Assembly: GCA_016125035.1 (NCBI GenBank)
Contig: WGMN01000004.1
Location: 1-64,000 of the forward strand
Direction of reading: 5' to 3'
DNA: 64,000 bases
Source: Pseudomonadota bacterium
GTDB taxonomy: Bacteria > Pseudomonadota > Alphaproteobacteria > UBA2136 > UBA6156
The translations under genes and the position numbers were made by a program. The notes under the pieces were generated by a model that did not search any database, was not told the origin of the DNA, and saw nothing but the letters and a program-made list of their open reading frames with translations. Each line of letters opens with the position of its first letter. The first letter of the stretch is position 1. Below, one piece after another: positions 1 through 64,000 of the stretch.

Positions 1-133
1 CAGCGAATCCTTGCGGGGGAGGGAAACGTTGCCTTCTCGCCTTTGGCGCTTGGCGGTCTCCGCTTCGCTACGGCTCCCCCACACCCCTACCCGGGCCTCG
101 GCTGCGCCTTTGGAACGAATGGCCTTTGGCCAT
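1..133. repeat. Dispersed element, copy C (truncated at window edge, carries an internal insertion)
   Basis: CAGCGAATCCTTGCGGGGGAGGGAAA ... CCCCTACCCGGGCCTCGGCTGCGCCTTTGGAACGAATGGCCTTT matches copy A. Confidence 0.7.
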
Positions 134-160
134 GGCTTTATATTCTGCTAGTGTGCACGA

Positions 161-1858
161 ATGATTTTTATTGCCTCTTTGTTGGTGGTGCTGGGTGCGG
201 TGCTGGTGGCGGCGCCGGCACAGCGTGGCGGAGCTGAAGAGCTGGGCGCCAGCCCGGCGGTGACCAGCCCGGCCGCGGATACCCAGGGCTTGAGCGCTTA
301 TTTGCAGGGCACGGTGCTGGATTTATCGGGCAATGAGCAGGCGGCGGCCAAAAGCTACCTCTCGGCCCTGGCGGAAGACCCCGACAACATGAACCTGCGC
401 CAGCGGGTGCTGGACTTGAGCCTGACCAACGGCGACATTGCCACCGCCGTGCGCCTGGCCAAGACCCTGCCGGAAGTGGAGCAAAGCACGGTAAGCCGCA
501 TGTTGCTGGCGGTGGACCATGCCCACAACGGCAAGATTAAAGATGCCCGCCGCGACATGCGTCTGGCCGCGCGCAGTGCGCCGGGGTTGTTGCAGTTTGA
601 GCTGTTGCAGGCCTACCTGGATTTTGCAGACGGCGCCAAGGCCGAAAAGCTGGTGCACAGGTTGCAGGCCCTGCCGCTGCCCACCGCGCTGGAGGGCCGC
701 CGCCGCTACCACGAGGCCCGGCTGTGGTTGAAGGAAGGTGATTACGCCAAGGCGCTGGAGGCGCTGGAGTTGGCGCAGGCGGCCGAGCCCTCGGCCATAT
801 TCACCACCTTGTTGCTGGCCAAGGTGTATGTGCACCAGGGCATGGGCGACAAGGCCGAGGTGTTGCTGAAGGCTTTTGACGTGGCCAACCCTTCGGTGGG
901 GATGATCATGCCCGATGTGGCCACGCTGGAAAAACAGAAGCCCTTTGCCAGCACGCTGGACCAGGACATGGCCGCCAGCATGTTTGATTTTGGCCTGATG
1001 GTGTGGGCAGAAGGCGCGCTGACCCCGGCACGCCAGCTGATCAACATGGCGCTGTGGCTGGACCCCGAGCAGACCTACGACCGTTACTACCTGGGCGTGT
1101 TGCTGGAGATGATGGGCGACCTGCCCGCAGCCAAGGCGCAATACAGCGTGTTGAAGGACGACCCGGCGCTGGGCGATGGTGTGGCGTTGCGGTTGGCGGA
1201 AGTGAACTTTAAGCTGGGAGAAAAGGCCGAAGGCTGGCGTGCTGCCAGTGCCCTGGCGCGCGCGCACCCGCAGCTGGCGGTGGTGCACCGCTCGCTGGCG
1301 TTGATGGCCTTTGAGCGCGAGGATTATGCCCGCGCGGTGGAGGAATACGACATGTTGTTGAAAGACCCGGCGCTTACCAAAGCCGAGCGGGTGGAACTGC
1401 TGTTTGCGCGTGGTGCCGCCTATGAGCGGGCGCATATGTACGCCAAGGCCGCAGGGGATTTGCAGCAGGCGTTGGAGCTGGACCCCGCCAACGCGCAGAT
1501 TATGAACTACCTGGGTTACATGTGGGTGGACCAGGGAGAGAACCTGGAAGAAGCTTTTAACCTGCTGAAGAAGGCGCATTTGCTGGCCCCGGATGATGGA
1601 GCCATTAGCGACAGCCTGGGCTGGGCCTACCACCGCCGCGGCGACGATGCCACCGCGTTGGAATACCTGGAAACCGCGGTGGAGCAGGACCCGGAAAGTG
1701 CAGAGATTTCCGACCATCTGGGCGATGCTTACGCCGCCCGTGGCAACCACGAAGCGGCGCGTAAATACTGGCAGCTGGCGCTGGATTTGCTGGATAAGGG
1801 CGATGTGCCGCCGCATGAAGGCTTCCGGGCAGAAGTGGAAGCCAAGTTGAAGCGTTGA
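161..1858 (+). CDS. TPR-repeat protein with N-terminal signal/TM segment
   Basis: 565-aa ORF; hydrophobic N-terminus, repeated TPR-like helices; followed by a terminator at 1886-1908. Confidence 0.85.
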   Translation: MIFIASLLVVLGAVLVAAPAQRGGAEELGASPAVTSPAADTQGLSAYLQGTVLDLSGNEQAAAKSYLSALAEDPDNMNLRQRVLDLSLTNGDIATAVRLAKTLPEVEQSTVSRMLLAVDHAHNGKIKDARRDMRLAARSAPGLLQFELLQAYLDFADGAKAEKLVHRLQALPLPTALEGRRRYHEARLWLKEGDYAKALEALELAQAAEPSAIFTTLLLAKVYVHQGMGDKAEVLLKAFDVANPSVGMIMPDVATLEKQKPFASTLDQDMAASMFDFGLMVWAEGALTPARQLINMALWLDPEQTYDRYYLGVLLEMMGDLPAAKAQYSVLKDDPALGDGVALRLAEVNFKLGEKAEGWRAASALARAHPQLAVVHRSLALMAFEREDYARAVEEYDMLLKDPALTKAERVELLFARGAAYERAHMYAKAAGDLQQALELDPANAQIMNYLGYMWVDQGENLEEAFNLLKKAHLLAPDDGAISDSLGWAYHRRGDDATALEYLETAVEQDPESAEISDHLGDAYAARGNHEAARKYWQLALDLLDKGDVPPHEGFRAEVEAKLKR

Positions 1859-1885
1859 CCTTTGCAGGCTAACCATGAAGGGAGA

Positions 1886-1908
1886 GGCCGCTGGGAGCGG
1901 CCTTTTTT
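1886..1908 (+). terminator. Rho-independent terminator
   Basis: GGCCGCT-ggg-AGCGGCC followed by TTTTTT. Confidence 0.85.
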
Positions 1909-2064
1909 GTGCGTTGCAGGTGTCAGCTTTTGGGGGCGGGGAGGGGTGCGTTGCACCAAGTATGTTGTTTCAGCCCCTTAGCGGCTTAATGCATTGAATT
2001 ACCATGTTTTTGTGCAGGAGTATTCAGGGGCTTACCCATAAGAAAAGGTAGGGGAGTAAAGACA

Positions 2065-2640
2065 ATGAAAACCACGTTGACCATGACCAAGTTTACCGCG
2101 CTGGCGACAGCCGCGGGCTTGCTGGCGGCGTGTGCCAGCATGTTGCCGACCACCACCAGCAAAAGCCAGACGCCATGGGCGAGCTACGACGACGCCAGGA
2201 AGGCTTACGACAGCGTGGCCGAGAACAAGACCACGGACGACGAGCTGCGCAGCCTGGGCTTTGATGTGGAAGCTGTGCCGAATATCCGCGTGATCAACTA
2301 TGTGGACGTGGCCGCGATGTTCGGCAGCGCCTTTACCCGCGAGACCATGCCCGAAGGCGTGCGCAAGTGCCTGGACGCCAAAGACCACTGCTTTGCCTAT
2401 GTGGTGCGCGCGCAGAATGTGACCGCCAAGCGCAATGGGAATGTGGCGGCCGATTTGTTCGGCTTTAGGAAGCAGACCCACACCACCGGTTGGGAAATGC
2501 AGACCACGCTGGTGCTGGTGAACAAGGTGGTGGTTTACAAGTTGTGGAACGGGACGCCGGAGATTGATACCTTTGAGAAGCAGGTGACGCCGTTGGGGCC
2601 GATGCAGAATATGGGGTTTATCTTCCCCAAACCGTTCTAG
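2065..2640 (+). CDS. Putative lipoprotein of unknown function
   Basis: 191-aa ORF with lipobox-like LLAACAS after a signal peptide. Confidence 0.75.
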   Translation: MKTTLTMTKFTALATAAGLLAACASMLPTTTSKSQTPWASYDDARKAYDSVAENKTTDDELRSLGFDVEAVPNIRVINYVDVAAMFGSAFTRETMPEGVRKCLDAKDHCFAYVVRAQNVTAKRNGNVAADLFGFRKQTHTTGWEMQTTLVLVNKVVVYKLWNGTPEIDTFEKQVTPLGPMQNMGFIFPKPF

Positions 2641-2652
2641 TGCGTTGTTAGG

Positions 2653-2850
2653 ATTCTACTGGATCCGGGCGCTTTTTGATTTTTCCGCGTTCCATGCGCT
2701 CCGCATGTACGTAAGTTGTACACTTGCGGTGCTCGGAACAGCGGAGAAAATCAAAAATCACCTCGGCCCAGCGAATCCTTGCGGGGGAGGGAAACCCTCC
2801 CCCGCGCCCCTACCCGGGCCTCGGCTGCGCCTTCGGAACGAATGGCCTTT
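2653..2850. repeat. Dispersed long inverted-repeat element, copy A (hairpin 2653-2776 plus extension)
   Basis: ATTCTACTG...CAGCGAAT ends; CTTTTTGATTTTTCCGC pairs with GCGGAGAAAATCAAAAA; extension has GCGGGGGAGGG-aaa-CCCTCCCCCGC. Confidence 0.75.
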
Positions 2851-4945
2851 AGACGGTGGCGACGGTGCGCAGTTTGGCGCGGGGGGCGATTTCCGTTTGC
2901 GAGAGGACCGGCACGGTGGGCAGAGTGCGTTCCACCAGCAGGCGCGCGAAGGGCCGCACGTTGGCCGAGGTGAGGAAGATGGGCGAGACGCCCGAGTTGA
3001 ACTGGCGGTTGAAGGTATCTGATGCGTTGCGCAGGAAGGTTTGGATCTTATCTGGCGCCATGGCCAGTTGGCGCTCGGGGCTATCCTTCTCCACCTGGAT
3101 GATGGAATCGGCGAACTCCTTCTCCCACGCAGGAGAGAGCGCGACGATGGGCAGCGTGCCGTCGGCCGACAGGTGCTGGTTGGTGAGTTGGCGCGAGAGC
3201 CGCGTGCGCACGTGCTCGGTGAGCAGGGTGAGGTTGCGGATGCCGGGCACCACTTCGGCCAGCGCTTCCAGGATGGTGGGGAGGTCGCGCACCGAGACCC
3301 TCTCGCGCAGCAGGTTTTGCATGACCTTTTGCAGCACTGCTTTGGAGAGTTTGTCCGGGATCAGTTCGTCGATGAGTTTGCCCTGGGTGGGGCGCAGTTC
3401 GTCGAGCAGTTTGTCGAGCTCGGACCGGGTGAGGAGGTCGGCCAGGTTATCCTTCACCACCTCGGTGAGGTGGGTGACGATGACGTTGGAGTTATCCACC
3501 ACCGTGTAGCCGTTGAACTGCGCGGCCTCGCGTTGGCTCTCGTTGATCCACTTGGCGGGTAGGCCGAAGGTGGGTTCGGTGGTGAGTTTGCCCTCCACCG
3601 CCGAGGCGTTGCCGCCGGTGGGGTCCATGGCCAGCAATTGCCCGGCTTCCAGTGTGCCGGAGGCGGCTTTGGTCTCCTTGATGAAGATCTGGTAGTCGCC
3701 AGGTTTGAGCTGGAGGTTATCCTGGATGCGCACCGAGGGGATGACGAAGCCGAGGTCGCGCGCCATTTGGCGGCGGGTGGCTTTGATCTGCTCGGTGAGG
3801 CGGCCGCCTTTGGATTCGTCGATCAATCCGAGCAGGCCGTAGCCGAGTTCCAGGCGCAGGGTATCCACATGCAGCAGGCTGGCCAGCGGGGGCTCCGGCG
3901 GGGGGCCGGAGGCAATGGCTTTTTCTTCCTCCACCTTGGCTTGCTGGGCCTGGGTGAGCGGTTTGGGGAGCTTGCTTTGGCGGTAGGCGTAAACCCCCGC
4001 CGTGGCCAGGCTGCCTGAGAGCAGCCAGAAGGGGATGAGCGGCATATCCGGCAGCAGCGAGATGAAGAACATGAGGCCGGAGGCGACGAACAGCGTGCGC
4101 GGATTGGCGGCCATTTGGCTGAACACCACCGTGCCGGCGCCCTCGGTGGTGCCGGATTTGGCCACCAGCATACCGGCGCCGATGGAGATGGTGAGCGCGG
4201 GGATGTAGGCCACCAGGCCATCGCCCACCGTGAGCAGCATGTAGCGGTTGGCGGCATCGGCCACCGACATGCCGTGCTCGGTGGTGCCGACGATGATGCC
4301 CACCGCGATGTTGATGCCGGTGATGATGAGGCCGGCGATGGCATCACCGCGCACGAACTTGCTGGCACCATCCATGGCGCCGTAGAAGCCGGTCTCTTGC
4401 TCCAGCTCGGAGCGGCGGGTGCGGGCTTGCTCTTCATTGATGAGGCCGGAGTTGAGGTCGGCATCGATGGCCATTTGCTTGCCGGGCAAACTATCGAGCG
4501 TGAAGCGGGCCGCGACTTCAGCAATACGGCCGGAACCCTTGGTGATGACGATGAAGTTGACCAGGATGAGCACCGTGAAGATGACCAGCCCGATGACGAA
4601 GTTGCCGCCCATGATGACGTTGCCGAAGGCCTCGATGATATGGCCCGCCGCTGCGGCCGTGGTGTGGCCATTTTCAAGCACCAGGCGGGTGGAGGCTACG
4701 TTGAGCGCCAGGCGGAAGGTGGTGGTGACCAGCAGCAGCATGGGGAAGGCGGTGAACTCCAGCGCGCGTTTGACGAACAGCACGGTGAGCAGGATGAGCA
4801 GGCCCATGGTGATGTTGGTGGCGATGAGGATATCGAGCACAAAGGCGGGCAGCGGCACGAAGAACAGGATGATGAGGCCGATGACGCCCATGGCCAGCAG
4901 GACGTCTTGCTGTTTGGCGTTGCGGAGGAAGGCGGCGAAATTCAT
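2849..4945 (-). CDS. flhA: Flagellar biosynthesis protein FlhA
   Basis: 698 aa; FHIPEP-family membrane domain (FAFPMLLLVTTTFRLALNVASTRLVL, GDGLVAYIPALTISIGAGMLV). Confidence 0.97.
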   Translation of the reverse strand: MNFAAFLRNAKQQDVLLAMGVIGLIILFFVPLPAFVLDILIATNITMGLLILLTVLFVKRALEFTAFPMLLLVTTTFRLALNVASTRLVLENGHTTAAAAGHIIEAFGNVIMGGNFVIGLVIFTVLILVNFIVITKGSGRIAEVAARFTLDSLPGKQMAIDADLNSGLINEEQARTRRSELEQETGFYGAMDGASKFVRGDAIAGLIITGINIAVGIIVGTTEHGMSVADAANRYMLLTVGDGLVAYIPALTISIGAGMLVAKSGTTEGAGTVVFSQMAANPRTLFVASGLMFFISLLPDMPLIPFWLLSGSLATAGVYAYRQSKLPKPLTQAQQAKVEEEKAIASGPPPEPPLASLLHVDTLRLELGYGLLGLIDESKGGRLTEQIKATRRQMARDLGFVIPSVRIQDNLQLKPGDYQIFIKETKAASGTLEAGQLLAMDPTGGNASAVEGKLTTEPTFGLPAKWINESQREAAQFNGYTVVDNSNVIVTHLTEVVKDNLADLLTRSELDKLLDELRPTQGKLIDELIPDKLSKAVLQKVMQNLLRERVSVRDLPTILEALAEVVPGIRNLTLLTEHVRTRLSRQLTNQHLSADGTLPIVALSPAWEKEFADSIIQVEKDSPERQLAMAPDKIQTFLRNASDTFNRQFNSGVSPIFLTSANVRPFARLLVERTLPTVPVLSQTEIAPRAKLRTVATV

Positions 4946-4948
4946 GCT

Positions 4949-5067
4949 ATTCTACTGCCCCGGCCGCTTTTTGCTTTTCCCTTGCCCTGCGATGCTCACG
5001 TACTGAAGAAGTACGCTGCGCTTCTCGGCCTGCGGAGAAAACCAAAAATCGGCTCGGGGCAGCGAAT
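4949..5067. repeat. Dispersed long inverted-repeat element, copy B
   Basis: ATTCTACTGCCCCGGCCGCTTTTTGCTTTTC pairs with GAGAAAACCAAAAATCGGCTCGGGGCAGCGAAT; internal CGTACT-gaaga-AGTACG hairpin. Confidence 0.75.
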
Positions 5068-5158
5068 ACTACCCGAGGCGTATGGCAAAGCTGGCGGACG
5101 GAGGCCGAATGCATTTTTATGTTGTTCTCTCCCGTGCCGACTATGCCGAAATAGTGCG

Positions 5159-5199
5159 CAAAAAGGAAGCCCCGCTTGCGCGGGGGAAGTCCTTTTTTT
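5159..5199. terminator. Bidirectional terminator
   Basis: AAAAAGGAAGCCCCGC-ttgc-GCGGGGGAAGTCCTTTTTTTT. Confidence 0.7.
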
Positions 5200-5216
5200 T
5201 GGGCGGAGTGAACGGT

Positions 5217-5507
5217 TTACGAAACCGTGATGCCGCGCTGAGCGAGGTATTCGGCTTCGGGGGCATTTCGGCCGTATGTGCCCCGGTGGATGGTGGACAG
5301 GCGCCAGCTGAAGGGGACCAGGATAATGAGAGCCAACGCAGTGGCGGTGAACAGGGCGGGCGCCGAATAGGCTGGTGCCCACCAGAAGGTGAAGGCTGCC
5401 CCGGCTACCACCAGCATAGTGAAGATGAGGGCGAAAATGGTGCGCGGGAGGTAAGCCAAGGCCAGTTTCTGGCGTTGTTCCGGCGTGAGGGCGAGGGAAG
5501 CGGACAT
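5217..5507 (-). CDS. Small membrane protein, unknown
   Basis: ORF from MSASLALTPEQRQ; two hydrophobic helices; upstream part of the longer ORF is implausible. Confidence 0.6.
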   Translation of the reverse strand: MSASLALTPEQRQKLALAYLPRTIFALIFTMLVVAGAAFTFWWAPAYSAPALFTATALALIILVPFSWRLSTIHRGTYGRNAPEAEYLAQRGITVS

Positions 5508-5717
5508 AAGGATGACTCCGTAAGGCGGGATGCCTTGAGGGTTTATGTAGCTGATTTTTATGGGGTGGGCAATGAAAAAGGAAGTTTGTGGGGTGGGAGG
5601 GCTCTTCTTGGAGTGGGTTTGACGGGGGGTATTGATTGGTATACATGGTGACAGGGGTATTTCCCTTCGACGCTGCACAAATTCCTGTTTTTACACTCAA
5701 ACCCTGTGAGGGATGCC

Positions 5718-6164
5718 ATGACTGAAGCGAAAGATACGGCGCAAGCCGGGGCGACGGAAGCGGCGGTGATCAAGGCCGTGGATGTTTCAACCACCGATGG
5801 TTTCTACATCTGGTTCGTGAAGGGTGTGGAGCTGGCGGCTATCGAGGCCGAGCTGGCCAAGGGCAAAAATCGGGTCAGGTTTAAGAGTGAGAAAGGCGAT
5901 GGCGTCGAAGAAGTCTATCCTGACGACTATGTGATCCATGTCGGCGCCGACGGCGTGAAGAAGAGCTTCATCATCAAGGCCAACCCCGGCGAAGGCCAGG
6001 GCGAGGACGAGGCAGGCGTGCCGATGGTGCTGGAGGCGCTGGCGGACGGTGTGCCGGATGAGGCGATCGATGCCGAGAAGCTGGCGGCGGCGATGGAGGA
6101 GCTGGAAGCTGAATTGCGGGCGGCCGAAGCGCCGGCGCAGCCGGCGGCGGACACCGGCGCCTGA
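5718..6164 (+). CDS. Hypothetical acidic protein
   Basis: ORF followed by a strong hairpin at 6187-6218. Confidence 0.65.
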   Translation: MTEAKDTAQAGATEAAVIKAVDVSTTDGFYIWFVKGVELAAIEAELAKGKNRVRFKSEKGDGVEEVYPDDYVIHVGADGVKKSFIIKANPGEGQGEDEAGVPMVLEALADGVPDEAIDAEKLAAAMEELEAELRAAEAPAQPAADTGA

Positions 6165-6186
6165 CGACCGGTGAATGACGAGAGTG

Positions 6187-6225
6187 CCGCGGCCCACCCT
6201 GTGAGGGGTGGGCCGCGGTGCTTTT
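6187..6225 (+). terminator. Rho-independent terminator
   Basis: CCGCGGCCCACCC-tgtgag-GGGTGGGCCGCGG then ..CTTTT. Confidence 0.7.
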
Positions 6226-6249
6226 GGGGGTTGGAGAAGGACGCAGCGG

Positions 6250-6310
6250 CCCCGGATAGGTGGCGGGTGCCCGAACCGTAAGAACGGTTCGACCCGTCAT
6301 CATTCCGGGG
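6250..6310. repeat. Hairpin element related in architecture to the 78-bp repeat
   Basis: CCCCGGA..GGCGGGT-gccc-GAACCGT-aaga-ACGGTTC-g-ACCCG..TTCCGGGG nested stems. Confidence 0.55.
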
Positions 6311-6324
6311 ACAGTTCTCTGTGG

Positions 6325-7671
6325 TTAGGCGGCGAGGCCGGCGGCGGAGAGTTTTTCGGCCAGGATGGTGAGGGAGATGCCGAGCAGGTCGGCGGCATAT
6401 TGGCGGTTACCCTGGGTGTAGGCCAGCGTTGCCACCAGGGTATCGCGTTCCACCTCCGCCAGGCGTTTGGGGATGAAGGTGGTGGGCGCGTCTTCATTGC
6501 CCGCGTTGCCGTAGGCGCGGGCGGCGGCTGCGATGGAGGATGAGGCGGGGGTGATGGAGGCGCGGGCGTTCTCGTTGTTCGACGCGGTGTTCATGTGCAT
6601 CAGGGACATGGGTGAGAGGATGAGATGGTCGGGCGTGATGGTGGCGCCGGAGGGGCCGGTGAGGAGGAGGGCGCGGTGGAGGGTGTTCTCCAGCTCGCGG
6701 ACGTTGCCCTTCCAGTAGCAGGAGGTGAGTTTGGCCTCGGCCTCCGGCGTGAGGGAGGGGGCGGCTTTGTAGCCGTTGGCGGCGGCGTGGGCGGCGATGA
6801 AGTGGCGGGCGAGGGGGAGGATATCGCCCGGACGCTCGCGCAGGGGGGGGAGATCCAGCGTGACCACCGAGAGGCGGAAGTAGAGATCTTCCCTGAATTT
6901 GCCTTCCGCGACGTAATTCTCGAGCTGGCGGTTGGTGGTGGCGATGAGGCGGATATCCACCGGCACGGGTTTGTCGGCGCCGATGGGATCGACCACCCGC
7001 TCCTGGATGGCGCGCAGCAGCTTGGCTTGCAGGGACAAATCCATCTCGGAGATTTCATCGAGCAGCAGGGTGCCGCCGGAAGCCTGCTGGAACTTGCCTT
7101 TGCGCTCGGCCAGGGCGCCGGAGAAGGCGCCTTTGCTGTGGCCGAAGAGCTCGGACTCCAAGAGATTCTCCGGAATGGCGGCGCAGTTGACGGCGATGAA
7201 CGGCTTGCCCGCGCGCGGGCTTTGTTGGTGCACGTAGCGGGCGAAGACCTCTTTGCCCGAGCCGCTTTCCCCCCGTAGCAGCACGGTGGCCTGCGAGGCG
7301 GCGAACTGTTTGGCCTGCTCGAGCAGGTGGAGGGTGCGAGGGTCTTGGCCAATAGGGCCGGAGGAAGGCGCGCTGACGTGCTTGGCGATGAGCGCGGTGA
7401 GCAGGCGCGAATCCACCGGCTCGGTGAGGTATTCCACCGCACCCATGCGGATGGCTTTGGCGCCGGTGGCCGGTTGCGCCGGGCCGATGACGGCGACGGG
7501 CGTGGTGAGGTGGTTGGTGCGGATGAGGTTGATGAGCGCGGGGAGGATATCTGGCGTGGTGAGCGCCAGGCTGACCGGCTGGTTGGTGAGCGGGGCCAGC
7601 GCGGCCTCGGCCCCCCCCACCATGGCGGTGTTGGCAGGCAGGCTGGGAACGGGGCCGACGGCGAGAAGCAT
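6325..7671 (-). CDS. Sigma54-dependent flagellar transcriptional regulator, FlbD/FleQ-like
   Basis: AAA+ Walker A GESGSGKE, GAFSGA loop, C-terminal Fis-type HTH; degenerate N-terminal receiver. Confidence 0.93.
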   Translation of the reverse strand: MLLAVGPVPSLPANTAMVGGAEAALAPLTNQPVSLALTTPDILPALINLIRTNHLTTPVAVIGPAQPATGAKAIRMGAVEYLTEPVDSRLLTALIAKHVSAPSSGPIGQDPRTLHLLEQAKQFAASQATVLLRGESGSGKEVFARYVHQQSPRAGKPFIAVNCAAIPENLLESELFGHSKGAFSGALAERKGKFQQASGGTLLLDEISEMDLSLQAKLLRAIQERVVDPIGADKPVPVDIRLIATTNRQLENYVAEGKFREDLYFRLSVVTLDLPPLRERPGDILPLARHFIAAHAAANGYKAAPSLTPEAEAKLTSCYWKGNVRELENTLHRALLLTGPSGATITPDHLILSPMSLMHMNTASNNENARASITPASSSIAAAARAYGNAGNEDAPTTFIPKRLAEVERDTLVATLAYTQGNRQYAADLLGISLTILAEKLSAAGLAA

Positions 7672-7674
7672 GGG

Positions 7675-7711
7675 AGATAAGATACTAGATACTAGATACC
7701 AGATACTAGAC
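7675..7711. repeat. 7-bp tandem repeat array (AGATACT)n
   Basis: agataagatactagatactagataccagatactagac. Confidence 0.8.
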
Positions 7712-7736
7712 TTAACGGTGGAAAAATGCCCAAGCG

Positions 7737-8504
7737 CTAGCGGAAAACCGAGACGCGCAGGGCTGGCGGCAGTTGGGCGTTGAGGTGCAGTTGCAGCTGG
7801 CGCGGGTTCTCTTGCTTTAAATAACTGAGCACGGCGGTGGTGATGAGCTTGCGGGTGAGGAGGTCATCGGCCCCGGTGCGTTCCAGCTTGGTGGCCAACG
7901 GTGTGAGCACCACGTAGGACAGGATGGCACCGTAGAAAGTGGTGAGGATGGCCACCGCCATGGCCGGGCCGATGGCGGTGGGATCGGACAATTGGCCGAG
8001 CATTTGCACCAGCCCGATAAGCGTGCCGATGAGCCCCATGGCGGGCGCGACATCGGCAGCGCGGCGCAGCACGGCCAGGGCGCGCTCGTGCCTTTCCATG
8101 TAGCTGACGGTGTCTTGATAAAGCAGTTTCTCGATGGTTTCCGCCGGGGCGCCGTCGACCGCCAGGGAGAGGGCCTGGCGCAGGAAGGCGTTGGGCTCCG
8201 CCGCGACATCCTTTTGCAGGGCCAGCAGGCCGCCGGCCTGGCGGGTTTTTTGCGCGAATTGCAGCAGGTGCCGGGCCAGCGCCGAGAAAGTGGGTTGCTG
8301 GTGGGTGAGCGCCGAGGCCGAAATGGCCAGGGTGCGCACGACATCGGTAAAGGTGAACGAGGTGAGAGTGACGGTGAGCGTGCCGCCGATGACGATGAGC
8401 ACGGAGGGGAGATCGACAAATGCCGGCAGGTGCCCGCCCACGGCGATGGCCAGGGTGATGAGGACAATGGAAGAAAGAAGGCCGATGGCTGTGGCGTAAT
8501 CCAC
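7737..8504 (-). CDS. motA: Flagellar motor stator protein MotA/PomA family
   Basis: MotA_ExbB-like region PAMGLIGTLIGLVQMLGQLSDPTAIGPAMAVAILTTFYGAI. Confidence 0.92.
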   Translation of the reverse strand: MDYATAIGLLSSIVLITLAIAVGGHLPAFVDLPSVLIVIGGTLTVTLTSFTFTDVVRTLAISASALTHQQPTFSALARHLLQFAQKTRQAGGLLALQKDVAAEPNAFLRQALSLAVDGAPAETIEKLLYQDTVSYMERHERALAVLRRAADVAPAMGLIGTLIGLVQMLGQLSDPTAIGPAMAVAILTTFYGAILSYVVLTPLATKLERTGADDLLTRKLITTAVLSYLKQENPRQLQLHLNAQLPPALRVSVFR

Positions 8505-8517
8505 CGGGGAGCCCTGC

Positions 8518-8829
8518 CTAGGTGCTGCTCTTGACGATTTCGGTCATGGTGACGCCGAGTTTGTCATCCACGATGACCACTTCGCCACGGGCCACCAGCC
8601 GATCATTGACGTAGATATCGATGGCGTCGCCGACCTTGCGGTCGAGCTCTACAACCGCGCCGCGGCCGAGTTTGAGCAGCTGCGAGATGTTCATGGCCGT
8701 GGTGCCGAGCACCGCCTTGACGGTGATGGGCACATCGTAAACCGCCTCGAGCCCGGCCTCGGCACCCTTGCTGCCGGCGTTGGCGCCGCCCAGATCTTCC
8801 AGGTTGAGGTTTTGTTTGGGGTCGTTCAT
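8518..8829 (-). CDS. fliN: Flagellar motor switch protein FliN
   Basis: SpoA domain: VPITVKAVLGTTAMNISQLLKLGRGAVVELDRKVGDAIDIYVNDRLVARGEVVIVDDKLGVTMTEI. Confidence 0.95.
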   Translation of the reverse strand: MNDPKQNLNLEDLGGANAGSKGAEAGLEAVYDVPITVKAVLGTTAMNISQLLKLGRGAVVELDRKVGDAIDIYVNDRLVARGEVVIVDDKLGVTMTEIVKSST

Positions 8830-8890
8830 GCGGGTACTTTGCGTCTTTGTTAATTTTGTTGGGGTTTGCGCGGCTTTATTCTACGCAGAA

Positions 8891-9715
8891 TCACTTGGGT
8901 TTTAAAGCATCCACCAGTTCTTCATCGCCCAACAATTCCGCAGCGCGGGACTGGCTGGCCTGGGTGGCTTGCTCGACCGCCGAACCGGTTGCTGCGGGAG
9001 GTGGGGTGGCGGCGGCCCCGGTGGCGGCCGCGGGCGTTGCTGGTTTGGCAGCGGGGGTGGCCTCGGTGGGCATGGGCGGGGTGGGCAGCAGGGCGGCGCC
9101 GGCGGCGGCGAGGAGTTGGTCGAGCGCTTTGAAGTGCTGGGCGACTTTGCTTTCCACCCCGCCGTTCTTCCACTCCACCACCGCATCGGTGAGGCCCAGC
9201 GAAGGATCGGTGATGATGTGCATGGGCAGGCCGAGGATGCTGGCCTGCGGCAGTTGCAGCTTTTCATGGTAGCCGCGCGCGGCGGGGTGGATGCGCAGGG
9301 TGAGCGATTCATCCGCCTTGATGAGGGGGAGCACGCTGCGCAGGTGTTGCTCGAGCAGTTCGTCCGGGTAGTGGGACATGAGGTCGCCCACCTGGCGGTA
9401 AAGGGTGGTGCGCAGGAGGGCGAGCATTTGTGTGGCGAGGGTGGACTCGCGCTCCTCGGTGGTTTTTTGCAGCGCGGTGAGCGTGCTTTGCAGGTGTTGT
9501 TGCAGCTGGGCGAGGTCGGCCTGGGCTTGTTGCTGGCCTTCCTTCAGCCCGGTGGTGTAGCCTTCATCGTAAGCTTTTTGCCGCGGGTTGGCGGGCATGG
9601 AGGCAGGCGCGCGGGTGGCGGTGGGCGAGGGGGATTTGGCATCGCCAACCACCTCGAAGAACTCGGTATCGAAGGTGTACTTCTGGTGGGTGGGGGGTGT
9701 GGGGAGATCGGCCAT
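8891..9715 (-). CDS. fliH: Flagellar assembly protein FliH-like
   Basis: Position between fliG and fliN; Q-rich coiled coil followed by FliH/HrpE-like region. Confidence 0.8.
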   Translation of the reverse strand: MADLPTPPTHQKYTFDTEFFEVVGDAKSPSPTATRAPASMPANPRQKAYDEGYTTGLKEGQQQAQADLAQLQQHLQSTLTALQKTTEERESTLATQMLALLRTTLYRQVGDLMSHYPDELLEQHLRSVLPLIKADESLTLRIHPAARGYHEKLQLPQASILGLPMHIITDPSLGLTDAVVEWKNGGVESKVAQHFKALDQLLAAAGAALLPTPPMPTEATPAAKPATPAAATGAAATPPPAATGSAVEQATQASQSRAAELLGDEELVDALKPK

Positions 9716-9723
9716 TTACGAAA

Positions 9724-9754
9724 GGTAGTAGGTTGTAGGTGGTAGGTTGTAGGG
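9724..9754. repeat. 7-bp tandem repeat array (GGTWGTA)n
   Basis: GGTAGTA GGTTGTA GGTGGTA GGTTGTA GGGG. Confidence 0.85.
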
Positions 9755-9768
9755 GAAGAAGGAGAGGG

Positions 9769-10776
9769 TCATGTGATGAACTCGTCCTGGCCCTCGGCGC
9801 CGCTGATGATGACGATCTCGCCCTTGTCGGCCAGCTTTTTGGCGGCGGAGACGATCTTGAGCTGGGCTTCGTCGACATCCTTGACCTTGACCGGGCCCAT
9901 GGCGTCCATGTCTTCCTTGAGGATCTTGGCGGCGCGCTCGGACATGTTGGCGAGGAACTTGTCGCGCATTTCCGGCTTGGCGCCTTTGAGGGCCAGGCCC
10001 AGCACGTCTTTATCCACATCGCGCAGGATGGTTTGGATGCCTTTGTCGTCGGTCTTCATGATGTCATCAAACGTGAACATCAGGGCGCGGATGCGCTCGG
10101 CGTCCTGGGGGTGTTTTTGTTCCAGCAGGCCCATGAAGCGTTGCTCATTCGACCTATCAAAGTTGTTGAAGATCTCGGCCATAAGCTCATGACTATCCCG
10201 CGTATTTTTTTGCGCCAGGTTGCGCATGAACTCGGACTTGAGGGACTCTTCCACCGCGTTGAGCACCTCGCGCGGGACGTTGTCCATGACCAGGATGCGC
10301 TCCATCACCTCCATCGCCAATTCCTGCGGCAGCACGCCCAGCACCTTGGCGGCGTGCGACGACTTGATGCGGCTGATGATGACCGCCACGGTTTGCGGGT
10401 ATTCATTGATGAGGTAGGTGGCCAAAGTTTCTTCATGCACGTTGGCCAGCTTCTCCCACATGGTGCGGCCGGCCGGGCCGCGCATTTCGTCCATCAGCTC
10501 CTTCACCCGGTCTTCCTTGAGGAAGCTCTTCAGGTAGCGCTCGGTGGTGCCCCAGCCGCCGGACATGCCGCCGCCGCCGCCGCCCACCGCCTCGGCGAAG
10601 TCGGTGAGGGTGGATTCGGTCTCCTCCGCGCTGATGTGGCCGAGCACCGCCATCTCGCGCGAGATGTCGCGGATCTCGTAGTCATCCATGAACGAGAACA
10701 GTTGTGCGGCCCGTTGCTCGCCCATGGCGAGCATGATGATGGCGGCTTTGCGGGGACCGGTGAGGGGCTGGGCCAT
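9769..10776 (-). CDS. fliG: Flagellar motor switch protein FliG
   Basis: 335 aa; FliG domains incl. AMEVMERILVMDNVPREVLNAVEE and C-terminal FTFDDIM..DDKGIQTILR. Confidence 0.96.
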   Translation of the reverse strand: MAQPLTGPRKAAIIMLAMGEQRAAQLFSFMDDYEIRDISREMAVLGHISAEETESTLTDFAEAVGGGGGGMSGGWGTTERYLKSFLKEDRVKELMDEMRGPAGRTMWEKLANVHEETLATYLINEYPQTVAVIISRIKSSHAAKVLGVLPQELAMEVMERILVMDNVPREVLNAVEESLKSEFMRNLAQKNTRDSHELMAEIFNNFDRSNEQRFMGLLEQKHPQDAERIRALMFTFDDIMKTDDKGIQTILRDVDKDVLGLALKGAKPEMRDKFLANMSERAAKILKEDMDAMGPVKVKDVDEAQLKIVSAAKKLADKGEIVIISGAEGQDEFIT

Positions 10777-10781
10777 GGCGG

Positions 10782-12395
10782 TTACCCGTTATCCTGCTGG
10801 CCGCCGGTGGAGCCGCCCATCCAGCCGCGCACCACGCCCAGCGATTCTTCCGGGTATTGGTCGATGATCTCGTTGACCTTTTTGACCGAGGACTCTTTGA
10901 CGCGGCCCTGGACGGAGCGGATGTCAATCATGCTCGACTCCTCCGGGGCCGCCCCGATCTCCCCCGCGCCGACGGCGGCCACCCGCCCGCCGCCGCTGTT
11001 AACATGGATGGGGGCCGCGCTGGCCAGCGCGGTGTTAAGCGTGGCCAGTGCCGGCTTGACCACCAGCAGACCGACGATGGCCAATGCCGCCGCCATGAGG
11101 GCGTATTGGATGATGCTGATGATTTGCTCCTTGGTGAGGAAGGGCTCGGAGACGGCCTCGATCTCAGGCGCGGCGGAGAAGGGCATATCCACCACCTCGA
11201 CCTTGTCGCCGCGTTCCGCATTAAAGCCGATGGCGGTTTCCACCAGGGTTTGCAGGCGGGATTTTTCTTCAGCCGTGAGTGGGGTGTAAGATGCCGCCTG
11301 GCCCTCTGCCGCCGGGGTGGATTTGCCTTCCACCAGCACCGCGACGCTGAGTTTTTGCACCTGGCCGGAGCCGTGTTCCAGCTGGCGCACGGTTTTGGAG
11401 ATCTCGTAATTGGTGGTGGTTTCCGTGCGGGCCTCGTTGCTGCCGCCGCCGCTGCCGCTGCCGGCACCGGCGCCGCCGGGGGTGTTGCCCTGCACGCCGG
11501 TGAGACCGCCGTTGTTGCCAGACGAGGTGGTGTTGGTGCTTTCGGTGGTTTGCTCGGAGCGCACGACTTGCTGCGTGGGGTCGTACAGCTCGGACTGTTC
11601 GGAGATTTTGTCGGTGTTGATCTGCGCGGTGACGCGCACCGCCACTTTGCCCACGCCCACCACGCGCTCCAGCATGCTTGAGAGTGAGTCCTGGTAGCGT
11701 TTTTCGATGGCGTGGCGCGCGCTTTCTGCCCCCGCGGCGGCGGTGGTTTGCTCGGCACCGTTAAAGAGCATTTCGCCGCGCTGGTCGATGATGGTGACGT
11801 TCTCCAGCGAGAGGTTGGGCACCGCCGCGGCCACCAGGGAGGCGATGCTTTGCACCTGCTCGGGCTGCAGAGTGCGCACGCCGAGGTTAAGCGCCACCGC
11901 CGCCGAAGGAGTGACCTGCTCGCGGCTGAAGAGGTTCTGCTTGGGAAGCACCAGGTGCACCCGCGCGCCGGACACCGCGGGCAGGGTGCCGATGGTGCGC
12001 GCAAGTTCACCTTCCAGTGCACGTTTGGCATTTAAGTTGCTGACAAAATTAGTGGTGCCGAAGCTGCTTTGGTTGTCGAACAGTTCGTATCCCGCGGTGG
12101 AGCCGCCGACCATGCCCTGGCCCGCCACCTGCAGGCGCAGCTCGCCGACTTTATCGGACGGGACGTAGACCGCGCCCTCGCCACGGACCTCGTGGGCGAT
12201 GTTCTGGCTGGAGAGGTAGTCGTCGATGCGCGAGGCCTCGGGCGCCGAAAGCCCGCCGTAGAGCAGCGCCATGCCGGGGGTTTGCGCCCGGTTGATGACC
12301 AGCGAGGAGATGGCGATGACCGCCGCCAGACCAACAAAAAGAGCTAAAATTCGGCCAGGGCCAAGACTGCGGAAGGCGGCAACGAGGGGTTCCAC
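10782..12395 (-). CDS. fliF: Flagellar MS-ring protein FliF
   Basis: 537 aa; YscJ_FliF motifs GLSAPEASRIDDYLSSQNIAHEV, ARVHLVLPKQNLFSREQVTPSAAVALNL. Confidence 0.96.
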   Translation of the reverse strand: MEPLVAAFRSLGPGRILALFVGLAAVIAISSLVINRAQTPGMALLYGGLSAPEASRIDDYLSSQNIAHEVRGEGAVYVPSDKVGELRLQVAGQGMVGGSTAGYELFDNQSSFGTTNFVSNLNAKRALEGELARTIGTLPAVSGARVHLVLPKQNLFSREQVTPSAAVALNLGVRTLQPEQVQSIASLVAAAVPNLSLENVTIIDQRGEMLFNGAEQTTAAAGAESARHAIEKRYQDSLSSMLERVVGVGKVAVRVTAQINTDKISEQSELYDPTQQVVRSEQTTESTNTTSSGNNGGLTGVQGNTPGGAGAGSGSGGGSNEARTETTTNYEISKTVRQLEHGSGQVQKLSVAVLVEGKSTPAAEGQAASYTPLTAEEKSRLQTLVETAIGFNAERGDKVEVVDMPFSAAPEIEAVSEPFLTKEQIISIIQYALMAAALAIVGLLVVKPALATLNTALASAAPIHVNSGGGRVAAVGAGEIGAAPEESSMIDIRSVQGRVKESSVKKVNEIIDQYPEESLGVVRGWMGGSTGGQQDNG

Positions 12396-12810
12396 TCACA
12401 AACCTTTTTTATAAGCGTTATTCTTTTTTTGGGTCGCTTACATGACGCGTGGGGGGCTACTTGCCGGTGCCTTATTGATGGCGGAGTTGCGCGGCGAAGG
12501 CAAGGGGGCGTGGAGGCGGCATTGTGGTAAAGGTGCCGCAGGGGGAGGCAACGAAATCTTGTGGGTACAAACAACGTTGCCCCCAAACCTAGCTGCGGCC
12601 TTGCGGGGGGTAAAACCGGGTTTTGTGGTTAATGCAATGTTTTTAATTGTAAAAAAGAGAAAGCAAGTGGCGCGGGAGGCGTGGCGAGGTTGCGCCAGGG
12701 GTGGCCCGTGGGGCCCTATGGGGGATGGACATGTGGTTAAAAGCTGGGCAATCTGCCCGACGAGCCGGTATGTAGCCGGTTAAAAAATATCCTAAGTAAA
12801 GGACACAAAA

Positions 12811-15120
12811 ATGACCATCACCTTTAATACCAACCTGTCGGCTTTGACTTCGCAGCGGTACATCGGTATCGCCTCGAACAACGCGTCGGGCTCTCTGGCC
12901 AAGCTCTCGTCCGGTTCGCGCATTCCGCAAGCCAAAGACGACGCGGCCGGTCTCGCCATCGGTTCCAAACTCAAGGCTGAAGTGGCCGGTTTGACCCAGG
13001 CTTCCAACAACGCCAGCCAGGCGGTCTCGCTGCTGCAGATTGCTGACGGTGCGCTTTCCACCATCGGCGACATGCTTGTGCGGATGAAGACCCTGGCGAC
13101 GCAAGCTTCCTCCGGGCAGCTGGCCGACGCCGAACGTGGCCTTCTCAACCAGGAATTTACCAACCTGCGCTCGGAAGTTGACCGGATTGCCAACACCGCC
13201 AACTTTAACGGCACCAACCTGTTGTCCGGTTCTACCGTGGTGAGCTCTAACACCAACCACCTTTCCTCCGTGGGGACCTCGGTGGCCGTGGACGGCAGCA
13301 CCATTGGCAACGCCGCCAACAGCCAGATCAGTCAAGGTGTGCAGAGTGTCAACTTTAACAGCACGGTGGACACGCCCGCTGTGAAGCTGGAGTACGACGC
13401 CGCCCACAACCTGATGACCATGACCGACCTTTCCACCGGCAACACCTCTTCGGCCACGGTGTCTTCCACCGCGATTGCCACCGGTTCCACCGAGACTCTC
13501 TCGTTCGCCGGTTTGGGTGCCACGGTTGTGCTGAACAGCAACTTTGACAAGAGTGCGAGCTCTTCCGTGACCAACGGTGTGCGCGAGGCGACTTATACTG
13601 CCGCCAACGGCGGTGGCGGTGGCTTGACCACGACCGCTGGCCTTTCCAGCATCAGCGCCTTCCGCCTGAAGCCGAATGGTACTGGCGGCGTTTCTGCCGG
13701 TAACTTTAACGGTGTGGCGTTTACCCTTAACTCTACCGCGAGCGGCGACGGTGCCCTTTCCACCATTACCGGCACCGTGGTGGGTGATGACGGCGCGAAC
13801 CACGTGTTCAGCGTGAAGAAGGCTGACGGCAGCACCGGCGGCACCGTGGACCTGAGCACCACCGGCGCCAAGACGGTGACCCTGGTGGACAGCTCTGGCA
13901 ACGAGTTTGACCTGAGCTTTACCGTGGGTACCGCGTTTGCCAACAACCAGACCTCGACCATTACCGGTACGTTGTCCGGCATCAACACCAGCCGCACCGA
14001 CGTGGCTGCGACGAGCCTGAACTTTGTCAACCCCACGGTTGGTGTGAGCACGGGTGCTGTTGACGGGGTGTCGATCCAGAACGTGGACTTCTCGGGCCTT
14101 AACCCCCCGTTGCTGAGTGCCGGTTTTGCCGCGCCGATCACCTTCAGCACCGCTGGCGGTAAGATTACCGCAAGTGGCGTGACCATTAACGGCCGGGCCT
14201 TTACCAACACCACTGGGGCGGTGGACTTTACCACCACCACCGGTGACCGGACGTTCACTTACGACGACGGCCAAGGCAACAGCTTTGACCTGGTGTTTGA
14301 CATTGGCACCACGGCGCTTGCTGCCACCAGTACCCTTAGCAACCTGGCCAGCCCCACGCTGACCAGCACGCCGGCGGTGCAGAACAACAGCATTCACCTG
14401 CTGGCTGTGAACAAGACTGCGGCCAGCACCTTCGACTTTGGCGACCTTGACCGCGCCAAGGTGACGTTTAACGCCGGTACCGCCAACTCTTCCGGGGCGA
14501 CGCTGACGCTGGGTGACGGTTCCACCTTTACCGCCAGCGCCATCAACTTGGCCACCACCGGGGTAAAGACCATTACCCTGGCAGGCCAAGGCCCTAATGC
14601 CGGTGCCAGCCTGACGTTCTCGTTCAACCTGACGGGCGCGCTCTCCAGTGGTGACTCCCTTTCGGTGGATATCGGTGAAATCGGCCAGGTGGTGGGCGTT
14701 AACTCGACCACCGGCGGCTCCACCAGCTTCTCCTTTAAAGTGGGGACAGGTGCGACCACCAACGACAGCATCACCTTCGCGTTGAACAGCGCCACCACCA
14801 GCTCACTGGGCATCAGCTCGAGCACGGTGGACACCGCCGCCAACGCCGATAACGCGATTGCCGCGCTGAACACCGCGATTTCGGGTGTGTCGAGCCGTCG
14901 TGCTGACGTGGGTGCCAACCAATCCCGACTGGGGTTTGCCTCGGCAAGCATCAGCGTGGCGATTGAGAACACCACCGCCGCGACCAGTGCTATCCTGGAC
15001 GTGGATGTGAGCTCGGAAATTACCAACTTCACCAGCCAACAAGTGCTGCTGCAAGCTGGTATCTCGCTGCTCGCCCAGGCCAACCAGCAACCTGCGTTGC
15101 TGCTGCGCTTGCTCCAGTAG
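12811..15120 (+). CDS. Flagellin (large, 769 aa)
   Basis: Conserved flagellin N-terminus (NTNLSALTSQRYIGIASNNASGSLAKLSSGSRI..AKDDAAGLAIGSKLKAE) and C-terminal D0/D1. Confidence 0.93.
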   Translation: MTITFNTNLSALTSQRYIGIASNNASGSLAKLSSGSRIPQAKDDAAGLAIGSKLKAEVAGLTQASNNASQAVSLLQIADGALSTIGDMLVRMKTLATQASSGQLADAERGLLNQEFTNLRSEVDRIANTANFNGTNLLSGSTVVSSNTNHLSSVGTSVAVDGSTIGNAANSQISQGVQSVNFNSTVDTPAVKLEYDAAHNLMTMTDLSTGNTSSATVSSTAIATGSTETLSFAGLGATVVLNSNFDKSASSSVTNGVREATYTAANGGGGGLTTTAGLSSISAFRLKPNGTGGVSAGNFNGVAFTLNSTASGDGALSTITGTVVGDDGANHVFSVKKADGSTGGTVDLSTTGAKTVTLVDSSGNEFDLSFTVGTAFANNQTSTITGTLSGINTSRTDVAATSLNFVNPTVGVSTGAVDGVSIQNVDFSGLNPPLLSAGFAAPITFSTAGGKITASGVTINGRAFTNTTGAVDFTTTTGDRTFTYDDGQGNSFDLVFDIGTTALAATSTLSNLASPTLTSTPAVQNNSIHLLAVNKTAASTFDFGDLDRAKVTFNAGTANSSGATLTLGDGSTFTASAINLATTGVKTITLAGQGPNAGASLTFSFNLTGALSSGDSLSVDIGEIGQVVGVNSTTGGSTSFSFKVGTGATTNDSITFALNSATTSSLGISSSTVDTAANADNAIAALNTAISGVSSRRADVGANQSRLGFASASISVAIENTTAATSAILDVDVSSEITNFTSQQVLLQAGISLLAQANQQPALLLRLLQ

Positions 15121-15137
15121 TTAAGGCGACAAGGTTA

Positions 15138-15167
15138 CACAAAGGCCCCCGCAAGGGGGCCTTTGTG
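15138..15167 (+). terminator. Strong hairpin downstream of flagellin
   Basis: CACAAAGGCCCCC-gcaa-GGGGGCCTTTGTG perfect stem. Confidence 0.75.
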
Positions 15168-15211
15168 CGTGGTAAGCTACCTTACTGAATAAAGGGGGCT
15201 GGTAAGGGCAA

Positions 15212-15227
15212 ACACTATATATAGTGT
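15212..15227 (+). promoter_or_regulatory. Predicted NrdR box upstream of nrdAB
   Basis: Perfect 16-bp palindrome ACACTATATATAGTGT, matching the known NrdR-box consensus acaCwAtATaTwGtgt. Confidence 0.85.
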
Positions 15228-15298
15228 GTGAGTGCACGAAAAAGACACAGGGGGTAGCGTAAGGGAGGAGGTATGGCTGCTTAAAAGACGGGCAGTAA

Positions 15299-15457
15299 GT
15301 GTCCCTCAATCAAATGCTTATCGGCAACATCAGACAGTTGGGTGCCCTTGTGGTGGAAGGAGAGATTGTGAATGATGCGACATACCGGAGAGAGAGATAT
15401 GGGGCTGCCCCCTGCTGGATGACCAGAGGAGGGCGGGAGGGTGACTCTGCTCTTTGA
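15299..15457 (+). CDS. Small ORF upstream of nrdA (first of overlapping pair)
   Basis: GTG/ATG-start 52-aa ORF MSLNQMLIGNIRQLGALVVEGEIVNDATYRRERYGAAPCWMTRGGREGDSAL; below the size cut-off of the supplied track. Confidence 0.4.
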   Translation: MSLNQMLIGNIRQLGALVVEGEIVNDATYRRERYGAAPCWMTRGGREGDSAL

Positions 15458-15614
15458 TATTCCGGAGCTGCGGCGGAAAGTGATTTCTGATCTGCGAACC
15501 GGTAAGGCCGCAAGGCAACAACAGCCGCAGGGAAACCTGCCGGGCATAAAGGGGACCAACCCCCGCGTGTTTGGCCCACTGCGGTTGAAAGACAATAAAG
15601 ACCCCGCGCTTTAG
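15441..15614 (+). CDS. Small ORF upstream of nrdA (second of overlapping pair)
   Basis: GTG start preceded by gaggagg; 57 aa VTLLFDIPELRRKVISDLRTGKAARQQQPQGNLPGIKGTNPRVFGPLRLKDNKDPAL. Confidence 0.5.
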   Translation: MTLLFDIPELRRKVISDLRTGKAARQQQPQGNLPGIKGTNPRVFGPLRLKDNKDPAL

Positions 15615-15650
15615 TTAGGTGCGGGCCAACATAACAAGAGAGGTCGCGTC

Positions 15651-17456
15651 ATGTATGATGTGAAGGTTGACTATTCCCGTGACAGCTTGCTGACGGATTT
15701 TGGCAAGGCGACCCTGGCGGACCGTTACCTGCTGCCCAATGAAGGGCCCCAAGATGCATTTGCCCGCGTGGCCAAGGCCTATGCCGACAACGCCGAGCAC
15801 GCCCAGCGTCTTTATGATTATATGAGCCATTTGTGGTTTGTGCCCGCCACCCCGGTGCTGGCCAACGGCGGAGCCACCCGCGCGTTGCCGATCAGCTGCT
15901 TTTTGAATGAAGTGACTGACTCTATGGGTGGTATTACCGGCACGTGGAACGAGAACATTGCCATCTCGGCCAACGGTGGGGGTATCGGCACCAACTGGAG
16001 CCAGGTGCGCAGCATCGGCGAAAAAGTGGGGATTAAAGGCAAGACCACCGGCATTGTGCCCTTTATTGTGGTGCAAGACGCCATGACCCGCGCCATTGAC
16101 CAGGGCAGCCAGCGCCGGGGTGCCGCCGCGGTGTATTTGGATGTGACCCACCCGGAGATTGAAGAGTTTATTGAAATTCGCCGCCCCACAGGTGGCGACC
16201 CCAAGCGCAAGGCTTTGTATCTGCACAACGCGGTGGTGATCAACGATGCCTTTATGCATGCGGTGGAAAAAGACGAGCTTTATGACCTAAAGAGCCCCAA
16301 GACCGGCGCGGTGATCAAGCAGGCCAAGGCGCGGGATATTTGGATCCGCATTCTGACCAGCCGCATTGAGACCGGCGAGCCGTATATCCTTTACATTGAT
16401 AATGTGAACAAGGCGTTGCCGGAATTCCAGCGCAAGGCGGGCCTGAGCGTGCGCATGAGCAACCTGTGCAGCGAAATTGTGCTGCCCACCGGCATTGACC
16501 AGTATGGCAAGGAGCGCACCGCGGTGTGCTGCCTTTCCAGCGTTAACCTGGAGAAGTTTGAGGAATGGAGCCAGGACCCGGTGTTTATTGAAGACCTTAT
16601 GCGGTATCTGGACAATATTTTGCAGGACTTTATTGACCGTGCGCCCGAAACCATGGAGCGCGCCCGCTACAGCGCCATGCGTGAGCGCAGCGTGGGGTTG
16701 GGGGCGATGGGCTTCCACAGCTTTTTGCAGAGCAAGAACATCCCGTTTGAGAGCGTGATGGCCAAGGTTTGGAACAAGAAGATGTTCAAATTTATTAAGG
16801 AAGGTGCTGACCGCGCCAGCGTGAAGCTGGCCGAAGAGCGTGGGCCCTGCCCGGATGCCGCCGAAATGCTGGTGAAGGAGCGCTTCAGCCACAAGATTGC
16901 GATCGCGCCCAATGCCAGCAGCAGCATTTATTGCGGCAATGCCAGCCCGGGAATTGAGCCCTTCCCCAGCAACAGCTACAACCACAAGACCTTGGAAGGC
17001 ACCTTTAACGTGCGCAACAAGTACCTGAAGGCGGTGCTGCAAAAATATGGCCGCGACGACGAAGAGACCTGGACCAGCATTACCGTCAACAGCGGTGGTG
17101 TGATGCACCTGGACTTTTTGACCGACGAGGAAAAGGATGTGTTCAAGACCGCGTTTGAGCTGGATCAGCGCTGGATTGTGGAGCACGCCGCCGACCGCGC
17201 GCCTTATATTTGCCAGTCGCAATCGCTGAACCTGTTCTTGCCCGCTGATGTGCACAAGCGCGACCTGCACATGCTGCACTACATGGCGTGGAAAAAAGGT
17301 GTGAAGAGCCTTTACTACTGCCGCAGCAAGAGCTTGCAGCGTGCCGAGGTGGTGAGCATGCCGCAGCAGGGCACCAAGGTGGCCCAGGCCGTGGCGCTGA
17401 AGGCCACCGGCACCGATGGCCCCGGCAAGTACGAGGAATGTTTGGCCTGCCAGTAG
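15651..17456 (+). CDS. nrdA: Ribonucleoside-diphosphate reductase alpha subunit
   Basis: 601 aa; catalytic core and C-terminal CLACQ. Confidence 0.96.
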   Translation: MYDVKVDYSRDSLLTDFGKATLADRYLLPNEGPQDAFARVAKAYADNAEHAQRLYDYMSHLWFVPATPVLANGGATRALPISCFLNEVTDSMGGITGTWNENIAISANGGGIGTNWSQVRSIGEKVGIKGKTTGIVPFIVVQDAMTRAIDQGSQRRGAAAVYLDVTHPEIEEFIEIRRPTGGDPKRKALYLHNAVVINDAFMHAVEKDELYDLKSPKTGAVIKQAKARDIWIRILTSRIETGEPYILYIDNVNKALPEFQRKAGLSVRMSNLCSEIVLPTGIDQYGKERTAVCCLSSVNLEKFEEWSQDPVFIEDLMRYLDNILQDFIDRAPETMERARYSAMRERSVGLGAMGFHSFLQSKNIPFESVMAKVWNKKMFKFIKEGADRASVKLAEERGPCPDAAEMLVKERFSHKIAIAPNASSSIYCGNASPGIEPFPSNSYNHKTLEGTFNVRNKYLKAVLQKYGRDDEETWTSITVNSGGVMHLDFLTDEEKDVFKTAFELDQRWIVEHAADRAPYICQSQSLNLFLPADVHKRDLHMLHYMAWKKGVKSLYYCRSKSLQRAEVVSMPQQGTKVAQAVALKATGTDGPGKYEECLACQ

Positions 17457-17552
17457 GCGGCAAGGAATTTCGGGCTGGCCAGTTAGGCCGGTACGGAGAG
17501 GGGAAGCCGGCGTGCCAAGTAGGTGGCGACGGCTGAAAACAAGGGGGGCGTC

Positions 17553-18722
17553 ATGACGACAAACGTCATTAACTTTGAGCCCGCGGCCGTGCGTGTTGGA
17601 AGACAGGCGGCCGTGAAGAAACATGTAATGGAGGGAAGTACGATGCCGAATTTGATGGAAGAAAAAGTGGGTTATAAGCCTTTTGGCTACCCCTGGGCTT
17701 ATGAGGCGTGGTTGCAGCAGCAGCGCATCCACTGGCTGCCGGAAGAGATACCGATGGCCGATGACGTGAAGGACTGGAACACCAAGCTGAACCCGGCGGA
17801 AAAGAACCTGCTGACCCAAATTTTCCGCTTCTTCACCCAGAGCGATGTGGAAGTGAACGGCGCGTATTTGAAGTACTTCACCCAGGTGTTCAAGCCCACC
17901 GAAGTGCTGATGATGATGAACAGCTTTGCCAACATGGAAACCGTGCACATTGCCGCCTACAGCCACTTGCTGGATACCATCGGCATGCCGGAGACCGAGT
18001 ATTCCGCCTTTATGGAATACGGCGAGATGAAGGACAAATACGACTTTTTGCACAGCGTGAACGTGAACGACAAGCACAGCATTGCCGTGGCGATGGCGAT
18101 TTTTGCCGCGTTTACCGAGGGTTTGAGCCTGTTTGCCAGCTTTGCGATGCTGATGAACTTTCCGCGCTTTAACAAGATGAAAGGCATGGGCCAGGTTGTG
18201 ACCTGGAGTGTGCGTGACGAGACTTTGCACGTGCAGAGCATGATTAAGCTTTTCAATACTTTCATCCATGAAAACAAAGAGATTTGGACGCCCAAGCTGA
18301 AGAAGGAAATCACCGACGCCTGCAAGCGGGTGGTGGAGATGGAGGACAAGTTTATTGACCTCGCCTTTGAAATGGGGCCGGTGGAGGGTATGACCGCCGC
18401 CGATGTGCAGGGGTACATCCGCTTTATTGCCGACCGCCGGTTGCGCAGTTTGAACCTGGAGCCGATCTACAATACGGACAAAAACCCGTTGCCGTGGATG
18501 GACTTAATGCTGAATGCCGATGAGCATGCCAACTTCTTTGAGCAGCGTGCCACCGAGTACGCCAAGGCCGCTACCCGAGGCACCTGGGACGAGGCTTTTA
18601 GCGCCATGCTGGAGACCAGCACCGAGGAAACCGCGGTGAGCCCGGTGAATAACCAGCCGTGGGAAGAGAGTAAAATGGCTAACCGGTTCAAGGAGTTACA
18701 AGACCAGTTTGGCAAAGCCTAA
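17553..18722 (+). CDS. nrdB: Ribonucleoside-diphosphate reductase beta subunit
   Basis: R2 ferritin-like motifs (FFTQSDVEVNGAYL, NMETVHIAAYSHLLDTI, RDETLHVQSM). Confidence 0.95.
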   Translation: MTTNVINFEPAAVRVGRQAAVKKHVMEGSTMPNLMEEKVGYKPFGYPWAYEAWLQQQRIHWLPEEIPMADDVKDWNTKLNPAEKNLLTQIFRFFTQSDVEVNGAYLKYFTQVFKPTEVLMMMNSFANMETVHIAAYSHLLDTIGMPETEYSAFMEYGEMKDKYDFLHSVNVNDKHSIAVAMAIFAAFTEGLSLFASFAMLMNFPRFNKMKGMGQVVTWSVRDETLHVQSMIKLFNTFIHENKEIWTPKLKKEITDACKRVVEMEDKFIDLAFEMGPVEGMTAADVQGYIRFIADRRLRSLNLEPIYNTDKNPLPWMDLMLNADEHANFFEQRATEYAKAATRGTWDEAFSAMLETSTEETAVSPVNNQPWEESKMANRFKELQDQFGKA

Positions 18723-18732
18723 GGTTGAAAGC

Positions 18733-18758
18733 AAAAAGGGGCCTGCGGGCCCCTTTTT
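18733..18758. terminator. Rho-independent terminator
   Basis: AAAAAGGGGCC-tgcg-GGCCCCTTTTT. Confidence 0.8.
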
Positions 18759-18804
18759 GCGGGCTGTGCTTGACGGGGCGGTAGGTATGTGGCAAGGCGT
18801 TGAT

Positions 18805-19491
18805 ATGGCTTATAAAGTGACGGTGTTGACGTTGTTCCCCGAGGTGTTTCCCGGGGTGCTGGGGCATAGTGTGGTGGGGCGGGCGGCCAAGAGCGGGATT
18901 TGGGGTTTAGATGTTGTAAACATTCGTGATTTTGCGGAGGATAAGCACAAGACGGTGGATGATACGCCCTATGGTGGTGGCGCCGGGATGGTGATGCGGC
19001 CGGATATTGTGGCCAAAGCGATAAGATTTGCCAAAGAGCGGCAAAAAGGGGCAAAAGTTGTTTATATGGCGCCGGTTGGGCAGAGGTTTGTGCAAAAAAC
19101 CGCGCGTGAGTTTGCCAGTGATGACAAGGGCTTGATTGTGCTCTGTGGGCATTATGAGGGGATTGACGAGCGGGTGGTGGAAAGCGAAGTAGATATGGTG
19201 GTGAGTTTGGGCGACTTTGTGCTTTCCGGCGGAGAAAATGCGGCTTTTTGCGTGGTGGATGCGGTGGTGCGTCTGCTGCCCGGCGTGCTGGGGGCCGAGG
19301 CCAGTTTGCATGAGGAAAGCTTTGATATTATTGATGAAAGTGGCGGGGCGCTGGTGGAGTACCCACACTATACGCGCCCGGCAGTGTGGGAGGGCAGGGC
19401 GGTGCCGGAGGTATTAACCAACGGAAATCATGCGGAAATTGCCAAGTGGCGGCTGGCGCAGGCGAAGGTGCGCACGGCCAAGCGGCGCTAA
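18805..19491 (+). CDS. trmD: tRNA (guanine-N1)-methyltransferase
   Basis: VLTLFPEVFPG, DDTPYGGGAGMVM, LCGHYEGIDERV, LPGVLG. Confidence 0.95.
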   Translation: MAYKVTVLTLFPEVFPGVLGHSVVGRAAKSGIWGLDVVNIRDFAEDKHKTVDDTPYGGGAGMVMRPDIVAKAIRFAKERQKGAKVVYMAPVGQRFVQKTAREFASDDKGLIVLCGHYEGIDERVVESEVDMVVSLGDFVLSGGENAAFCVVDAVVRLLPGVLGAEASLHEESFDIIDESGGALVEYPHYTRPAVWEGRAVPEVLTNGNHAEIAKWRLAQAKVRTAKRR

Positions 19492-19556
19492 AAAACGGTG
19501 GATTTCTGCGGGGCTGCGGCGGGTTTTTCGGCCCGTTGATTTTGTTGGGGAAAGGG

Positions 19557-19583
19557 GCGGCAAAAAGCGGCGAAATGCTGCTG
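19557..19583. repeat. REP-like short hairpin (degenerate copy)
   Basis: GCGGCAAAAAGCGGCGAAATGCTGCTG, matches copies in cheA and fliK. Confidence 0.5.
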
Positions 19584-19932
19584 AAGGCTGCGGCGCGGTG
19601 CAAAAAGAGGGGGGTGGGTTGCCGCGTGGGCGGCGGAAAGCGGCAAGCGGCGGCAAAAGGGGGCGGCGGGTGGTGAGAGGGCCGGTTGGGGGGCGACACG
19701 CGTGCGCCCCCGGTGAAGGGGGCGCGGCGGTTTTGGCGTGGCCCGGGGTCAGGCAGGCGGGGGATGGGGTGGCCTTCCAGCACGGTGGCGAGGGAGGGGC
19801 GGCGCGTTGCAGAGGAGGGCAAGACGATTGTTGATGTATACGGGTTGTGGTACAGAGGGAGGAACGGCCCCCTCGGCGAGGGGTGGTTGCACCTGCATGA
19901 CCTGTTCTTACACGTACCCTGGAGGTTAGGAG

Positions 19933-20535
19933 ATGAGCCAGACGAACGCACTTACCGTGGTGGCCGAAAGTGCCGCCAACGACTTGCCGCCGCTGAAGAT
20001 CGGCGCCGCGCAGATTTTGGTGGGTGCCCACCATATCAAGATCGAGAAAGAGGCGATGCAGAGGGTGTTGAACCATCTGCTGAATGGCGCCATTCCATCC
20101 GAAAAATATTCCTGCTTCGGCAACTATGTGAATATTGCCGAACACAGCTTTGGGCGGAGCTTTTCGTACGGTTCTGCAACCACCGCCCACGTGCTGATGA
20201 TGTTTGAGCATATGCGCTGTGCGCCGGACGAGATGGTCGAGCTGCTGGCTTGCGGCGCGGCGGTGGGGTTGTTTCATCTCACGGCGAACATGAACTACGA
20301 CAGCAAGCGCGAAACCGACCCCTACTGGGAATGGGCGAAAGCGGTTGGTCATATCCACATTCCGCAAGGCCGCTACAGCTTTGAAGTGACGGCCAAAGAC
20401 CTGACGTTTGCGCGTATTACAGCCACCAAGCTGGTTTGGCATCCGGCACGGGCGGGGGTGGGGCTGGAGAAAGAGATTACCCAACTGCCCGTGGAGCTGG
20501 TGGCGACCAGTAATTACGGCTACGGCGGCGATTGA
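19933..20535 (+). CDS. Hypothetical protein
   Basis: 200-aa ORF preceded by ggaggttaggag-like RBS. Confidence 0.7.
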   Translation: MSQTNALTVVAESAANDLPPLKIGAAQILVGAHHIKIEKEAMQRVLNHLLNGAIPSEKYSCFGNYVNIAEHSFGRSFSYGSATTAHVLMMFEHMRCAPDEMVELLACGAAVGLFHLTANMNYDSKRETDPYWEWAKAVGHIHIPQGRYSFEVTAKDLTFARITATKLVWHPARAGVGLEKEITQLPVELVATSNYGYGGD

Positions 20536-20620
20536 GCTGCCAGCCGTGCAACGAACGGCACATGCCCCGGCTTTAGGCCGGGGCATTGTGTTGGCTGAGG
20601 GTTGGCTCCATGCTGGGGCG

Positions 20621-21594
20621 ATGGATAAAGTGCCCGTACCGGATGTGAAGACCCTGTTGCTGGAGCGGTGGCGCAGCGGCAGCAGGCCCGGTGCGCGCAA
20701 GGACCCGTGGGTGTTGGCGGTGATCACCGAGGGGGGGCATTAAAAGGTGTGAAGCCCGCCGCCTTTGCCGCGCGGCTGGAGGCCGAGGGGCTTGGCGGTT
20801 GTGTGGACATGTGGGGCGGCAGTTCTTCCGGTGGCATCAACATGGCTTTTGCCGCCGCCGGGTGCATGGGCTTGGGGGTGGAGGCTTATCTGGAGGCCCT
20901 GGGCCCGCGCGGGTTCTTCAATGACGGCAGGAGCCGGCGGTTTATTGACATCTGGCGCTTTGGCCGCGGGCAGGTGATGGATGTGGAAGGCATGGTGGAG
21001 GTGGTGTTCCGCCAGGTGAAGCGCCTGAACTTTGCGGCGCTTGCCGCCAGCCCGGTGCCGGTGTGGGTGACCGCCACCGAGCGGGGTGGCGCCCTGCGTG
21101 TGTTGCGTCTGGACGGCCGGGGAGAGGCTGAGGTTTGCGCCGCCCTGAAGGACACCGGGCGGATACCGTGGGTGGGGCATCCGGTGGGGGATGCCAGTGT
21201 GCTGTGGGACGGCGGACTGGCGCCGCACGCCAATATGCCGCTGGACGTGGCGCGGGAGCTGGGCGCCACCCATGTGCTGGCGTTGTGCGCCGGCGATGGG
21301 CGGTCTTCCACCCCCGGCAAAGCCCTGCTGGACCGGCTGGTGGGGCTGGCGATGGGCAGGCGCATGCCCGAGTTGCGCCGCGCGCTGCGTGCCCGCTACG
21401 CCTGGGGCGAAGAAGTGGAAGCCAGGCTGCGCGGCGACCCCACCGTGCTGCCGGTGCTGCTGGAGGGGTATCATCTGGCCTCGGGTGAGCAGAATACGGC
21501 CAAAATGCGCGCGGCGGCGCTGGCGGCGTGGGCGCATATGGGAGAGGTGCTGGGGCTGCCGCCGTTGGCCGCGCCGCAGCGGTGGCAGGGGTGA
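20621..21594 (+). pseudogene. Patatin-like phospholipase, frameshifted at a G7 tract
   Basis: MDKVPVPDVKTLLLERW...VLAVITEGG in one frame, then ALKGVKPAAFAARLEAEGLGGCVDMWGGSSSGGINMAF.. in the next; one extra G restores one 325-codon frame; GxSxG-like SSSGG and DGG motifs. Confidence 0.75.
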
Positions 21595-21693
21595 AACGCG
21601 AACGCGCGCCGGGTTCCCCGGCTTTAAAGTTTATATACTACATATGCTTAGATGTGTCAGGCGGGAGGGGAGCGGGGTGGGGTATAAGGGATC

Positions 21694-22242
21694 ATGAAAA
21701 ACCATCTTTGCAAGGCGGTATGCGCGGCTTTTTTAGTAGGGCTGCTGGTGCCGGGTATGGCGGCAGCGGCCGAGCTTTCTGCCGAGGGCGCGGCGGCGAT
21801 TAAAGGCAAGGACCGCCCCGGTCGCGTGCCGATTTGCGGTGTGGATATTAAAGATGACGGCAAGCAGGTGTGTGAGCACGTGCAGTGGTGGTTGTGGAAG
21901 GGGACGAAAATAAACCTCCAGGGCCGTGACCCGGCGGATGTGGCAGCTGAGATGAAAACCATTGACCAAAACCAGAACTACCAGCTTACCCAGCCTGCCA
22001 AGTATTGGCAGGAGCTTGAGATTGCAACACAGCGTGCGCAGGGGACATCTGTCGCCGCCCCAAGGGCAGAGGATATGAATATGGAGCAGACAGATGCGGC
22101 CACGGACCCCTTTGCCGCCGCGGCGGCCCCGCCGCCCGCGGAGGGCTTTAATGATACGGCGCGCATGGCTGTCCAAGACCAGGTTGACCCCCACACCTTG
22201 CAGGCACCTGTGTTTGCGCCAGAGACAAAAGGCAGGCGTTAA
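21694..22242 (+). CDS. Hypothetical exported protein
   Basis: Signal peptide [27 protein letters not shown]; hairpin terminator at 22274-22293. Confidence 0.7.
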
Positions 22243-22273
22243 GCCCTTTGCCAAAGCCAGAAAAAGCAAAATT

Positions 22274-22293
22274 GGGGCGGGAGCCCCTTTTTT
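22274..22293 (+). terminator. Rho-independent terminator
   Basis: GGGGC-ggga-GCCCC-TTTTTT. Confidence 0.7.
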
Positions 22294-22372
22294 GCGGGCA
22301 GAGGGGCTGAAAAGGGCTTGCGGCGGGGGGGAGGATGGGGTATTGGGTGGCCTGAATTTAAGGAGCACGGTT

Positions 22373-22831
22373 ATGGATATTATCGCCCGGTTGAACCAGG
22401 AAACCATCGGCAAGGCCGCCAAATTGCCCGCTTTTGCCGTGGGCGACACCCTGAAGGTGTTTGTGCGCGTGACGGAAGGCGACAAGACCCGTTTGCAGGC
22501 TTTTGAAGGCCTGTGCATTGCCAAGCACAATGATTCCATCGGATCCTCCTTCACCGTGCGCAAGATGAGCTTTGGCGAAGGTGTGGAGCGTGTGTTCCCG
22601 CTGTTCAGCCCTGTGATCGACCACGTTGACGTGCTGCGCAAGGGCGATGTGCGTCGCGGCAAGTTGTACTACCTGCGTGGGTTGACCGGCAAGGCTGCCC
22701 GTATTAGCGAAAAAGCCCGTGTGTTTGGTCTGGCCGCCAACGAAGGCGATGTGGCCAGTGCTGCTGATATGCCTGAGGAAGCGGCTGCTCCGGTAGAAAT
22801 GCCGGCGGCTGAAGCCCAGCCCAGCGCGTAA
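22373..22831 (+). CDS. rplS: 50S ribosomal protein L19
   Basis: [33 protein letters not shown]...[22 protein letters not shown]. Confidence 0.97.
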
Positions 22832-22845
22832 GCGGAGAAGACTTT

Positions 22846-22875
22846 AAAGGGCGCCTGCGGGCGCCCTTTGTTTTT
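22846..22875 (+). terminator. Rho-independent terminator
   Basis: AAAGGGCGCC-tgcg-GGCGCCCTTTGTTTTTG. Confidence 0.8.
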
Positions 22876-22963
22876 GCCCGGGGCTTACGGTGAGGTTGCG
22901 GCGGCTTAAAGCTTTAGCGCAGGCCCGTTTTTTGGTGGGCGGAAAGGGCCGCCTTGCGGTAGG

Positions 22964-23665
22964 ATGGTGACCATGCGGGGGGAAGCCACTTTGGCCAGCA
23001 TTTCAAGTTTGCAAAACGCGGCGTTGCTGCTGGATCTGCACGCCGCAGGCGTGCATGCCGAGTTGGGCGAAGTGCCCTTTGACTGGCTGGCGGTGAGGAG
23101 CACGGCGCCAGGCATCCAGCCAGCCAGGAAGGTAGAGGCGGCGCAGGTGGAACAGCCCGCCCGCGCGGTGGTGCCGGTGTTGCCGCGGGCGGAAAAACAA
23201 TTGGCGGCGGCGAGGGTACCCTCTGCCCGCGTGGCGCCGGTGGCCGATGCCAAAGTGTGGGTGGAAGGCCAGGGTGGCGGGTTGGTGCTGGTGGTGCACG
23301 GGCCGGGAATTGTTACCGGCCGCGCGCGCGAGTTGCTGGGCCGCATGTTGAAGGCCGCCGGCGTGGATGAGGCCGAAGGGGCCACCGCCTGGGTGGGCTG
23401 TGCGGGGGCCTGCAAGGGGGAGGATCTGGCCGCCGCGTTGAAGGCCCTGGCCCCCCAGCGCGTGCTGGTGCTGGGGCAGACCATTCTGGGCCACTGGCTG
23501 GGCAAGAGTTTGGGCGTGGAAGGCTGGCAGGCGGCGAAAACACAGCTTGCCGGGTGTGAGGGTGCGCGGGTGGGAGTGACTTACCCCCCCGATCTGTTGC
23601 TGGCGCAGCCTTTGTTCAAGCGTTTGGCGTGGCAGCATTTGCAGGCCTGGATGGAGGCCGCGTGA
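22964..23665 (+). CDS. Possible uracil-DNA glycosylase-superfamily protein (degenerate)
   Basis: C-terminal fold-like pattern (QRVLVLGQTILGHWLG... YPPDLLLAQPLFKRLAWQHLQAW) resembles UDG family 4/5; canonical catalytic motifs not evident. Confidence 0.45.
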   Translation: MVTMRGEATLASISSLQNAALLLDLHAAGVHAELGEVPFDWLAVRSTAPGIQPARKVEAAQVEQPARAVVPVLPRAEKQLAAARVPSARVAPVADAKVWVEGQGGGLVLVVHGPGIVTGRARELLGRMLKAAGVDEAEGATAWVGCAGACKGEDLAAALKALAPQRVLVLGQTILGHWLGKSLGVEGWQAAKTQLAGCEGARVGVTYPPDLLLAQPLFKRLAWQHLQAWMEAA

Positions 23666-25572
23666 TGGAAAAGGGCGTGTTGTGGCTGAGCCTTGCTTTG
23701 CTGGTGGCGATGGTGGGCCTGGGCGGTGATGAAGGGGCGCGTGCCGATGACCTGAACGATGGCACGGTGGAACAGATTGAGTGGGACAAGACCGCGACTT
23801 CCACCGGGCCGTTGGTGGACCATGCCGAGGTGGATGCCGGGGTGTTGAGCAGCGCCGACGTGAAGGCTTACAAAGCCTTGTGGCGCGACGCGTTGGCGGG
23901 CAAGAAGCCTGATGCGGCCAAAGTGGATGACAAGGTGTTGATGGGGCATGTGGAGGCGGCTTACCTTTTGGCGCCGGGGCACCGGGCCGGGTTTGACGAG
24001 TTGAATGGCTGGTTGAAGCGTTACCGTGATCTGGGTGAGGCGGATGATGTTTACCGCCTGGCGGATGCGCGGCGGCAGAAGCCGGAGCAGAAGTGCACCA
24101 GCAAGAAGGTGCCGCACAAGGTGAAGCGGCACGGCAAGACCAAGACCGTGATGCGCACGGTGAAGAGCTGCAAGAGCGTGGGCAGCTGGGGCCCGGCGCC
24201 GGTGAGGACCCTGGCGATGGAGTTGAAGGAAAAGCGTGCGGCCGACCGTTTGGCCGCGCAGAACGCGCGGTTGGCGAAGATGAGCGAGCGGGCGCGGCAG
24301 GTGCTTGGCGCGAGTTGGCGTGCGCGGGTGCGCGGGCGTTTTGACGAAGCATTGCGTGTGCTGCTGGCGCCGGGTGCGCGCGATGCCGCAGGTGAGGTGC
24401 CATGGCAGGGTGAGTTGGTGAAGGTGGCGGATTACTACCACGGCAAGCGCGACTGGAAGGAAGTGTTGCGCGCCGCCGCCCCGGCGCTGGATGTGCGCGG
24501 GCCCGACCGTGACGAAGCGTTGTGGCTGGCGGGTTTTGCCCAGTACCGCTTGGGGCAGGTGCGTGAGGCCGCAGACACCTGGGCGACGCTGGTGAAAGAA
24601 GAGCCCGAGGGCGGTGCGCACCATGCGCGCGCGGCGTGGTGGGCGGCGCGGGCCTACGCCCAGTTGGGCCAGCAGAGCAAAGTGAAGGCGTTGTTGCAGG
24701 CGGGAAGTGCCGACGTGGTGGGATTTTACGGCCAGTTGTGCGCGATGAAATTGGGCCAGCCCGCCGACTTGCAGTGGGGTGTGCCGAAAGTGAGCGACGG
24801 CGATGTGGCGCGGTTGAAGAAGATACCCGTGGTGCACCACGCCCTGGCGCTGGCGCAGCTGGGTGAGGTGGATCTGGCGCAGCGCCATTTGCGCAATGGC
24901 GACGACGATGTGCCCTACCAGTTGACGCGCGCCCTGGCCACGGTGGCGGTGCAGGCCCGCATGCCCGCCACCGCGTTGCGCGCAGGGCGTGATTTGTATG
25001 AGCGGGGAGAGGTGGTGGCGAGTGCGTTGTTCCCCGACATTAGCTGGCAGCCGCGTGGCGACTGGCGCTTTGACCGTGCGCTGATAACCGGGATCATGCG
25101 CCAGGAGAGCGCCTTCCAGCCGAGCATCGGCAGTTGGGCCGGGGCGCAGGGGTTGATGCAGATAATGCCCGCAACCGGCGCCTTTGTGGCGCGTCAGGCC
25201 GGGTTGCCGCGACCAGACCGCGAAGACCTGCACGACCCGATTTTGAATTTGACGCTGGCGCAGAACTATCTGCTGTATCTCTCTGGCCAGTTGGACGGCA
25301 ACCTGATGATGGTGGTGGCCTCGTACAACGGGGGCATGGGCAATGTGCGGCGTTGGCTGGACCGTGGTGTGACGCCGGGGGATGACCCTATTTTGTGGCT
25401 GGAGAGCATCCCCTTTGATGAGACCCGCGATTATGTGGAGAAGGTGTTTGCCAACTACTGGGTGTACCAGCAGCGCGCCGGCAAGCAGATGTGGAGCCTG
25501 CGCGCGCTGGCCCATGGCGACTGGCCGCTGCGGCAAAACGCCATGGCCGCGCACCAGGCTGAAGGTGGCTGA
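23665..25572 (+). CDS. Soluble lytic murein transglycosylase
   Basis: SLT domain ITGIMRQESAFQPSIGSWAGAQGLMQIMPATG... ASYNGGMGNVRRWL. Confidence 0.93.
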   Translation: MEKGVLWLSLALLVAMVGLGGDEGARADDLNDGTVEQIEWDKTATSTGPLVDHAEVDAGVLSSADVKAYKALWRDALAGKKPDAAKVDDKVLMGHVEAAYLLAPGHRAGFDELNGWLKRYRDLGEADDVYRLADARRQKPEQKCTSKKVPHKVKRHGKTKTVMRTVKSCKSVGSWGPAPVRTLAMELKEKRAADRLAAQNARLAKMSERARQVLGASWRARVRGRFDEALRVLLAPGARDAAGEVPWQGELVKVADYYHGKRDWKEVLRAAAPALDVRGPDRDEALWLAGFAQYRLGQVREAADTWATLVKEEPEGGAHHARAAWWAARAYAQLGQQSKVKALLQAGSADVVGFYGQLCAMKLGQPADLQWGVPKVSDGDVARLKKIPVVHHALALAQLGEVDLAQRHLRNGDDDVPYQLTRALATVAVQARMPATALRAGRDLYERGEVVASALFPDISWQPRGDWRFDRALITGIMRQESAFQPSIGSWAGAQGLMQIMPATGAFVARQAGLPRPDREDLHDPILNLTLAQNYLLYLSGQLDGNLMMVVASYNGGMGNVRRWLDRGVTPGDDPILWLESIPFDETRDYVEKVFANYWVYQQRAGKQMWSLRALAHGDWPLRQNAMAAHQAEGG

Positions 25573-25573
25573 G

Positions 25574-26218
25574 ATGGGGCTGCGCCAGGTGCATGAGGAT
25601 GCCATGCTGGCGCAAGGCTGCCGCGTGGTGGCCGGAGTGGACGAAGTGGGGCGCGGGCCCCTGGCCGGGCCGGTGGTGGCCGCCGCGGTGTGGGTGCCGG
25701 ATGATGTGCGTGTGCGCAGGTTTTTGAGTGCCGAGGCGGGGGATTCTAAGGTACTAAAAGCGGCCAAGCGGGTGGCGCTGAGCGCGTTCATTCAGGAGCA
25801 TTGCCGTTGGGCGTTGGGCGAGGCGAGTGTGGAGGAAATTGACCGCGTGAACATACGCAACGCGACGTTTTTGGCAATGGAGCGTGCGCTGGCGGGCCTG
25901 GAAAATTGTGACGGGTTGCTGGTGGACGGCAACGCCCGCGTGCCGGGGTGGAAAGCGCCGCAGCGCACGGTGATTAAAGGAGACGGTTGCGAGTTGGCGA
26001 TTGCCTGCGCGAGCATTGTTGCCAAGGTGCACAGGGATGCGGTGATGGTGCGGTTGGGGCAGGACTTCCCCATGTATGGCTGGGCGAAGAATGCCGGTTA
26101 TGGCACGGCGGTGCACCTGGAGGCGTTGCGCAAACATGGTGTGTGCGCCCACCACCGCGTGAGCTTTGCGCCGGTGCGCGCAGTGGTGGAAGCAGGAGGG
26201 GTGGCACGTGCGGCGTAG
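25574..26218 (+). CDS. rnhB: Ribonuclease HII
   Basis: VAGVDEVGRGPLAGPVVAAAV; IACASIVAKVHRD. Confidence 0.95.
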   Translation: MGLRQVHEDAMLAQGCRVVAGVDEVGRGPLAGPVVAAAVWVPDDVRVRRFLSAEAGDSKVLKAAKRVALSAFIQEHCRWALGEASVEEIDRVNIRNATFLAMERALAGLENCDGLLVDGNARVPGWKAPQRTVIKGDGCELAIACASIVAKVHRDAVMVRLGQDFPMYGWAKNAGYGTAVHLEALRKHGVCAHHRVSFAPVRAVVEAGGVARAA

Positions 26219-27302
26219 GGTGCTTATCAATGCCATGCACACCGTGACCGGCGGAGGGGTGACCTACCTGCGCGGGGTGTTGCCGGAGTTGGTGAAAGAC
26301 GAAAGGTTTGAGTGGTGGTTGCTGGTGCCGCGGGAGGTGGTTGGAAGATTGCATGTGCCCGAAGGTGTGGTGGTGAAGACCGTGGGGGATTTGGGCTTTT
26401 GGCGCGGGCATGTGTATGAGCAGTTGAAGTTGCCGTTTTTGTGCCGCCTGTGGGGCATTAAGGCCGTGTTGTGCAATGCCAATTATGTGCCGTTGCTGGC
26501 GCCGAGGCCGCTGCCGGTCATCCACACCACGGCGCGCGCCGCCGGGCAGGCGCGGGGTTGGCGGATGAAGATTTATTGGGCGGTGTTGAAGGGGTTGACC
26601 AGGCTTTCTCTGCTGCGTGCGCCGCTGGCCTTTGCGGTGGCGAGGCATGTGATCGCCGACTATGCCGGCGCGCGGGTGGCGCGCAAGGTGCGGGTGGCCA
26701 ACCCCGCCGTGGACAGCGGCCTGTTGAGCGCGCAGGTGGTGGACGGCGACAGTGTGGTGACGGTGGGGGATTTTTATCCGCAGAAGGATTACCCCACCCT
26801 GGTGCGCGCCTTTAAGGTGCTGCATGCGCGGCGCCCCGCCACGCGGTTGGTGATTATCGGCAGGCCGGTGGATGCCGGGGTGCATGCCGAAGTGCGCCGT
26901 TTGGTAAAGGAGTTGGGGTTGGAGAACGTGGTGACGCTGACCGGAGCCATGGCGCACGACGCGCTGATGAAGGTGATCGGCCAGGCCGCGGTGTATGTGA
27001 ATTGCAGCCGCGCTGAGTGTTTTAATCTGCCGGTGCTGGAAGCGTTGGCTTGCGGAGTGCCGTGTGTGTTGCCGGATGTGGACTTCCAGGCCGAAGTGGC
27101 CGGGCCGGCGGCCCTTTACGTGCCGGTGGCCAAGGGGGGAGATGTGGCCGCGGCCTATGCGGTGGCGATGTTCGGCGTGCTGGAAAACGAGGTGGTGGCC
27201 AACACCCTGCGCAAGCAGGCGCGCGCGCGCGCGGCGGAATTCAGCTGGGCAAAAACTGCGCGCGTGCTGTGCGACGGTGTGGCGCAGGTGCTGGGGCGGT
27301 GA
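26208..27302 (+). CDS. Glycosyltransferase family 4-like
   Basis: GDFYPQKDYPTLVRAFKVL...; NCSRAECFNLPVLEALACGVPCV. Confidence 0.85.
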   Translation: MRRRVLINAMHTVTGGGVTYLRGVLPELVKDERFEWWLLVPREVVGRLHVPEGVVVKTVGDLGFWRGHVYEQLKLPFLCRLWGIKAVLCNANYVPLLAPRPLPVIHTTARAAGQARGWRMKIYWAVLKGLTRLSLLRAPLAFAVARHVIADYAGARVARKVRVANPAVDSGLLSAQVVDGDSVVTVGDFYPQKDYPTLVRAFKVLHARRPATRLVIIGRPVDAGVHAEVRRLVKELGLENVVTLTGAMAHDALMKVIGQAAVYVNCSRAECFNLPVLEALACGVPCVLPDVDFQAEVAGPAALYVPVAKGGDVAAAYAVAMFGVLENEVVANTLRKQARARAAEFSWAKTARVLCDGVAQVLGR

Positions 27303-27315
27303 TAAAGGCTGGTGC

Positions 27316-28242
27316 ATGAAAGTATTGGTGACCGGCGGCGCGGGGTTTATTGGCAGCCATGTGGTGCGCGCCTTGCTGGCGCGCGGGCATACGGTGGTGG
27401 TGCTGGATGATTTTTCCACCGGGCATCGGGTGGCGCTGCCGGAAGATGCGCGGCTGGTGGTGCATGAAGGTGATGTGGCCGATGCGGCCGCCGTGGGCGC
27501 GGCGATGCAGGGGTGTGACCAGGTGGTGCATCTGGCCGCGTTGGTGAGCGTGCCGCTAAGTTTGCAGCAGCCGGAGGAGACGCGCCGGCGCAATGTGGTG
27601 GGCTTTGGCGTGGTGCTGGAAGAAGCGCGCGGGCTTGGGGTGAAGGGCAGAATTATTTATGCCAGCAGTGCGGCGGTTTACGGCGACAAGAGTGCAGGTG
27701 TGGTGCGCGAGGAAGATGCCCGGGGGGCCGTGCTGGCCAGCCCCTATGCCGAGAGCAAGGCGCGCAATGAAGAGCAGGCCCGTGCTTACATTGAGGCAGG
27801 TGGGCGGGGAGCGGGGTTGCGCTTTTTTAATGTCTACGGCCCGGGGCAGGACCCGAAGAGCCCCTACAGCGGCGTGCTGGCGCGGGTGGTTGAGTGTGCG
27901 CGCAAGAGAGAGACTTTTACCTTGCTGGGGGATGGCGAGCAGACGCGGGATTTTGTGTTTGTGGAAGATGTGGCGGCGGCGGTGGTGGCTTTGCTGGAGT
28001 TGCCGCAGGCGCAGGTGTTGCCGCCGGTGATGAACATCGGCACCGGGGGGGCGGTGAGCCTGAACGGCATGCTGGCTGAAGTGGGGAAGCTGGAAGGTTG
28101 CGCTATTGCGGTGGTGCGGGGGCAGGCGCGGGAAGGGGATATCCGCCACAGTTGCGCGGATGTGGCGTTGGTAAAGAGTGTGCTGCCGCGCTGGCAGGCG
28201 CGCGGGTTGGCCGAAGGATTGCGGGCCTGGCTTAAGGCGTGA
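27316..28242 (+). CDS. NAD-dependent epimerase/dehydratase (UDP-glucose 4-epimerase-like)
   Basis: MKVLVTGGAGFIGSHVVRALL; YxxxK variant SPYAESKARNE. Confidence 0.9.
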   Translation: MKVLVTGGAGFIGSHVVRALLARGHTVVVLDDFSTGHRVALPEDARLVVHEGDVADAAAVGAAMQGCDQVVHLAALVSVPLSLQQPEETRRRNVVGFGVVLEEARGLGVKGRIIYASSAAVYGDKSAGVVREEDARGAVLASPYAESKARNEEQARAYIEAGGRGAGLRFFNVYGPGQDPKSPYSGVLARVVECARKRETFTLLGDGEQTRDFVFVEDVAAAVVALLELPQAQVLPPVMNIGTGGAVSLNGMLAEVGKLEGCAIAVVRGQAREGDIRHSCADVALVKSVLPRWQARGLAEGLRAWLKA

Positions 28243-29269
28243 AGGCGCGGGTGAGCGCCTTCTTCATTAACGTGGAAAGTGGCGGCAGGTTGCTGGGCGC
28301 AAATGCGTTGGCGGCGGGCAAGGTGTGCGGCGTGGTGGCGCGGATGAGGTTGAGTGTGAGTTTGAAGTGAGTGAAGGTGTGGGTGATCTCTCCCGCCGGG
28401 GTTTGTTGGGTGAGGGGGATGGCGGGCGGTTGGTGGGCCTCCCAGTTGCCGGTGTGGGGGAGCTCCCACAGGCTGGCGAGCAGGCCGGTGGCCGGGCGCT
28501 GGCGCAGGTAGAGGTTGCCGGAGGAATCGGTGATGGCGTAGGCGGTGGCGCTGCGCTGCGGCAGGGCCTTTTTGGCCGCCTTGACCGGGTAGGCCGCCGG
28601 GTTGCCCGCCGCGTGCGCGGCGCAGAACTGTTGCACCGGGCAGAGCAGGCATTTGGGGTTTTGCGGTGTGCAAATGGTGGCGCCGAGTTCCATGATGGCG
28701 TTGGCGTAAAGCCGAGGTTGTAGGTTGTAGGTGGTAGGTTGTAGGGGGCTGAGGAGCGCGGCCTTTTGGCGGATGAGGGGTTTGGATTTGGGGAGCGGGG
28801 CGTTGATGGTGTAAAGGCGGGTGATGACCCTTTCCACGTTGCCGTCTACCACCGTGGCGGGCTGGTTGAAGGCGGTGGCGGCGATGACCGCCGCAGTGTA
28901 AGGGCCCAGGCCGGGGAGCTGGAGGAGCTCGGCCTCGGTTGAAGGGAAGTGGCCGTGGTGTTTTCCGGCGATGGTTTGCGCGCATTTGTGCAGCAGGTGC
29001 GCGCGGCGGTAGTAGCCCAGCCCCGCCCAGAGGTGGAGGATTTGTTCGATGGGGGCGGCGGCGAGTGTTTGCACCGTGGGGAAGGCGGCGAGGAAGCGCC
29101 GGTAGTAGGGGATGACCGCCGCGACGGTGGTTTGTTGCAGCATGATCTCGGCCAGCCAGATGGAGTAGGGGTTTTGGGTGTCTCTCCACGGCATGGGGCG
29201 GTGGTTATGCGCGTACCACCCCAGGAGTTGCTGCTGGAAAGGTTGTGCGGGGATGGTTTGCGCGGCCAT
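28232..29269 (-). CDS. mutY: A/G-specific adenine glycosylase
   Basis: PWRDTQNPYSIWLAEIMLQQTTV; LPGLGPYTAAVIAATAF..VVDGNVERVITRL; Fe-S Cys cluster CTPQNPKCLLCPVQQFC. Confidence 0.95.
   Translation of the reverse strand: MAAQTIPAQPFQQQLLGWYAHNHRPMPWRDTQNPYSIWLAEIMLQQTTVAAVIPYYRRFLAAFPTVQTLAAAPIEQILHLWAGLGYYRRAHLLHKCAQTIAGKHHGHFPSTEAELLQLPGLGPYTAAVIAATAFNQPATVVDGNVERVITRLYTINAPLPKSKPLIRQKAALLSPLQPTTYNLQPRLYANAIMELGATICTPQNPKCLLCPVQQFCAAHAAGNPAAYPVKAAKKALPQRSATAYAITDSSGNLYLRQRPATGLLASLWELPHTGNWEAHQPPAIPLTQQTPAGEITHTFTHFKLTLNLIRATTPHTLPAANAFAPSNLPPLSTLMKKALTRAFTP
28716..28748. repeat. 7-bp tandem repeat array (GGTTGTA)n located inside mutY coding sequence
   Basis: GGTTGTA GGTTGTA GGTGGTA GGTTGTA GGGGGC. 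Confidence 0.85.
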
Positions 29270-29288
29270 TACCCCTTATAGTGCGGGG

Positions 29289-29834
29289 ATGAATGTGAAA
29301 GTGCAAGCTGGGGCCGTGCGGGTGAAGCGCGTGCGCAAGGCCAAGGCCGAAGAGCCCGTGGTGCGTGAGCCGGTGCGCAAGAAGCGCGCGTTGGCGGTGG
29401 GAGCTTTGGTGGGCAAGCTGGTGGAGCCGGCCCTGGCCAGGCATGGTGCCGCGCTGGCGCTGGTGTTGCCGCACTGGGGGGCGATTTGCCCGATGTTTGC
29501 CCGCTACAGTGTGCCGGAGAGCGTGAAGAACGGCGTGTTGACGGTGGCGGTGGCCACAGATGCGGTGAAGCAGGAGCTGCTTTACATGAGCCCGCAGCTG
29601 GTGGAAGGCGTGAACATGTTGCTGGGTTATGAAGTGGTGCGCAAAGTGCGCGCGGTGACCCGCAGCGATGTGGGTAAAAAGGCCGGGTTGCCCAAAGTTA
29701 CCGCCAGCCTACCCGCGCGGGCGGGGGAAGATGACAGGGCGCAAGGCCTATGCAAGAATGTGCGCGATGAAGGCCTGCGCGCGGCGCTGGCCCGGTTGGG
29801 CAGCCAACTGTTGAACACGAAGAAAGGACGTTGA
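29289..29834 (+). CDS. DUF721/DciA-like protein
   Basis: LVLPHWGAICPMFARYSVPESVKNGVLTVAVATDAVKQELLYMSPQLVEGVNMLLG; mutY-DUF721-dsbA order. Confidence 0.8.
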   Translation: MNVKVQAGAVRVKRVRKAKAEEPVVREPVRKKRALAVGALVGKLVEPALARHGAALALVLPHWGAICPMFARYSVPESVKNGVLTVAVATDAVKQELLYMSPQLVEGVNMLLGYEVVRKVRAVTRSDVGKKAGLPKVTASLPARAGEDDRAQGLCKNVRDEGLRAALARLGSQLLNTKKGR

Positions 29835-29836
29835 AC

Positions 29837-30535
29837 ATGGTGCGGATGGTTTTTGGTTTTGCCGGTGGTGCGTTGGCCGCCGGGTTGGTGGTGGGCGCGG
29901 CGCTGGCATGGGCAGAGGTGCCGGTGGCGGCTTCGGCGACGGTGGCGGCGCCTTCTGCCACCGTGGCGGTGGCGCCGGCGGTGGCCGCCGACCCGCTGGC
30001 GATTAACGCCAAGGACCGTGTGGAAGGCAGCATGATGGCCCCGGTGACGATTGTGGAATACGCCAGCTTGACCTGCAGCCACTGCGCCGACTTCAGCCGC
30101 GAGACCATGCCCACCGTGCGCAAGGAGTGGATCGCCACCGGCAAGGCCAAATACGTGCTGCGCGACCTGCCGTGGGACGACCTGGCGCTGGGGATGGCCA
30201 AGGTGGCGCGGTGTGTGCCGCCGGAAGAATTCAAGCCGTTGGTGCAGAGCTTTTTTGACCACCAGTTGGACATTATGAAGAGCAACCAGCCGCTGGCTGA
30301 AATTAAGAAGGTGACGCGCATGGCCGGGATGACGGATGCGCAAGTGGATGCGTGCATTAAGGACCCGGACCTGCACGCCCAGGTGCTGGCCAGCAAGGAT
30401 ACCGCCTTTAACAAGCTGGGAGTGCGCGGCACGCCGGCGATTTTTGTGAACGGCACGCTGGTGAGCGGCGCGGTGCCCTATAAGGACCTGAAGAAGACGC
30501 TGGATGCCGAATATGCCAAGGCCACCAAAAAGTAG
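29837..30535 (+). CDS. DsbA-family thioredoxin-like protein
   Basis: APVTIVEYASLTCSHCADF; GVRGTPAIFVNG. Confidence 0.92.
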   Translation: MVRMVFGFAGGALAAGLVVGAALAWAEVPVAASATVAAPSATVAVAPAVAADPLAINAKDRVEGSMMAPVTIVEYASLTCSHCADFSRETMPTVRKEWIATGKAKYVLRDLPWDDLALGMAKVARCVPPEEFKPLVQSFFDHQLDIMKSNQPLAEIKKVTRMAGMTDAQVDACIKDPDLHAQVLASKDTAFNKLGVRGTPAIFVNGTLVSGAVPYKDLKKTLDAEYAKATKK

Positions 30536-30568
30536 GAACGACGAACCAGGAACGAGGAACGAGGGCGG
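30534..30568. repeat. 7-bp tandem repeat array (AGGAACG)n
   Basis: AGGAACG ACGAACC AGGAACG AGGAACG AGGGCGG. Confidence 0.8.
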
Positions 30569-30581
30569 GGGGGGCGCCGCC

Positions 30582-30755
30582 ATGCGTGGCGGCGACATTG
30601 GCGTGCATTTGTTTGTATGTGTGGGGTTGGGCGCCGGGCTGGGCTATTTGCTGGACCGTTGGATGGGCTGGGGCGCGTGGGGGCTGACGGTGGGGTGCTT
30701 TTTAGGCTTTGGCGCGTGGTTGCGCGCGGTGTGGAAGGTGATGAAGCAGGCTTAA
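30582..30755 (+). CDS. atpI: F0F1 ATP synthase subunit I (AtpI)-like
   Basis: Two-TM small protein GVHLFVCVGLGAGLGYLLDRWMGWGAWGLTVGCFLGFGAWLRAVWKVMKQA, upstream of atpB. Confidence 0.8.
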   Translation: MRGGDIGVHLFVCVGLGAGLGYLLDRWMGWGAWGLTVGCFLGFGAWLRAVWKVMKQA

Positions 30756-30815
30756 AAACGCAACAACTCCCCCGGCGGGAGTTGTGCGAGCGATTTCGGC
30801 AATATGTTGGCACCC

Positions 30816-30917
30816 TTAGGCATTGCCGATGAGCAGGCCCACGGTGGCGATGAGGGTGAGTGCGGCGGCAACCGCGGCTATTTGGGGGTTGTGCAGGCTT
30901 GTGAGGAAGGTGCGCAT
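30816..30917 (-). CDS. 33-aa single-TM small protein
   Basis: ATG ORF with upstream ggagcc: MRTFLTSLHNPQIAAVAAALTLIATVGLLIGNA. Confidence 0.5.
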   Translation of the reverse strand: MRTFLTSLHNPQIAAVAAALTLIATVGLLIGNA

Positions 30918-31013
30918 GGCAGGCTCCTTGATATGCAGGTGACAAATGGAAGCATGGCGCGTGGGACGTGAGGTTATTGTGGGATGTTGGACCGGGTTTG
31001 CAAAGCTTTTTGC

Positions 31014-31352
31014 CTAAAAAAATGCCCCCGCTGTGGCGGGGGCGGCGAGGGCGGTGTGCCGGCGGGGTTGGAAATCCGGCTGGCTGACCAGGTAGGCGGG
31101 GATTGAGGCAAAGATAAAGACCACCACCGCGAAGCTGAGCAGGCCCATGCCGTGCTTCATGGCCAGAAACGCCATGACGAACAGCGGGCAGAAGCTGGTG
31201 AGGTAGCACAGGGCCAGCCAGGTGAGCTGGCCGCTGGCGTCATCGGTGGCGTTGAGCCCGCAGGTGCGGCCGATGGCCAGGCCGAGCAGCGTGGCGATGG
31301 CAAGAATGCCGAGGTTGCGGGAGGTGAGGAAGTGTTGCGCGAGGGCGGGCAT
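31014..31352 (-). CDS. Hypothetical membrane protein
   Basis: 112 aa, several hydrophobic segments. Confidence 0.6.
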   Translation of the reverse strand: MPALAQHFLTSRNLGILAIATLLGLAIGRTCGLNATDDASGQLTWLALCYLTSFCPLFVMAFLAMKHGMGLLSFAVVVFIFASIPAYLVSQPDFQPRRHTALAAPATAGAFF

Positions 31353-31476
31353 GGAGGGGCCTCGTTTGGGTGTGAAAAGGGCGGGGAGAAGGAGCCTTTT
31401 AGCCCTTTTTGGAGGGGTTGTCAGCGGGAAAACGACGTTTCCCCCGCGCTGGGCGGGGGAAACGTTGGGGCGGGGG

Positions 31477-31836
31477 TTAACCCGCCCAGGGAGTGGCGTA
31501 GAAGTAGACCATCAGCCCGCTGAGCAGCGAGAGGATGACCGCCATGCCGCGGTAGACGAACCAGCCTGCGTTGGCGATGCTGTAGCTCATCTCCCGGAGC
31601 ATCTGCGCGCCGCCCAGCCCTTCGTCGCTGCTGAGCGGCGGCGGAGTGGAGGCTTCGTTGGTAATTTCTACGCAGCGCTTGATGTTGTAGATGATCAGCG
31701 CGGCCATGAGGGCCAGGCCGAGCCATTCGGCGTTGCCGCCCAGGTGGATGAGGAGATTTTGTGCCAGCAGGGCGCAGAAGCTCCAGAACATGTACCAGGG
31801 CAGGCTTTTGAAGAGGGATTCCGAAGAGGTGCGCAT
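31477..31836 (-). CDS. Hypothetical membrane protein
   Basis: MRTSSESLFKSLPWYMFWSFCALLAQNLL...; hydrophobic helices. Confidence 0.6.
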   Translation of the reverse strand: MRTSSESLFKSLPWYMFWSFCALLAQNLLIHLGGNAEWLGLALMAALIIYNIKRCVEITNEASTPPPLSSDEGLGGAQMLREMSYSIANAGWFVYRGMAVILSLLSGLMVYFYATPWAG

Positions 31837-31960
31837 GCGGCAGTCTCCATGGGGGGCAAAGGAATGAATCAAACGATGGGACAGGTGCTACGTATACTAT
31901 GGAGGCAAGGTGTTGGGAAGTGTTGACGCGGGAGAGGGGCGTTGGTAAGAACGCAGGCGT

Positions 31961-32692
31961 ATGAACCCGCTGCACCAGTTTGAAGTTGCCCCGTTGTTCC
32001 CCCTTATGGTGGGCGGATGGGACCTTTCCATTACCAATCAGGCCTTGTGGACAGGCATTGCGGTGGCGATGGTGATTGCGCTGTTTAGCGCCGGAGTGGC
32101 GCGCATGCGCCTGGTGCCCGGCCGGTTGCAGAGCTTTGTGGAGCTGACGGTGGGGTTCATCCAGGACCTTTCCGGAGGCATTGTGGGGCCGAAGGGGGTG
32201 GCGTTCTTCCCGCTGATTTTGACGGTGTTCCTGTTCGTTTCATGCCTGAACCTGGTGGGCATGCTGCCCCATGCCTTTACCGCCACCAGCCAGATCACCA
32301 CCACCGGCTACATGGCCGTGCTGGTGTTTGCCATGGTGCTGGTGGTGGGGTTTGCCACCCAGGGGTTGCACTTTTTGGCGATGTTTTACCCCCACGGCAC
32401 GCCGTGGTGGCTGGCGCCGCTGATCGTGCCGCTGGAGTTGATCTCATTTTTGGCGCGCCCCTTTACCCTGGCGATACGTTTGACCGCCAACATGGTGGCC
32501 GGGCACGTGCTGCTGAAGGTGTTTGCCAGCTTTTGCATTATGCTGATGGGCTGGTTCACCGTCAGCCTGGCCGCGCCGTTTGTGATGTTGCTGGCGATCA
32601 CCGCGCTGGAGCTTTTTGTGGCGTTGTTGCAGGCCTACATTTTTACCGTGCTGACCTGCGTTTATCTGAACGACGCCTTGAACGGGCATTAG
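31961..32692 (+). CDS. atpB: ATP synthase F0 subunit a
   Basis: PLELISFLARPFTLAIRLTANMVAGHVLLKVF. Confidence 0.97.
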   Translation: MNPLHQFEVAPLFPLMVGGWDLSITNQALWTGIAVAMVIALFSAGVARMRLVPGRLQSFVELTVGFIQDLSGGIVGPKGVAFFPLILTVFLFVSCLNLVGMLPHAFTATSQITTTGYMAVLVFAMVLVVGFATQGLHFLAMFYPHGTPWWLAPLIVPLELISFLARPFTLAIRLTANMVAGHVLLKVFASFCIMLMGWFTVSLAAPFVMLLAITALELFVALLQAYIFTVLTCVYLNDALNGH

Positions 32693-32696
32693 GCCA

Positions 32697-32717
32697 GGTT
32701 GTAGGTGGTAGGGGGTT
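32697..32717. repeat. 7-bp tandem repeat array (GGTTGTA)n, short
   Basis: GGTTGTA GGTGGTA GGGGGTT. Confidence 0.7.
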
Positions 32718-32801
32718 TTTGGCCCTTGCCTCTGGCCCGAGGGTTGGGTATAAGGGCCCAAGTTTTGCAAAAACCGTTAACAAACCGAGGATAAAGACCC
32801 C

Positions 32802-33065
32802 ATGGAACCCACCGTTGTGACCCACGCCGCCGCTGCCGCCGATTTGACCATGCTGAAAGCCATTGGTGCCGGTTTGGCCGCCTGCGGGATGATCGGCGCA
32901 GGGATTGGTTTGGGGATCGTGTTCGGCAAGTTTTTTGAAGCCGTGGGCCGTCAGCCCGCCGCCGAAAACATTTTGAAGACCTACCTGTTCATCGGCATGG
33001 CGCTGGTGGAAGCCATTGCGCTGTTCGCCTTTGTGATCGCCATTATGGTGATGTTTGTTCTTTAA
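32802..33065 (+). CDS. atpE: ATP synthase F0 subunit c
   Basis: AIGAGLAACGMIGAGIGLGIVFG...GRQPAAENILKTYLFIGMALVEAIALFAFVIAIMVMF. Confidence 0.97.
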   Translation: MEPTVVTHAAAAADLTMLKAIGAGLAACGMIGAGIGLGIVFGKFFEAVGRQPAAENILKTYLFIGMALVEAIALFAFVIAIMVMFVL

Positions 33066-33106
33066 GGCCTAAAACAACCAAGCCAAGCACCTAAGAGGGC
33101 GCCCTT

Positions 33107-33601
33107 ATGCAGCTGTTTGTGATGACCTACCTGGAAAGCCAGTACTTTTGGACCACGGTGGCGTTTTTGATTCTGCTGGGGGTGATGTGGAAGTTTGTGG
33201 TGCCGGCCGTGCTGGCCACCCTGGACGCCCGTGCCGCCAAGATTGCCGGCGACCTGGATGCCGCAGAGCGCAGCCGCCTGGACGCCGAGGGCGTGCTGGC
33301 CGACTACAACGCCAAGCTTACCCAGGCCAAGAAGGAAGCAGGCGAGATCGTCAGCCGTGCCCGGGCAGAGGCCGAGGCGCTGGCGCAGGAGCGCATCCAC
33401 CAGGTGGAAAGCGACCTGGCGCGTAAGGCTGATGAGGCAAGGAAGAGCATTGCCGCCGCCAAGGCCGAGGCGCTGGGTGCCGTGCGCGCCGAAGTGGCCG
33501 AAATGGTGGTGCAGGTGAGCGAAAAAGTGCTCAAAGGCAGCGTGGACGCCAAGGCAGCCAAGAAATTGACCGATGAGGCTTTGCGTAAGGAATTGAATTA
33601 A
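33107..33601 (+). CDS. atpF: ATP synthase F0 subunit b
   Basis: N-terminal TM (YFWTTVAFLILLGVMWKF) and long charged helix. Confidence 0.93.
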   Translation: MQLFVMTYLESQYFWTTVAFLILLGVMWKFVVPAVLATLDARAAKIAGDLDAAERSRLDAEGVLADYNAKLTQAKKEAGEIVSRARAEAEALAQERIHQVESDLARKADEARKSIAAAKAEALGAVRAEVAEMVVQVSEKVLKGSVDAKAAKKLTDEALRKELN

Positions 33602-33619
33602 TTAGGTTATTTTGCAAGG

Positions 33620-33641
33620 CGGGGCGGAAGCCCCGTTTTTT
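33620..33641 (+). terminator. Rho-independent terminator
   Basis: CGGGGC-ggaa-GCCCCG-TTTTTT. Confidence 0.85.
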
Positions 33642-33719
33642 GTTGACCCGGGAGGGGGTTTTGCCCTAGATGGGCGCGAAAAGCTTGGTCGGAACCAAGC
33701 GCAATGGAAGGATTTGACG

Positions 33720-33974
33720 ATGAAGAGCGATATTCACCCGGTTTACCACATGGTTGAGGTGCAAATGACCGATGGCAGCACCTACAAGACCCGCACCACC
33801 TGGGGCCAGGAAGGCGAGACCCTGCAATTGGTGATCGACAGCAAAAACCACCCCGCCTACACCGGCGAGCGCAAGATTTTGGACAGCATGGGCCGCATGG
33901 AGAAATTCATGAAGAAATACGGCGCCAGCGAAAAGAACGTGGTTGCTGCGGCCGCCCCCGAACAGAGCGCCTAA
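33720..33974 (+). CDS. rpmE: 50S ribosomal protein L31
   Basis: [32 protein letters not shown]. Confidence 0.93.
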
Positions 33975-33993
33975 GTGTGGAATTACAAAAAAT

Positions 33994-34015
33994 GCCGCCC
34001 GAGGGCGGCTTTTTT
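33994..34015 (+). terminator. Rho-independent terminator
   Basis: GCCGCC-cgag-GGCGGC-TTTTTT. Confidence 0.8.
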
Positions 34016-34027
34016 GTGCGGGCGGGA

Positions 34028-34553
34028 TTAGGAGGATTTTTCCAGCGCGTTGATCTCGTCGTGGCTGAAGACTTTGCGCATGTCGATGTGCACGATCATT
34101 TTATCTTCATGGTTGGAGATGCCCTTGATGTATTCTGACCCGATGGAGCCGGCCACCAGGGCGGGCGGCGGGTTGATGGTATCGGTGGGGATGCGTTCCA
34201 CCTCGCGCACGGCATCCACAATAAGGCCGATGACCATGTTGTTGCCCAGTTCCACCACGATGATGCGGGTGTCTTCGCCGGCTTTCTCGGACGTGAGGCC
34301 GAAGCGTTTGCGTAAATCCACCACCGGGATGATCTGGCCGCGCAGGTTGATGACACCTTCCACGAAGGGCGGGGCTTGCGGCACAGGGGTGATGGTGGTC
34401 ATGCGGATGATCTCGCGCACGTCGAGGATGGGGAGGGCGAAGATCTCGCCAAAGAGCTCGAAGGTGACCAGTTGCTGCAGAGCGGAGTTGCTGCAGAGCG
34501 GACATGACCTCGGTTTTATTACGCGCGGCCGGCGCGGTGTTGGCATTGAGCAT
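34028..34553 (-). pseudogene. cheW: CheW; 5-prime end disrupted by a 16-bp tandem duplication
   Basis: LVTFELFGEIFALPILDVREIIRMTTITPVPQAPPFVEGVINLRGQIIPVVDLRKRFG; removing one 16-bp copy gives a single 170-codon ORF MLNANTAPAARNKTEVMSALQQLVTFELFGEIF. Confidence 0.8.
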
Positions 34554-34593
34554 GGGGCGAGCCTTTGTTTTTTTTGGCCCCTGGTGAAGAGCC

Positions 34594-36000
34594 TTGTTGC
34601 AAGTGATTGTAACGGCGGCGGCGGGGGTGGGCAAGTGGGCCCGAGCCGTGGCACCATGCGGTGTGGAATTGCAGCAACTGCCAGACCTGACCGAACGCCT
34701 GGGCAAGGTGCCCATGGGCCGCGTGTATGGCCGCGTTTGCGGTGTGGAAGGGCTGGTGGTGAAAGTGGCCGGGTTGGGTGAGGTGGCGATGGGCAGCCGC
34801 TGTAGGATATTGGACATACCCGGAGAGGGGCAGGGGGCCGCCCGCATGGGGGAAGTGATTGGCTACAATGACGGCACCACCTTGTTGATGCCTTACGGCG
34901 CGCTGGACGGCATTGCCACCGGCAACCGTGTGTACCCCGACCCGTTGCCGCCGACGGTACGCATTAACCACAGTTGGATCGGCCGGGTGGTGAACGGTTT
35001 GGGCGAACCGCTGGACGGCAAAGGCCCGTTGGCCCACCACGGCGGCGAAGACCGCGCGCTGAAGGCCGGGCCGCCGCCGGCCTTCCAGCGTGGCATGGTG
35101 GGGGCCAAGATGGACACCGGCGTGCGGGTGCTGAACACCATGTTACCGCTGTGCGAGGGGCAGCGGTTGGGCATTTTTTCAGGCAGTGGGGTGGGCAAGA
35201 GTGTGCTGATGGGCATGCTGGGGCGCCACAGCAATGCCGAGATTACGGTGATCGGGTTGATCGGCGAGCGTGGCAAGGAGTTGAACGAGTTTATTAAAGA
35301 ACAGCTGGGTGAGGCCGGGTTGGCGCGCAGTGTGTTGATAACCGCCACCGGCGACGAGCCGCCGCTGATGCGCCGCATGGCGGCTTATCTGACCATGGCG
35401 GTGGCCGAGTATTTTAGGGATTGCGGCTTTAAGGTGCTGTTGATGATGGACAGTGTGACCCGCCTGGCCCAGGCGCAGCGCGAGATTGGCCTGGCCAGCC
35501 GCGAGCCGCCCACCACGCGCGGCTACACGCCCAGTGTGTTTGCCGAGTTGCCGCGGTTGCTGGAGCGTGCCGGGCCGGGTGTGGGCAAGGGGATGATCAG
35601 CGCCATTTTTACGGTGCTGGTGGAAGGGAGTGACATGGAAGAGCCGGTGGCCGATGCGGTGCGCGGGATTTTGGACGGGCACATTGTGTTGACGCGGCAG
35701 CTTGCAGAGCGCGGGCACTTCCCCGCCATTGACGTGTTGCAGAGTGTGAGCCGCATGGTGCCCAAGTGCCTGACGCCGCAGGAGAACGAGTTGGTGATGA
35801 AGACCCGGCAGATGCTGGCTGTTTATAATGACATGGAAGAGTTGATCCGCCTGGGGGCTTATGTGAAGGGCAGCGACCCGCAGGTGGATGAGGCGATTGC
35901 CAGGATGCCGAAGCTGGAAGCCTTTTTGTGCCAGAAGCCGGAAGAGAAAACCACCATGCCGGAGAGCTTTAAACAGCTGGGCGCAGCACTGGCGGGATAG
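34594..36000 (+). CDS. fliI: Flagellum-specific ATPase FliI
   Basis: Walker A GIFSGSGVGKSVL; FKVLLMMDSVTRLAQAQREIGLA. Confidence 0.97.
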   Translation: MLQVIVTAAAGVGKWARAVAPCGVELQQLPDLTERLGKVPMGRVYGRVCGVEGLVVKVAGLGEVAMGSRCRILDIPGEGQGAARMGEVIGYNDGTTLLMPYGALDGIATGNRVYPDPLPPTVRINHSWIGRVVNGLGEPLDGKGPLAHHGGEDRALKAGPPPAFQRGMVGAKMDTGVRVLNTMLPLCEGQRLGIFSGSGVGKSVLMGMLGRHSNAEITVIGLIGERGKELNEFIKEQLGEAGLARSVLITATGDEPPLMRRMAAYLTMAVAEYFRDCGFKVLLMMDSVTRLAQAQREIGLASREPPTTRGYTPSVFAELPRLLERAGPGVGKGMISAIFTVLVEGSDMEEPVADAVRGILDGHIVLTRQLAERGHFPAIDVLQSVSRMVPKCLTPQENELVMKTRQMLAVYNDMEELIRLGAYVKGSDPQVDEAIARMPKLEAFLCQKPEEKTTMPESFKQLGAALAG

Positions 36001-36008
36001 CCTAGGCG

Positions 36009-36431
36009 ATGGCGCAAAGCACGTTGCCGACGCTGATAAAAATTGCCGAGCGCAAGGTGGAGGATATTCAGCTGGAGCTGGGCCGCACCGCCCGCGCGCT
36101 GGAGGCTGTGCGCAATGACATGGCCACGCGGGAGGAAGCCATGGAGAAGGCTTTTGCAGACGCGGTGGGAAGCGATGACTTGAGGGAGTTGCAGGCGGTG
36201 GGGGCCTTCCGCGAGCGGTTGACGCGCGAGGTGAACCAGTTGCGCGAGATTGAGGCCGGGCTGGTGCAACAGGAGGCGGCGGTGCGCAGCCGCCTGCAGG
36301 AGGCTTTTTTGGAACAGAAGCGTTACGAGCTTTTGCAGCAGCGCAAGGAGATGGCCGAGAAAAAGGCCCACGACCGCAAGGCGCAGGCGGTGTTGGATGA
36401 TTTGGGGCAAAAGAAAGTTATTGGTAATTAG
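36009..36431 (+). CDS. fliJ: Flagellar FliJ-like coiled-coil protein
   Basis: 140-aa charged coiled coil directly downstream of fliI. Confidence 0.8.
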   Translation: MAQSTLPTLIKIAERKVEDIQLELGRTARALEAVRNDMATREEAMEKAFADAVGSDDLRELQAVGAFRERLTREVNQLREIEAGLVQQEAAVRSRLQEAFLEQKRYELLQQRKEMAEKKAHDRKAQAVLDDLGQKKVIGN

Positions 36432-36535
36432 TTATTAGTGATGAGTGGCAAGCTTCCTCAGCAAGCAGATTAACCGCAAGGCAGTGGAGGCTGCACTTAC
36501 TAATCACTAATAACTAATTAACAATAACTCAATAG
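36422..36535. repeat. Inverted arrays of 7-bp repeats between convergent fliJ and cheR
   Basis: TAATTAGTTATTAGTGATGAGTG ... CACTTACTAATCACTAATAACTAATTA. Confidence 0.75.
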
Positions 36536-36536
36536 A

Positions 36537-37556
36537 TTAGACGTTGTACTTGGGGGTTCCCGGCGGGGCTTTGGTGTAGGCGATGGCCGCGGAGTGGGTT
36601 TTGTCGGGCTTTAAGAGGTGGCGCTGGCCGTAGATGTTCTCGGAGTGGCCGAGCAGGGTGAAGCCGTCGTCCACCATGTTCCCGACCATGTTTTTGACCA
36701 CCTTCTCTTTGCTGGCTTCGTCGAAATAGATGAGCACGTTGCGGCAGAAGATGATGTCGAACTTGCCCAGTGCGCCGGTGCGCGCGGCGTCGGTGAGGTT
36801 GCCCTCCTGGAAGCGGCACAGCGATTTGACCTCGGGCTTGAGGGCCCATGTTTCCGTGCCGACGCTGCCCGTGGATGTGCCGGCATCGTGGACGAAATAC
36901 TGCTGCAGCAGTGCCGGAGGCACGTTGCGGATATTGTACTTGCGGTAGACGCCGGCGCGGGCTTTGGCCAGTGCGTCGTGGCAGATGTCGGTGCCCACCA
37001 GCTCGAATTGCAGGTCTTTGCCGATGAGGCCGAGGTCTTTGAGCATGAGGGCGATGGTGTAGAGCTCATCGCCGGTGGAGGAGGCGGCGCTCCAGATGCG
37101 GAACTTGAGCTGGCGCTGGGCGCGGCGCGCGAAGACCAGCGGCATGAGGATTTCATCCCGGAAGGCCTGGAGCTGGGGCTCGTGGCGGAAAAAGAAGGTT
37201 TCGTTGATGGTGATCTCATCGACCAGGAAGCCGTACTCCGCACGGCCGGAGGGGCTATCGAGGTAGGTGAGGTAGGCGTCGAACCCTTTGAGCCCCAGGG
37301 CCTGGACGCGGTTATCGAGCTTGGAGGCGAGGAAGTAGGACTTGTTGGCCTCGAAGCGCATGCCGGAGAGGTCGTACACCATGGTGGCGAACTTTTGGAA
37401 TTGGGCGTCGGTGAGTTGGGGGCGGGGGGCGCTGGTGCGTGGTGCGGCCGCAGGTGTAGCGGCAGGCGCGGCGGCGGCCGCAGACGGGACAGGGGAAGGT
37501 GAGGCGATGGCCATGACTGGGAACCTGCGTGAGGCAAGTGTATTTTGCAAGGCCAT
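36537..37556 (-). CDS. cheR: Chemotaxis protein methyltransferase CheR
   Basis: LVDEITINETFFFRHEPQLQAFRDEILMPL; FDIIFCRNVLIYFDEASKEKVVKNM. Confidence 0.95.
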   Translation of the reverse strand: MALQNTLASRRFPVMAIASPSPVPSAAAAAPAATPAAAPRTSAPRPQLTDAQFQKFATMVYDLSGMRFEANKSYFLASKLDNRVQALGLKGFDAYLTYLDSPSGRAEYGFLVDEITINETFFFRHEPQLQAFRDEILMPLVFARRAQRQLKFRIWSAASSTGDELYTIALMLKDLGLIGKDLQFELVGTDICHDALAKARAGVYRKYNIRNVPPALLQQYFVHDAGTSTGSVGTETWALKPEVKSLCRFQEGNLTDAARTGALGKFDIIFCRNVLIYFDEASKEKVVKNMVGNMVDDGFTLLGHSENIYGQRHLLKPDKTHSAAIAYTKAPPGTPKYNV

Positions 37557-37598
37557 GTACGGCTTTAGCGAGGGGGGTGTGGCTTTGCGTGGAGGCGC

Positions 37599-39704
37599 TT
37601 AGGCCGAGGTGGGCAGCGGGGCGGGACTGCTTTGCAGCATCTCGGCCAGGGGGTTGACGGGGAAGGGCGAGCCGACCTCTACCGTGATGCCGCCGGACAT
37701 GCCGTATTGCCCTAAAGTGGCGGAAACCAGCGCTTGCAGGCCGGCGATGAAGCCTTCTTCCGGGGGGGTGGCGCGGCGCAGCTTGAGCCAGATTTCCGGA
37801 TATGCAACGAGGCCGTCGAGCTGCACCTCGCCCATTTGGGACAGCGACATTTGCATGATGAAGCGGGTGCTGGTGGAGCTGCGGGGGTTTTCGTCCTTCT
37901 TCTCCCGGCGCCAGAAAAAACCGCCCTGCCGAGGGTCTTCCGCCGGGGATTCCACATAGGGGAAGAGCATGCCGCGCCAGGGGCTATCTGGCGCCGGCTG
38001 GTGCAGTTGGGCGAGGTGCTGGATATCGCCCGTGAAGGTAACGCCCATGGCGCGCAGGAGGGTGGTGGCTTCGCGGCCGAAGGCTTCTTCCGGCCGGTTG
38101 GTGCGCAGGGCCTCCATGAAGTGGAACAGCCCCGGCAACAGGGCAGACAGCTGGGGCAGACGTGCCATGAGGCTTTGCGCCAGTTGCGGCGATTGGCCTT
38201 GCAGCAATTGCAGCCCCTGGCTGAGCGCCGGCCATTGCTGCGCCAGGTGGGTGAGGGTGAGCGTGCGCTGCGCGGCGGGGGTGAGGTTGAGGCCCAGCAC
38301 CGTGGCCAGGCTGGTGGCGCCTGCTTCTACCCGGGCGGAAAGTTGGGTGCCGGCGGGAAGCTGCCCGGTGAGCGCCGCAGGTAGGTTGACCGCCAGCGTG
38401 CGCCCGGCAAAGGCCTGCGGCTGTGCCACGGTGAGCAACGGTTGGCCTTGCTGGTTGGTGCCGGTGAGTGTGCCTTCCACCACCGTGCCCGGCGGCAGCG
38501 GCGCCTGGGTGGTTTGCGCGGCGGTGGGGGCGGGGCTGCCGGTGGGGGTTTGCGGTTGCGGCGTGTGTTGCGTGGAGGCCTGAACCTGCAGGACCTGGGC
38601 GGGACCGGTGACGGTGGGGAACTCGACCACGAGCGTGCTTTCCACTGGGATGGGTGTAGGGGATTGAAGCACGGCCTGGTGCCCGGTGGCAAGGCGCAGA
38701 AATTGCCCGGTAAGCCCTTGAGGGGTTTGGCCTTGTGGGCCGGGCAAGGGCTGCGGCTGGGCGGAGGTGACGCGGGCGGCCAGCGGCGTGTTGACCGGAA
38801 CCGGCGCTGCGCCGCCGGGGTTGATGAGCACGTGCAGGGCAGAGAGCGCGGGAGGGGTGAAGGGTTGGGCCGGGCGGCCGGTGGCGGCGACCCCGGCGGT
38901 GAGCACGGCCACGGGCGCGGCCTGAGGGGTGGCGCGGTTGGGCAGCAGGGTGAGGGACAGAGGTTGGCGCAGCGGCAGGGGGGTGGGGGATTGCAGTTCT
39001 ACTTCAATGGCTTGTTGAGGGGTGGCGGTGGGCGCCAGGGTGCCGCGGGTGGGGGAGGTGAGGGTGAGGGTGGAAGGCTGGTTGAGCGGGAGGTTTGTTT
39101 GTGTGAATGAAATTTCAAGCGGCCCAGAAGGGACTTTTTGTTGCGTATTTGTAATGAAAGTGGCGTTTATGGCGTTTATAATTTCGTTGGTGGAATTTGT
39201 TTGCGGGAAAAAGGTTGCCGTAGGGCTGCTGATCGCTGCGGAAAGCGGCGAAACGCTGCCGCCGGGGGAGTTGGCGGCGGTAGCAAGGGGAGCTGCCGCT
39301 GCGGTGGGTGGCAAGGCGGAGGAGGGGAGGGGAGATGAAGTCGGTTGTTGGACATTGGAGGAAGGGGTGGGGGCGAGGATTCGTACGACAAGTGCGGCCG
39401 AAAGGGAGGGGGTGGCGGCGGTGGAGCCGGGAGGCGTGGTGAACTGGGGCGGCAGCGGGTTGGGCAGGGCCAGCCGGGTGCCGGGCTGGGGCGGCGGCAG
39501 GGAGGTGGTGGTGGCCTGCACCTGTTGGCCATCTGGCGTGGAGAGGGTGAGGTGGCCATCTGCCGAGGAGGAGGTGACGGTGAGTTGCTGGCCGGAGGCC
39601 GAGGGCGGCAGGGGGGCGAGAAGCTTGAGTTGGAGCGAGGCGCCGGAGAGTGCGCCGGCCTGGGGTGGGATGGGCAGCGCGGAGAGGCTGATGGAGGTGC
39701 TCAC
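37599..39704 (-). CDS. fliK: Flagellar hook-length control protein FliK-like
   Basis: 701 aa, Pro/Thr/Gln-rich body, C-terminal region consistent with Flg_hook domain. Confidence 0.8.
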   Translation of the reverse strand: MSTSISLSALPIPPQAGALSGASLQLKLLAPLPPSASGQQLTVTSSSADGHLTLSTPDGQQVQATTTSLPPPQPGTRLALPNPLPPQFTTPPGSTAATPSLSAALVVRILAPTPSSNVQQPTSSPLPSSALPPTAAAAPLATAANSPGGSVSPLSAAISSPTATFFPQTNSTNEIINAINATFITNTQQKVPSGPLEISFTQTNLPLNQPSTLTLTSPTRGTLAPTATPQQAIEVELQSPTPLPLRQPLSLTLLPNRATPQAAPVAVLTAGVAATGRPAQPFTPPALSALHVLINPGGAAPVPVNTPLAARVTSAQPQPLPGPQGQTPQGLTGQFLRLATGHQAVLQSPTPIPVESTLVVEFPTVTGPAQVLQVQASTQHTPQPQTPTGSPAPTAAQTTQAPLPPGTVVEGTLTGTNQQGQPLLTVAQPQAFAGRTLAVNLPAALTGQLPAGTQLSARVEAGATSLATVLGLNLTPAAQRTLTLTHLAQQWPALSQGLQLLQGQSPQLAQSLMARLPQLSALLPGLFHFMEALRTNRPEEAFGREATTLLRAMGVTFTGDIQHLAQLHQPAPDSPWRGMLFPYVESPAEDPRQGGFFWRREKKDENPRSSTSTRFIMQMSLSQMGEVQLDGLVAYPEIWLKLRRATPPEEGFIAGLQALVSATLGQYGMSGGITVEVGSPFPVNPLAEMLQSSPAPLPTSA
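39238..39262. repeat. REP-like short hairpin inside fliK
   Basis: GCGG-aa-AGCG-gcgaaa-CGCT-g-CCGC. Confidence 0.6.
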
Positions 39705-39715
39705 GCAGCAAAGGT

Positions 39716-39731
39716 AGCATGGGGCGTGCCA
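39716..39731 (-). promoter_or_regulatory. Candidate sigma54 promoter for fliK
   Basis: Minus strand TGGCACGCCCCATGCT: GG-N10-GC, matches TGGCAC/(T)TGC consensus. Confidence 0.5.
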
Positions 39732-39774
39732 GGCGGGGAGGTGGCTGCGCGGCGGAGTGGCGGATTTGTGCGGG

Positions 39775-39812
39775 AGGAGGAACGAGGCACGAGGTAGCGA
39801 GGAACGAGGGAG
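39775..39812. repeat. 7-bp tandem repeat array (GAGGAAC)n
   Basis: aggaggaacgaggcacgaggtagcgaggaacgagggag. Confidence 0.75.
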
Positions 39813-40329
39813 TGCCCCTGCTTCCCCGAAGAATGGACGGAGTGCGGTGGGGGGTGGGGGGCGTAGCCCCCGGCATTAGAGGGGGGACGGGGGTAACCCC
39901 CGCGAGGCCGCAGGCGCGAAGCGCCCGGCCGCACGCGAGGAGCGTGGCCTTGCCCCGAGCTTGCGAGGGCAAGGCACGCGACGGCGCTATGGCCGGAGGC
40001 CACACGACAGCGGTGCTGACCCACAGATGGTACTTGCCCCTGTGTGGGATGACGGGGATTGCCGGGCCTGGTGGGTTTCCCCTGGGCCCCCGGGCCTGCG
40101 CGGCAGGTTGGGGGGAGCGGAGAGGGAGTATGCGGCGCAGGGCCGAGGGACACGAAGGCCCTAGGCCTGCTGGCATGTGCAGCAAACAGCGGACGCCCAA
40201 AGCTTCAGGAGCGGGGGCCGGTTGCGGGGGCGGGGTTGGCGCCCCATATCTTAGGGATACGGAAATATCCGCCCCGGCACCCGTTCGGGGCGCTGGGGTT
40301 TTTTGCTGCCAAAAAGGGGGGAACCTAAT

Positions 40330-41028
40330 ATGGCAAGACGACCTTTGGTGATTCACCGGGCGGTGTCCGGTGGCCAGGAGAAGGTGACCTATTGGGGCTT
40401 GAAAGAGGCCCAATGGTTACCCTTCCGCCAACCGGTAAAGCTGCCGGAGCGCGGACCGCAGGGCTCTTATGCCTTGCGCCGCATGAAGGGGGATATTTAC
40501 CTGTACCGGACCTCCGGGACGGGTAAGCCCCGCTGGGAAGTGCCTTTACCGCATGGCTACTCCACCTGGGACTCTGCGGGTGGGGGAGCTGTGACGCTGC
40601 CGTGGGAACATGCCGACCTGGCTGTTCGTGCGGTGGCGCTGTGCGGGATTGACCCGGAACTTGTTGTGCACCAGCCGGAGTCGGTACAAGGACTGGCTTT
40701 GGGACTGGGCCGTGGCGTGCGCGGCCTTGATGGCCACCCTTACGACGAATACGTTATTCGTAACGGGGGAGCGGGCGTTGAGGTTGAGCCCATGGTGAAC
40801 ATCCGCCAGGTGGAGTTTGTTGTGCAGTTCCGCTACTACGCGGCCTGGCAGAACTTCCGCGAAAAGCGCGAGGTGGCGTTCGTCCACCTGTGGCCGGTGT
40901 CTGACAAGAAAAAGAAGATCGTGGCGCAGCAACTGATGGAGGTTCTTCGCAAGAACAAGCTCTATCAGAATATGGCCCCGTGGGAGGAGGCCCTTTACCG
41001 CGAAGTTTTGAAAACGCGGAAGAAGTGA
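40330..41028 (+). CDS. Hypothetical protein
   Basis: MARRPLVIHRAVSGGQEKVTYWGLKEAQWLP...; followed by a perfect hairpin at 41053-41078. Confidence 0.7.
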   Translation: MARRPLVIHRAVSGGQEKVTYWGLKEAQWLPFRQPVKLPERGPQGSYALRRMKGDIYLYRTSGTGKPRWEVPLPHGYSTWDSAGGGAVTLPWEHADLAVRAVALCGIDPELVVHQPESVQGLALGLGRGVRGLDGHPYDEYVIRNGGAGVEVEPMVNIRQVEFVVQFRYYAAWQNFREKREVAFVHLWPVSDKKKKIVAQQLMEVLRKNKLYQNMAPWEEALYREVLKTRKK

Positions 41029-41052
41029 CCTTCTCCAGACGAAAAACGAGGA

Positions 41053-41082
41053 AACGCCGGGCTTTGCAGCCCGGCGTTTTCG
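41053..41082 (+). terminator. Rho-independent terminator
   Basis: AACGCCGGGCT-ttgc-AGCCCGGCGTTTT. Confidence 0.75.
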
Positions 41083-41108
41083 TTTGTTCAGTACTGCGGC
41101 GACTGGCG

Positions 41109-41444
41109 TTAGGCCGCTTTGAGGGCCTTGCCGATGGAGGTACGCTTGGTGGGTCTGCTCTGCGACATGGAGGCCGTGAGCTTGGCCAGCGGAGCTGCAT
41201 CGCCGCCGATGAAGGAGGCCATGGCATTGAACCAGGCGAGTTGCCCGGTGCGCTTGCCGTGAAGGTGGCGCTCGGTGGCCAGGCAGCTTTGCGCGTTGTG
41301 CGCTTCCAACGGGTTATCGAGCGTGAGCCAGACCTGACGGTTGGCTTGCTGGAGGCCGAGGCGGCTGGCAGCTTGGGTTGCCTTGCGGCGACCGGCAACA
41401 ATATCTTCGGGGCGATAAAACTGCCCCAGTCCCAGATCGGTCAT
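41109..41444 (-). CDS. Small uncharacterised protein, paralog 1
   Basis: MTDLGLGQFYRPEDIVAGRRKATQAASRLGLQQANRQVWLTLDNPLEAHNAQ...; similar to the 41601-41996 product. Confidence 0.65.
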   Translation of the reverse strand: MTDLGLGQFYRPEDIVAGRRKATQAASRLGLQQANRQVWLTLDNPLEAHNAQSCLATERHLHGKRTGQLAWFNAMASFIGGDAAPLAKLTASMSQSRPTKRTSIGKALKAA

Positions 41445-41600
41445 GGTGCACTCCCGCAGTGAATATGATTGTGATGACGCAGACTTACGCCCTTGTTTAC
41501 TAGCACTTTGGTGGGGGGGCGGCAAGCGGGAAAGGGGCGAAAAGCGGCGGCGCCGGGGCTTTTGGCCCCGGCGTTTGGTGGTTTGTGTGACAAGGCCGCC

Positions 41601-41996
41601 TTAGGCCGCGTGGGATGCGGCGGCCGTTTTGCGCCCGGGTTGCCCGCGCGCAAAGGGAGCGGCGCGGCGGGAGGAACGGCAATGAGGTTTGGCCGGAGTG
41701 ATGGCGAGCAGCACCAGCCCATGGTCGCGGCCCTCGATGAAGTCGGCCATGGCCACCAGCCAGGCGTACTGCTGGGGCGTGTTGGTGGTGTTGAGGCGAT
41801 GGCCGTCGAGGTAGCTGCCGGCATCACCGACGGTGAGCGGGTTGGCGAGGATCTTCCACAGGCTGGTATTGACGCTGGAGAGGCCAATTTGCCCGGCCAC
41901 GCGTGTGGCGTGGCGGCGGAACAGCGCAAGGTATTTTTCGCCGTAGTGTTTGTGAAAATCTGGTGCGACGAACAGGGAGCGTTGGTGCAAGAACAT
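41601..41996 (-). CDS. Small uncharacterised protein, paralog 2
   Basis: MFLHQRSLFVAPDFHKHYGEKYLALFRRHATRVAGQIGLSSVNTSLWKILANPL... Confidence 0.65.
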   Translation of the reverse strand: MFLHQRSLFVAPDFHKHYGEKYLALFRRHATRVAGQIGLSSVNTSLWKILANPLTVGDAGSYLDGHRLNTTNTPQQYAWLVAMADFIEGRDHGLVLLAITPAKPHCRSSRRAAPFARGQPGRKTAAASHAA

Positions 41997-42086
41997 CGCT
42001 TTTCCTTTCAGGCCCGTGCGGAACAAAGAGGTGGCGCGAAGTGTGTGTGAAGGGTTTTTAGCATTGCCCGCAGGTGTGGGCAAGGC

Positions 42087-43844
42087 TTAGTCGGCGGGGG
42101 AATCTTCCTGCGGGGTGGGGGCGTTGGCCAGGGTTTGGCCGGTGGGATGGGTGGTGCGGGCAAACGCGTAGAGCTCGTTCATATAACTGGGCACAATGAC
42201 GCGGGTGGCGCCGGGCAGCACCACCGCGGCGTTGGTGATGCCCTCTGGCAGGGTGGCGGCGCCGGAGATTTGCAGGGTGGCGAGGTTGAGCTCGAGCAGG
42301 CGGCCGCCGGTGGTGCCAAAGAGCAGGGTGCCTTGCCCGGTTGGCACCGGTTTGGCCATGACGCGGGCGCCGGCGGGGACCTTCTTCTCCAGCGTGAGAG
42401 TTTGTAAATTGATGACGTAGAGGTGTTGGTCGTTTGACCCGCAGAAGGCGAATTTGCCGGAGATGAGCGGTGTGGTGTAGACCACCCCGGCGGTGGCGAT
42501 GAGTGCGCGTTGGGCGCCGGTGGCGGCGTCGAGCACGTAGATGCCGCCGTCGAAGCTGCCGATGACGATGAGCCCGCGGGCGTCATCCACCGCGCCGGCG
42601 TGCTTGACCGGCCCGCGGGTGGGGACCTCCCACACCTTCTCGCCGCTTTGGGCTTTGTGCGCGGCGATGGTGTTCTCATTGGTGCCGAAGATGACGAGGT
42701 CGGCCGCCGCAAAGTAAACCCCGGAGCCGTGCTGGTAGGTTTTGGTGAAGACCTCCCACACCCGTTCGCCGGTATCCAGCCGGAAGGCGGCGATGCTGCC
42801 CTGGGCGCGCGGGCGGGCGTATTCCAGCCCGATGTAGAGCAGGTTGTGCTGCGGCACGATGAGTGGCGAGGAGCCCACCCACTCGCACAGTTGCTGCACC
42901 CACTGCTGTTTGCCGCTGGCGGCATCCAGGCAGTAGACGTTGCCGTTGTAGGCGCCGAAGTAAACCTTGCCGTTGTGCACGGCGGGCGAGGACAGGATGC
43001 CCTTGCCGTGGGTGCCCGGGCAGGCGAACTGCCAGGCCGGTTTGCCGCTGTGCGCGTTGAAGGCGACGAAGGTGCCGGAATCGGTGCCCATGAGAATGTT
43101 ATCCTGGAACAGCAGGGGGGCTGATTTGGGCACGATGTAGAACGGGTTGGCGCCCTTGGCGCCCACGCGCCACAGCGGCTGGTAGGCGTGCAGGGCGGGG
43201 GGCAGGGTGGGGGCGGCATCGGCAAGGGAAAGGCCGAACTGGTTGAGAGTGAACAGGGAGGTGACCCGGATGCCGTGTTGGCCCGCCCAGGCCAGTGCCT
43301 GCGGGTTTTGGAAGTGCACCACGGCGAAGGCGTGGGCCACGGTGTGGCCTTCATGCGCCAGGACCGCGCGGCATTTTTCAAGGCTGGCGCCAGAGTTGAT
43401 AAGGTCATCCACCAGCACCACGGGGTGTTGGTTAAGGTTGCCCTCGATGATGCGGGTGCGCCCGGTGGGCTTGCGCGCCTTGCGGATGATGAAGCCGTTG
43501 GTGGCGATGCCCAGTTGCTGCGCCTTGATGAGGATGGCGCTGACCAGCGGGATGGCCCCGACCTCCATGCCGCCGACCTGCAGCGGGCCCTGCGTGGCGT
43601 AAATTTGCCAGAACAGCGTGGCGATGGCATCCAGTGCGGCGGGCACCAGGGCCACCGCGCGGATATCGAGCAGCCAGAGGATCTTCTCGCCGGAGTTGGA
43701 GAGCAGGGGGGAATCTTCAGTGCCGCGTTGCACGCCGACCGTGGCGATGGTGGCTTGCAGGCTTTTGAGCAGCGCGGCATCCGGCTTGGGGGTGGCTGGT
43801 GGGGCGGAGGTTTTGCGCGCGGCGGGTTTTTTGTTTTTGGCCAT
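42087..43844 (-). CDS. Phosphoribosyltransferase domain fused to PQQ-like beta-propeller
   Basis: N-terminal PRTase signature HPVVLVDDLINSGASLEKCRAVL; C-terminal repeats of SGKPAWQF..., ASGKQQWVQ..., TGERVWEV..., SGEKVWEV. Confidence 0.85.
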   Translation of the reverse strand: MAKNKKPAARKTSAPPATPKPDAALLKSLQATIATVGVQRGTEDSPLLSNSGEKILWLLDIRAVALVPAALDAIATLFWQIYATQGPLQVGGMEVGAIPLVSAILIKAQQLGIATNGFIIRKARKPTGRTRIIEGNLNQHPVVLVDDLINSGASLEKCRAVLAHEGHTVAHAFAVVHFQNPQALAWAGQHGIRVTSLFTLNQFGLSLADAAPTLPPALHAYQPLWRVGAKGANPFYIVPKSAPLLFQDNILMGTDSGTFVAFNAHSGKPAWQFACPGTHGKGILSSPAVHNGKVYFGAYNGNVYCLDAASGKQQWVQQLCEWVGSSPLIVPQHNLLYIGLEYARPRAQGSIAAFRLDTGERVWEVFTKTYQHGSGVYFAAADLVIFGTNENTIAAHKAQSGEKVWEVPTRGPVKHAGAVDDARGLIVIGSFDGGIYVLDAATGAQRALIATAGVVYTTPLISGKFAFCGSNDQHLYVINLQTLTLEKKVPAGARVMAKPVPTGQGTLLFGTTGGRLLELNLATLQISGAATLPEGITNAAVVLPGATRVIVPSYMNELYAFARTTHPTGQTLANAPTPQEDSPAD

Positions 43845-43899
43845 GGCGAAAGGTAACCCGTAAGCTTTTGGGCGTAAAGGGAAGGCCTTGCGGGAAGAA

Positions 43900-43977
43900 G
43901 GCTTGTCCCGGACAGGGGATGGGCGCCCCGGAAAATGTGAAGAACATTTTCCGGCCCATCCGCCTTCCGGGATGACA
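43900..43977. repeat. 78-bp dispersed hairpin repeat, copy 1
   Basis: ggcttgtcccggacaggggatgggcgccccggaaaatgtgaagaacattttccggcccatccgccttccgggatgaca. Confidence 0.9.
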
Positions 43978-43984
43978 CCGTGCG

Positions 43985-44731
43985 TTAGGGCAGGTTGCGG
44001 GAAATTGCATCCAGCGCGGTGACCGCCGGGCAGTTGGGGAAGGCAGTGACCGCAAGCAGGTGCGATTTGACCGCGGTGGCGTAGAGGCGATCATGCGGGA
44101 TGTTGCCGAGGTAAGGCAGCGGCGGCAGGTGGAGAAATTTTTCCATGGCGGTGGTGAGCCGCGTGTGCACCTGCGCGGCCTCGGCCTTGGATGCCTGGTT
44201 GACGATGAGCTGGGCGTTGGCGGTGGCGTTGTCCTGCCACATCAGCTTGACCAACGCGTAGGCGTCGGTGAGGGAGGAGGGGTCGGGCGTGGTGATGAGC
44301 AGTGTGGCGTGCGCCTGGGTGCACAGGAACAGGGCTTGAGGTGCGACGCCGGCGGCGATATCGAGCAGGATGACGTCGTAATTTTCAGACAGCGCGCGGA
44401 GGTCGTTCATCAGTTGGGTGAGGCGCGGCAAGGTGAGGTTGACCAGCGCCTGGTGCCCGGCGCGGCCGGCAAGGAGATCGAACCCCTGCGGGGTTTTGCT
44501 GATGACGTGCTTGAGCGCGAACTGCCCGGCGATGTAATGCGCCAGGTCGCGCTCTGGCTTCATACCCAATTGCACGTCGAGGTTGGCCAGGCCGGTGTCG
44601 CCGTCGAACACCAGGACGCGTTTTTTCTGCCGGGTGAGCAGCGTGGCAAGGTTGAGTGTGAGGCTGGTTTTGCCCACACCGCCCTTGCCCGAGGCGACGG
44701 CATAGATGCGGGTGGCGGGAGGAATGTTCAT
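43985..44731 (-). CDS. flhG: FlhG/FleN (MinD-like flagellar number regulator)
   Basis: AVASGKGGVGKTSLTLNLATLLTRQKKRVLVFDGDTGLANLDVQLG; adjacent to flhF. Confidence 0.93.
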   Translation of the reverse strand: MNIPPATRIYAVASGKGGVGKTSLTLNLATLLTRQKKRVLVFDGDTGLANLDVQLGMKPERDLAHYIAGQFALKHVISKTPQGFDLLAGRAGHQALVNLTLPRLTQLMNDLRALSENYDVILLDIAAGVAPQALFLCTQAHATLLITTPDPSSLTDAYALVKLMWQDNATANAQLIVNQASKAEAAQVHTRLTTAMEKFLHLPPLPYLGNIPHDRLYATAVKSHLLAVTAFPNCPAVTALDAISRNLP

Positions 44732-44763
44732 CGGCGGGCCTCGTGGGTTGCGAAGGGAAACAA

Positions 44764-44798
44764 GGTAGTAGGTGGTAGGTGGTAGGTGGTAGGGAAGG
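44764..44798. repeat. 7-bp tandem repeat array (GGTGGTA)n
   Basis: GGTAGTA GGTGGTA GGTGGTA GGTGGTA GGGAAGG. Confidence 0.85.
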
Positions 44799-44807
44799 TG
44801 AGGTTTT

Positions 44808-45818
44808 TCATGAGGCGAAGTCCCAGGGTTGGTGGGGGAGTTGGGTGAGGCCCTCGGCCAGCCACTGCGCGGTGAGGGTGAGCGGCGGCACCGACATATC
44901 CGGGTTATGGGTGGCGATGCCGATGGGCAGGCGCGAGCCTTCCGCCGTGGTGAGCAGCGCACCGTAGCGGCTGGTGGCGTCGAGCTTGGTGAAGATGAGG
45001 CTGGAGATGTTGAAGCGGTGGCAGGCCACCGGCAGCGCGGTCATGTCGCCCAGGTTGAGCGGCGCGGGCAGCACCAGGTGGGTGAGCGCGGGGATGCCCA
45101 GGGTGCTGAGCTTTTTTTGCAGGGCGTTGAGGGTTTGCGGCGCGTAGGGGTTGAGGCCGGCGCTGTCGATGAGCAGCAGGTGGCGGGGGCCGAGCTCCTT
45201 ACCCGCGGATTTGAGGTCATTCGGTGTGGTGATGAGGTGGGCGTGCTCGCCGAGGATCTCCGCCGCGATGGCCAGGGGCTCGAACCCGCCGATCTTCTGG
45301 TCGTCGAGCGACAAAATGCCCACCGTGCGGCCCTGCTTTTTGGCGTGGATGGCCAGCTTGGCCACCAGCGTGGTTTTGCCCGCGCCCTGAGGGCCGATGA
45401 ACAGGTGCGCCTTGCCGGCGGGAAGGAGATCGCCCGGGGTTTTGAAGGTGATGAGTTTGGCCAGCAGCATCTCCAGCGCTTCCGGCTGCGAGAAGCCCGC
45501 GCTTTGCAGGCCCGGCAGCGCGGCGGTGATCTTGGCGGTGAAGGCCGCGGGCAGGCCGTGGGCCTCGAGCATGGAAGTGAACAGGTTGGTGGAGGGTTTG
45601 GCGGGGGCGGAGGAAGGGACTTCGGCCAGCGGGGTGGCTTCCACCGGTTTGCTGCGTGGTTCGTCCTCGTTCACCGCGGCGGTGATCTCCAGCGTGGGGA
45701 GGCCGTCTTCCCCCTTGATTTTGCGCGTGCTGAGGATCAGGGCCTCTGGCCCCAGCTGTTGGCGGATGATGCGCAGGGCATCTTCCATTTTGGGCGCGGT
45801 GAGGGTTTTGATGCGCAT
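44808..45818 (-). CDS. flhF: Flagellar SRP-like GTPase FlhF
   Basis: MRIKTLTAPKMEDALRIIRQQLGPEALILSTRKI; FIGPQGAGKTTLVAKLA. Confidence 0.94.
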   Translation of the reverse strand: MRIKTLTAPKMEDALRIIRQQLGPEALILSTRKIKGEDGLPTLEITAAVNEDEPRSKPVEATPLAEVPSSAPAKPSTNLFTSMLEAHGLPAAFTAKITAALPGLQSAGFSQPEALEMLLAKLITFKTPGDLLPAGKAHLFIGPQGAGKTTLVAKLAIHAKKQGRTVGILSLDDQKIGGFEPLAIAAEILGEHAHLITTPNDLKSAGKELGPRHLLLIDSAGLNPYAPQTLNALQKKLSTLGIPALTHLVLPAPLNLGDMTALPVACHRFNISSLIFTKLDATSRYGALLTTAEGSRLPIGIATHNPDMSVPPLTLTAQWLAEGLTQLPHQPWDFAS

Positions 45819-45931
45819 GGGGGCGGATGTTACACGATTTGGCCATGGAATGCCTAGTGCGGAAGCGTTGTTGGCGCGGCGGCACGGCCGGTGCGTTGGA
45901 ATGGGCGGGGGCGGGGGGCCGCACCCTGCCT

Positions 45932-45947
45932 TGGCACAGGCTTTGCA
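45932..45947 (+). promoter_or_regulatory. Sigma54 (RpoN) promoter of second flagellin
   Basis: TGGCACAGGCTTTGCA, exact match to TGGCACRNNNNTTGCA with GG-N10-GC spacing; 27 bp before ATG. Confidence 0.85.
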
Positions 45948-45973
45948 TATGAAAAGCCAACAGGAGACCGACC

Positions 45974-47551
45974 ATGCCCCTTTCCATTGTGGCCAACCAG
46001 GCCGCCAGCTACGCCCAGGCAGGCATTAACGCGCGCAATGACGCGATGGTGAAGAACACGCAGCGCTTATCATCTGGCCTGCGGGTGTTCTCGGCCCAGG
46101 AAGATGCCGCCGCCACCGCCGTGGGCACCAGCTTGAAGATTGAAAACAGCACGCTGAAGGCGGCGACGCTGAATGCGTCTTCCGGTGCGTCTATGTTGCA
46201 GATCGCCGATGGTGCCATGGGCCAGGTGAGCGAACTGCTGACGCGCATGCTGACCCTGGCGCAGGCCAGTGCCAGTGGCCACATGGACGATGCCACGCGC
46301 AGCCTGACCAATGCTGAATTTTCCAGCCTGCAGAGCGAAGTGGACCGCATTGCGCGCAGCAGCGAATTTAACGGTGTGAACATGCTGGCCGGCAGCAAGA
46401 CCTTTACCACCCCCACCGCCAGCGACCTGGTGGGTGCCGGGGTGACGGCCAGCCGCTTTGACCAGAACCTGGTGACCGGGGATGCCTCATTCCGCTTTAC
46501 CTATGATGCCAGCACCGAGACCGCCACGTTGGCGCGCACAGATGGAACGGGGGTGAGCAGCCAGAGCATTCAGCTGACCTCTATTTTAAACACCATTGCC
46601 GGTACCGGCCAGAACCTGGACCCCTCGCAGGGCATGGACCTGGGCTTTGCCAGCCTGGGGGTGACCATGCACCTGGACAGCAACTTTGACCGTGGCACCG
46701 ATATTGGGCCGGCCCCGGTGTTGACGGTGAATGCCTCTAACATTGCCATTGCCACGCCGGCCTTTACCACCCAGGCCACAGGTGTGCCGCTGGCCACTGT
46801 GCCCTCGCTGGGGGCGCTGACCACCGGCTATGACAACGCCAGCGGGGTGTTGACCGTGCCGGTGGTGAGTGATGGCACTAGCGTGAAGTTGGGTGCGTTG
46901 CCCGGAGTGAGTTACAAGGTGGGCAGCAACCCCCAAACCGCCAGCGGCGCGGCCAGTGACACCCTGGTGACCGCCGGCACCAACAGCGTGGGGATTTATG
47001 TGGATATGCCAGGAGGCGGCACCCAGCTGGTGGGGACCTGGACATCTGGCGCGGTGAGCACCACCAGTGCGGATACAGGCAGCCTGGCGTTGAGCCTGGG
47101 CAGCGGCGTGTTTGGCGCCGCCTACCAAGATGACAACGGCGCCACCCGTTTGACCTACAAGATTGGCACCGGCATTGAGCCGGGCCGTGACATTTTGTAC
47201 GTGGATGTGCCGGCGGTAACCTTGAAAGCCTTGGGGCTTGACGCCACCAACATAAGCACCCAGGGCAGCGCCTTGGGCGCGGTGGCAACCTTGCAGGGGG
47301 CCATGGACATTTTGAACCAGGGGCGCGCCAACGTGGGGGCGCAACAGCTGCGCATGGAGCAGGTATCGAACAACCTGGGGGTGGTGAGCGAGAACAACAC
47401 CAGTGCGATGAGTTCTCTGCTGGATGTGGATGTGCCGGCGGAGATCTCTGACTTCACCAACAACCAGGCGATGCTCCAGGCCAGTGTGGCGATGCTGAGC
47501 AGGGCCAACCGTTTGCCCGACATGTTGATGGAACTGCTGAGGAACTCGTAA
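45974..47551 (+). CDS. Flagellin (525 aa)
   Basis: Conserved N- and C-termini (RLSSGLRVFSAQEDAAATAVGTSLK; EISDFTNNQAMLQASVAMLSRANRLPDMLMELL). Confidence 0.92.
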   Translation: MPLSIVANQAASYAQAGINARNDAMVKNTQRLSSGLRVFSAQEDAAATAVGTSLKIENSTLKAATLNASSGASMLQIADGAMGQVSELLTRMLTLAQASASGHMDDATRSLTNAEFSSLQSEVDRIARSSEFNGVNMLAGSKTFTTPTASDLVGAGVTASRFDQNLVTGDASFRFTYDASTETATLARTDGTGVSSQSIQLTSILNTIAGTGQNLDPSQGMDLGFASLGVTMHLDSNFDRGTDIGPAPVLTVNASNIAIATPAFTTQATGVPLATVPSLGALTTGYDNASGVLTVPVVSDGTSVKLGALPGVSYKVGSNPQTASGAASDTLVTAGTNSVGIYVDMPGGGTQLVGTWTSGAVSTTSADTGSLALSLGSGVFGAAYQDDNGATRLTYKIGTGIEPGRDILYVDVPAVTLKALGLDATNISTQGSALGAVATLQGAMDILNQGRANVGAQQLRMEQVSNNLGVVSENNTSAMSSLLDVDVPAEISDFTNNQAMLQASVAMLSRANRLPDMLMELLRNS

Positions 47552-47594
47552 GGTTGGCGGGGAAAGGAATGATGAATGACGGAGTGGCATAACC

Positions 47595-47981
47595 TTGGCA
47601 AAGATCGGTCTGGCAGCGGAGCTTGCCAAACAGGCCGCGCAAGCGGCGCGCGAGGAGATGGGCGAGCCCGCCAGGGAAGGTGGGGCGAAAAAGCCTGCCG
47701 AACCTTGGAAACCCGCGGTTTTGCCGAGCATGTTCAGCCTGGACCAGGCGGTGGGCACCGCCGTGACCAGGGTGGCCGCCTACTACCGCAAGGCGTTGGC
47801 GCACGAGGGGCTGGATATGGCGGTGGTGGCCGATACGTCACAGGGAGCGCCTGTTTTTCAGGCAGATTTGCGCGAGGGCGGGACGGGGAAGGTGGTAAAA
47901 GCCTACACTGCCCCGGATTTGCTCGGTATGTTTGCGGCGCAGCAGAAGGTTACCGGGGTGGTCGTGGATGGTCAGGTATGA
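47595..47981 (+). CDS. Hypothetical protein in FlaG position
   Basis: TTG-start ORF between flagellin and fliD. Confidence 0.55.
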   Translation: MAKIGLAAELAKQAAQAAREEMGEPAREGGAKKPAEPWKPAVLPSMFSLDQAVGTAVTRVAAYYRKALAHEGLDMAVVADTSQGAPVFQADLREGGTGKVVKAYTAPDLLGMFAAQQKVTGVVVDGQV

Positions 47982-48018
47982 CGATGACGGCACACAATAA
48001 CAGCAAGGCAGGACGGCC

Positions 48019-49803
48019 ATGGCGCTAGGCAGTATCAACACCAGTGGGATCACCGTTGGCAGCGACGGTAAGTTGAGCGTATCCGGCTTTTCATCCGGCA
48101 TTGACTGGAAGAGCCTGATCGACGCCCAGATCGCCGCCAAGCGCGCCCCCGCCGTGACACTGGAAAACAACATTAAAACCAACAACACCCTGGCCACAGC
48201 CTACGGTGATTTGAAAACCAAGGTGCAGGCGGTGACCACCGCGTTGGATGCGTTGCGCGGCGCGCCGGGATCGACCACCAATGTGTTTAACGCCAAGACC
48301 GCCAGCGGCACCACTGCGGCGCTGGATACCGCGCCTTCGGGTTTTGTGCCGTCTTCCGTGGACAGCCTGGTGCTGACTTCCATCAGCAATACCGCCCAGG
48401 CCGCCACCCACACCTTTACCATTGAGCAGCTGGCCCAGGCCCACCAGATACGCACCGGCAGCTTTAGCAGCACCACCACCGCCCTGAGCGGGTTGGGCGC
48501 CACCGCCGGGACTTTTAGCATCAACGGCCAGAACATTGTGGTGAGCGCGAGCTCTACCCTTTTGGATTTGAAGAGCGCCATTAACAACTCTGGGGCCGGG
48601 GTGACCGCCACCATTGTGAGTGCGGATGCCGCCACCAACTACCTGGTGCTGACCTCGAACACCACAGGTGAAGACAATGCCATGACCCTGGGCGGCGATG
48701 GCGCCACCCTGGACAGCCTTGGCCTGACCACCGGCAGCGGCACGGTGATCGCCAACGAGCTTAAGCCCGCCAAGAACGCGATTATTGATGTGGACGGTAT
48801 TCCCGGCATTGAGCGTCAGACCAACCAGATAAGTGATGTGATTGACGGTGTGACGCTGAGTTTGCTTAAAGGCGAGCCCAACACCGAAATTACGCTGAAA
48901 ATTGAGCCGGACCTGAACACCATTAAGACCGCTGTGGGCAACTTTGTGACCGCCTACAACGATTTGAGGACTTTTTACACCGATCAGCGCACCGCCAGCG
49001 ACCGCAATGGCGATGGCACCGTGGACCCCAACGAAGTTGGCCCCCTGGCCTACGACAGCATGATGCGCGAAGTGATGGGCAAGTTGGGAGACATTATGGC
49101 CACCAGTGTGGACAGCGCCGCCGATGGCTACCAGAGTTTGAGCCAGATTGGTGTGGTGGTGCAGCAGGATTACAGCCTGGCGATCGATGACTCGATTATC
49201 GATAGCAAGCTTTTGACCAATGTGGACCAGGTGAAGAAGTTGTTCACCTTTAGCAGCAGCGTGAGCGACAGCCGCGTGACCGTGCTGGGCCGTACCGCCG
49301 ACACCGCCAACGGTACTTATTACCTGAATGTGGCAGGTACCGATGTGGACGGCAACATTACCGACGCCAACCTGCAAACCAGCGCCGGAGCCGGAAGTGG
49401 TGGAGCCAGCGACGGCAGTGTGACCCTGGCCGGCAAGAGCCTGATTGCCAACGACACCACCGCCGCCAACGGGTTGCAGTTGTTTTTTAGCGGTGGGGCA
49501 AGCCTGGGCAGTGTGGACGACATTGCGGTGACCGTGACGCGCGGTGTTGCCGACCAGTTTTATGACTACTTTAACAGTGTGACCACTGCCACTACCGGGC
49601 GTATTGATACCCTGGTGACTAACTTGCAGTCGCAGAACACCGATTACCAGAACCGGGTGGACACCATTGATGCCCGCCTGGAAACCACGCGGAGCACCTT
49701 GGAAGCCAAGTTCACCGCCATGGAAACGGCGTTGGCCAAGTTGCAGAGCGTGCAGAGCACGGTGCAGGGTTTTATTGACGCCGGCAACAAGAGCAGTAAC
49801 TAG
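48019..49803 (+). CDS. fliD: Flagellar filament cap protein FliD
   Basis: SGIDWKSLIDAQIAAKRAP; C-terminal FliD coiled-coil region. Confidence 0.93.
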   Translation: MALGSINTSGITVGSDGKLSVSGFSSGIDWKSLIDAQIAAKRAPAVTLENNIKTNNTLATAYGDLKTKVQAVTTALDALRGAPGSTTNVFNAKTASGTTAALDTAPSGFVPSSVDSLVLTSISNTAQAATHTFTIEQLAQAHQIRTGSFSSTTTALSGLGATAGTFSINGQNIVVSASSTLLDLKSAINNSGAGVTATIVSADAATNYLVLTSNTTGEDNAMTLGGDGATLDSLGLTTGSGTVIANELKPAKNAIIDVDGIPGIERQTNQISDVIDGVTLSLLKGEPNTEITLKIEPDLNTIKTAVGNFVTAYNDLRTFYTDQRTASDRNGDGTVDPNEVGPLAYDSMMREVMGKLGDIMATSVDSAADGYQSLSQIGVVVQQDYSLAIDDSIIDSKLLTNVDQVKKLFTFSSSVSDSRVTVLGRTADTANGTYYLNVAGTDVDGNITDANLQTSAGAGSGGASDGSVTLAGKSLIANDTTAANGLQLFFSGGASLGSVDDIAVTVTRGVADQFYDYFNSVTTATTGRIDTLVTNLQSQNTDYQNRVDTIDARLETTRSTLEAKFTAMETALAKLQSVQSTVQGFIDAGNKSSN

Positions 49804-49805
49804 GC

Positions 49806-50264
49806 ATGACTGACCCGCGCAACCTGACCCATGAATACCTGCGGCGACAGATTGAAAACGCCACGCCCGCGCAGCAACTGGTGCTGCTTTATGACGGCGC
49901 GATTAAGTTTGTGCTGCGGGCGCGTGAGGCGATTGGCCAAGGGGACATTGAAGGCCGCTACAAGGCCAACCGGCGGGCGATGGAGATTGTAGGGTATTTG
50001 CTGGAAATTTTGGACATGGAGAAGGGAGGCGAAGTGGCCGCCCGCCTGCAGCGGATTTATACCTTTGTGTTGAAGAAGCTGATGGAAGTTGACTTTAAGA
50101 ACGATACCGCCAGCTGTGATGAGGTGGTGGAACACTTGCGCACCTTGCGTGCCAGCTGGTACCAGCTGGCCGAGCGCAACGCCATGCAGACGGCGGTGCC
50201 TGCCGCGGCCCCCGCCGCCAGCCAGGATGAGGCTGTGCCGGTGCGGCGCAGTGCGGTGGCCTAA
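49806..50264 (+). CDS. fliS: Flagellin chaperone FliS
   Basis: YLRRQIENATPAQQLVLLYDGAIKFVLRAREAI. Confidence 0.92.
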   Translation: MTDPRNLTHEYLRRQIENATPAQQLVLLYDGAIKFVLRAREAIGQGDIEGRYKANRRAMEIVGYLLEILDMEKGGEVAARLQRIYTFVLKKLMEVDFKNDTASCDEVVEHLRTLRASWYQLAERNAMQTAVPAAAPAASQDEAVPVRRSAVA

Positions 50265-50372
50265 AATAATGTAATTTCAGCTATATGGCGGTTTGGCGGG
50301 CAGGGGCCTTTTTTTTATGGACTGCCTTTGGCACAATGCACAAAATGACAATAACAAGGAAAGCCCCCGTTG

Positions 50373-50924
50373 ATGGCTGACGAAGCCACCCCCGCGCCGG
50401 AGAAACAGGAGGCCGCCGCCGAAGGCGAGCAGGCCAAGCCCGCCGGCGAAGGTGCCGAGGGGGCCGTGCCCGAAGATGCCGGCAAGGCCAAGAAAAAGCG
50501 CATGCTGATGATCGTGAGCGGCATTGTGGCCGTGGTGGGCATTGTTGTGGCGGTGGGCGTGGTGTTTTTTGTGGGCGGCGGCAAGCATGAAGACCAGGTT
50601 GCCACTTCTGCGCCTGAAGTGGCGATGATGGATATTCCCGAATTTACCGTGAATTTGCTGGGCGAGGAGCCTTCCACCCAGCACTTTATGAAAGTGAAAT
50701 TGGCGCTTGAGCTGGGACGCAAGGAAGACGTTGCGGTGGTGGAAAAGCTGCTGCCGCGCCTGCAGGATGACTGGAACGGCTTTTTGCGCCAGTTGCGGCC
50801 TGCCGATTTGCAGGGCAGTGCGGCGTTGTTCCGCGTGAAGGAGGGGCTGTTGCGCCGCGCCAGCCAGAGCATGGAGCCCGCCACCATTAAGGCGGTTTAC
50901 GTGCGCGAACTGGTGGTGCAGTAA
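50373..50924 (+). CDS. fliL: Flagellar basal body-associated protein FliL
   Basis: Single TM, EFTVNLLGEEPSTQHFMKVKLALEL. Confidence 0.92.
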   Translation: MADEATPAPEKQEAAAEGEQAKPAGEGAEGAVPEDAGKAKKKRMLMIVSGIVAVVGIVVAVGVVFFVGGGKHEDQVATSAPEVAMMDIPEFTVNLLGEEPSTQHFMKVKLALELGRKEDVAVVEKLLPRLQDDWNGFLRQLRPADLQGSAALFRVKEGLLRRASQSMEPATIKAVYVRELVVQ

Positions 50925-50996
50925 AGAGCGCCGCACACCCTGTATATTGAAGGGATGGTATGTTAGACTGGCACACACAACAACAACCGTAGCCCC

Positions 50997-52088
50997 ATGA
51001 GCGACCAGACAGACGCCCCGCAAAAGAGCGAAGAAGAGCTGCTGAAAGAGTGGCAGAACATGGCCAGCGGCGATGCCGCGGGCAGCGATGGCGCGCCTGC
51101 GGGGGAAGGGTCGGTTGAAGGGCAGAAAATTCTCGACCAGAACGAAATTGACAGCCTGCTGGGGGTGGACAAAGGCGCAGGTGACGGCCAGAGCCGCGGG
51201 GTGAAGGCCCTGCTGGACCAGAGTGTGGTGAACTACGAAAAACTGCCGATGCTGGAGGTGGTTTACGATAAGTTTGAGCGCATCCTCTCTACCAGCTTGC
51301 GCCACTACACCGCCGACAACGTGGACGTGACGGTGATGAACATGACCAGCGTGCGCTTTGGCGACTACCTGAACCAGATACCGCTGCCCGCGGGCATTGT
51401 GGTGGTGAATGCGGTGGGGTTGGATGACTATGTGCTGCTGGTTTATGAGAGCAGCCTGATCTATGCCGTGGTGGATGTGATGCTGGGGGGGCGGAAATCG
51501 AAGCCCGTGCCGATCAGCGGGCGGCAGTTCACCGCCATTGAGCGCAAGATTTTGGACACCTTGACCGAGATTGTGTTGAAGGATCTGGGAGAGTCATTCG
51601 GGCCGATCGCGCCGGTGCAGTTCAAGGCCGAGCGCATGGAAGTGAACCCGCGCTTTACGGTGATCAGCCAGGAGGCCAACGTGGCCATTTTGGTGACCGT
51701 GAAGGTGAACCTGGAAGGCCGCGAGGGCAAAATGCAGTTTTGTTTGCCCTATGCCACGTTGGAGCCTATCCGTGAGCAGCTTTTGCAGCAGTTCATGGGG
51801 GAGAAGTTCGGCCAGGACAACATCTGGGAAAACCACCTGAGCCAGGAGCTTTATCATACCACCATGCGGTTGGACGCGGTGTTGGACAAGATGACGTTGC
51901 CGCTCTCGGAAGTGTTGGAATGGCGCGTGGGTGACACCGTGGTGCTGAATGCGCGCGAGTACTCGCCGATACAGCTGGAATGTGGCGGTGTGTTGAAGTT
52001 GGTGGGGACGATGGGGAGGTCTCTGGATTTTAAAGCGGTGAAGGTGAACCATACCATTACTGATTTGAACAACATGAAGCAAAGTTGA
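50997..52088 (+). CDS. fliM: Flagellar motor switch protein FliM
   Basis: ILDQNEIDSLLG; FERILSTSLRHYTADNVDVTV; SpoA domain. Confidence 0.96.
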   Translation: MSDQTDAPQKSEEELLKEWQNMASGDAAGSDGAPAGEGSVEGQKILDQNEIDSLLGVDKGAGDGQSRGVKALLDQSVVNYEKLPMLEVVYDKFERILSTSLRHYTADNVDVTVMNMTSVRFGDYLNQIPLPAGIVVVNAVGLDDYVLLVYESSLIYAVVDVMLGGRKSKPVPISGRQFTAIERKILDTLTEIVLKDLGESFGPIAPVQFKAERMEVNPRFTVISQEANVAILVTVKVNLEGREGKMQFCLPYATLEPIREQLLQQFMGEKFGQDNIWENHLSQELYHTTMRLDAVLDKMTLPLSEVLEWRVGDTVVLNAREYSPIQLECGGVLKLVGTMGRSLDFKAVKVNHTITDLNNMKQS

Positions 52089-52089
52089 G

Positions 52090-52614
52090 ATGGATCTTTA
52101 TCTGAACATTTTAAGCGTGGTGCTGTTGGGCCTGGTGGCCGGCCTGCTGATGGCGTTGTGGTGGCAGCTGCGTGACTGGAAGGCCAGTGTGCGCGAGGCC
52201 CCCTTGCTGGCCGAAACCATGGCCGAACAGCTGATGGCCGCGCGGCGCGGGCTGGAGGAATTGAAAAAGAACCTGGTTGCGCATGGGCCCGAGCTTTCTG
52301 GCCTGTTGAGCGAAGGTGGGAAAGTGCGGGTGGAATTGCAATTTTTACTGCAGCGGGCAGAGCAGCTGGCTGCCAAGCTGGAGGCCGGGCAGCCCCCACG
52401 GCGCGGTGAAGTGGTGGCAATGGTGGAAGAGGTGGCGGGGGCCAACGGCAAAGCGGTGCAGCTGAGCGAGCCTTCTCATGACCCGTTGGAAGACCTGCTG
52501 GCCGGGTTGCAGCAAAAGCCCGACAACGTGACGCCGATGCGCAAGCCCGGACGTAAGCGCATGGGGCCGGTGACCCAGGCGGAGCTTGAATTGCAGCAGA
52601 AAGTGGCCGGTTGA
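52090..52614 (+). CDS. DUF6468-like flagellar-cluster membrane protein
   Basis: Single TM plus coiled coil; conserved position between fliM and motE in alphaproteobacteria. Confidence 0.7.
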   Translation: MDLYLNILSVVLLGLVAGLLMALWWQLRDWKASVREAPLLAETMAEQLMAARRGLEELKKNLVAHGPELSGLLSEGGKVRVELQFLLQRAEQLAAKLEAGQPPRRGEVVAMVEEVAGANGKAVQLSEPSHDPLEDLLAGLQQKPDNVTPMRKPGRKRMGPVTQAELELQQKVAG

Positions 52615-53204
52615 TGTTGCGCCTGTGCTTGGCCTTGGTGCTGCTGGCAGGGCCATTGGTGGCCCCGTTGTGGGCCGAAGAAACAGCGGCCAAGCCCAAG
52701 GAAGGCGAAGCCGCCGCCAGTGCCGGAGATGCGGCCAAGGATGAGGGCGGTTTGCCCGCCAACCAGGAGCGGGTTTACAGCCCCACCGAAACCCAGCTGC
52801 TGATGGAGCTGGAGCAGCAGCGGGTGGAGTTGGAGCGCCACACACAAGCGGTGGAGTTGCGCGAAAAGTTGGTGGATTTGATGGAACAGCGCCTGAACGG
52901 GCGGGTGGCCGAGCTGCAGGCCTTGAAAACCGAGCTGGAAGGGTTGTTGAAGAATGTTTCGGGCAAGGATGACAAGGAACTGGACCAGCTGGCGAGTATT
53001 TACGGCGCGATGAAGCCCGCCACTGCCGCCGGGGTGTTGAACAAGTTGGATAATGCCATTGTGCTGGATGTGCTTAAGCGTATGCCGCCGAAGAAGAGTG
53101 GCAAGATCATGGAATCGCTCGATCCGGCCAAGGCGCGCGTGCTCTCGGAAATGATGGCTGACCAGACGCCGTTGCCGCAGGTGAGCCCCACCACCCCCCT
53201 CTAA
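52614..53204 (+). CDS. MotE/MgtE-intracellular-domain-like flagellar protein
   Basis: SIYGAMKPATAAGVLNKLDNAIVLDVLKRMPPKKSGKIMESLDPAKARVLSEMM. Confidence 0.85.
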   Translation: MLRLCLALVLLAGPLVAPLWAEETAAKPKEGEAAASAGDAAKDEGGLPANQERVYSPTETQLLMELEQQRVELERHTQAVELREKLVDLMEQRLNGRVAELQALKTELEGLLKNVSGKDDKELDQLASIYGAMKPATAAGVLNKLDNAIVLDVLKRMPPKKSGKIMESLDPAKARVLSEMMADQTPLPQVSPTTPL

Positions 53205-53404
53205 TGGGGAAAATGTAAGGTTGCCGAGGGGCCACGGTAGGGCGGGGGAACTGGTTGCGGGGCTGGAAAAGCCTCGCCACTTTGCTTACGATGCGGACAA
53301 CGGAGCCCCTGTCAGGTTTGATTTGCGGAGGCCCCCAAGAGTTTACCAGAGGTTGCGCAGGCCCCCATGTTTGCCAACACCCAAGAACAATAAGGACGAG
53401 ACTT

Positions 53405-53791
53405 ATGCCCGTAGACAAGAATATGCGGATTCTGGTGGTAGATGATGCCCAGACCATGCGGCGCATTATTGTAAACCTGCTGCGCCAGTTGGGCTTTACC
53501 AACATGGTGGAAGCTGATGACGGCACCACCGCCTGGGACCGTTTGCTGGCTGAACCGGTGGACTTTGTGATTTCTGACTGGAACATGCCCAAGATGACCG
53601 GCATCGATTTGCTGAAAAAAGTGCGCAGCGAAGACCGCTTTAAAGCGTTGCCCTTTATTATGGTGACCGCCGAAGGCAAACGCGAGAACGTGATCGCCGC
53701 GGTGCAGGCCGGGGTTTCCAACTATATCGTCAAGCCTTTCAACGCCGCCACGTTGAAGGAGAAGCTGACCAAGGTTGTCGGTGATTTTTAA
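53405..53791 (+). CDS. cheY: Chemotaxis response regulator CheY
   Basis: MRILVVDDAQTMRRIIVNLLRQLGF; VISDWNMPKMTGIDLL; MVTAEGKRENV. Confidence 0.96.
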   Translation: MPVDKNMRILVVDDAQTMRRIIVNLLRQLGFTNMVEADDGTTAWDRLLAEPVDFVISDWNMPKMTGIDLLKKVRSEDRFKALPFIMVTAEGKRENVIAAVQAGVSNYIVKPFNAATLKEKLTKVVGDF

Positions 53792-53835
53792 CAACAACAA
53801 ACCTGTAAACTTGTTTAACAAAAAGGCCGCGTAAC

Positions 53836-54540
53836 ATGCCCGAACTTACCCTTAGCCAGCGTATTGCAATGCTGGAAGCAAGCCAGACCGGCGATACCAT
53901 CCCCGCCCAGCAGGTGTGGGACTTGGTGGAAGCGGTGAAGACCATGTTCGGCCAGCACGATGTGAGCAAGGGGGCGCAAAGCACCAGCCAGCTTTATCAT
54001 GAGCTGGGAGAGCTGGCGAAGTTCATCTCTGCCGCGAAAAAAGAACTGCAGCAGGTGAAGGAAAGCGACATTGCCAACCAGCAGTTGCCCACCGCCAGCA
54101 ACCACCTGGATGCCATTGTGCAGATGACCGAGCAGGCCACCGGCAAGATTATGGATGAGTGCGACAAGCTTTCCACCTTCCACAATAACATCCGCGAGCG
54201 TCTGGTGAATATGGACCCGCCGCTGGACCCCGATGCCCTGGCCGGTGTGGATGATGGCATTACCGAGGCGATGACCAGCATCACTCACATTTACGAGGCC
54301 TGTAACTTCCAGGACATTACCGTACAGCGTATCCAGAAAGTGGTGAAAGCCTTGCAGGAAGTGGAGCGTCAGGTATTGCGCATGGTGGTGGTGTTTGGCC
54401 TGATGGAAAACGAAGGCAAACTGGACGACGCCACCAAGGCTGAACTGCAAGAAGACGCCGCCTTGCTTAACGGCCCGCAGCTGAGCGGCCAGGGGCTGGA
54501 ACAGGACGACATTGACGATATACTTAGTAAGCTTTTGTAA
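53836..54540 (+). CDS. cheZ: CheZ-like protein phosphatase
   Basis: EACNFQDITVQRIQKVVKALQEVE and C-terminal QDDIDDILSKLL. Confidence 0.9.
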   Translation: MPELTLSQRIAMLEASQTGDTIPAQQVWDLVEAVKTMFGQHDVSKGAQSTSQLYHELGELAKFISAAKKELQQVKESDIANQQLPTASNHLDAIVQMTEQATGKIMDECDKLSTFHNNIRERLVNMDPPLDPDALAGVDDGITEAMTSITHIYEACNFQDITVQRIQKVVKALQEVERQVLRMVVVFGLMENEGKLDDATKAELQEDAALLNGPQLSGQGLEQDDIDDILSKLL

Positions 54541-55577
54541 TGGCTGAACCTATTCGCGTATTGGTGGTGGATGACTCCTCGTTTATGAGGGGGGCCCTGG
54601 TGCGCATGATTGAGCGTGATCCGCGCTTTAAGGTAGTGGATGTGGGCCGCAACGGCCGCGAAGGGGTGGAAAAAGCCCAAGCCCTGAAGCCCGATGTGAT
54701 GACGCTGGATATTGAAATGCCCGAAATGAACGGGCTGGAAGCGTTGAAGGAGATTATGGCCAGCGTGAAGACGCCGGTGATTATGGTCTCGACCCTGACC
54801 GAAGCCGGCGCTGAGAGCACCATGAAGGCGTTGGAGCTGGGAGCGGTGGATTTTTTGCCCAAGGCGTTGAGCGACAAGGACAACAATATTTTTAAGGGTG
54901 CCGAGAATTTGCACGAGAAATTGCTGGCCGCCACCGGGGCGAGCAAGACCTCGCGCATAAGTGCGCCGGCGCCCTTGAAGGTTGGGTTGCCGCCGGTAAG
55001 CGGGGTGACCAAAGTGGATGCGCGGATTGTGGTGATTGGAAGCTCTACCGGAGGGCCAAAAGCCTTGCAGACGGTGATTAGCCAGTTGCCGAAAAACCTG
55101 CCGGTGCCGGTGGTGGTGGCGCAGCACATGCCCGCACAATTTACCAAGGCGCTGGCCCACCGTCTGGACGAAACCTGCACGCCGACGGTGAAGGAAATTG
55201 CCCACGGTGAGGTGATGCAGCCGGGGGTTGTTTATATTGCGCCGGGAGGCTACCACCTGCGGGTGGGTGCCACCGGGGTGAGCGTGGATGAAGACAAGGG
55301 TGAGAGCCCTTACAAGCCCAGTGTGGATGTGCTGGCGGAAAGCGTGCGCACCACCCTTGGCAAGCATGTTCTGGCGGTGATGTTGACCGGTATGGGCAAT
55401 GACGGCACACGCGAGTTTGTGGCGTTGAAAAAAGCCGGGGCGCACGTAATTGCGCAGGACCAGGCCAGCAGCGTGGTGTACGGCATGCCGCGTGCGGTGC
55501 TGGAGGCTGGTGGCGCGGATGAAGTGCTGCCGTTGGAGAAAATCGGCATGCGCATACGTGCCCTTTTAGGGGTTTAG
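54540..55577 (+). CDS. cheB: Protein-glutamate methylesterase CheB
   Basis: Receiver plus CheB_methylest: VVIGSSTGGPKALQTVI, VVVAQHMPAQFTKALAHRLDE, VMLTGMGNDGTREF. Confidence 0.96.
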   Translation: MAEPIRVLVVDDSSFMRGALVRMIERDPRFKVVDVGRNGREGVEKAQALKPDVMTLDIEMPEMNGLEALKEIMASVKTPVIMVSTLTEAGAESTMKALELGAVDFLPKALSDKDNNIFKGAENLHEKLLAATGASKTSRISAPAPLKVGLPPVSGVTKVDARIVVIGSSTGGPKALQTVISQLPKNLPVPVVVAQHMPAQFTKALAHRLDETCTPTVKEIAHGEVMQPGVVYIAPGGYHLRVGATGVSVDEDKGESPYKPSVDVLAESVRTTLGKHVLAVMLTGMGNDGTREFVALKKAGAHVIAQDQASSVVYGMPRAVLEAGGADEVLPLEKIGMRIRALLGV

Positions 55578-55701
55578 GTAAGACCTTTGTTGCGGGGCGG
55601 CCGGGGTGGCCGCCCTTTGTTTGTGCAAGGGGGTGCCGGGGGTGCGGGGGTTGGATTAGGATGGTGCTAACAATGCATAACAAAAGAGGAAACCCCGGGC
55701 C

Positions 55702-57945
55702 GTGAATATGGATGTGGGTGGCGACGAGCTGAACGAGATCCTGGAAGAGTTCTTTACCGAGGCGGATGAGAATTTAGATACGCTGGAACAGGACCTTATC
55801 CAGCTTGAAGCGTTGGCTGACGGTGGTGAAACCGACCGCGAGACGGTGGACCGTATCTTCCGCATGTTGCACACGTTGAAGGGTGGGGCTGGGTTCTTAG
55901 GGCTTGAAAAGATTGCTAAACTTGCCCATGGCGGGGAGAACTTGCTGGACGAAGTGCGCAACGACCGGGTGAATGTGACCAAGCCGGTGATGGATGCGTT
56001 GCTGCAAACGACTGATTTGTTGAAGGAATTGTTGGGTTACCAGAAGCGGCGCGAGGACGATGCGGGGGTGGATACCGCGCCATTGCGTGCCGTTTTGGAA
56101 GCGTTGGCGAGTGGAAAAGGGGCGGCAATAAGCGGCGAAACGCTGCCGCAAGCGGCAAAAGAGGCACCTGTTGTGGCCCCGCAGGCGGCCGCGCCGCTGC
56201 AACAAGCGGCGGAAAGCGGCAAAGCGCTGCCGCAGACGCCCGGCGCGATCAGCCTGGACGATGTGTTGAACGACCCCGAGTTGGCCCCCGAACGCGACAA
56301 GGATGCTGCCGGAGCCGCGGCGGCAAAGCCCGCACTAAAAGAAGCCGCGCCGGCGGTGGTGGCTGCGGCCGGTGCCAATGCCGATTTGCTGGCCAGTGTG
56401 CTGAACGACCCGACCCTGGCGCCCGAGCGCGACAAAGAGGCTGGAGGCAGTGCCGCCCCGGCTGCCGCACCTGCGGTGCCCGCGGCACCGGCGGCGGCGC
56501 CCGCGGCGGTGCCCGCCGGGGCGATGGCGCGCGAGGTGCCCGAACAGCGCAAGAGCGATGACCGCAGGCAGGGCGGGGATGACCGTCGCCAAGGTGGGCG
56601 GCGCGGCGAGGATGGCGGCAATGAGACCATTCGTGTGGAAACCAGCCGCCTGGACAAGGTGATGAACCTGGTGGGCGAGCTGGTGTTGGCGCGCAATACC
56701 TTTATGCGCCAGCTGAACCTGCCCGAAGTGAAGCGGGTGGTTGAGACGCTTGATAACGCGCCGATGATCTACGGCACCATGGAGCAGTTCAGCCGCGTGA
56801 CGCAGGATTTGCAGATGAGCGTGCTCTCGACCCGCATGCAGCCGATCAAGAAGGTGTTCGACAAGATTCCGCGCCAGGTGCGTGAGCTGAAGACCCAGCT
56901 GAAGAAGGAAGTGAACCTGATTATTGAAGGTGAGATGACCGAGGTGGACAAGAGCCTGGTGGAGGAATTGGCCGACCCGATGGTGCACATGATACGCAAT
57001 GCGCTGGACCACGGCCTGGAAGGCCCGGAAGAGCGCAGCGCCGCCGGCAAGCACGTGGAAGGCACCCTGGTGGTGCGCGCTTTTTACGAGGGCAACAACG
57101 TGGTGATCCAGGTGCAGGAGGATGGCCGGGGGATTGACCCGGTGCGCATCCGCAAGGCTGCCGTGGGCAAGGGCATTGTGAGCGAAGCGGTGGCTGCGGC
57201 GATGAGCGACGATGAGGCGATCCGGCTGATTATGGCGCCGGGTTTTTCCACCGCCGAGAAGATCACCGATGTGTCGGGCCGCGGGGTGGGCATGGACGTG
57301 GTGAACACCAAGGTGATGAACCTGCAAGGCAGCATTGAGGTGAGCAGCGAGTTGGGCATGGGGACCTGCTTTAGCATTTACATGCCGCTGACCCTGGCGA
57401 TTGTGAACGCGCTGATCGTGGGGGCCAGCGACGAAGGCTTTGCCATACCCATTGGCGATATCTCGGAAGTGATCAAGTACCAGACGGCGAATATCCACCG
57501 TGTGAACGACCAGGATGTGATTGAACTGCGCGGCGAACCGTTGCCGTTGTTCTACCTTGGTAAGTTGACCAAGCACGGCATGGTGCGCGGCTACAACGCG
57601 CCTGCGCGTGGCAAGCCGCAGGCGCCGATTGAACCCACCGAAAGCCTGAGCCTGGATGATCTGGAAAAGGTGGTGGCGCTGAACCAGCAGGCGGTGGCGG
57701 CGCCCAAGAGTGCCAAGGGTGCAGACCGTGCCTTTATTGTGGTGGTGCGTGAAGCCGGCAGTGCCATGGGGCTGGTGGTGGACGCGCTGCTGGGCCAGGA
57801 GGAAGTGGTGATCAAGCCGGTGACCAATGCGTTTGAGTTCAACAAAGCGATCTCTGGCGCCACCATTACCGGCGACGGCAAGGTGCATATGATCTTGGAT
57901 GTGCCGTTTTTGATGAAGGACATGGCCGTGACGGCCAGCGCCTAG
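55702..57945 (+). CDS. cheA: Chemotaxis histidine kinase CheA
   Basis: Hpt MLHTLKGGAGFLGL; dimerisation VNLVGELVLARN-type; HATPase MIRNALDHGLEGPEER; CheW domain. Confidence 0.96.
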   Translation: MNMDVGGDELNEILEEFFTEADENLDTLEQDLIQLEALADGGETDRETVDRIFRMLHTLKGGAGFLGLEKIAKLAHGGENLLDEVRNDRVNVTKPVMDALLQTTDLLKELLGYQKRREDDAGVDTAPLRAVLEALASGKGAAISGETLPQAAKEAPVVAPQAAAPLQQAAESGKALPQTPGAISLDDVLNDPELAPERDKDAAGAAAAKPALKEAAPAVVAAAGANADLLASVLNDPTLAPERDKEAGGSAAPAAAPAVPAAPAAAPAAVPAGAMAREVPEQRKSDDRRQGGDDRRQGGRRGEDGGNETIRVETSRLDKVMNLVGELVLARNTFMRQLNLPEVKRVVETLDNAPMIYGTMEQFSRVTQDLQMSVLSTRMQPIKKVFDKIPRQVRELKTQLKKEVNLIIEGEMTEVDKSLVEELADPMVHMIRNALDHGLEGPEERSAAGKHVEGTLVVRAFYEGNNVVIQVQEDGRGIDPVRIRKAAVGKGIVSEAVAAAMSDDEAIRLIMAPGFSTAEKITDVSGRGVGMDVVNTKVMNLQGSIEVSSELGMGTCFSIYMPLTLAIVNALIVGASDEGFAIPIGDISEVIKYQTANIHRVNDQDVIELRGEPLPLFYLGKLTKHGMVRGYNAPARGKPQAPIEPTESLSLDDLEKVVALNQQAVAAPKSAKGADRAFIVVVREAGSAMGLVVDALLGQEEVVIKPVTNAFEFNKAISGATITGDGKVHMILDVPFLMKDMAVTASA
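56122..56149. repeat. REP-like short hairpin inside cheA, copy 1
   Basis: GCGGCAATAAGCGGCGAAACGCTGCCGC. Confidence 0.65.
56206..56233. repeat. REP-like short hairpin inside cheA, copy 2
   Basis: GCGGCGGAAAGCGGCAAAGCGCTGCCGC. Confidence 0.65.
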
Positions 57946-57964
57946 AACGCACAAGGGGGGCACC

Positions 57965-58624
57965 ATGGCGGGGTTGATGCAGGTACGGTTGGGGCGCGCG
58001 CCGCATGGCGGCGATGGCTCGCCGATATTGATGCTCTCGCTTAACTTTTTGCTGCTGGCGTTCTTCATCCTTTTAAACAGCCTGGCCACGCGCGAGAGCG
58101 AGCATGCCCGCGACGTGCTGGCGCAGGTGCGTGAAGGTTATGACATTAAAGGCCCCGCCACCGACCTGCAGCATGCCACCGCGCCGTGGGTGCCCAAGGA
58201 CCGTTGGCAGGACAGCGTGGGCGCGCGGGTGCAGGGGCTGGTGGTTAACCGGCTGCATTTGCAGACCGTGCCGCTGGAGGTGGATGCCCAGCGGCTGGTG
58301 ATGACCCTGCCCAGCGCCGCGTTGTTTGCAGGCGGCAAGTTGGTGCAGCCCGAGTTGGTGCGCAACCTGAAGGCGGCGGCGGGCAATGACGCCAAAGTGA
58401 GTTGGGAGATACAAGGCAGCCTGAATGATGGAAGCCTGGCCGCCAACGCCGCCGCCCTGGCCGCCGAAGTGGGGCTGGTGGGTATGCGCGATGGCGCGGA
58501 CGGCGTGCGCATAACCTTTGTGCCGGGGGCCGAGACCGCGCCCGGAGCGGGGACAAGTTTGCAAAACCTGGGCCTGCAAGGCGGCGCCACGGAGATAAGG
58601 GGCGAAGCAGATGGGCAGCCCTGA
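57965..58624 (+). CDS. MotB-like protein 1 (Asn in TM)
   Basis: Single N-terminal TM SPILMLSLNFLLLAFFILLNSLATRE; weak OmpA-like periplasmic region. Confidence 0.65.
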   Translation: MAGLMQVRLGRAPHGGDGSPILMLSLNFLLLAFFILLNSLATRESEHARDVLAQVREGYDIKGPATDLQHATAPWVPKDRWQDSVGARVQGLVVNRLHLQTVPLEVDAQRLVMTLPSAALFAGGKLVQPELVRNLKAAAGNDAKVSWEIQGSLNDGSLAANAAALAAEVGLVGMRDGADGVRITFVPGAETAPGAGTSLQNLGLQGGATEIRGEADGQP

Positions 58625-59258
58625 AGCCGCGCCGCCCGCCACCGCGCTGTGGCAGGAGCTTGATGCCCCCAAGGCCGCGCCGCGCCGTGCGGCGTGGTTG
58701 TTTAGCTTTGTGGATCTGACCGGGATCCTGGTGGGCTTTTTTGTGCTGGTTTATTCCACCCAGGTGATTGATTTAGGCGCGTGGCACCGCCTCTCGGGCG
58801 GGTTCCGCGCCGCGTTTAACCCGGAGACGGCGGTTATCCCCGTTATACCTGCCGGCCAGGCCAACGGTGTGGCGGTGGTGGCGGTGCAGCGTGATGTGCT
58901 GCCCTACCTGGACAGCCTGTTGCGCAACCGGCTGAAAGGCGACCAGGTGTGGGACGCGTTGGCCGGGCGCGAGGACAAGGCGGCGGATGAGATGCTCTAC
59001 ACCGTGCCGGCCGCGTTGTGGACTTTGGACCGCGCCGCGCAGCAGGCCGCCTGGCAGCGTTTGGGTGCGGTGACCCGTGCGTGGAAAAACGACGTGGCCG
59101 TGCGCGTGAGTGTGGGCGAGCCCGCGCGCCTGCGCGACGGCGCCCGCGTGGCTGCAATTGCGGCAGCGGATTTGGCCGGAGTGGGCAATAAGGCGGTGCT
59201 GGGGGAGGTGGTTGGTGCTAAGATGGACGCCATTGAATTGGTGATTAAGGGGAACTAG
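58611..59258 (+). CDS. MotB-like protein 2 (Asp in TM)
   Basis: SFVDLTGILVGFFVLVYSTQ resembles MotB TM with Asp; no clear peptidoglycan-binding motif. Confidence 0.65.
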   Translation: MGSPEAAPPATALWQELDAPKAAPRRAAWLFSFVDLTGILVGFFVLVYSTQVIDLGAWHRLSGGFRAAFNPETAVIPVIPAGQANGVAVVAVQRDVLPYLDSLLRNRLKGDQVWDALAGREDKAADEMLYTVPAALWTLDRAAQQAAWQRLGAVTRAWKNDVAVRVSVGEPARLRDGARVAAIAAADLAGVGNKAVLGEVVGAKMDAIELVIKGN

Positions 59259-61979
59259 TTGAAACGCCTGCTGGGATTGTGCGCGCTGGGTTTGGCCATG
59301 GCGGCCAATGCCCTTGCGCACGTGAGCGTGGACACCGCCGCAGGTAAAGTGGTGGTGAAGGTGGATGCGCCCCGCCTGGTGGCCTGGCAGCCCGACCACG
59401 ACCACATGGTGATTTTGGCAGACGGTACCGGGGATGTTGAGATTGAAGGGCTGCCCACCACCTGGCAGGGGGATTATGTTTATCAGAACGGCATGCACGG
59501 GATTTCCCTTAAAGGGCAGATGGGCGGCTGGAGCGTGCTGCAGCAGGGCAACCAGTGGCTGGTGCGCGAGGGAGAACCGGCGCAAAAGAAAGTAGGCGCG
59601 CTGTTGCTGAAAGATGGTTGGCGCGTGGATGGCAAGGCGGTGGCGCGTCGGCAGATTGATCTGGACGGCAAGAGCTGGGTGGTGGCCACTGTGCCCAGCC
59701 CGGAATATGTGGACGGCAGCGTGGTGGGCGCGGTGAAGGCCGGCACCTTGCCCGGCGGGGGAAGCGAGGTATCTGCCAAGGTTGAGGGGGGAACCACGGG
59801 GGGAGAGAGTGATGTTTCCAAGATAACCGTGGTGAAGAAGCCCGCCGCCGAAGGCATGGCCCCGGTGAGTGTGGGGCAGATGCTGGCGAAGTTGGAGCCG
59901 GCATCCGGTGATGTGCAAAAAGTTGCACCTAAGTTGGAGGCTCCGGCAGGTGTGGTGAGTGCCGCCGTGGTGCAAGGCGATGAAGGTAAAGTGGCTACTC
60001 ACGGTGCGGAAGCGATTGCCGCCACCCCCACCCCCAAGGCCGAAGGTGAAGCGGTGATGCAGGCTTATCCGGTGGGGGAAGTGGACGGCATTTATGTGCC
60101 CGGCACGTTGGTGAGCGTGACCGTGCCGGCGGATATTCTGCGCGGCGGAGAAACCCATGGCGCCCGCGCGCAGGTGCCGCCGGTGAGCGAAGAAGAGGTG
60201 GATGGCGCGGTGGTGGAGCAGTTGTTCCCCGCGCGGGAAGGTGATTACACCACCGCGTTGAGCGAGCGCATGCATGCGGTGGCGGAGGCTTCCACCACCG
60301 GGATGGCGCGCGATGCCAAGCGCGACCTGGTGGCTTTTTACCTGGCGTGGCAGCGCCCGCAGGAAGCCATTGGGGTGATGCAAACCATGGACAAGCGCGA
60401 GGATGGTTTGCCCGCCGATGGCGTGGCGCGCCTTTATTGGGGATTGGCGCAGTTGGCTATGCATCAGGAGGGGACCGCGCACGCCTTTGACCAGGGAGGA
60501 GCGTTGGCGCCGCACGCCCAGTTATGGAGGGCGGTGGCCGCCGCCGAGCGGGAAGATTATGGTGTGGCGTTGAAGGAGTGGCCCCGTCAGCGGGGCATTT
60601 TGCCGCAGTACCCGGATTATTTGCGGGCGTTTGCCCAGCAGGCGCAGGCGACCTCGCTGGTGATGGTGGGCGACAAGAAGGTGGCGGGCAAGGTGGTGGA
60701 CACGCTGGTGAGCCAGTATCCGGTGGGGCAGGCGCCCGCGGCGCTGGTGCGGTTGCAGGGGTTGGTGCGCATGGGCACGCCGGATGAGCGTGAAGGGTTG
60801 AATGACCTGGCCAGTGCGGCGGAGGCCACCAAAGTGGACCCGGTGACCGCCTACCGTGCCAAGTTTGAGTTTGTGCGCATGTTGGCGCAGCGGCATGAGA
60901 TCTCTGACGCGCAGGAGAAGAACTACCTGGAGCAGTTGTGGTTGGATTGGCGCGGCGACGGCCTGGAGCGTGATGTGCTGGGTGTGCTGGCCGATTTGTA
61001 CGAGAAGGCCGGTGAACCGCGCGAGGCGCTGGAGCGCTGGCAGACGCTGGTGCGCGCCTACCCGAACATACCCGACCTGAATGCGGTGACCGACCGCATG
61101 ACCCAGGCATTTGTGGATGTTTTTGACCCCGAGAACCCGCGCAGCTATGACACGTTGACGTACCTGGGGCTTTATTATGATTTCCGTGAACTGGTGCCCA
61201 ACGATGTGCGCGGTGACAGCGTGCAGGAAGCTGTGGCGAAGATGTTGGCCGACAACACGTTGTGGGCGCGCGCCGCCCCCATTTTGGAGCAGCAGCTGGC
61301 CTACCGCCCGCTGGACCGGGCGGCGCAGGGGCGCTTGGCGTTGTTGCTGGCCGAGGTTTACCGCCGCGAGGGCCGTGCCGGCGATGCGCTGAAGTTGCTG
61401 GATAAATGGGAGAAGGTGGCCAGCGGAACCGACCAGCAGCGGGCATGGAAATTGGCACAGGCCGAAGCGTTGATGGATTTGGGCCACTACGACAGTGCCA
61501 AGCGCGCGCTGCAAGGCGTGGAAGGCAGCCAGGCGTTGCAGCTGCGCGTGGATGCCGATTGGCAGCTGAAGAACTGGAGCGGCGCGGCGGACGGGTTGAA
61601 ACAGGCGCTGGACGGGGTGACGGATGAGATGTTGGCCAAGGACAGTGAGGCGCAGCTGGACCTGTTCCGCCTGGCTTATGCCTATGGCCAGATGAAGGAT
61701 GGCGATGCGCTGGAGAAATTGCAGGCGCGTTATGAGAAAGCGTTGGCAGGTTTGCCCAAATTGGCAGACGGCGTAAACGCGGTGGCCGCCGGGACAGGTA
61801 TTGCCAGCACCGAAGGTGGGGGCGTGATGGCGCCGCTGACCGGCGCACTGGCGGACATTAACAGCCTGACCGACCAGGTGAACGCGTTGCGTGCCCAGCG
61901 CAAGAAGGTGCTGGAAGAGCGCGAGGATTATGACAACAAGATGAAGTATATGGAGCTGTTGCCGCCGCCGGTGATTTAG
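59259..61979 (+). CDS. Large exported TPR protein
   Basis: 906 aa, signal peptide MKRLLGLCALGLAMAANALA, C-terminal TPR-like helices. Confidence 0.85.
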   Translation: MKRLLGLCALGLAMAANALAHVSVDTAAGKVVVKVDAPRLVAWQPDHDHMVILADGTGDVEIEGLPTTWQGDYVYQNGMHGISLKGQMGGWSVLQQGNQWLVREGEPAQKKVGALLLKDGWRVDGKAVARRQIDLDGKSWVVATVPSPEYVDGSVVGAVKAGTLPGGGSEVSAKVEGGTTGGESDVSKITVVKKPAAEGMAPVSVGQMLAKLEPASGDVQKVAPKLEAPAGVVSAAVVQGDEGKVATHGAEAIAATPTPKAEGEAVMQAYPVGEVDGIYVPGTLVSVTVPADILRGGETHGARAQVPPVSEEEVDGAVVEQLFPAREGDYTTALSERMHAVAEASTTGMARDAKRDLVAFYLAWQRPQEAIGVMQTMDKREDGLPADGVARLYWGLAQLAMHQEGTAHAFDQGGALAPHAQLWRAVAAAEREDYGVALKEWPRQRGILPQYPDYLRAFAQQAQATSLVMVGDKKVAGKVVDTLVSQYPVGQAPAALVRLQGLVRMGTPDEREGLNDLASAAEATKVDPVTAYRAKFEFVRMLAQRHEISDAQEKNYLEQLWLDWRGDGLERDVLGVLADLYEKAGEPREALERWQTLVRAYPNIPDLNAVTDRMTQAFVDVFDPENPRSYDTLTYLGLYYDFRELVPNDVRGDSVQEAVAKMLADNTLWARAAPILEQQLAYRPLDRAAQGRLALLLAEVYRREGRAGDALKLLDKWEKVASGTDQQRAWKLAQAEALMDLGHYDSAKRALQGVEGSQALQLRVDADWQLKNWSGAADGLKQALDGVTDEMLAKDSEAQLDLFRLAYAYGQMKDGDALEKLQARYEKALAGLPKLADGVNAVAAGTGIASTEGGGVMAPLTGALADINSLTDQVNALRAQRKKVLEEREDYDNKMKYMELLPPPVI

Positions 61980-62012
61980 GGGCTAGGGGCTGGGGACTAG
62001 GGACTAGGAAGA
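61978..62012. repeat. 7-bp tandem repeat array (AGGGRCT)n
   Basis: AGGGGCT AGGGGCT GGGGACT AGGGACT AGGAAGA. Confidence 0.85.
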
Positions 62013-62024
62013 AAGGGGAGGAAA

Positions 62025-62381
62025 GTGAAGTATAATCAGCTTGAGGTTTATAAGAAGGCGTTTACTCTGGCTTTAGAGATCCATACCCTGGCGGAGGTTT
62101 GGCCGCAGAAGGAACAAATGAGGGGGCTTGCCGATCAGATACGGCGGGCAAGTAAGGGGATTTGCGCCAATATTGCGGAAGGACTGGGAAGAACGGGAGA
62201 TGCGGAGCAAAAACGCTTTTTGAATATGGCGGCTGGTTCTGCGTCTGAAGTTGAGGTGTGGTTGGAGTTTGCGGTGGCGTTAAAATACATCTCTCCTGAA
62301 GACGGAAAAAGAATGGCGGAAGCTTACTGAGAAATTGGGCGCATGTTGGGAGGTTTGATGAAACGGCGCGCCCAGGTATAG
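62025..62381 (+). pseudogene. Four-helix bundle protein (23S rRNA IVP family) with in-frame TGA at 62328-62330
   Basis: QLEVYKKAFTLALEIHTLAEVWPQKEQMRGLADQIRRASKGICANIAEGLGR...; after TGA the frame continues EIGRMLGGLMKRRAQV-TAG, as expected for the family C-terminus. Confidence 0.75.
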
Positions 62382-62391
62382 GGCTTAGTTC

Positions 62392-62928
62392 TTACCCCCA
62401 TTCCTCTTCTCTTATTGTGAAGCGCAGGAGCGCTTCTTTGTTTTTGGTGATGCCGATGCGCGGGGTTGTTTGGATGGAAGCCGGTGGTGGTGCGGGGTGG
62501 GCGAAGAGGCGTAAGGGCGAGGTTTCATCTGTGATGTTGAGCCCGTAGTGCTCTTTGGTGATTTGCAGCGTGCGGCAGAGTTTGCCGGGGCCGTGGAGGG
62601 CCGGAGTATGTGGTGGGAAGCCTTGGCGGGGCAGGATGCCGCGCAGCAGCACTGAGCCATGGGCGGTGACGATATCCATGCCGACGTAGGCGCGCATGGG
62701 GTGAATATAAAGTGTGCCCGGGCCCATGCGCAGCGCGCAGGTGGCGGGGGTGGGGCCGCGGGCGCTGTGCGCGGCGGGGTCATTCTGCGCGTGGTAGGCT
62801 TCGGCTTCCACGATCAGGCCGGAGAGGGTGGTGCTGTTTGGCAGGGTGTGGGTGAGTTCTTGCCCGAGCAGGGCGGGGGCGACGACTTCGGGTGGGCGGT
62901 TGAAGAAGGAGAGGGGGAGGAAGGGCAT
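62392..62928 (-). CDS. DNA-3-methyladenine glycosylase (MPG/AAG family)
   Basis: LLGQELTH...GLIVEAEAYHAQNDPAAHSARGPTPAT..MGPGTLYIHPMRAYVGMDIV. Confidence 0.92.
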   Translation of the reverse strand: MPFLPLSFFNRPPEVVAPALLGQELTHTLPNSTTLSGLIVEAEAYHAQNDPAAHSARGPTPATCALRMGPGTLYIHPMRAYVGMDIVTAHGSVLLRGILPRQGFPPHTPALHGPGKLCRTLQITKEHYGLNITDETSPLRLFAHPAPPPASIQTTPRIGITKNKEALLRFTIREEEWG

Positions 62929-62967
62929 GGGTTTAGGATCCTCTTAAGCTATGCCTTATAAGGTGAG

Positions 62968-63045
62968 GGCTTGTCCCGGACAGGGGATGGGTGCCCCGGA
63001 AAACGTGAAGGACGTTTTCCGACCCATCCACCTTCCGGGATGACA
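62968..63045. repeat. 78-bp dispersed hairpin repeat, copy 2
   Basis: ggcttgtcccggacaggggatgggtgccccggaaaacgtgaaggacgttttccgacccatccaccttccgggatgaca. Confidence 0.9.
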
Positions 63046-63106
63046 GCCGCGCCGGCGTGGGTTTGGGTGAGCCATTTAAAGGTAGGCGTAATAGATAAAG
63101 GCCATT

Positions 63107-63889
63107 TCACAAAGGGGGTTGGAAGGAGGCGATGAGGGTGCCGGTGAGCAGGTACCAGCCGTTGACCAGCACGAAGAAGATGACCTTGAAGGGCAGCGCC
63201 ACGGTGACAGGGGGGAGCATCATCATCCCCATGCTCATGAGGATGCTGGCCACCGCGAGGTCTATCACCAGGAAGGGTAGGAAGATGAGGAAGCCGATCT
63301 CGAACGCGCGGCGGAGTTCGGAGATCATGAAGGCGGGGATGAGGGCTTGCAGCGGCACGTTGATTTGCTCCGGCTTGATTTTGGGCCCCGGCAGCACCAC
63401 GGCTTTGCGCTCGGCCGGTTGCAGCAGCGAGATGAAGAGGTCGAGGTCTTGCGGGCGGACGTTGGCGAGCATGAAGCGCGAGAAGGGGCGGGTGGTGCGG
63501 TCCCAAGCTTGTTGCTCGGTGATTTGCTGGTTGAGGTAGGGGGCCACGCCCTGTTGGTAGGACTGCGTGAAGGTGGGAGCCATGATGAAGCTGGTGAGAA
63601 ACAGCGCCAGGCCCACCATCACCGCGTTGGGGGGAGAGGATTGCAGCCCCAGCGCGCTGCGCAAAAACGAGAAGACGATGATGATGCGTGTGAAGCTGGT
63701 GACCATGAGCAGCAGGCTGGGTGCCACCGACAGCACCGTGACCAGGGTGATGAGTTGGAACAGGCGTTGCGAGCTGAGGAGGTCGGACCCGATGTTGAGG
63801 TTGAGCGGCCCGGCGCTTTGCGCCATGGCCAGTGCCGGCAGCAGGGTGAGGAGGGCAAGGGCGGGAAGGAGGCGGGAGAGTTTGGTCAT
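63107..63889 (-). CDS. fliP: Flagellar biosynthesis protein FliP
   Basis: LITLVTVLSVAPSLLLMVTSFTRIIIVFSFLRSALGLQSSPPNAVMVGLALFLT. Confidence 0.97.
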   Translation of the reverse strand: MTKLSRLLPALALLTLLPALAMAQSAGPLNLNIGSDLLSSQRLFQLITLVTVLSVAPSLLLMVTSFTRIIIVFSFLRSALGLQSSPPNAVMVGLALFLTSFIMAPTFTQSYQQGVAPYLNQQITEQQAWDRTTRPFSRFMLANVRPQDLDLFISLLQPAERKAVVLPGPKIKPEQINVPLQALIPAFMISELRRAFEIGFLIFLPFLVIDLAVASILMSMGMMMLPPVTVALPFKVIFFVLVNGWYLLTGTLIASFQPPL

Positions 63890-64000
63890 GCCGAGTTCTT
63901 TTTGGTTTTTGGCTTGTTGCCGCTGCCGGGCAGGGTGGCCAGCAGTGTAGCGTTTTGTGCGGTGGTGGCAATGAGGTGTTGGCTGCCTTTGACCTGCACA
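63886..64000 (-). CDS. C-terminal part of FliO-like protein (runs off window)
   Basis: Minus-strand open frame ...VQVKGSQHLIATTAQNATLLATLPGSGNKPKTKKNSA-TGA overlapping fliP ATG (ATGA). Confidence 0.6.
   Translation of the reverse strand, partial: VQVKGSQHLIATTAQNATLLATLPGSGNKPKTKKNSA

Follow-up and report, generated by a model that had tools for sequence, protein, structure and literature searches.

A phosphoribosyltransferase–propeller fusion decoupled from pyrimidine synthesis in small-genome Alphaproteobacteria

The 64,000-nucleotide stretch of alphaproteobacterial DNA analyzed here (the window) encodes a protein in which a type I phosphoribosyltransferase (PRTase) domain with the orotate phosphoribosyltransferase (OPRT) fold is followed by an eight-bladed propeller. 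The evidence for this architecture far exceeds chance, and nine orthologues share it. We could find no paper on it in the open-access literature, in keeping with the statement of a sequence-only reading of this DNA that it knew no described function for it. Type I PRTases normally act alone in nucleotide metabolism. Our best explanation, to which we give even weight for and against, is that the fusion is a cytosolic, PRPP-dependent transferase that descends from OPRT, has a changed acceptor pocket, and uses its propeller to present the acceptor or a partner. It is supported by the prediction of both folds, a retained PRPP site, loss of the arginine of the VDR motif, origin in one clade, purifying selection, and persistence in genomes without a detectable parent pathway. 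The parts and their folds were already known; the novelty lies in how the domains are combined, in the residue signature, and in the decoupling of the fusion from pyrimidine synthesis.

The ORF occupies positions 42087 to 43844 of the minus strand, starts with ATG, has no internal stops, and encodes 585 aa. That it is a genuine PRTase–propeller fusion, as the sequence-only reading had proposed, is borne out by profile searches, PDB matches, and AlphaFold models for both halves. The PRTase domain spans aa 20 to 206 (43227–43787, minus strand). An HMM search, suggested as a check on its assignment, placed Pfam family PF00156 on aa 68 to 175 at 29.7 bits, over the cut-off of 26.3 bits. The pyrE model TIGR00336 matched aa 50 to 202 (E = 4e-15) at 55.9 bits, below its cut-off of 106.8 bits, which the stand-alone PyrE proteins of related genomes likewise do not reach. 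Human and mycobacterial OPRT were the PDB sequence matches of this part, and its AlphaFold model (pLDDT 92 for the domain alone) has Mycobacterium tuberculosis OPRT as its best PDB match, with a query-normalized TM score of 0.81. The BamB/PQQ-like propeller spans aa 219 to 566 (42147–43190, minus strand) and is most conserved at aa 279 to 410. PF13360 scores 110 bits on the window protein, over its cut-off, and PF13570 scores 137.8 bits against a gathering score of 133 bits; in each of the ten fusions, PF13570 is the best-scoring Pfam family for the propeller. BamB, designed propellers, and quinoproteins are its PDB sequence matches, and its model agrees with the designed eight-bladed protein Cake8 at a target-normalized TM score of 0.93. 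The whole protein has a pLDDT of 84.5 and a pTM of 0.65, the latter leaving the placement of the PRTase relative to the propeller uncertain. The N-terminus, MAKNKKPAARKTS..., reads without a hydrophobic segment, and in the orthologues at loci L009 and L010 the PRTase domain begins almost at the N-terminus; a cytosolic location, guessed earlier from the lack of a signal peptide, is therefore reasonable.

The PRPP contacts of M. tuberculosis OPRT, including the roles of K98, R94, and K95, have been described (PMC5430920). They map onto R62, R121, K122, K125, D146, D147, N150, S151, G152, and S154 of the window protein, all of which are the same in 10 of 10 fusions, and every PRPP-contacting residue of the mycobacterial enzyme is kept or conservatively changed in the family. 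The PRPP motif itself, VVLVDDLINSGAS (aa 142–154; 43383–43421, minus strand), reads DDxxNSGxS in all ten. In the mobile catalytic loop, R121-K-x-R-K125 ... E134-G135 (43440–43484, minus strand), the RK, K, and EG elements are as in OPRT.

Comparison of the ten fusions with the 18 nearest stand-alone PRTases defines a residue signature. Position 178 (F178 in the window protein; 43311–43313, minus strand) is Phe or Tyr in every fusion, replacing the VDR arginine found in 18 of 18 stand-alone proteins. Asn replaces the phosphate-loop Thr at position 150, and Trp occupies position 186, in 10 of 10 fusions and none of the 18 relatives; R124 is likewise invariant in the fusions and occurs in 1 of 18. 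The loop His is missing in 9 of 10 fusions and is Thr127 in the window protein. Since the most divergent fusion (locus L042, 2972–4717) has the canonical OPRT loop KDHG with its His, the other lineages probably lost this residue once the fusion had formed, unless the L042 lineage regained it. The arginine at position 178 corresponds to Arg156 of Salmonella OPRT, which we take to contact orotate. Rhizobial-type PyrE has Tyr at the site equivalent to F178, so that loss of the arginine alone is compatible with orotate. Together, the changes at positions 178, 150, 186, and 124 and at the loop His are suggestive of a different acceptor and fall short of proof.

We propose that the PRTase half would bind Mg-PRPP in the usual way, probably as a dimer in which the mobile RK-x-RK loop would close over the neighboring active site, and would pass the phosphoribosyl group on to an acceptor that is not orotate. 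The propeller, with its eight blades, would be a rigid module for recognition, binding and presenting either the acceptor itself or a partner protein that carries it. In a far-reaching version of this mechanism, which we consider very unlikely, the propeller would recruit a specific protein or RNA to which the PRTase attaches the phosphoribose of PRPP, making the fusion a macromolecular phosphoribosyltransferase; to our knowledge, attachment of phosphoribose from PRPP to protein or RNA is a modification of no known kind.

The main rival to the transferase reading is that the fusion is a PRPP or nucleotide sensor: the PRTase would bind PRPP with no significant turnover, and its state would reach a partner protein through the propeller. 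We hold this to be possible, at well under even weight. PyrR and PurR, which are regulators with a PRTase fold, work in this manner, and propellers are common protein-interaction modules. An intact PRPP site beside an altered acceptor pocket and loop His would suit a sensor, as would purifying selection on the protein. The turnover lysines and arginines of the mobile loop are invariant, however, and a pure sensor would not need them; nor is there a conserved partner gene.

Selection was estimated by a simple count method, with dS near saturation in some comparisons; it gave a whole-protein omega of 0.04 to 0.16, and both halves are under purifying selection. The propeller has a lower dN than the PRTase in all three close pairs, and, with the conserved stretch at aa 279 to 410, this suggests that recognition is as important as chemistry. 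The window genome is a 1.45-Mb draft with 90.7% completeness. Nine further alphaproteobacterial genomes encode full-length orthologues (43 to 48% identity): four of the same order (G003, G008, G013, and G017), one of the same class (G152), and four alphaproteobacterial MAGs (loci L038, L039, L041, and L042). The ten fusions form one clade in the tree (support 100/100). The family was found in 5 of 18 genomes of the window's order, in 3 of 385 genomes in a class-wide sample, and in 1 of 399 in a phylum-wide sample, that one being the window genome itself; it is absent from G001, of the same genus, and from IMG/VR, and in the collections searched it did not occur outside the ten alphaproteobacterial genomes. 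The family is rare, with its ten members in small-genome Alphaproteobacteria. Its base composition (GC 0.66, GC3 0.86) is similar to that of flhF and matches its neighbors, and recent horizontal transfer was rejected on this ground. A viral origin was rejected for want of any viral relative in IMG/VR, and a plasmid origin because plasmid matches cover only the propeller, at about 30% identity.

Genomic context bears directly on whether the fusion still makes orotidylate, either as an additional PyrE or, for the window genome, as the sole one. The fold and the nearest relatives are those of OPRTs, and a search of the window genome gave a match to pyrF (65.7 bits) and no stand-alone pyrE; this genome also lacks pyrB and has a pyrD match below cut-off. 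Against this, pyrB, pyrD, pyrF, and stand-alone pyrE matches are all absent from G003, G008, G013, and G017, so that OMP would have neither source nor use there, although these absences are not certain, because most of the genomes are incomplete MAGs (G013 is 97% complete). Conversely, G152 and G758 to G761 carry all four genes, including their own pyrE, alongside the fusion. (The pyrD match of G758, at C13:84783–85667, has one in-frame TAA, which may reflect gene decay or misassembly.) The fusion thus coexists with pyrE where the pathway is present and persists where it is absent, a decoupling from pyrimidine synthesis. With four genomes lacking the pathway and five having their own pyrE, it probably does not serve the cell as its orotate enzyme and has a different job; adding the score below the pyrE cut-off and the changed pocket, we judge this reading unlikely. 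The orotate-PRTase-like layout remarked on earlier thus holds for fold and ancestry, but genomic context and the changed pocket speak against orotate as the substrate.

A related proposal, that the fusion salvages uracil or another free base where de novo pyrimidine synthesis and upp are missing, is in our estimate quite unlikely. No genome of the window's order has a upp match above cut-off, and a base free of carboxylate would presumably not need the VDR arginine. However, three relatives that are 92 to 97% complete (G005, G011, and G015) lack the fusion as well as upp and the searched de novo genes, and G152, G759, and G760 carry upp together with the fusion. Replacement of upp by the fusion was rejected, since relatives miss both, and the fusion is no general answer to pyrimidine dependence, because most relatives without it likewise lack the pathway genes. 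The window genome and its relatives (G000–G017) are mostly without detectable pyrB, pyrD, pyrF, and upp, yet retain flagellar genes; that this order obtains its pyrimidine nucleotides by import is our guess.

The loci of the fusions give no hint of a shared system. As described in the sequence-only reading, flhG (43985–44731) and flhF (44808–45818) lie upstream on the same strand in the window, with 140 bp between flhG and the fusion. On the 3′ side are two small paralogous ORFs (41109–41444 and 41601–41996, minus strand) with 36% mutual identity, neither of which matches a family in Pfam or NCBIfam. Beyond them lies a strong terminator-like hairpin (41050–41081); the two ORFs may share a transcript with flhF, flhG, and the fusion. 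This setting, whose conservation had been proposed as a check, is not kept in relatives. Neighbors in the orthologue loci, named by reading translations, include rpsK/rpsM (L007 and L008), lipB (L008), a heptose-type nucleotidyltransferase gene (L009 and L010), purF-cvpA (L039 and L041), a ribokinase-type gene (L038), and riboflavin genes (L042). A gene read as a CDF-type cation-efflux gene lies downstream in three loci only (L049, 8326–10900; L039, 2937–5577; and L041, 7977–11336), overlapping the end of the fusion in L049. No partner gene is conserved over the ten loci, and the earlier idea of a system component is therefore unsupported.

A component of an anti-phage or conflict system, comparable with the PRTase effectors of known defense systems, is highly improbable. 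The distribution is patchy, and there are weak matches to ShosT, PsyrT, and retron PRTases, but these score 11 to 20 bits and cover the PRPP motif only; no antitoxin-like or defense partner and no mobile neighborhood was seen at the fusion loci, and fast diversification is absent. Least probable of all is a flagellar regulator acting with FlhF and FlhG, which the co-directional adjacency in the window favors, but which we rejected given the 140-bp gap, the occurrence of flhF-flhG without an adjoining fusion in G003, G005, G007, G008, and G013, and the placement of the fusion at other loci in G003, G008, and G013.

A fusion with a changed pocket, held under selection without its parent pathway, suggests either a PRPP-dependent reaction that awaits discovery or a PRPP sensor. 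The family has few members, and its definition reaches down to single residues. Should its activity turn out to be ordinary, the fusion would still be an undescribed domain architecture.

Compared with known systems, the fusion shares the PRPP motif with the defense PRTases (ShosT, PsyrT, and the retron PRTase), but has neither a full-domain match to them nor their partner genes. Its blades belong to the sequence class of the PQQ-dependent alcohol dehydrogenases, but it scores 53.6 bits with TIGR03075 against a cut-off of 480 bits, and the vicinal Cys pair (CC) occurs in 4 of 10 fusions only. For both reasons PQQ binding is unsupported, and of the PQQ/WD-like blades noted earlier, the PQQ/BamB sequence class is what stands. 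The eight-bladed PQQ-like fold is also that of BamB, whereas the fusion has an N-terminal PRTase, no signal peptide, and a TIGR03300 score of 92.7 bits against a cut-off of 285.2 bits. Compared with PyrE of the mycobacterial, human, and alphaproteobacterial R-type, it has the same fold (TM 0.81), PRPP-site residues, and mobile RK..K loop; it differs in the VDR Arg changed to Phe or Tyr, the phosphate-loop Thr changed to Asn, the invariant R124 and W186, the C-terminal propeller, and its occurrence without pyrB, pyrD, and pyrF in G003, G008, G013, and G017. As in the AASDH/ACSF4-type proteins (PF13570), the propeller trails an enzyme, which there is an acyl-activating enzyme and here is a PRTase.
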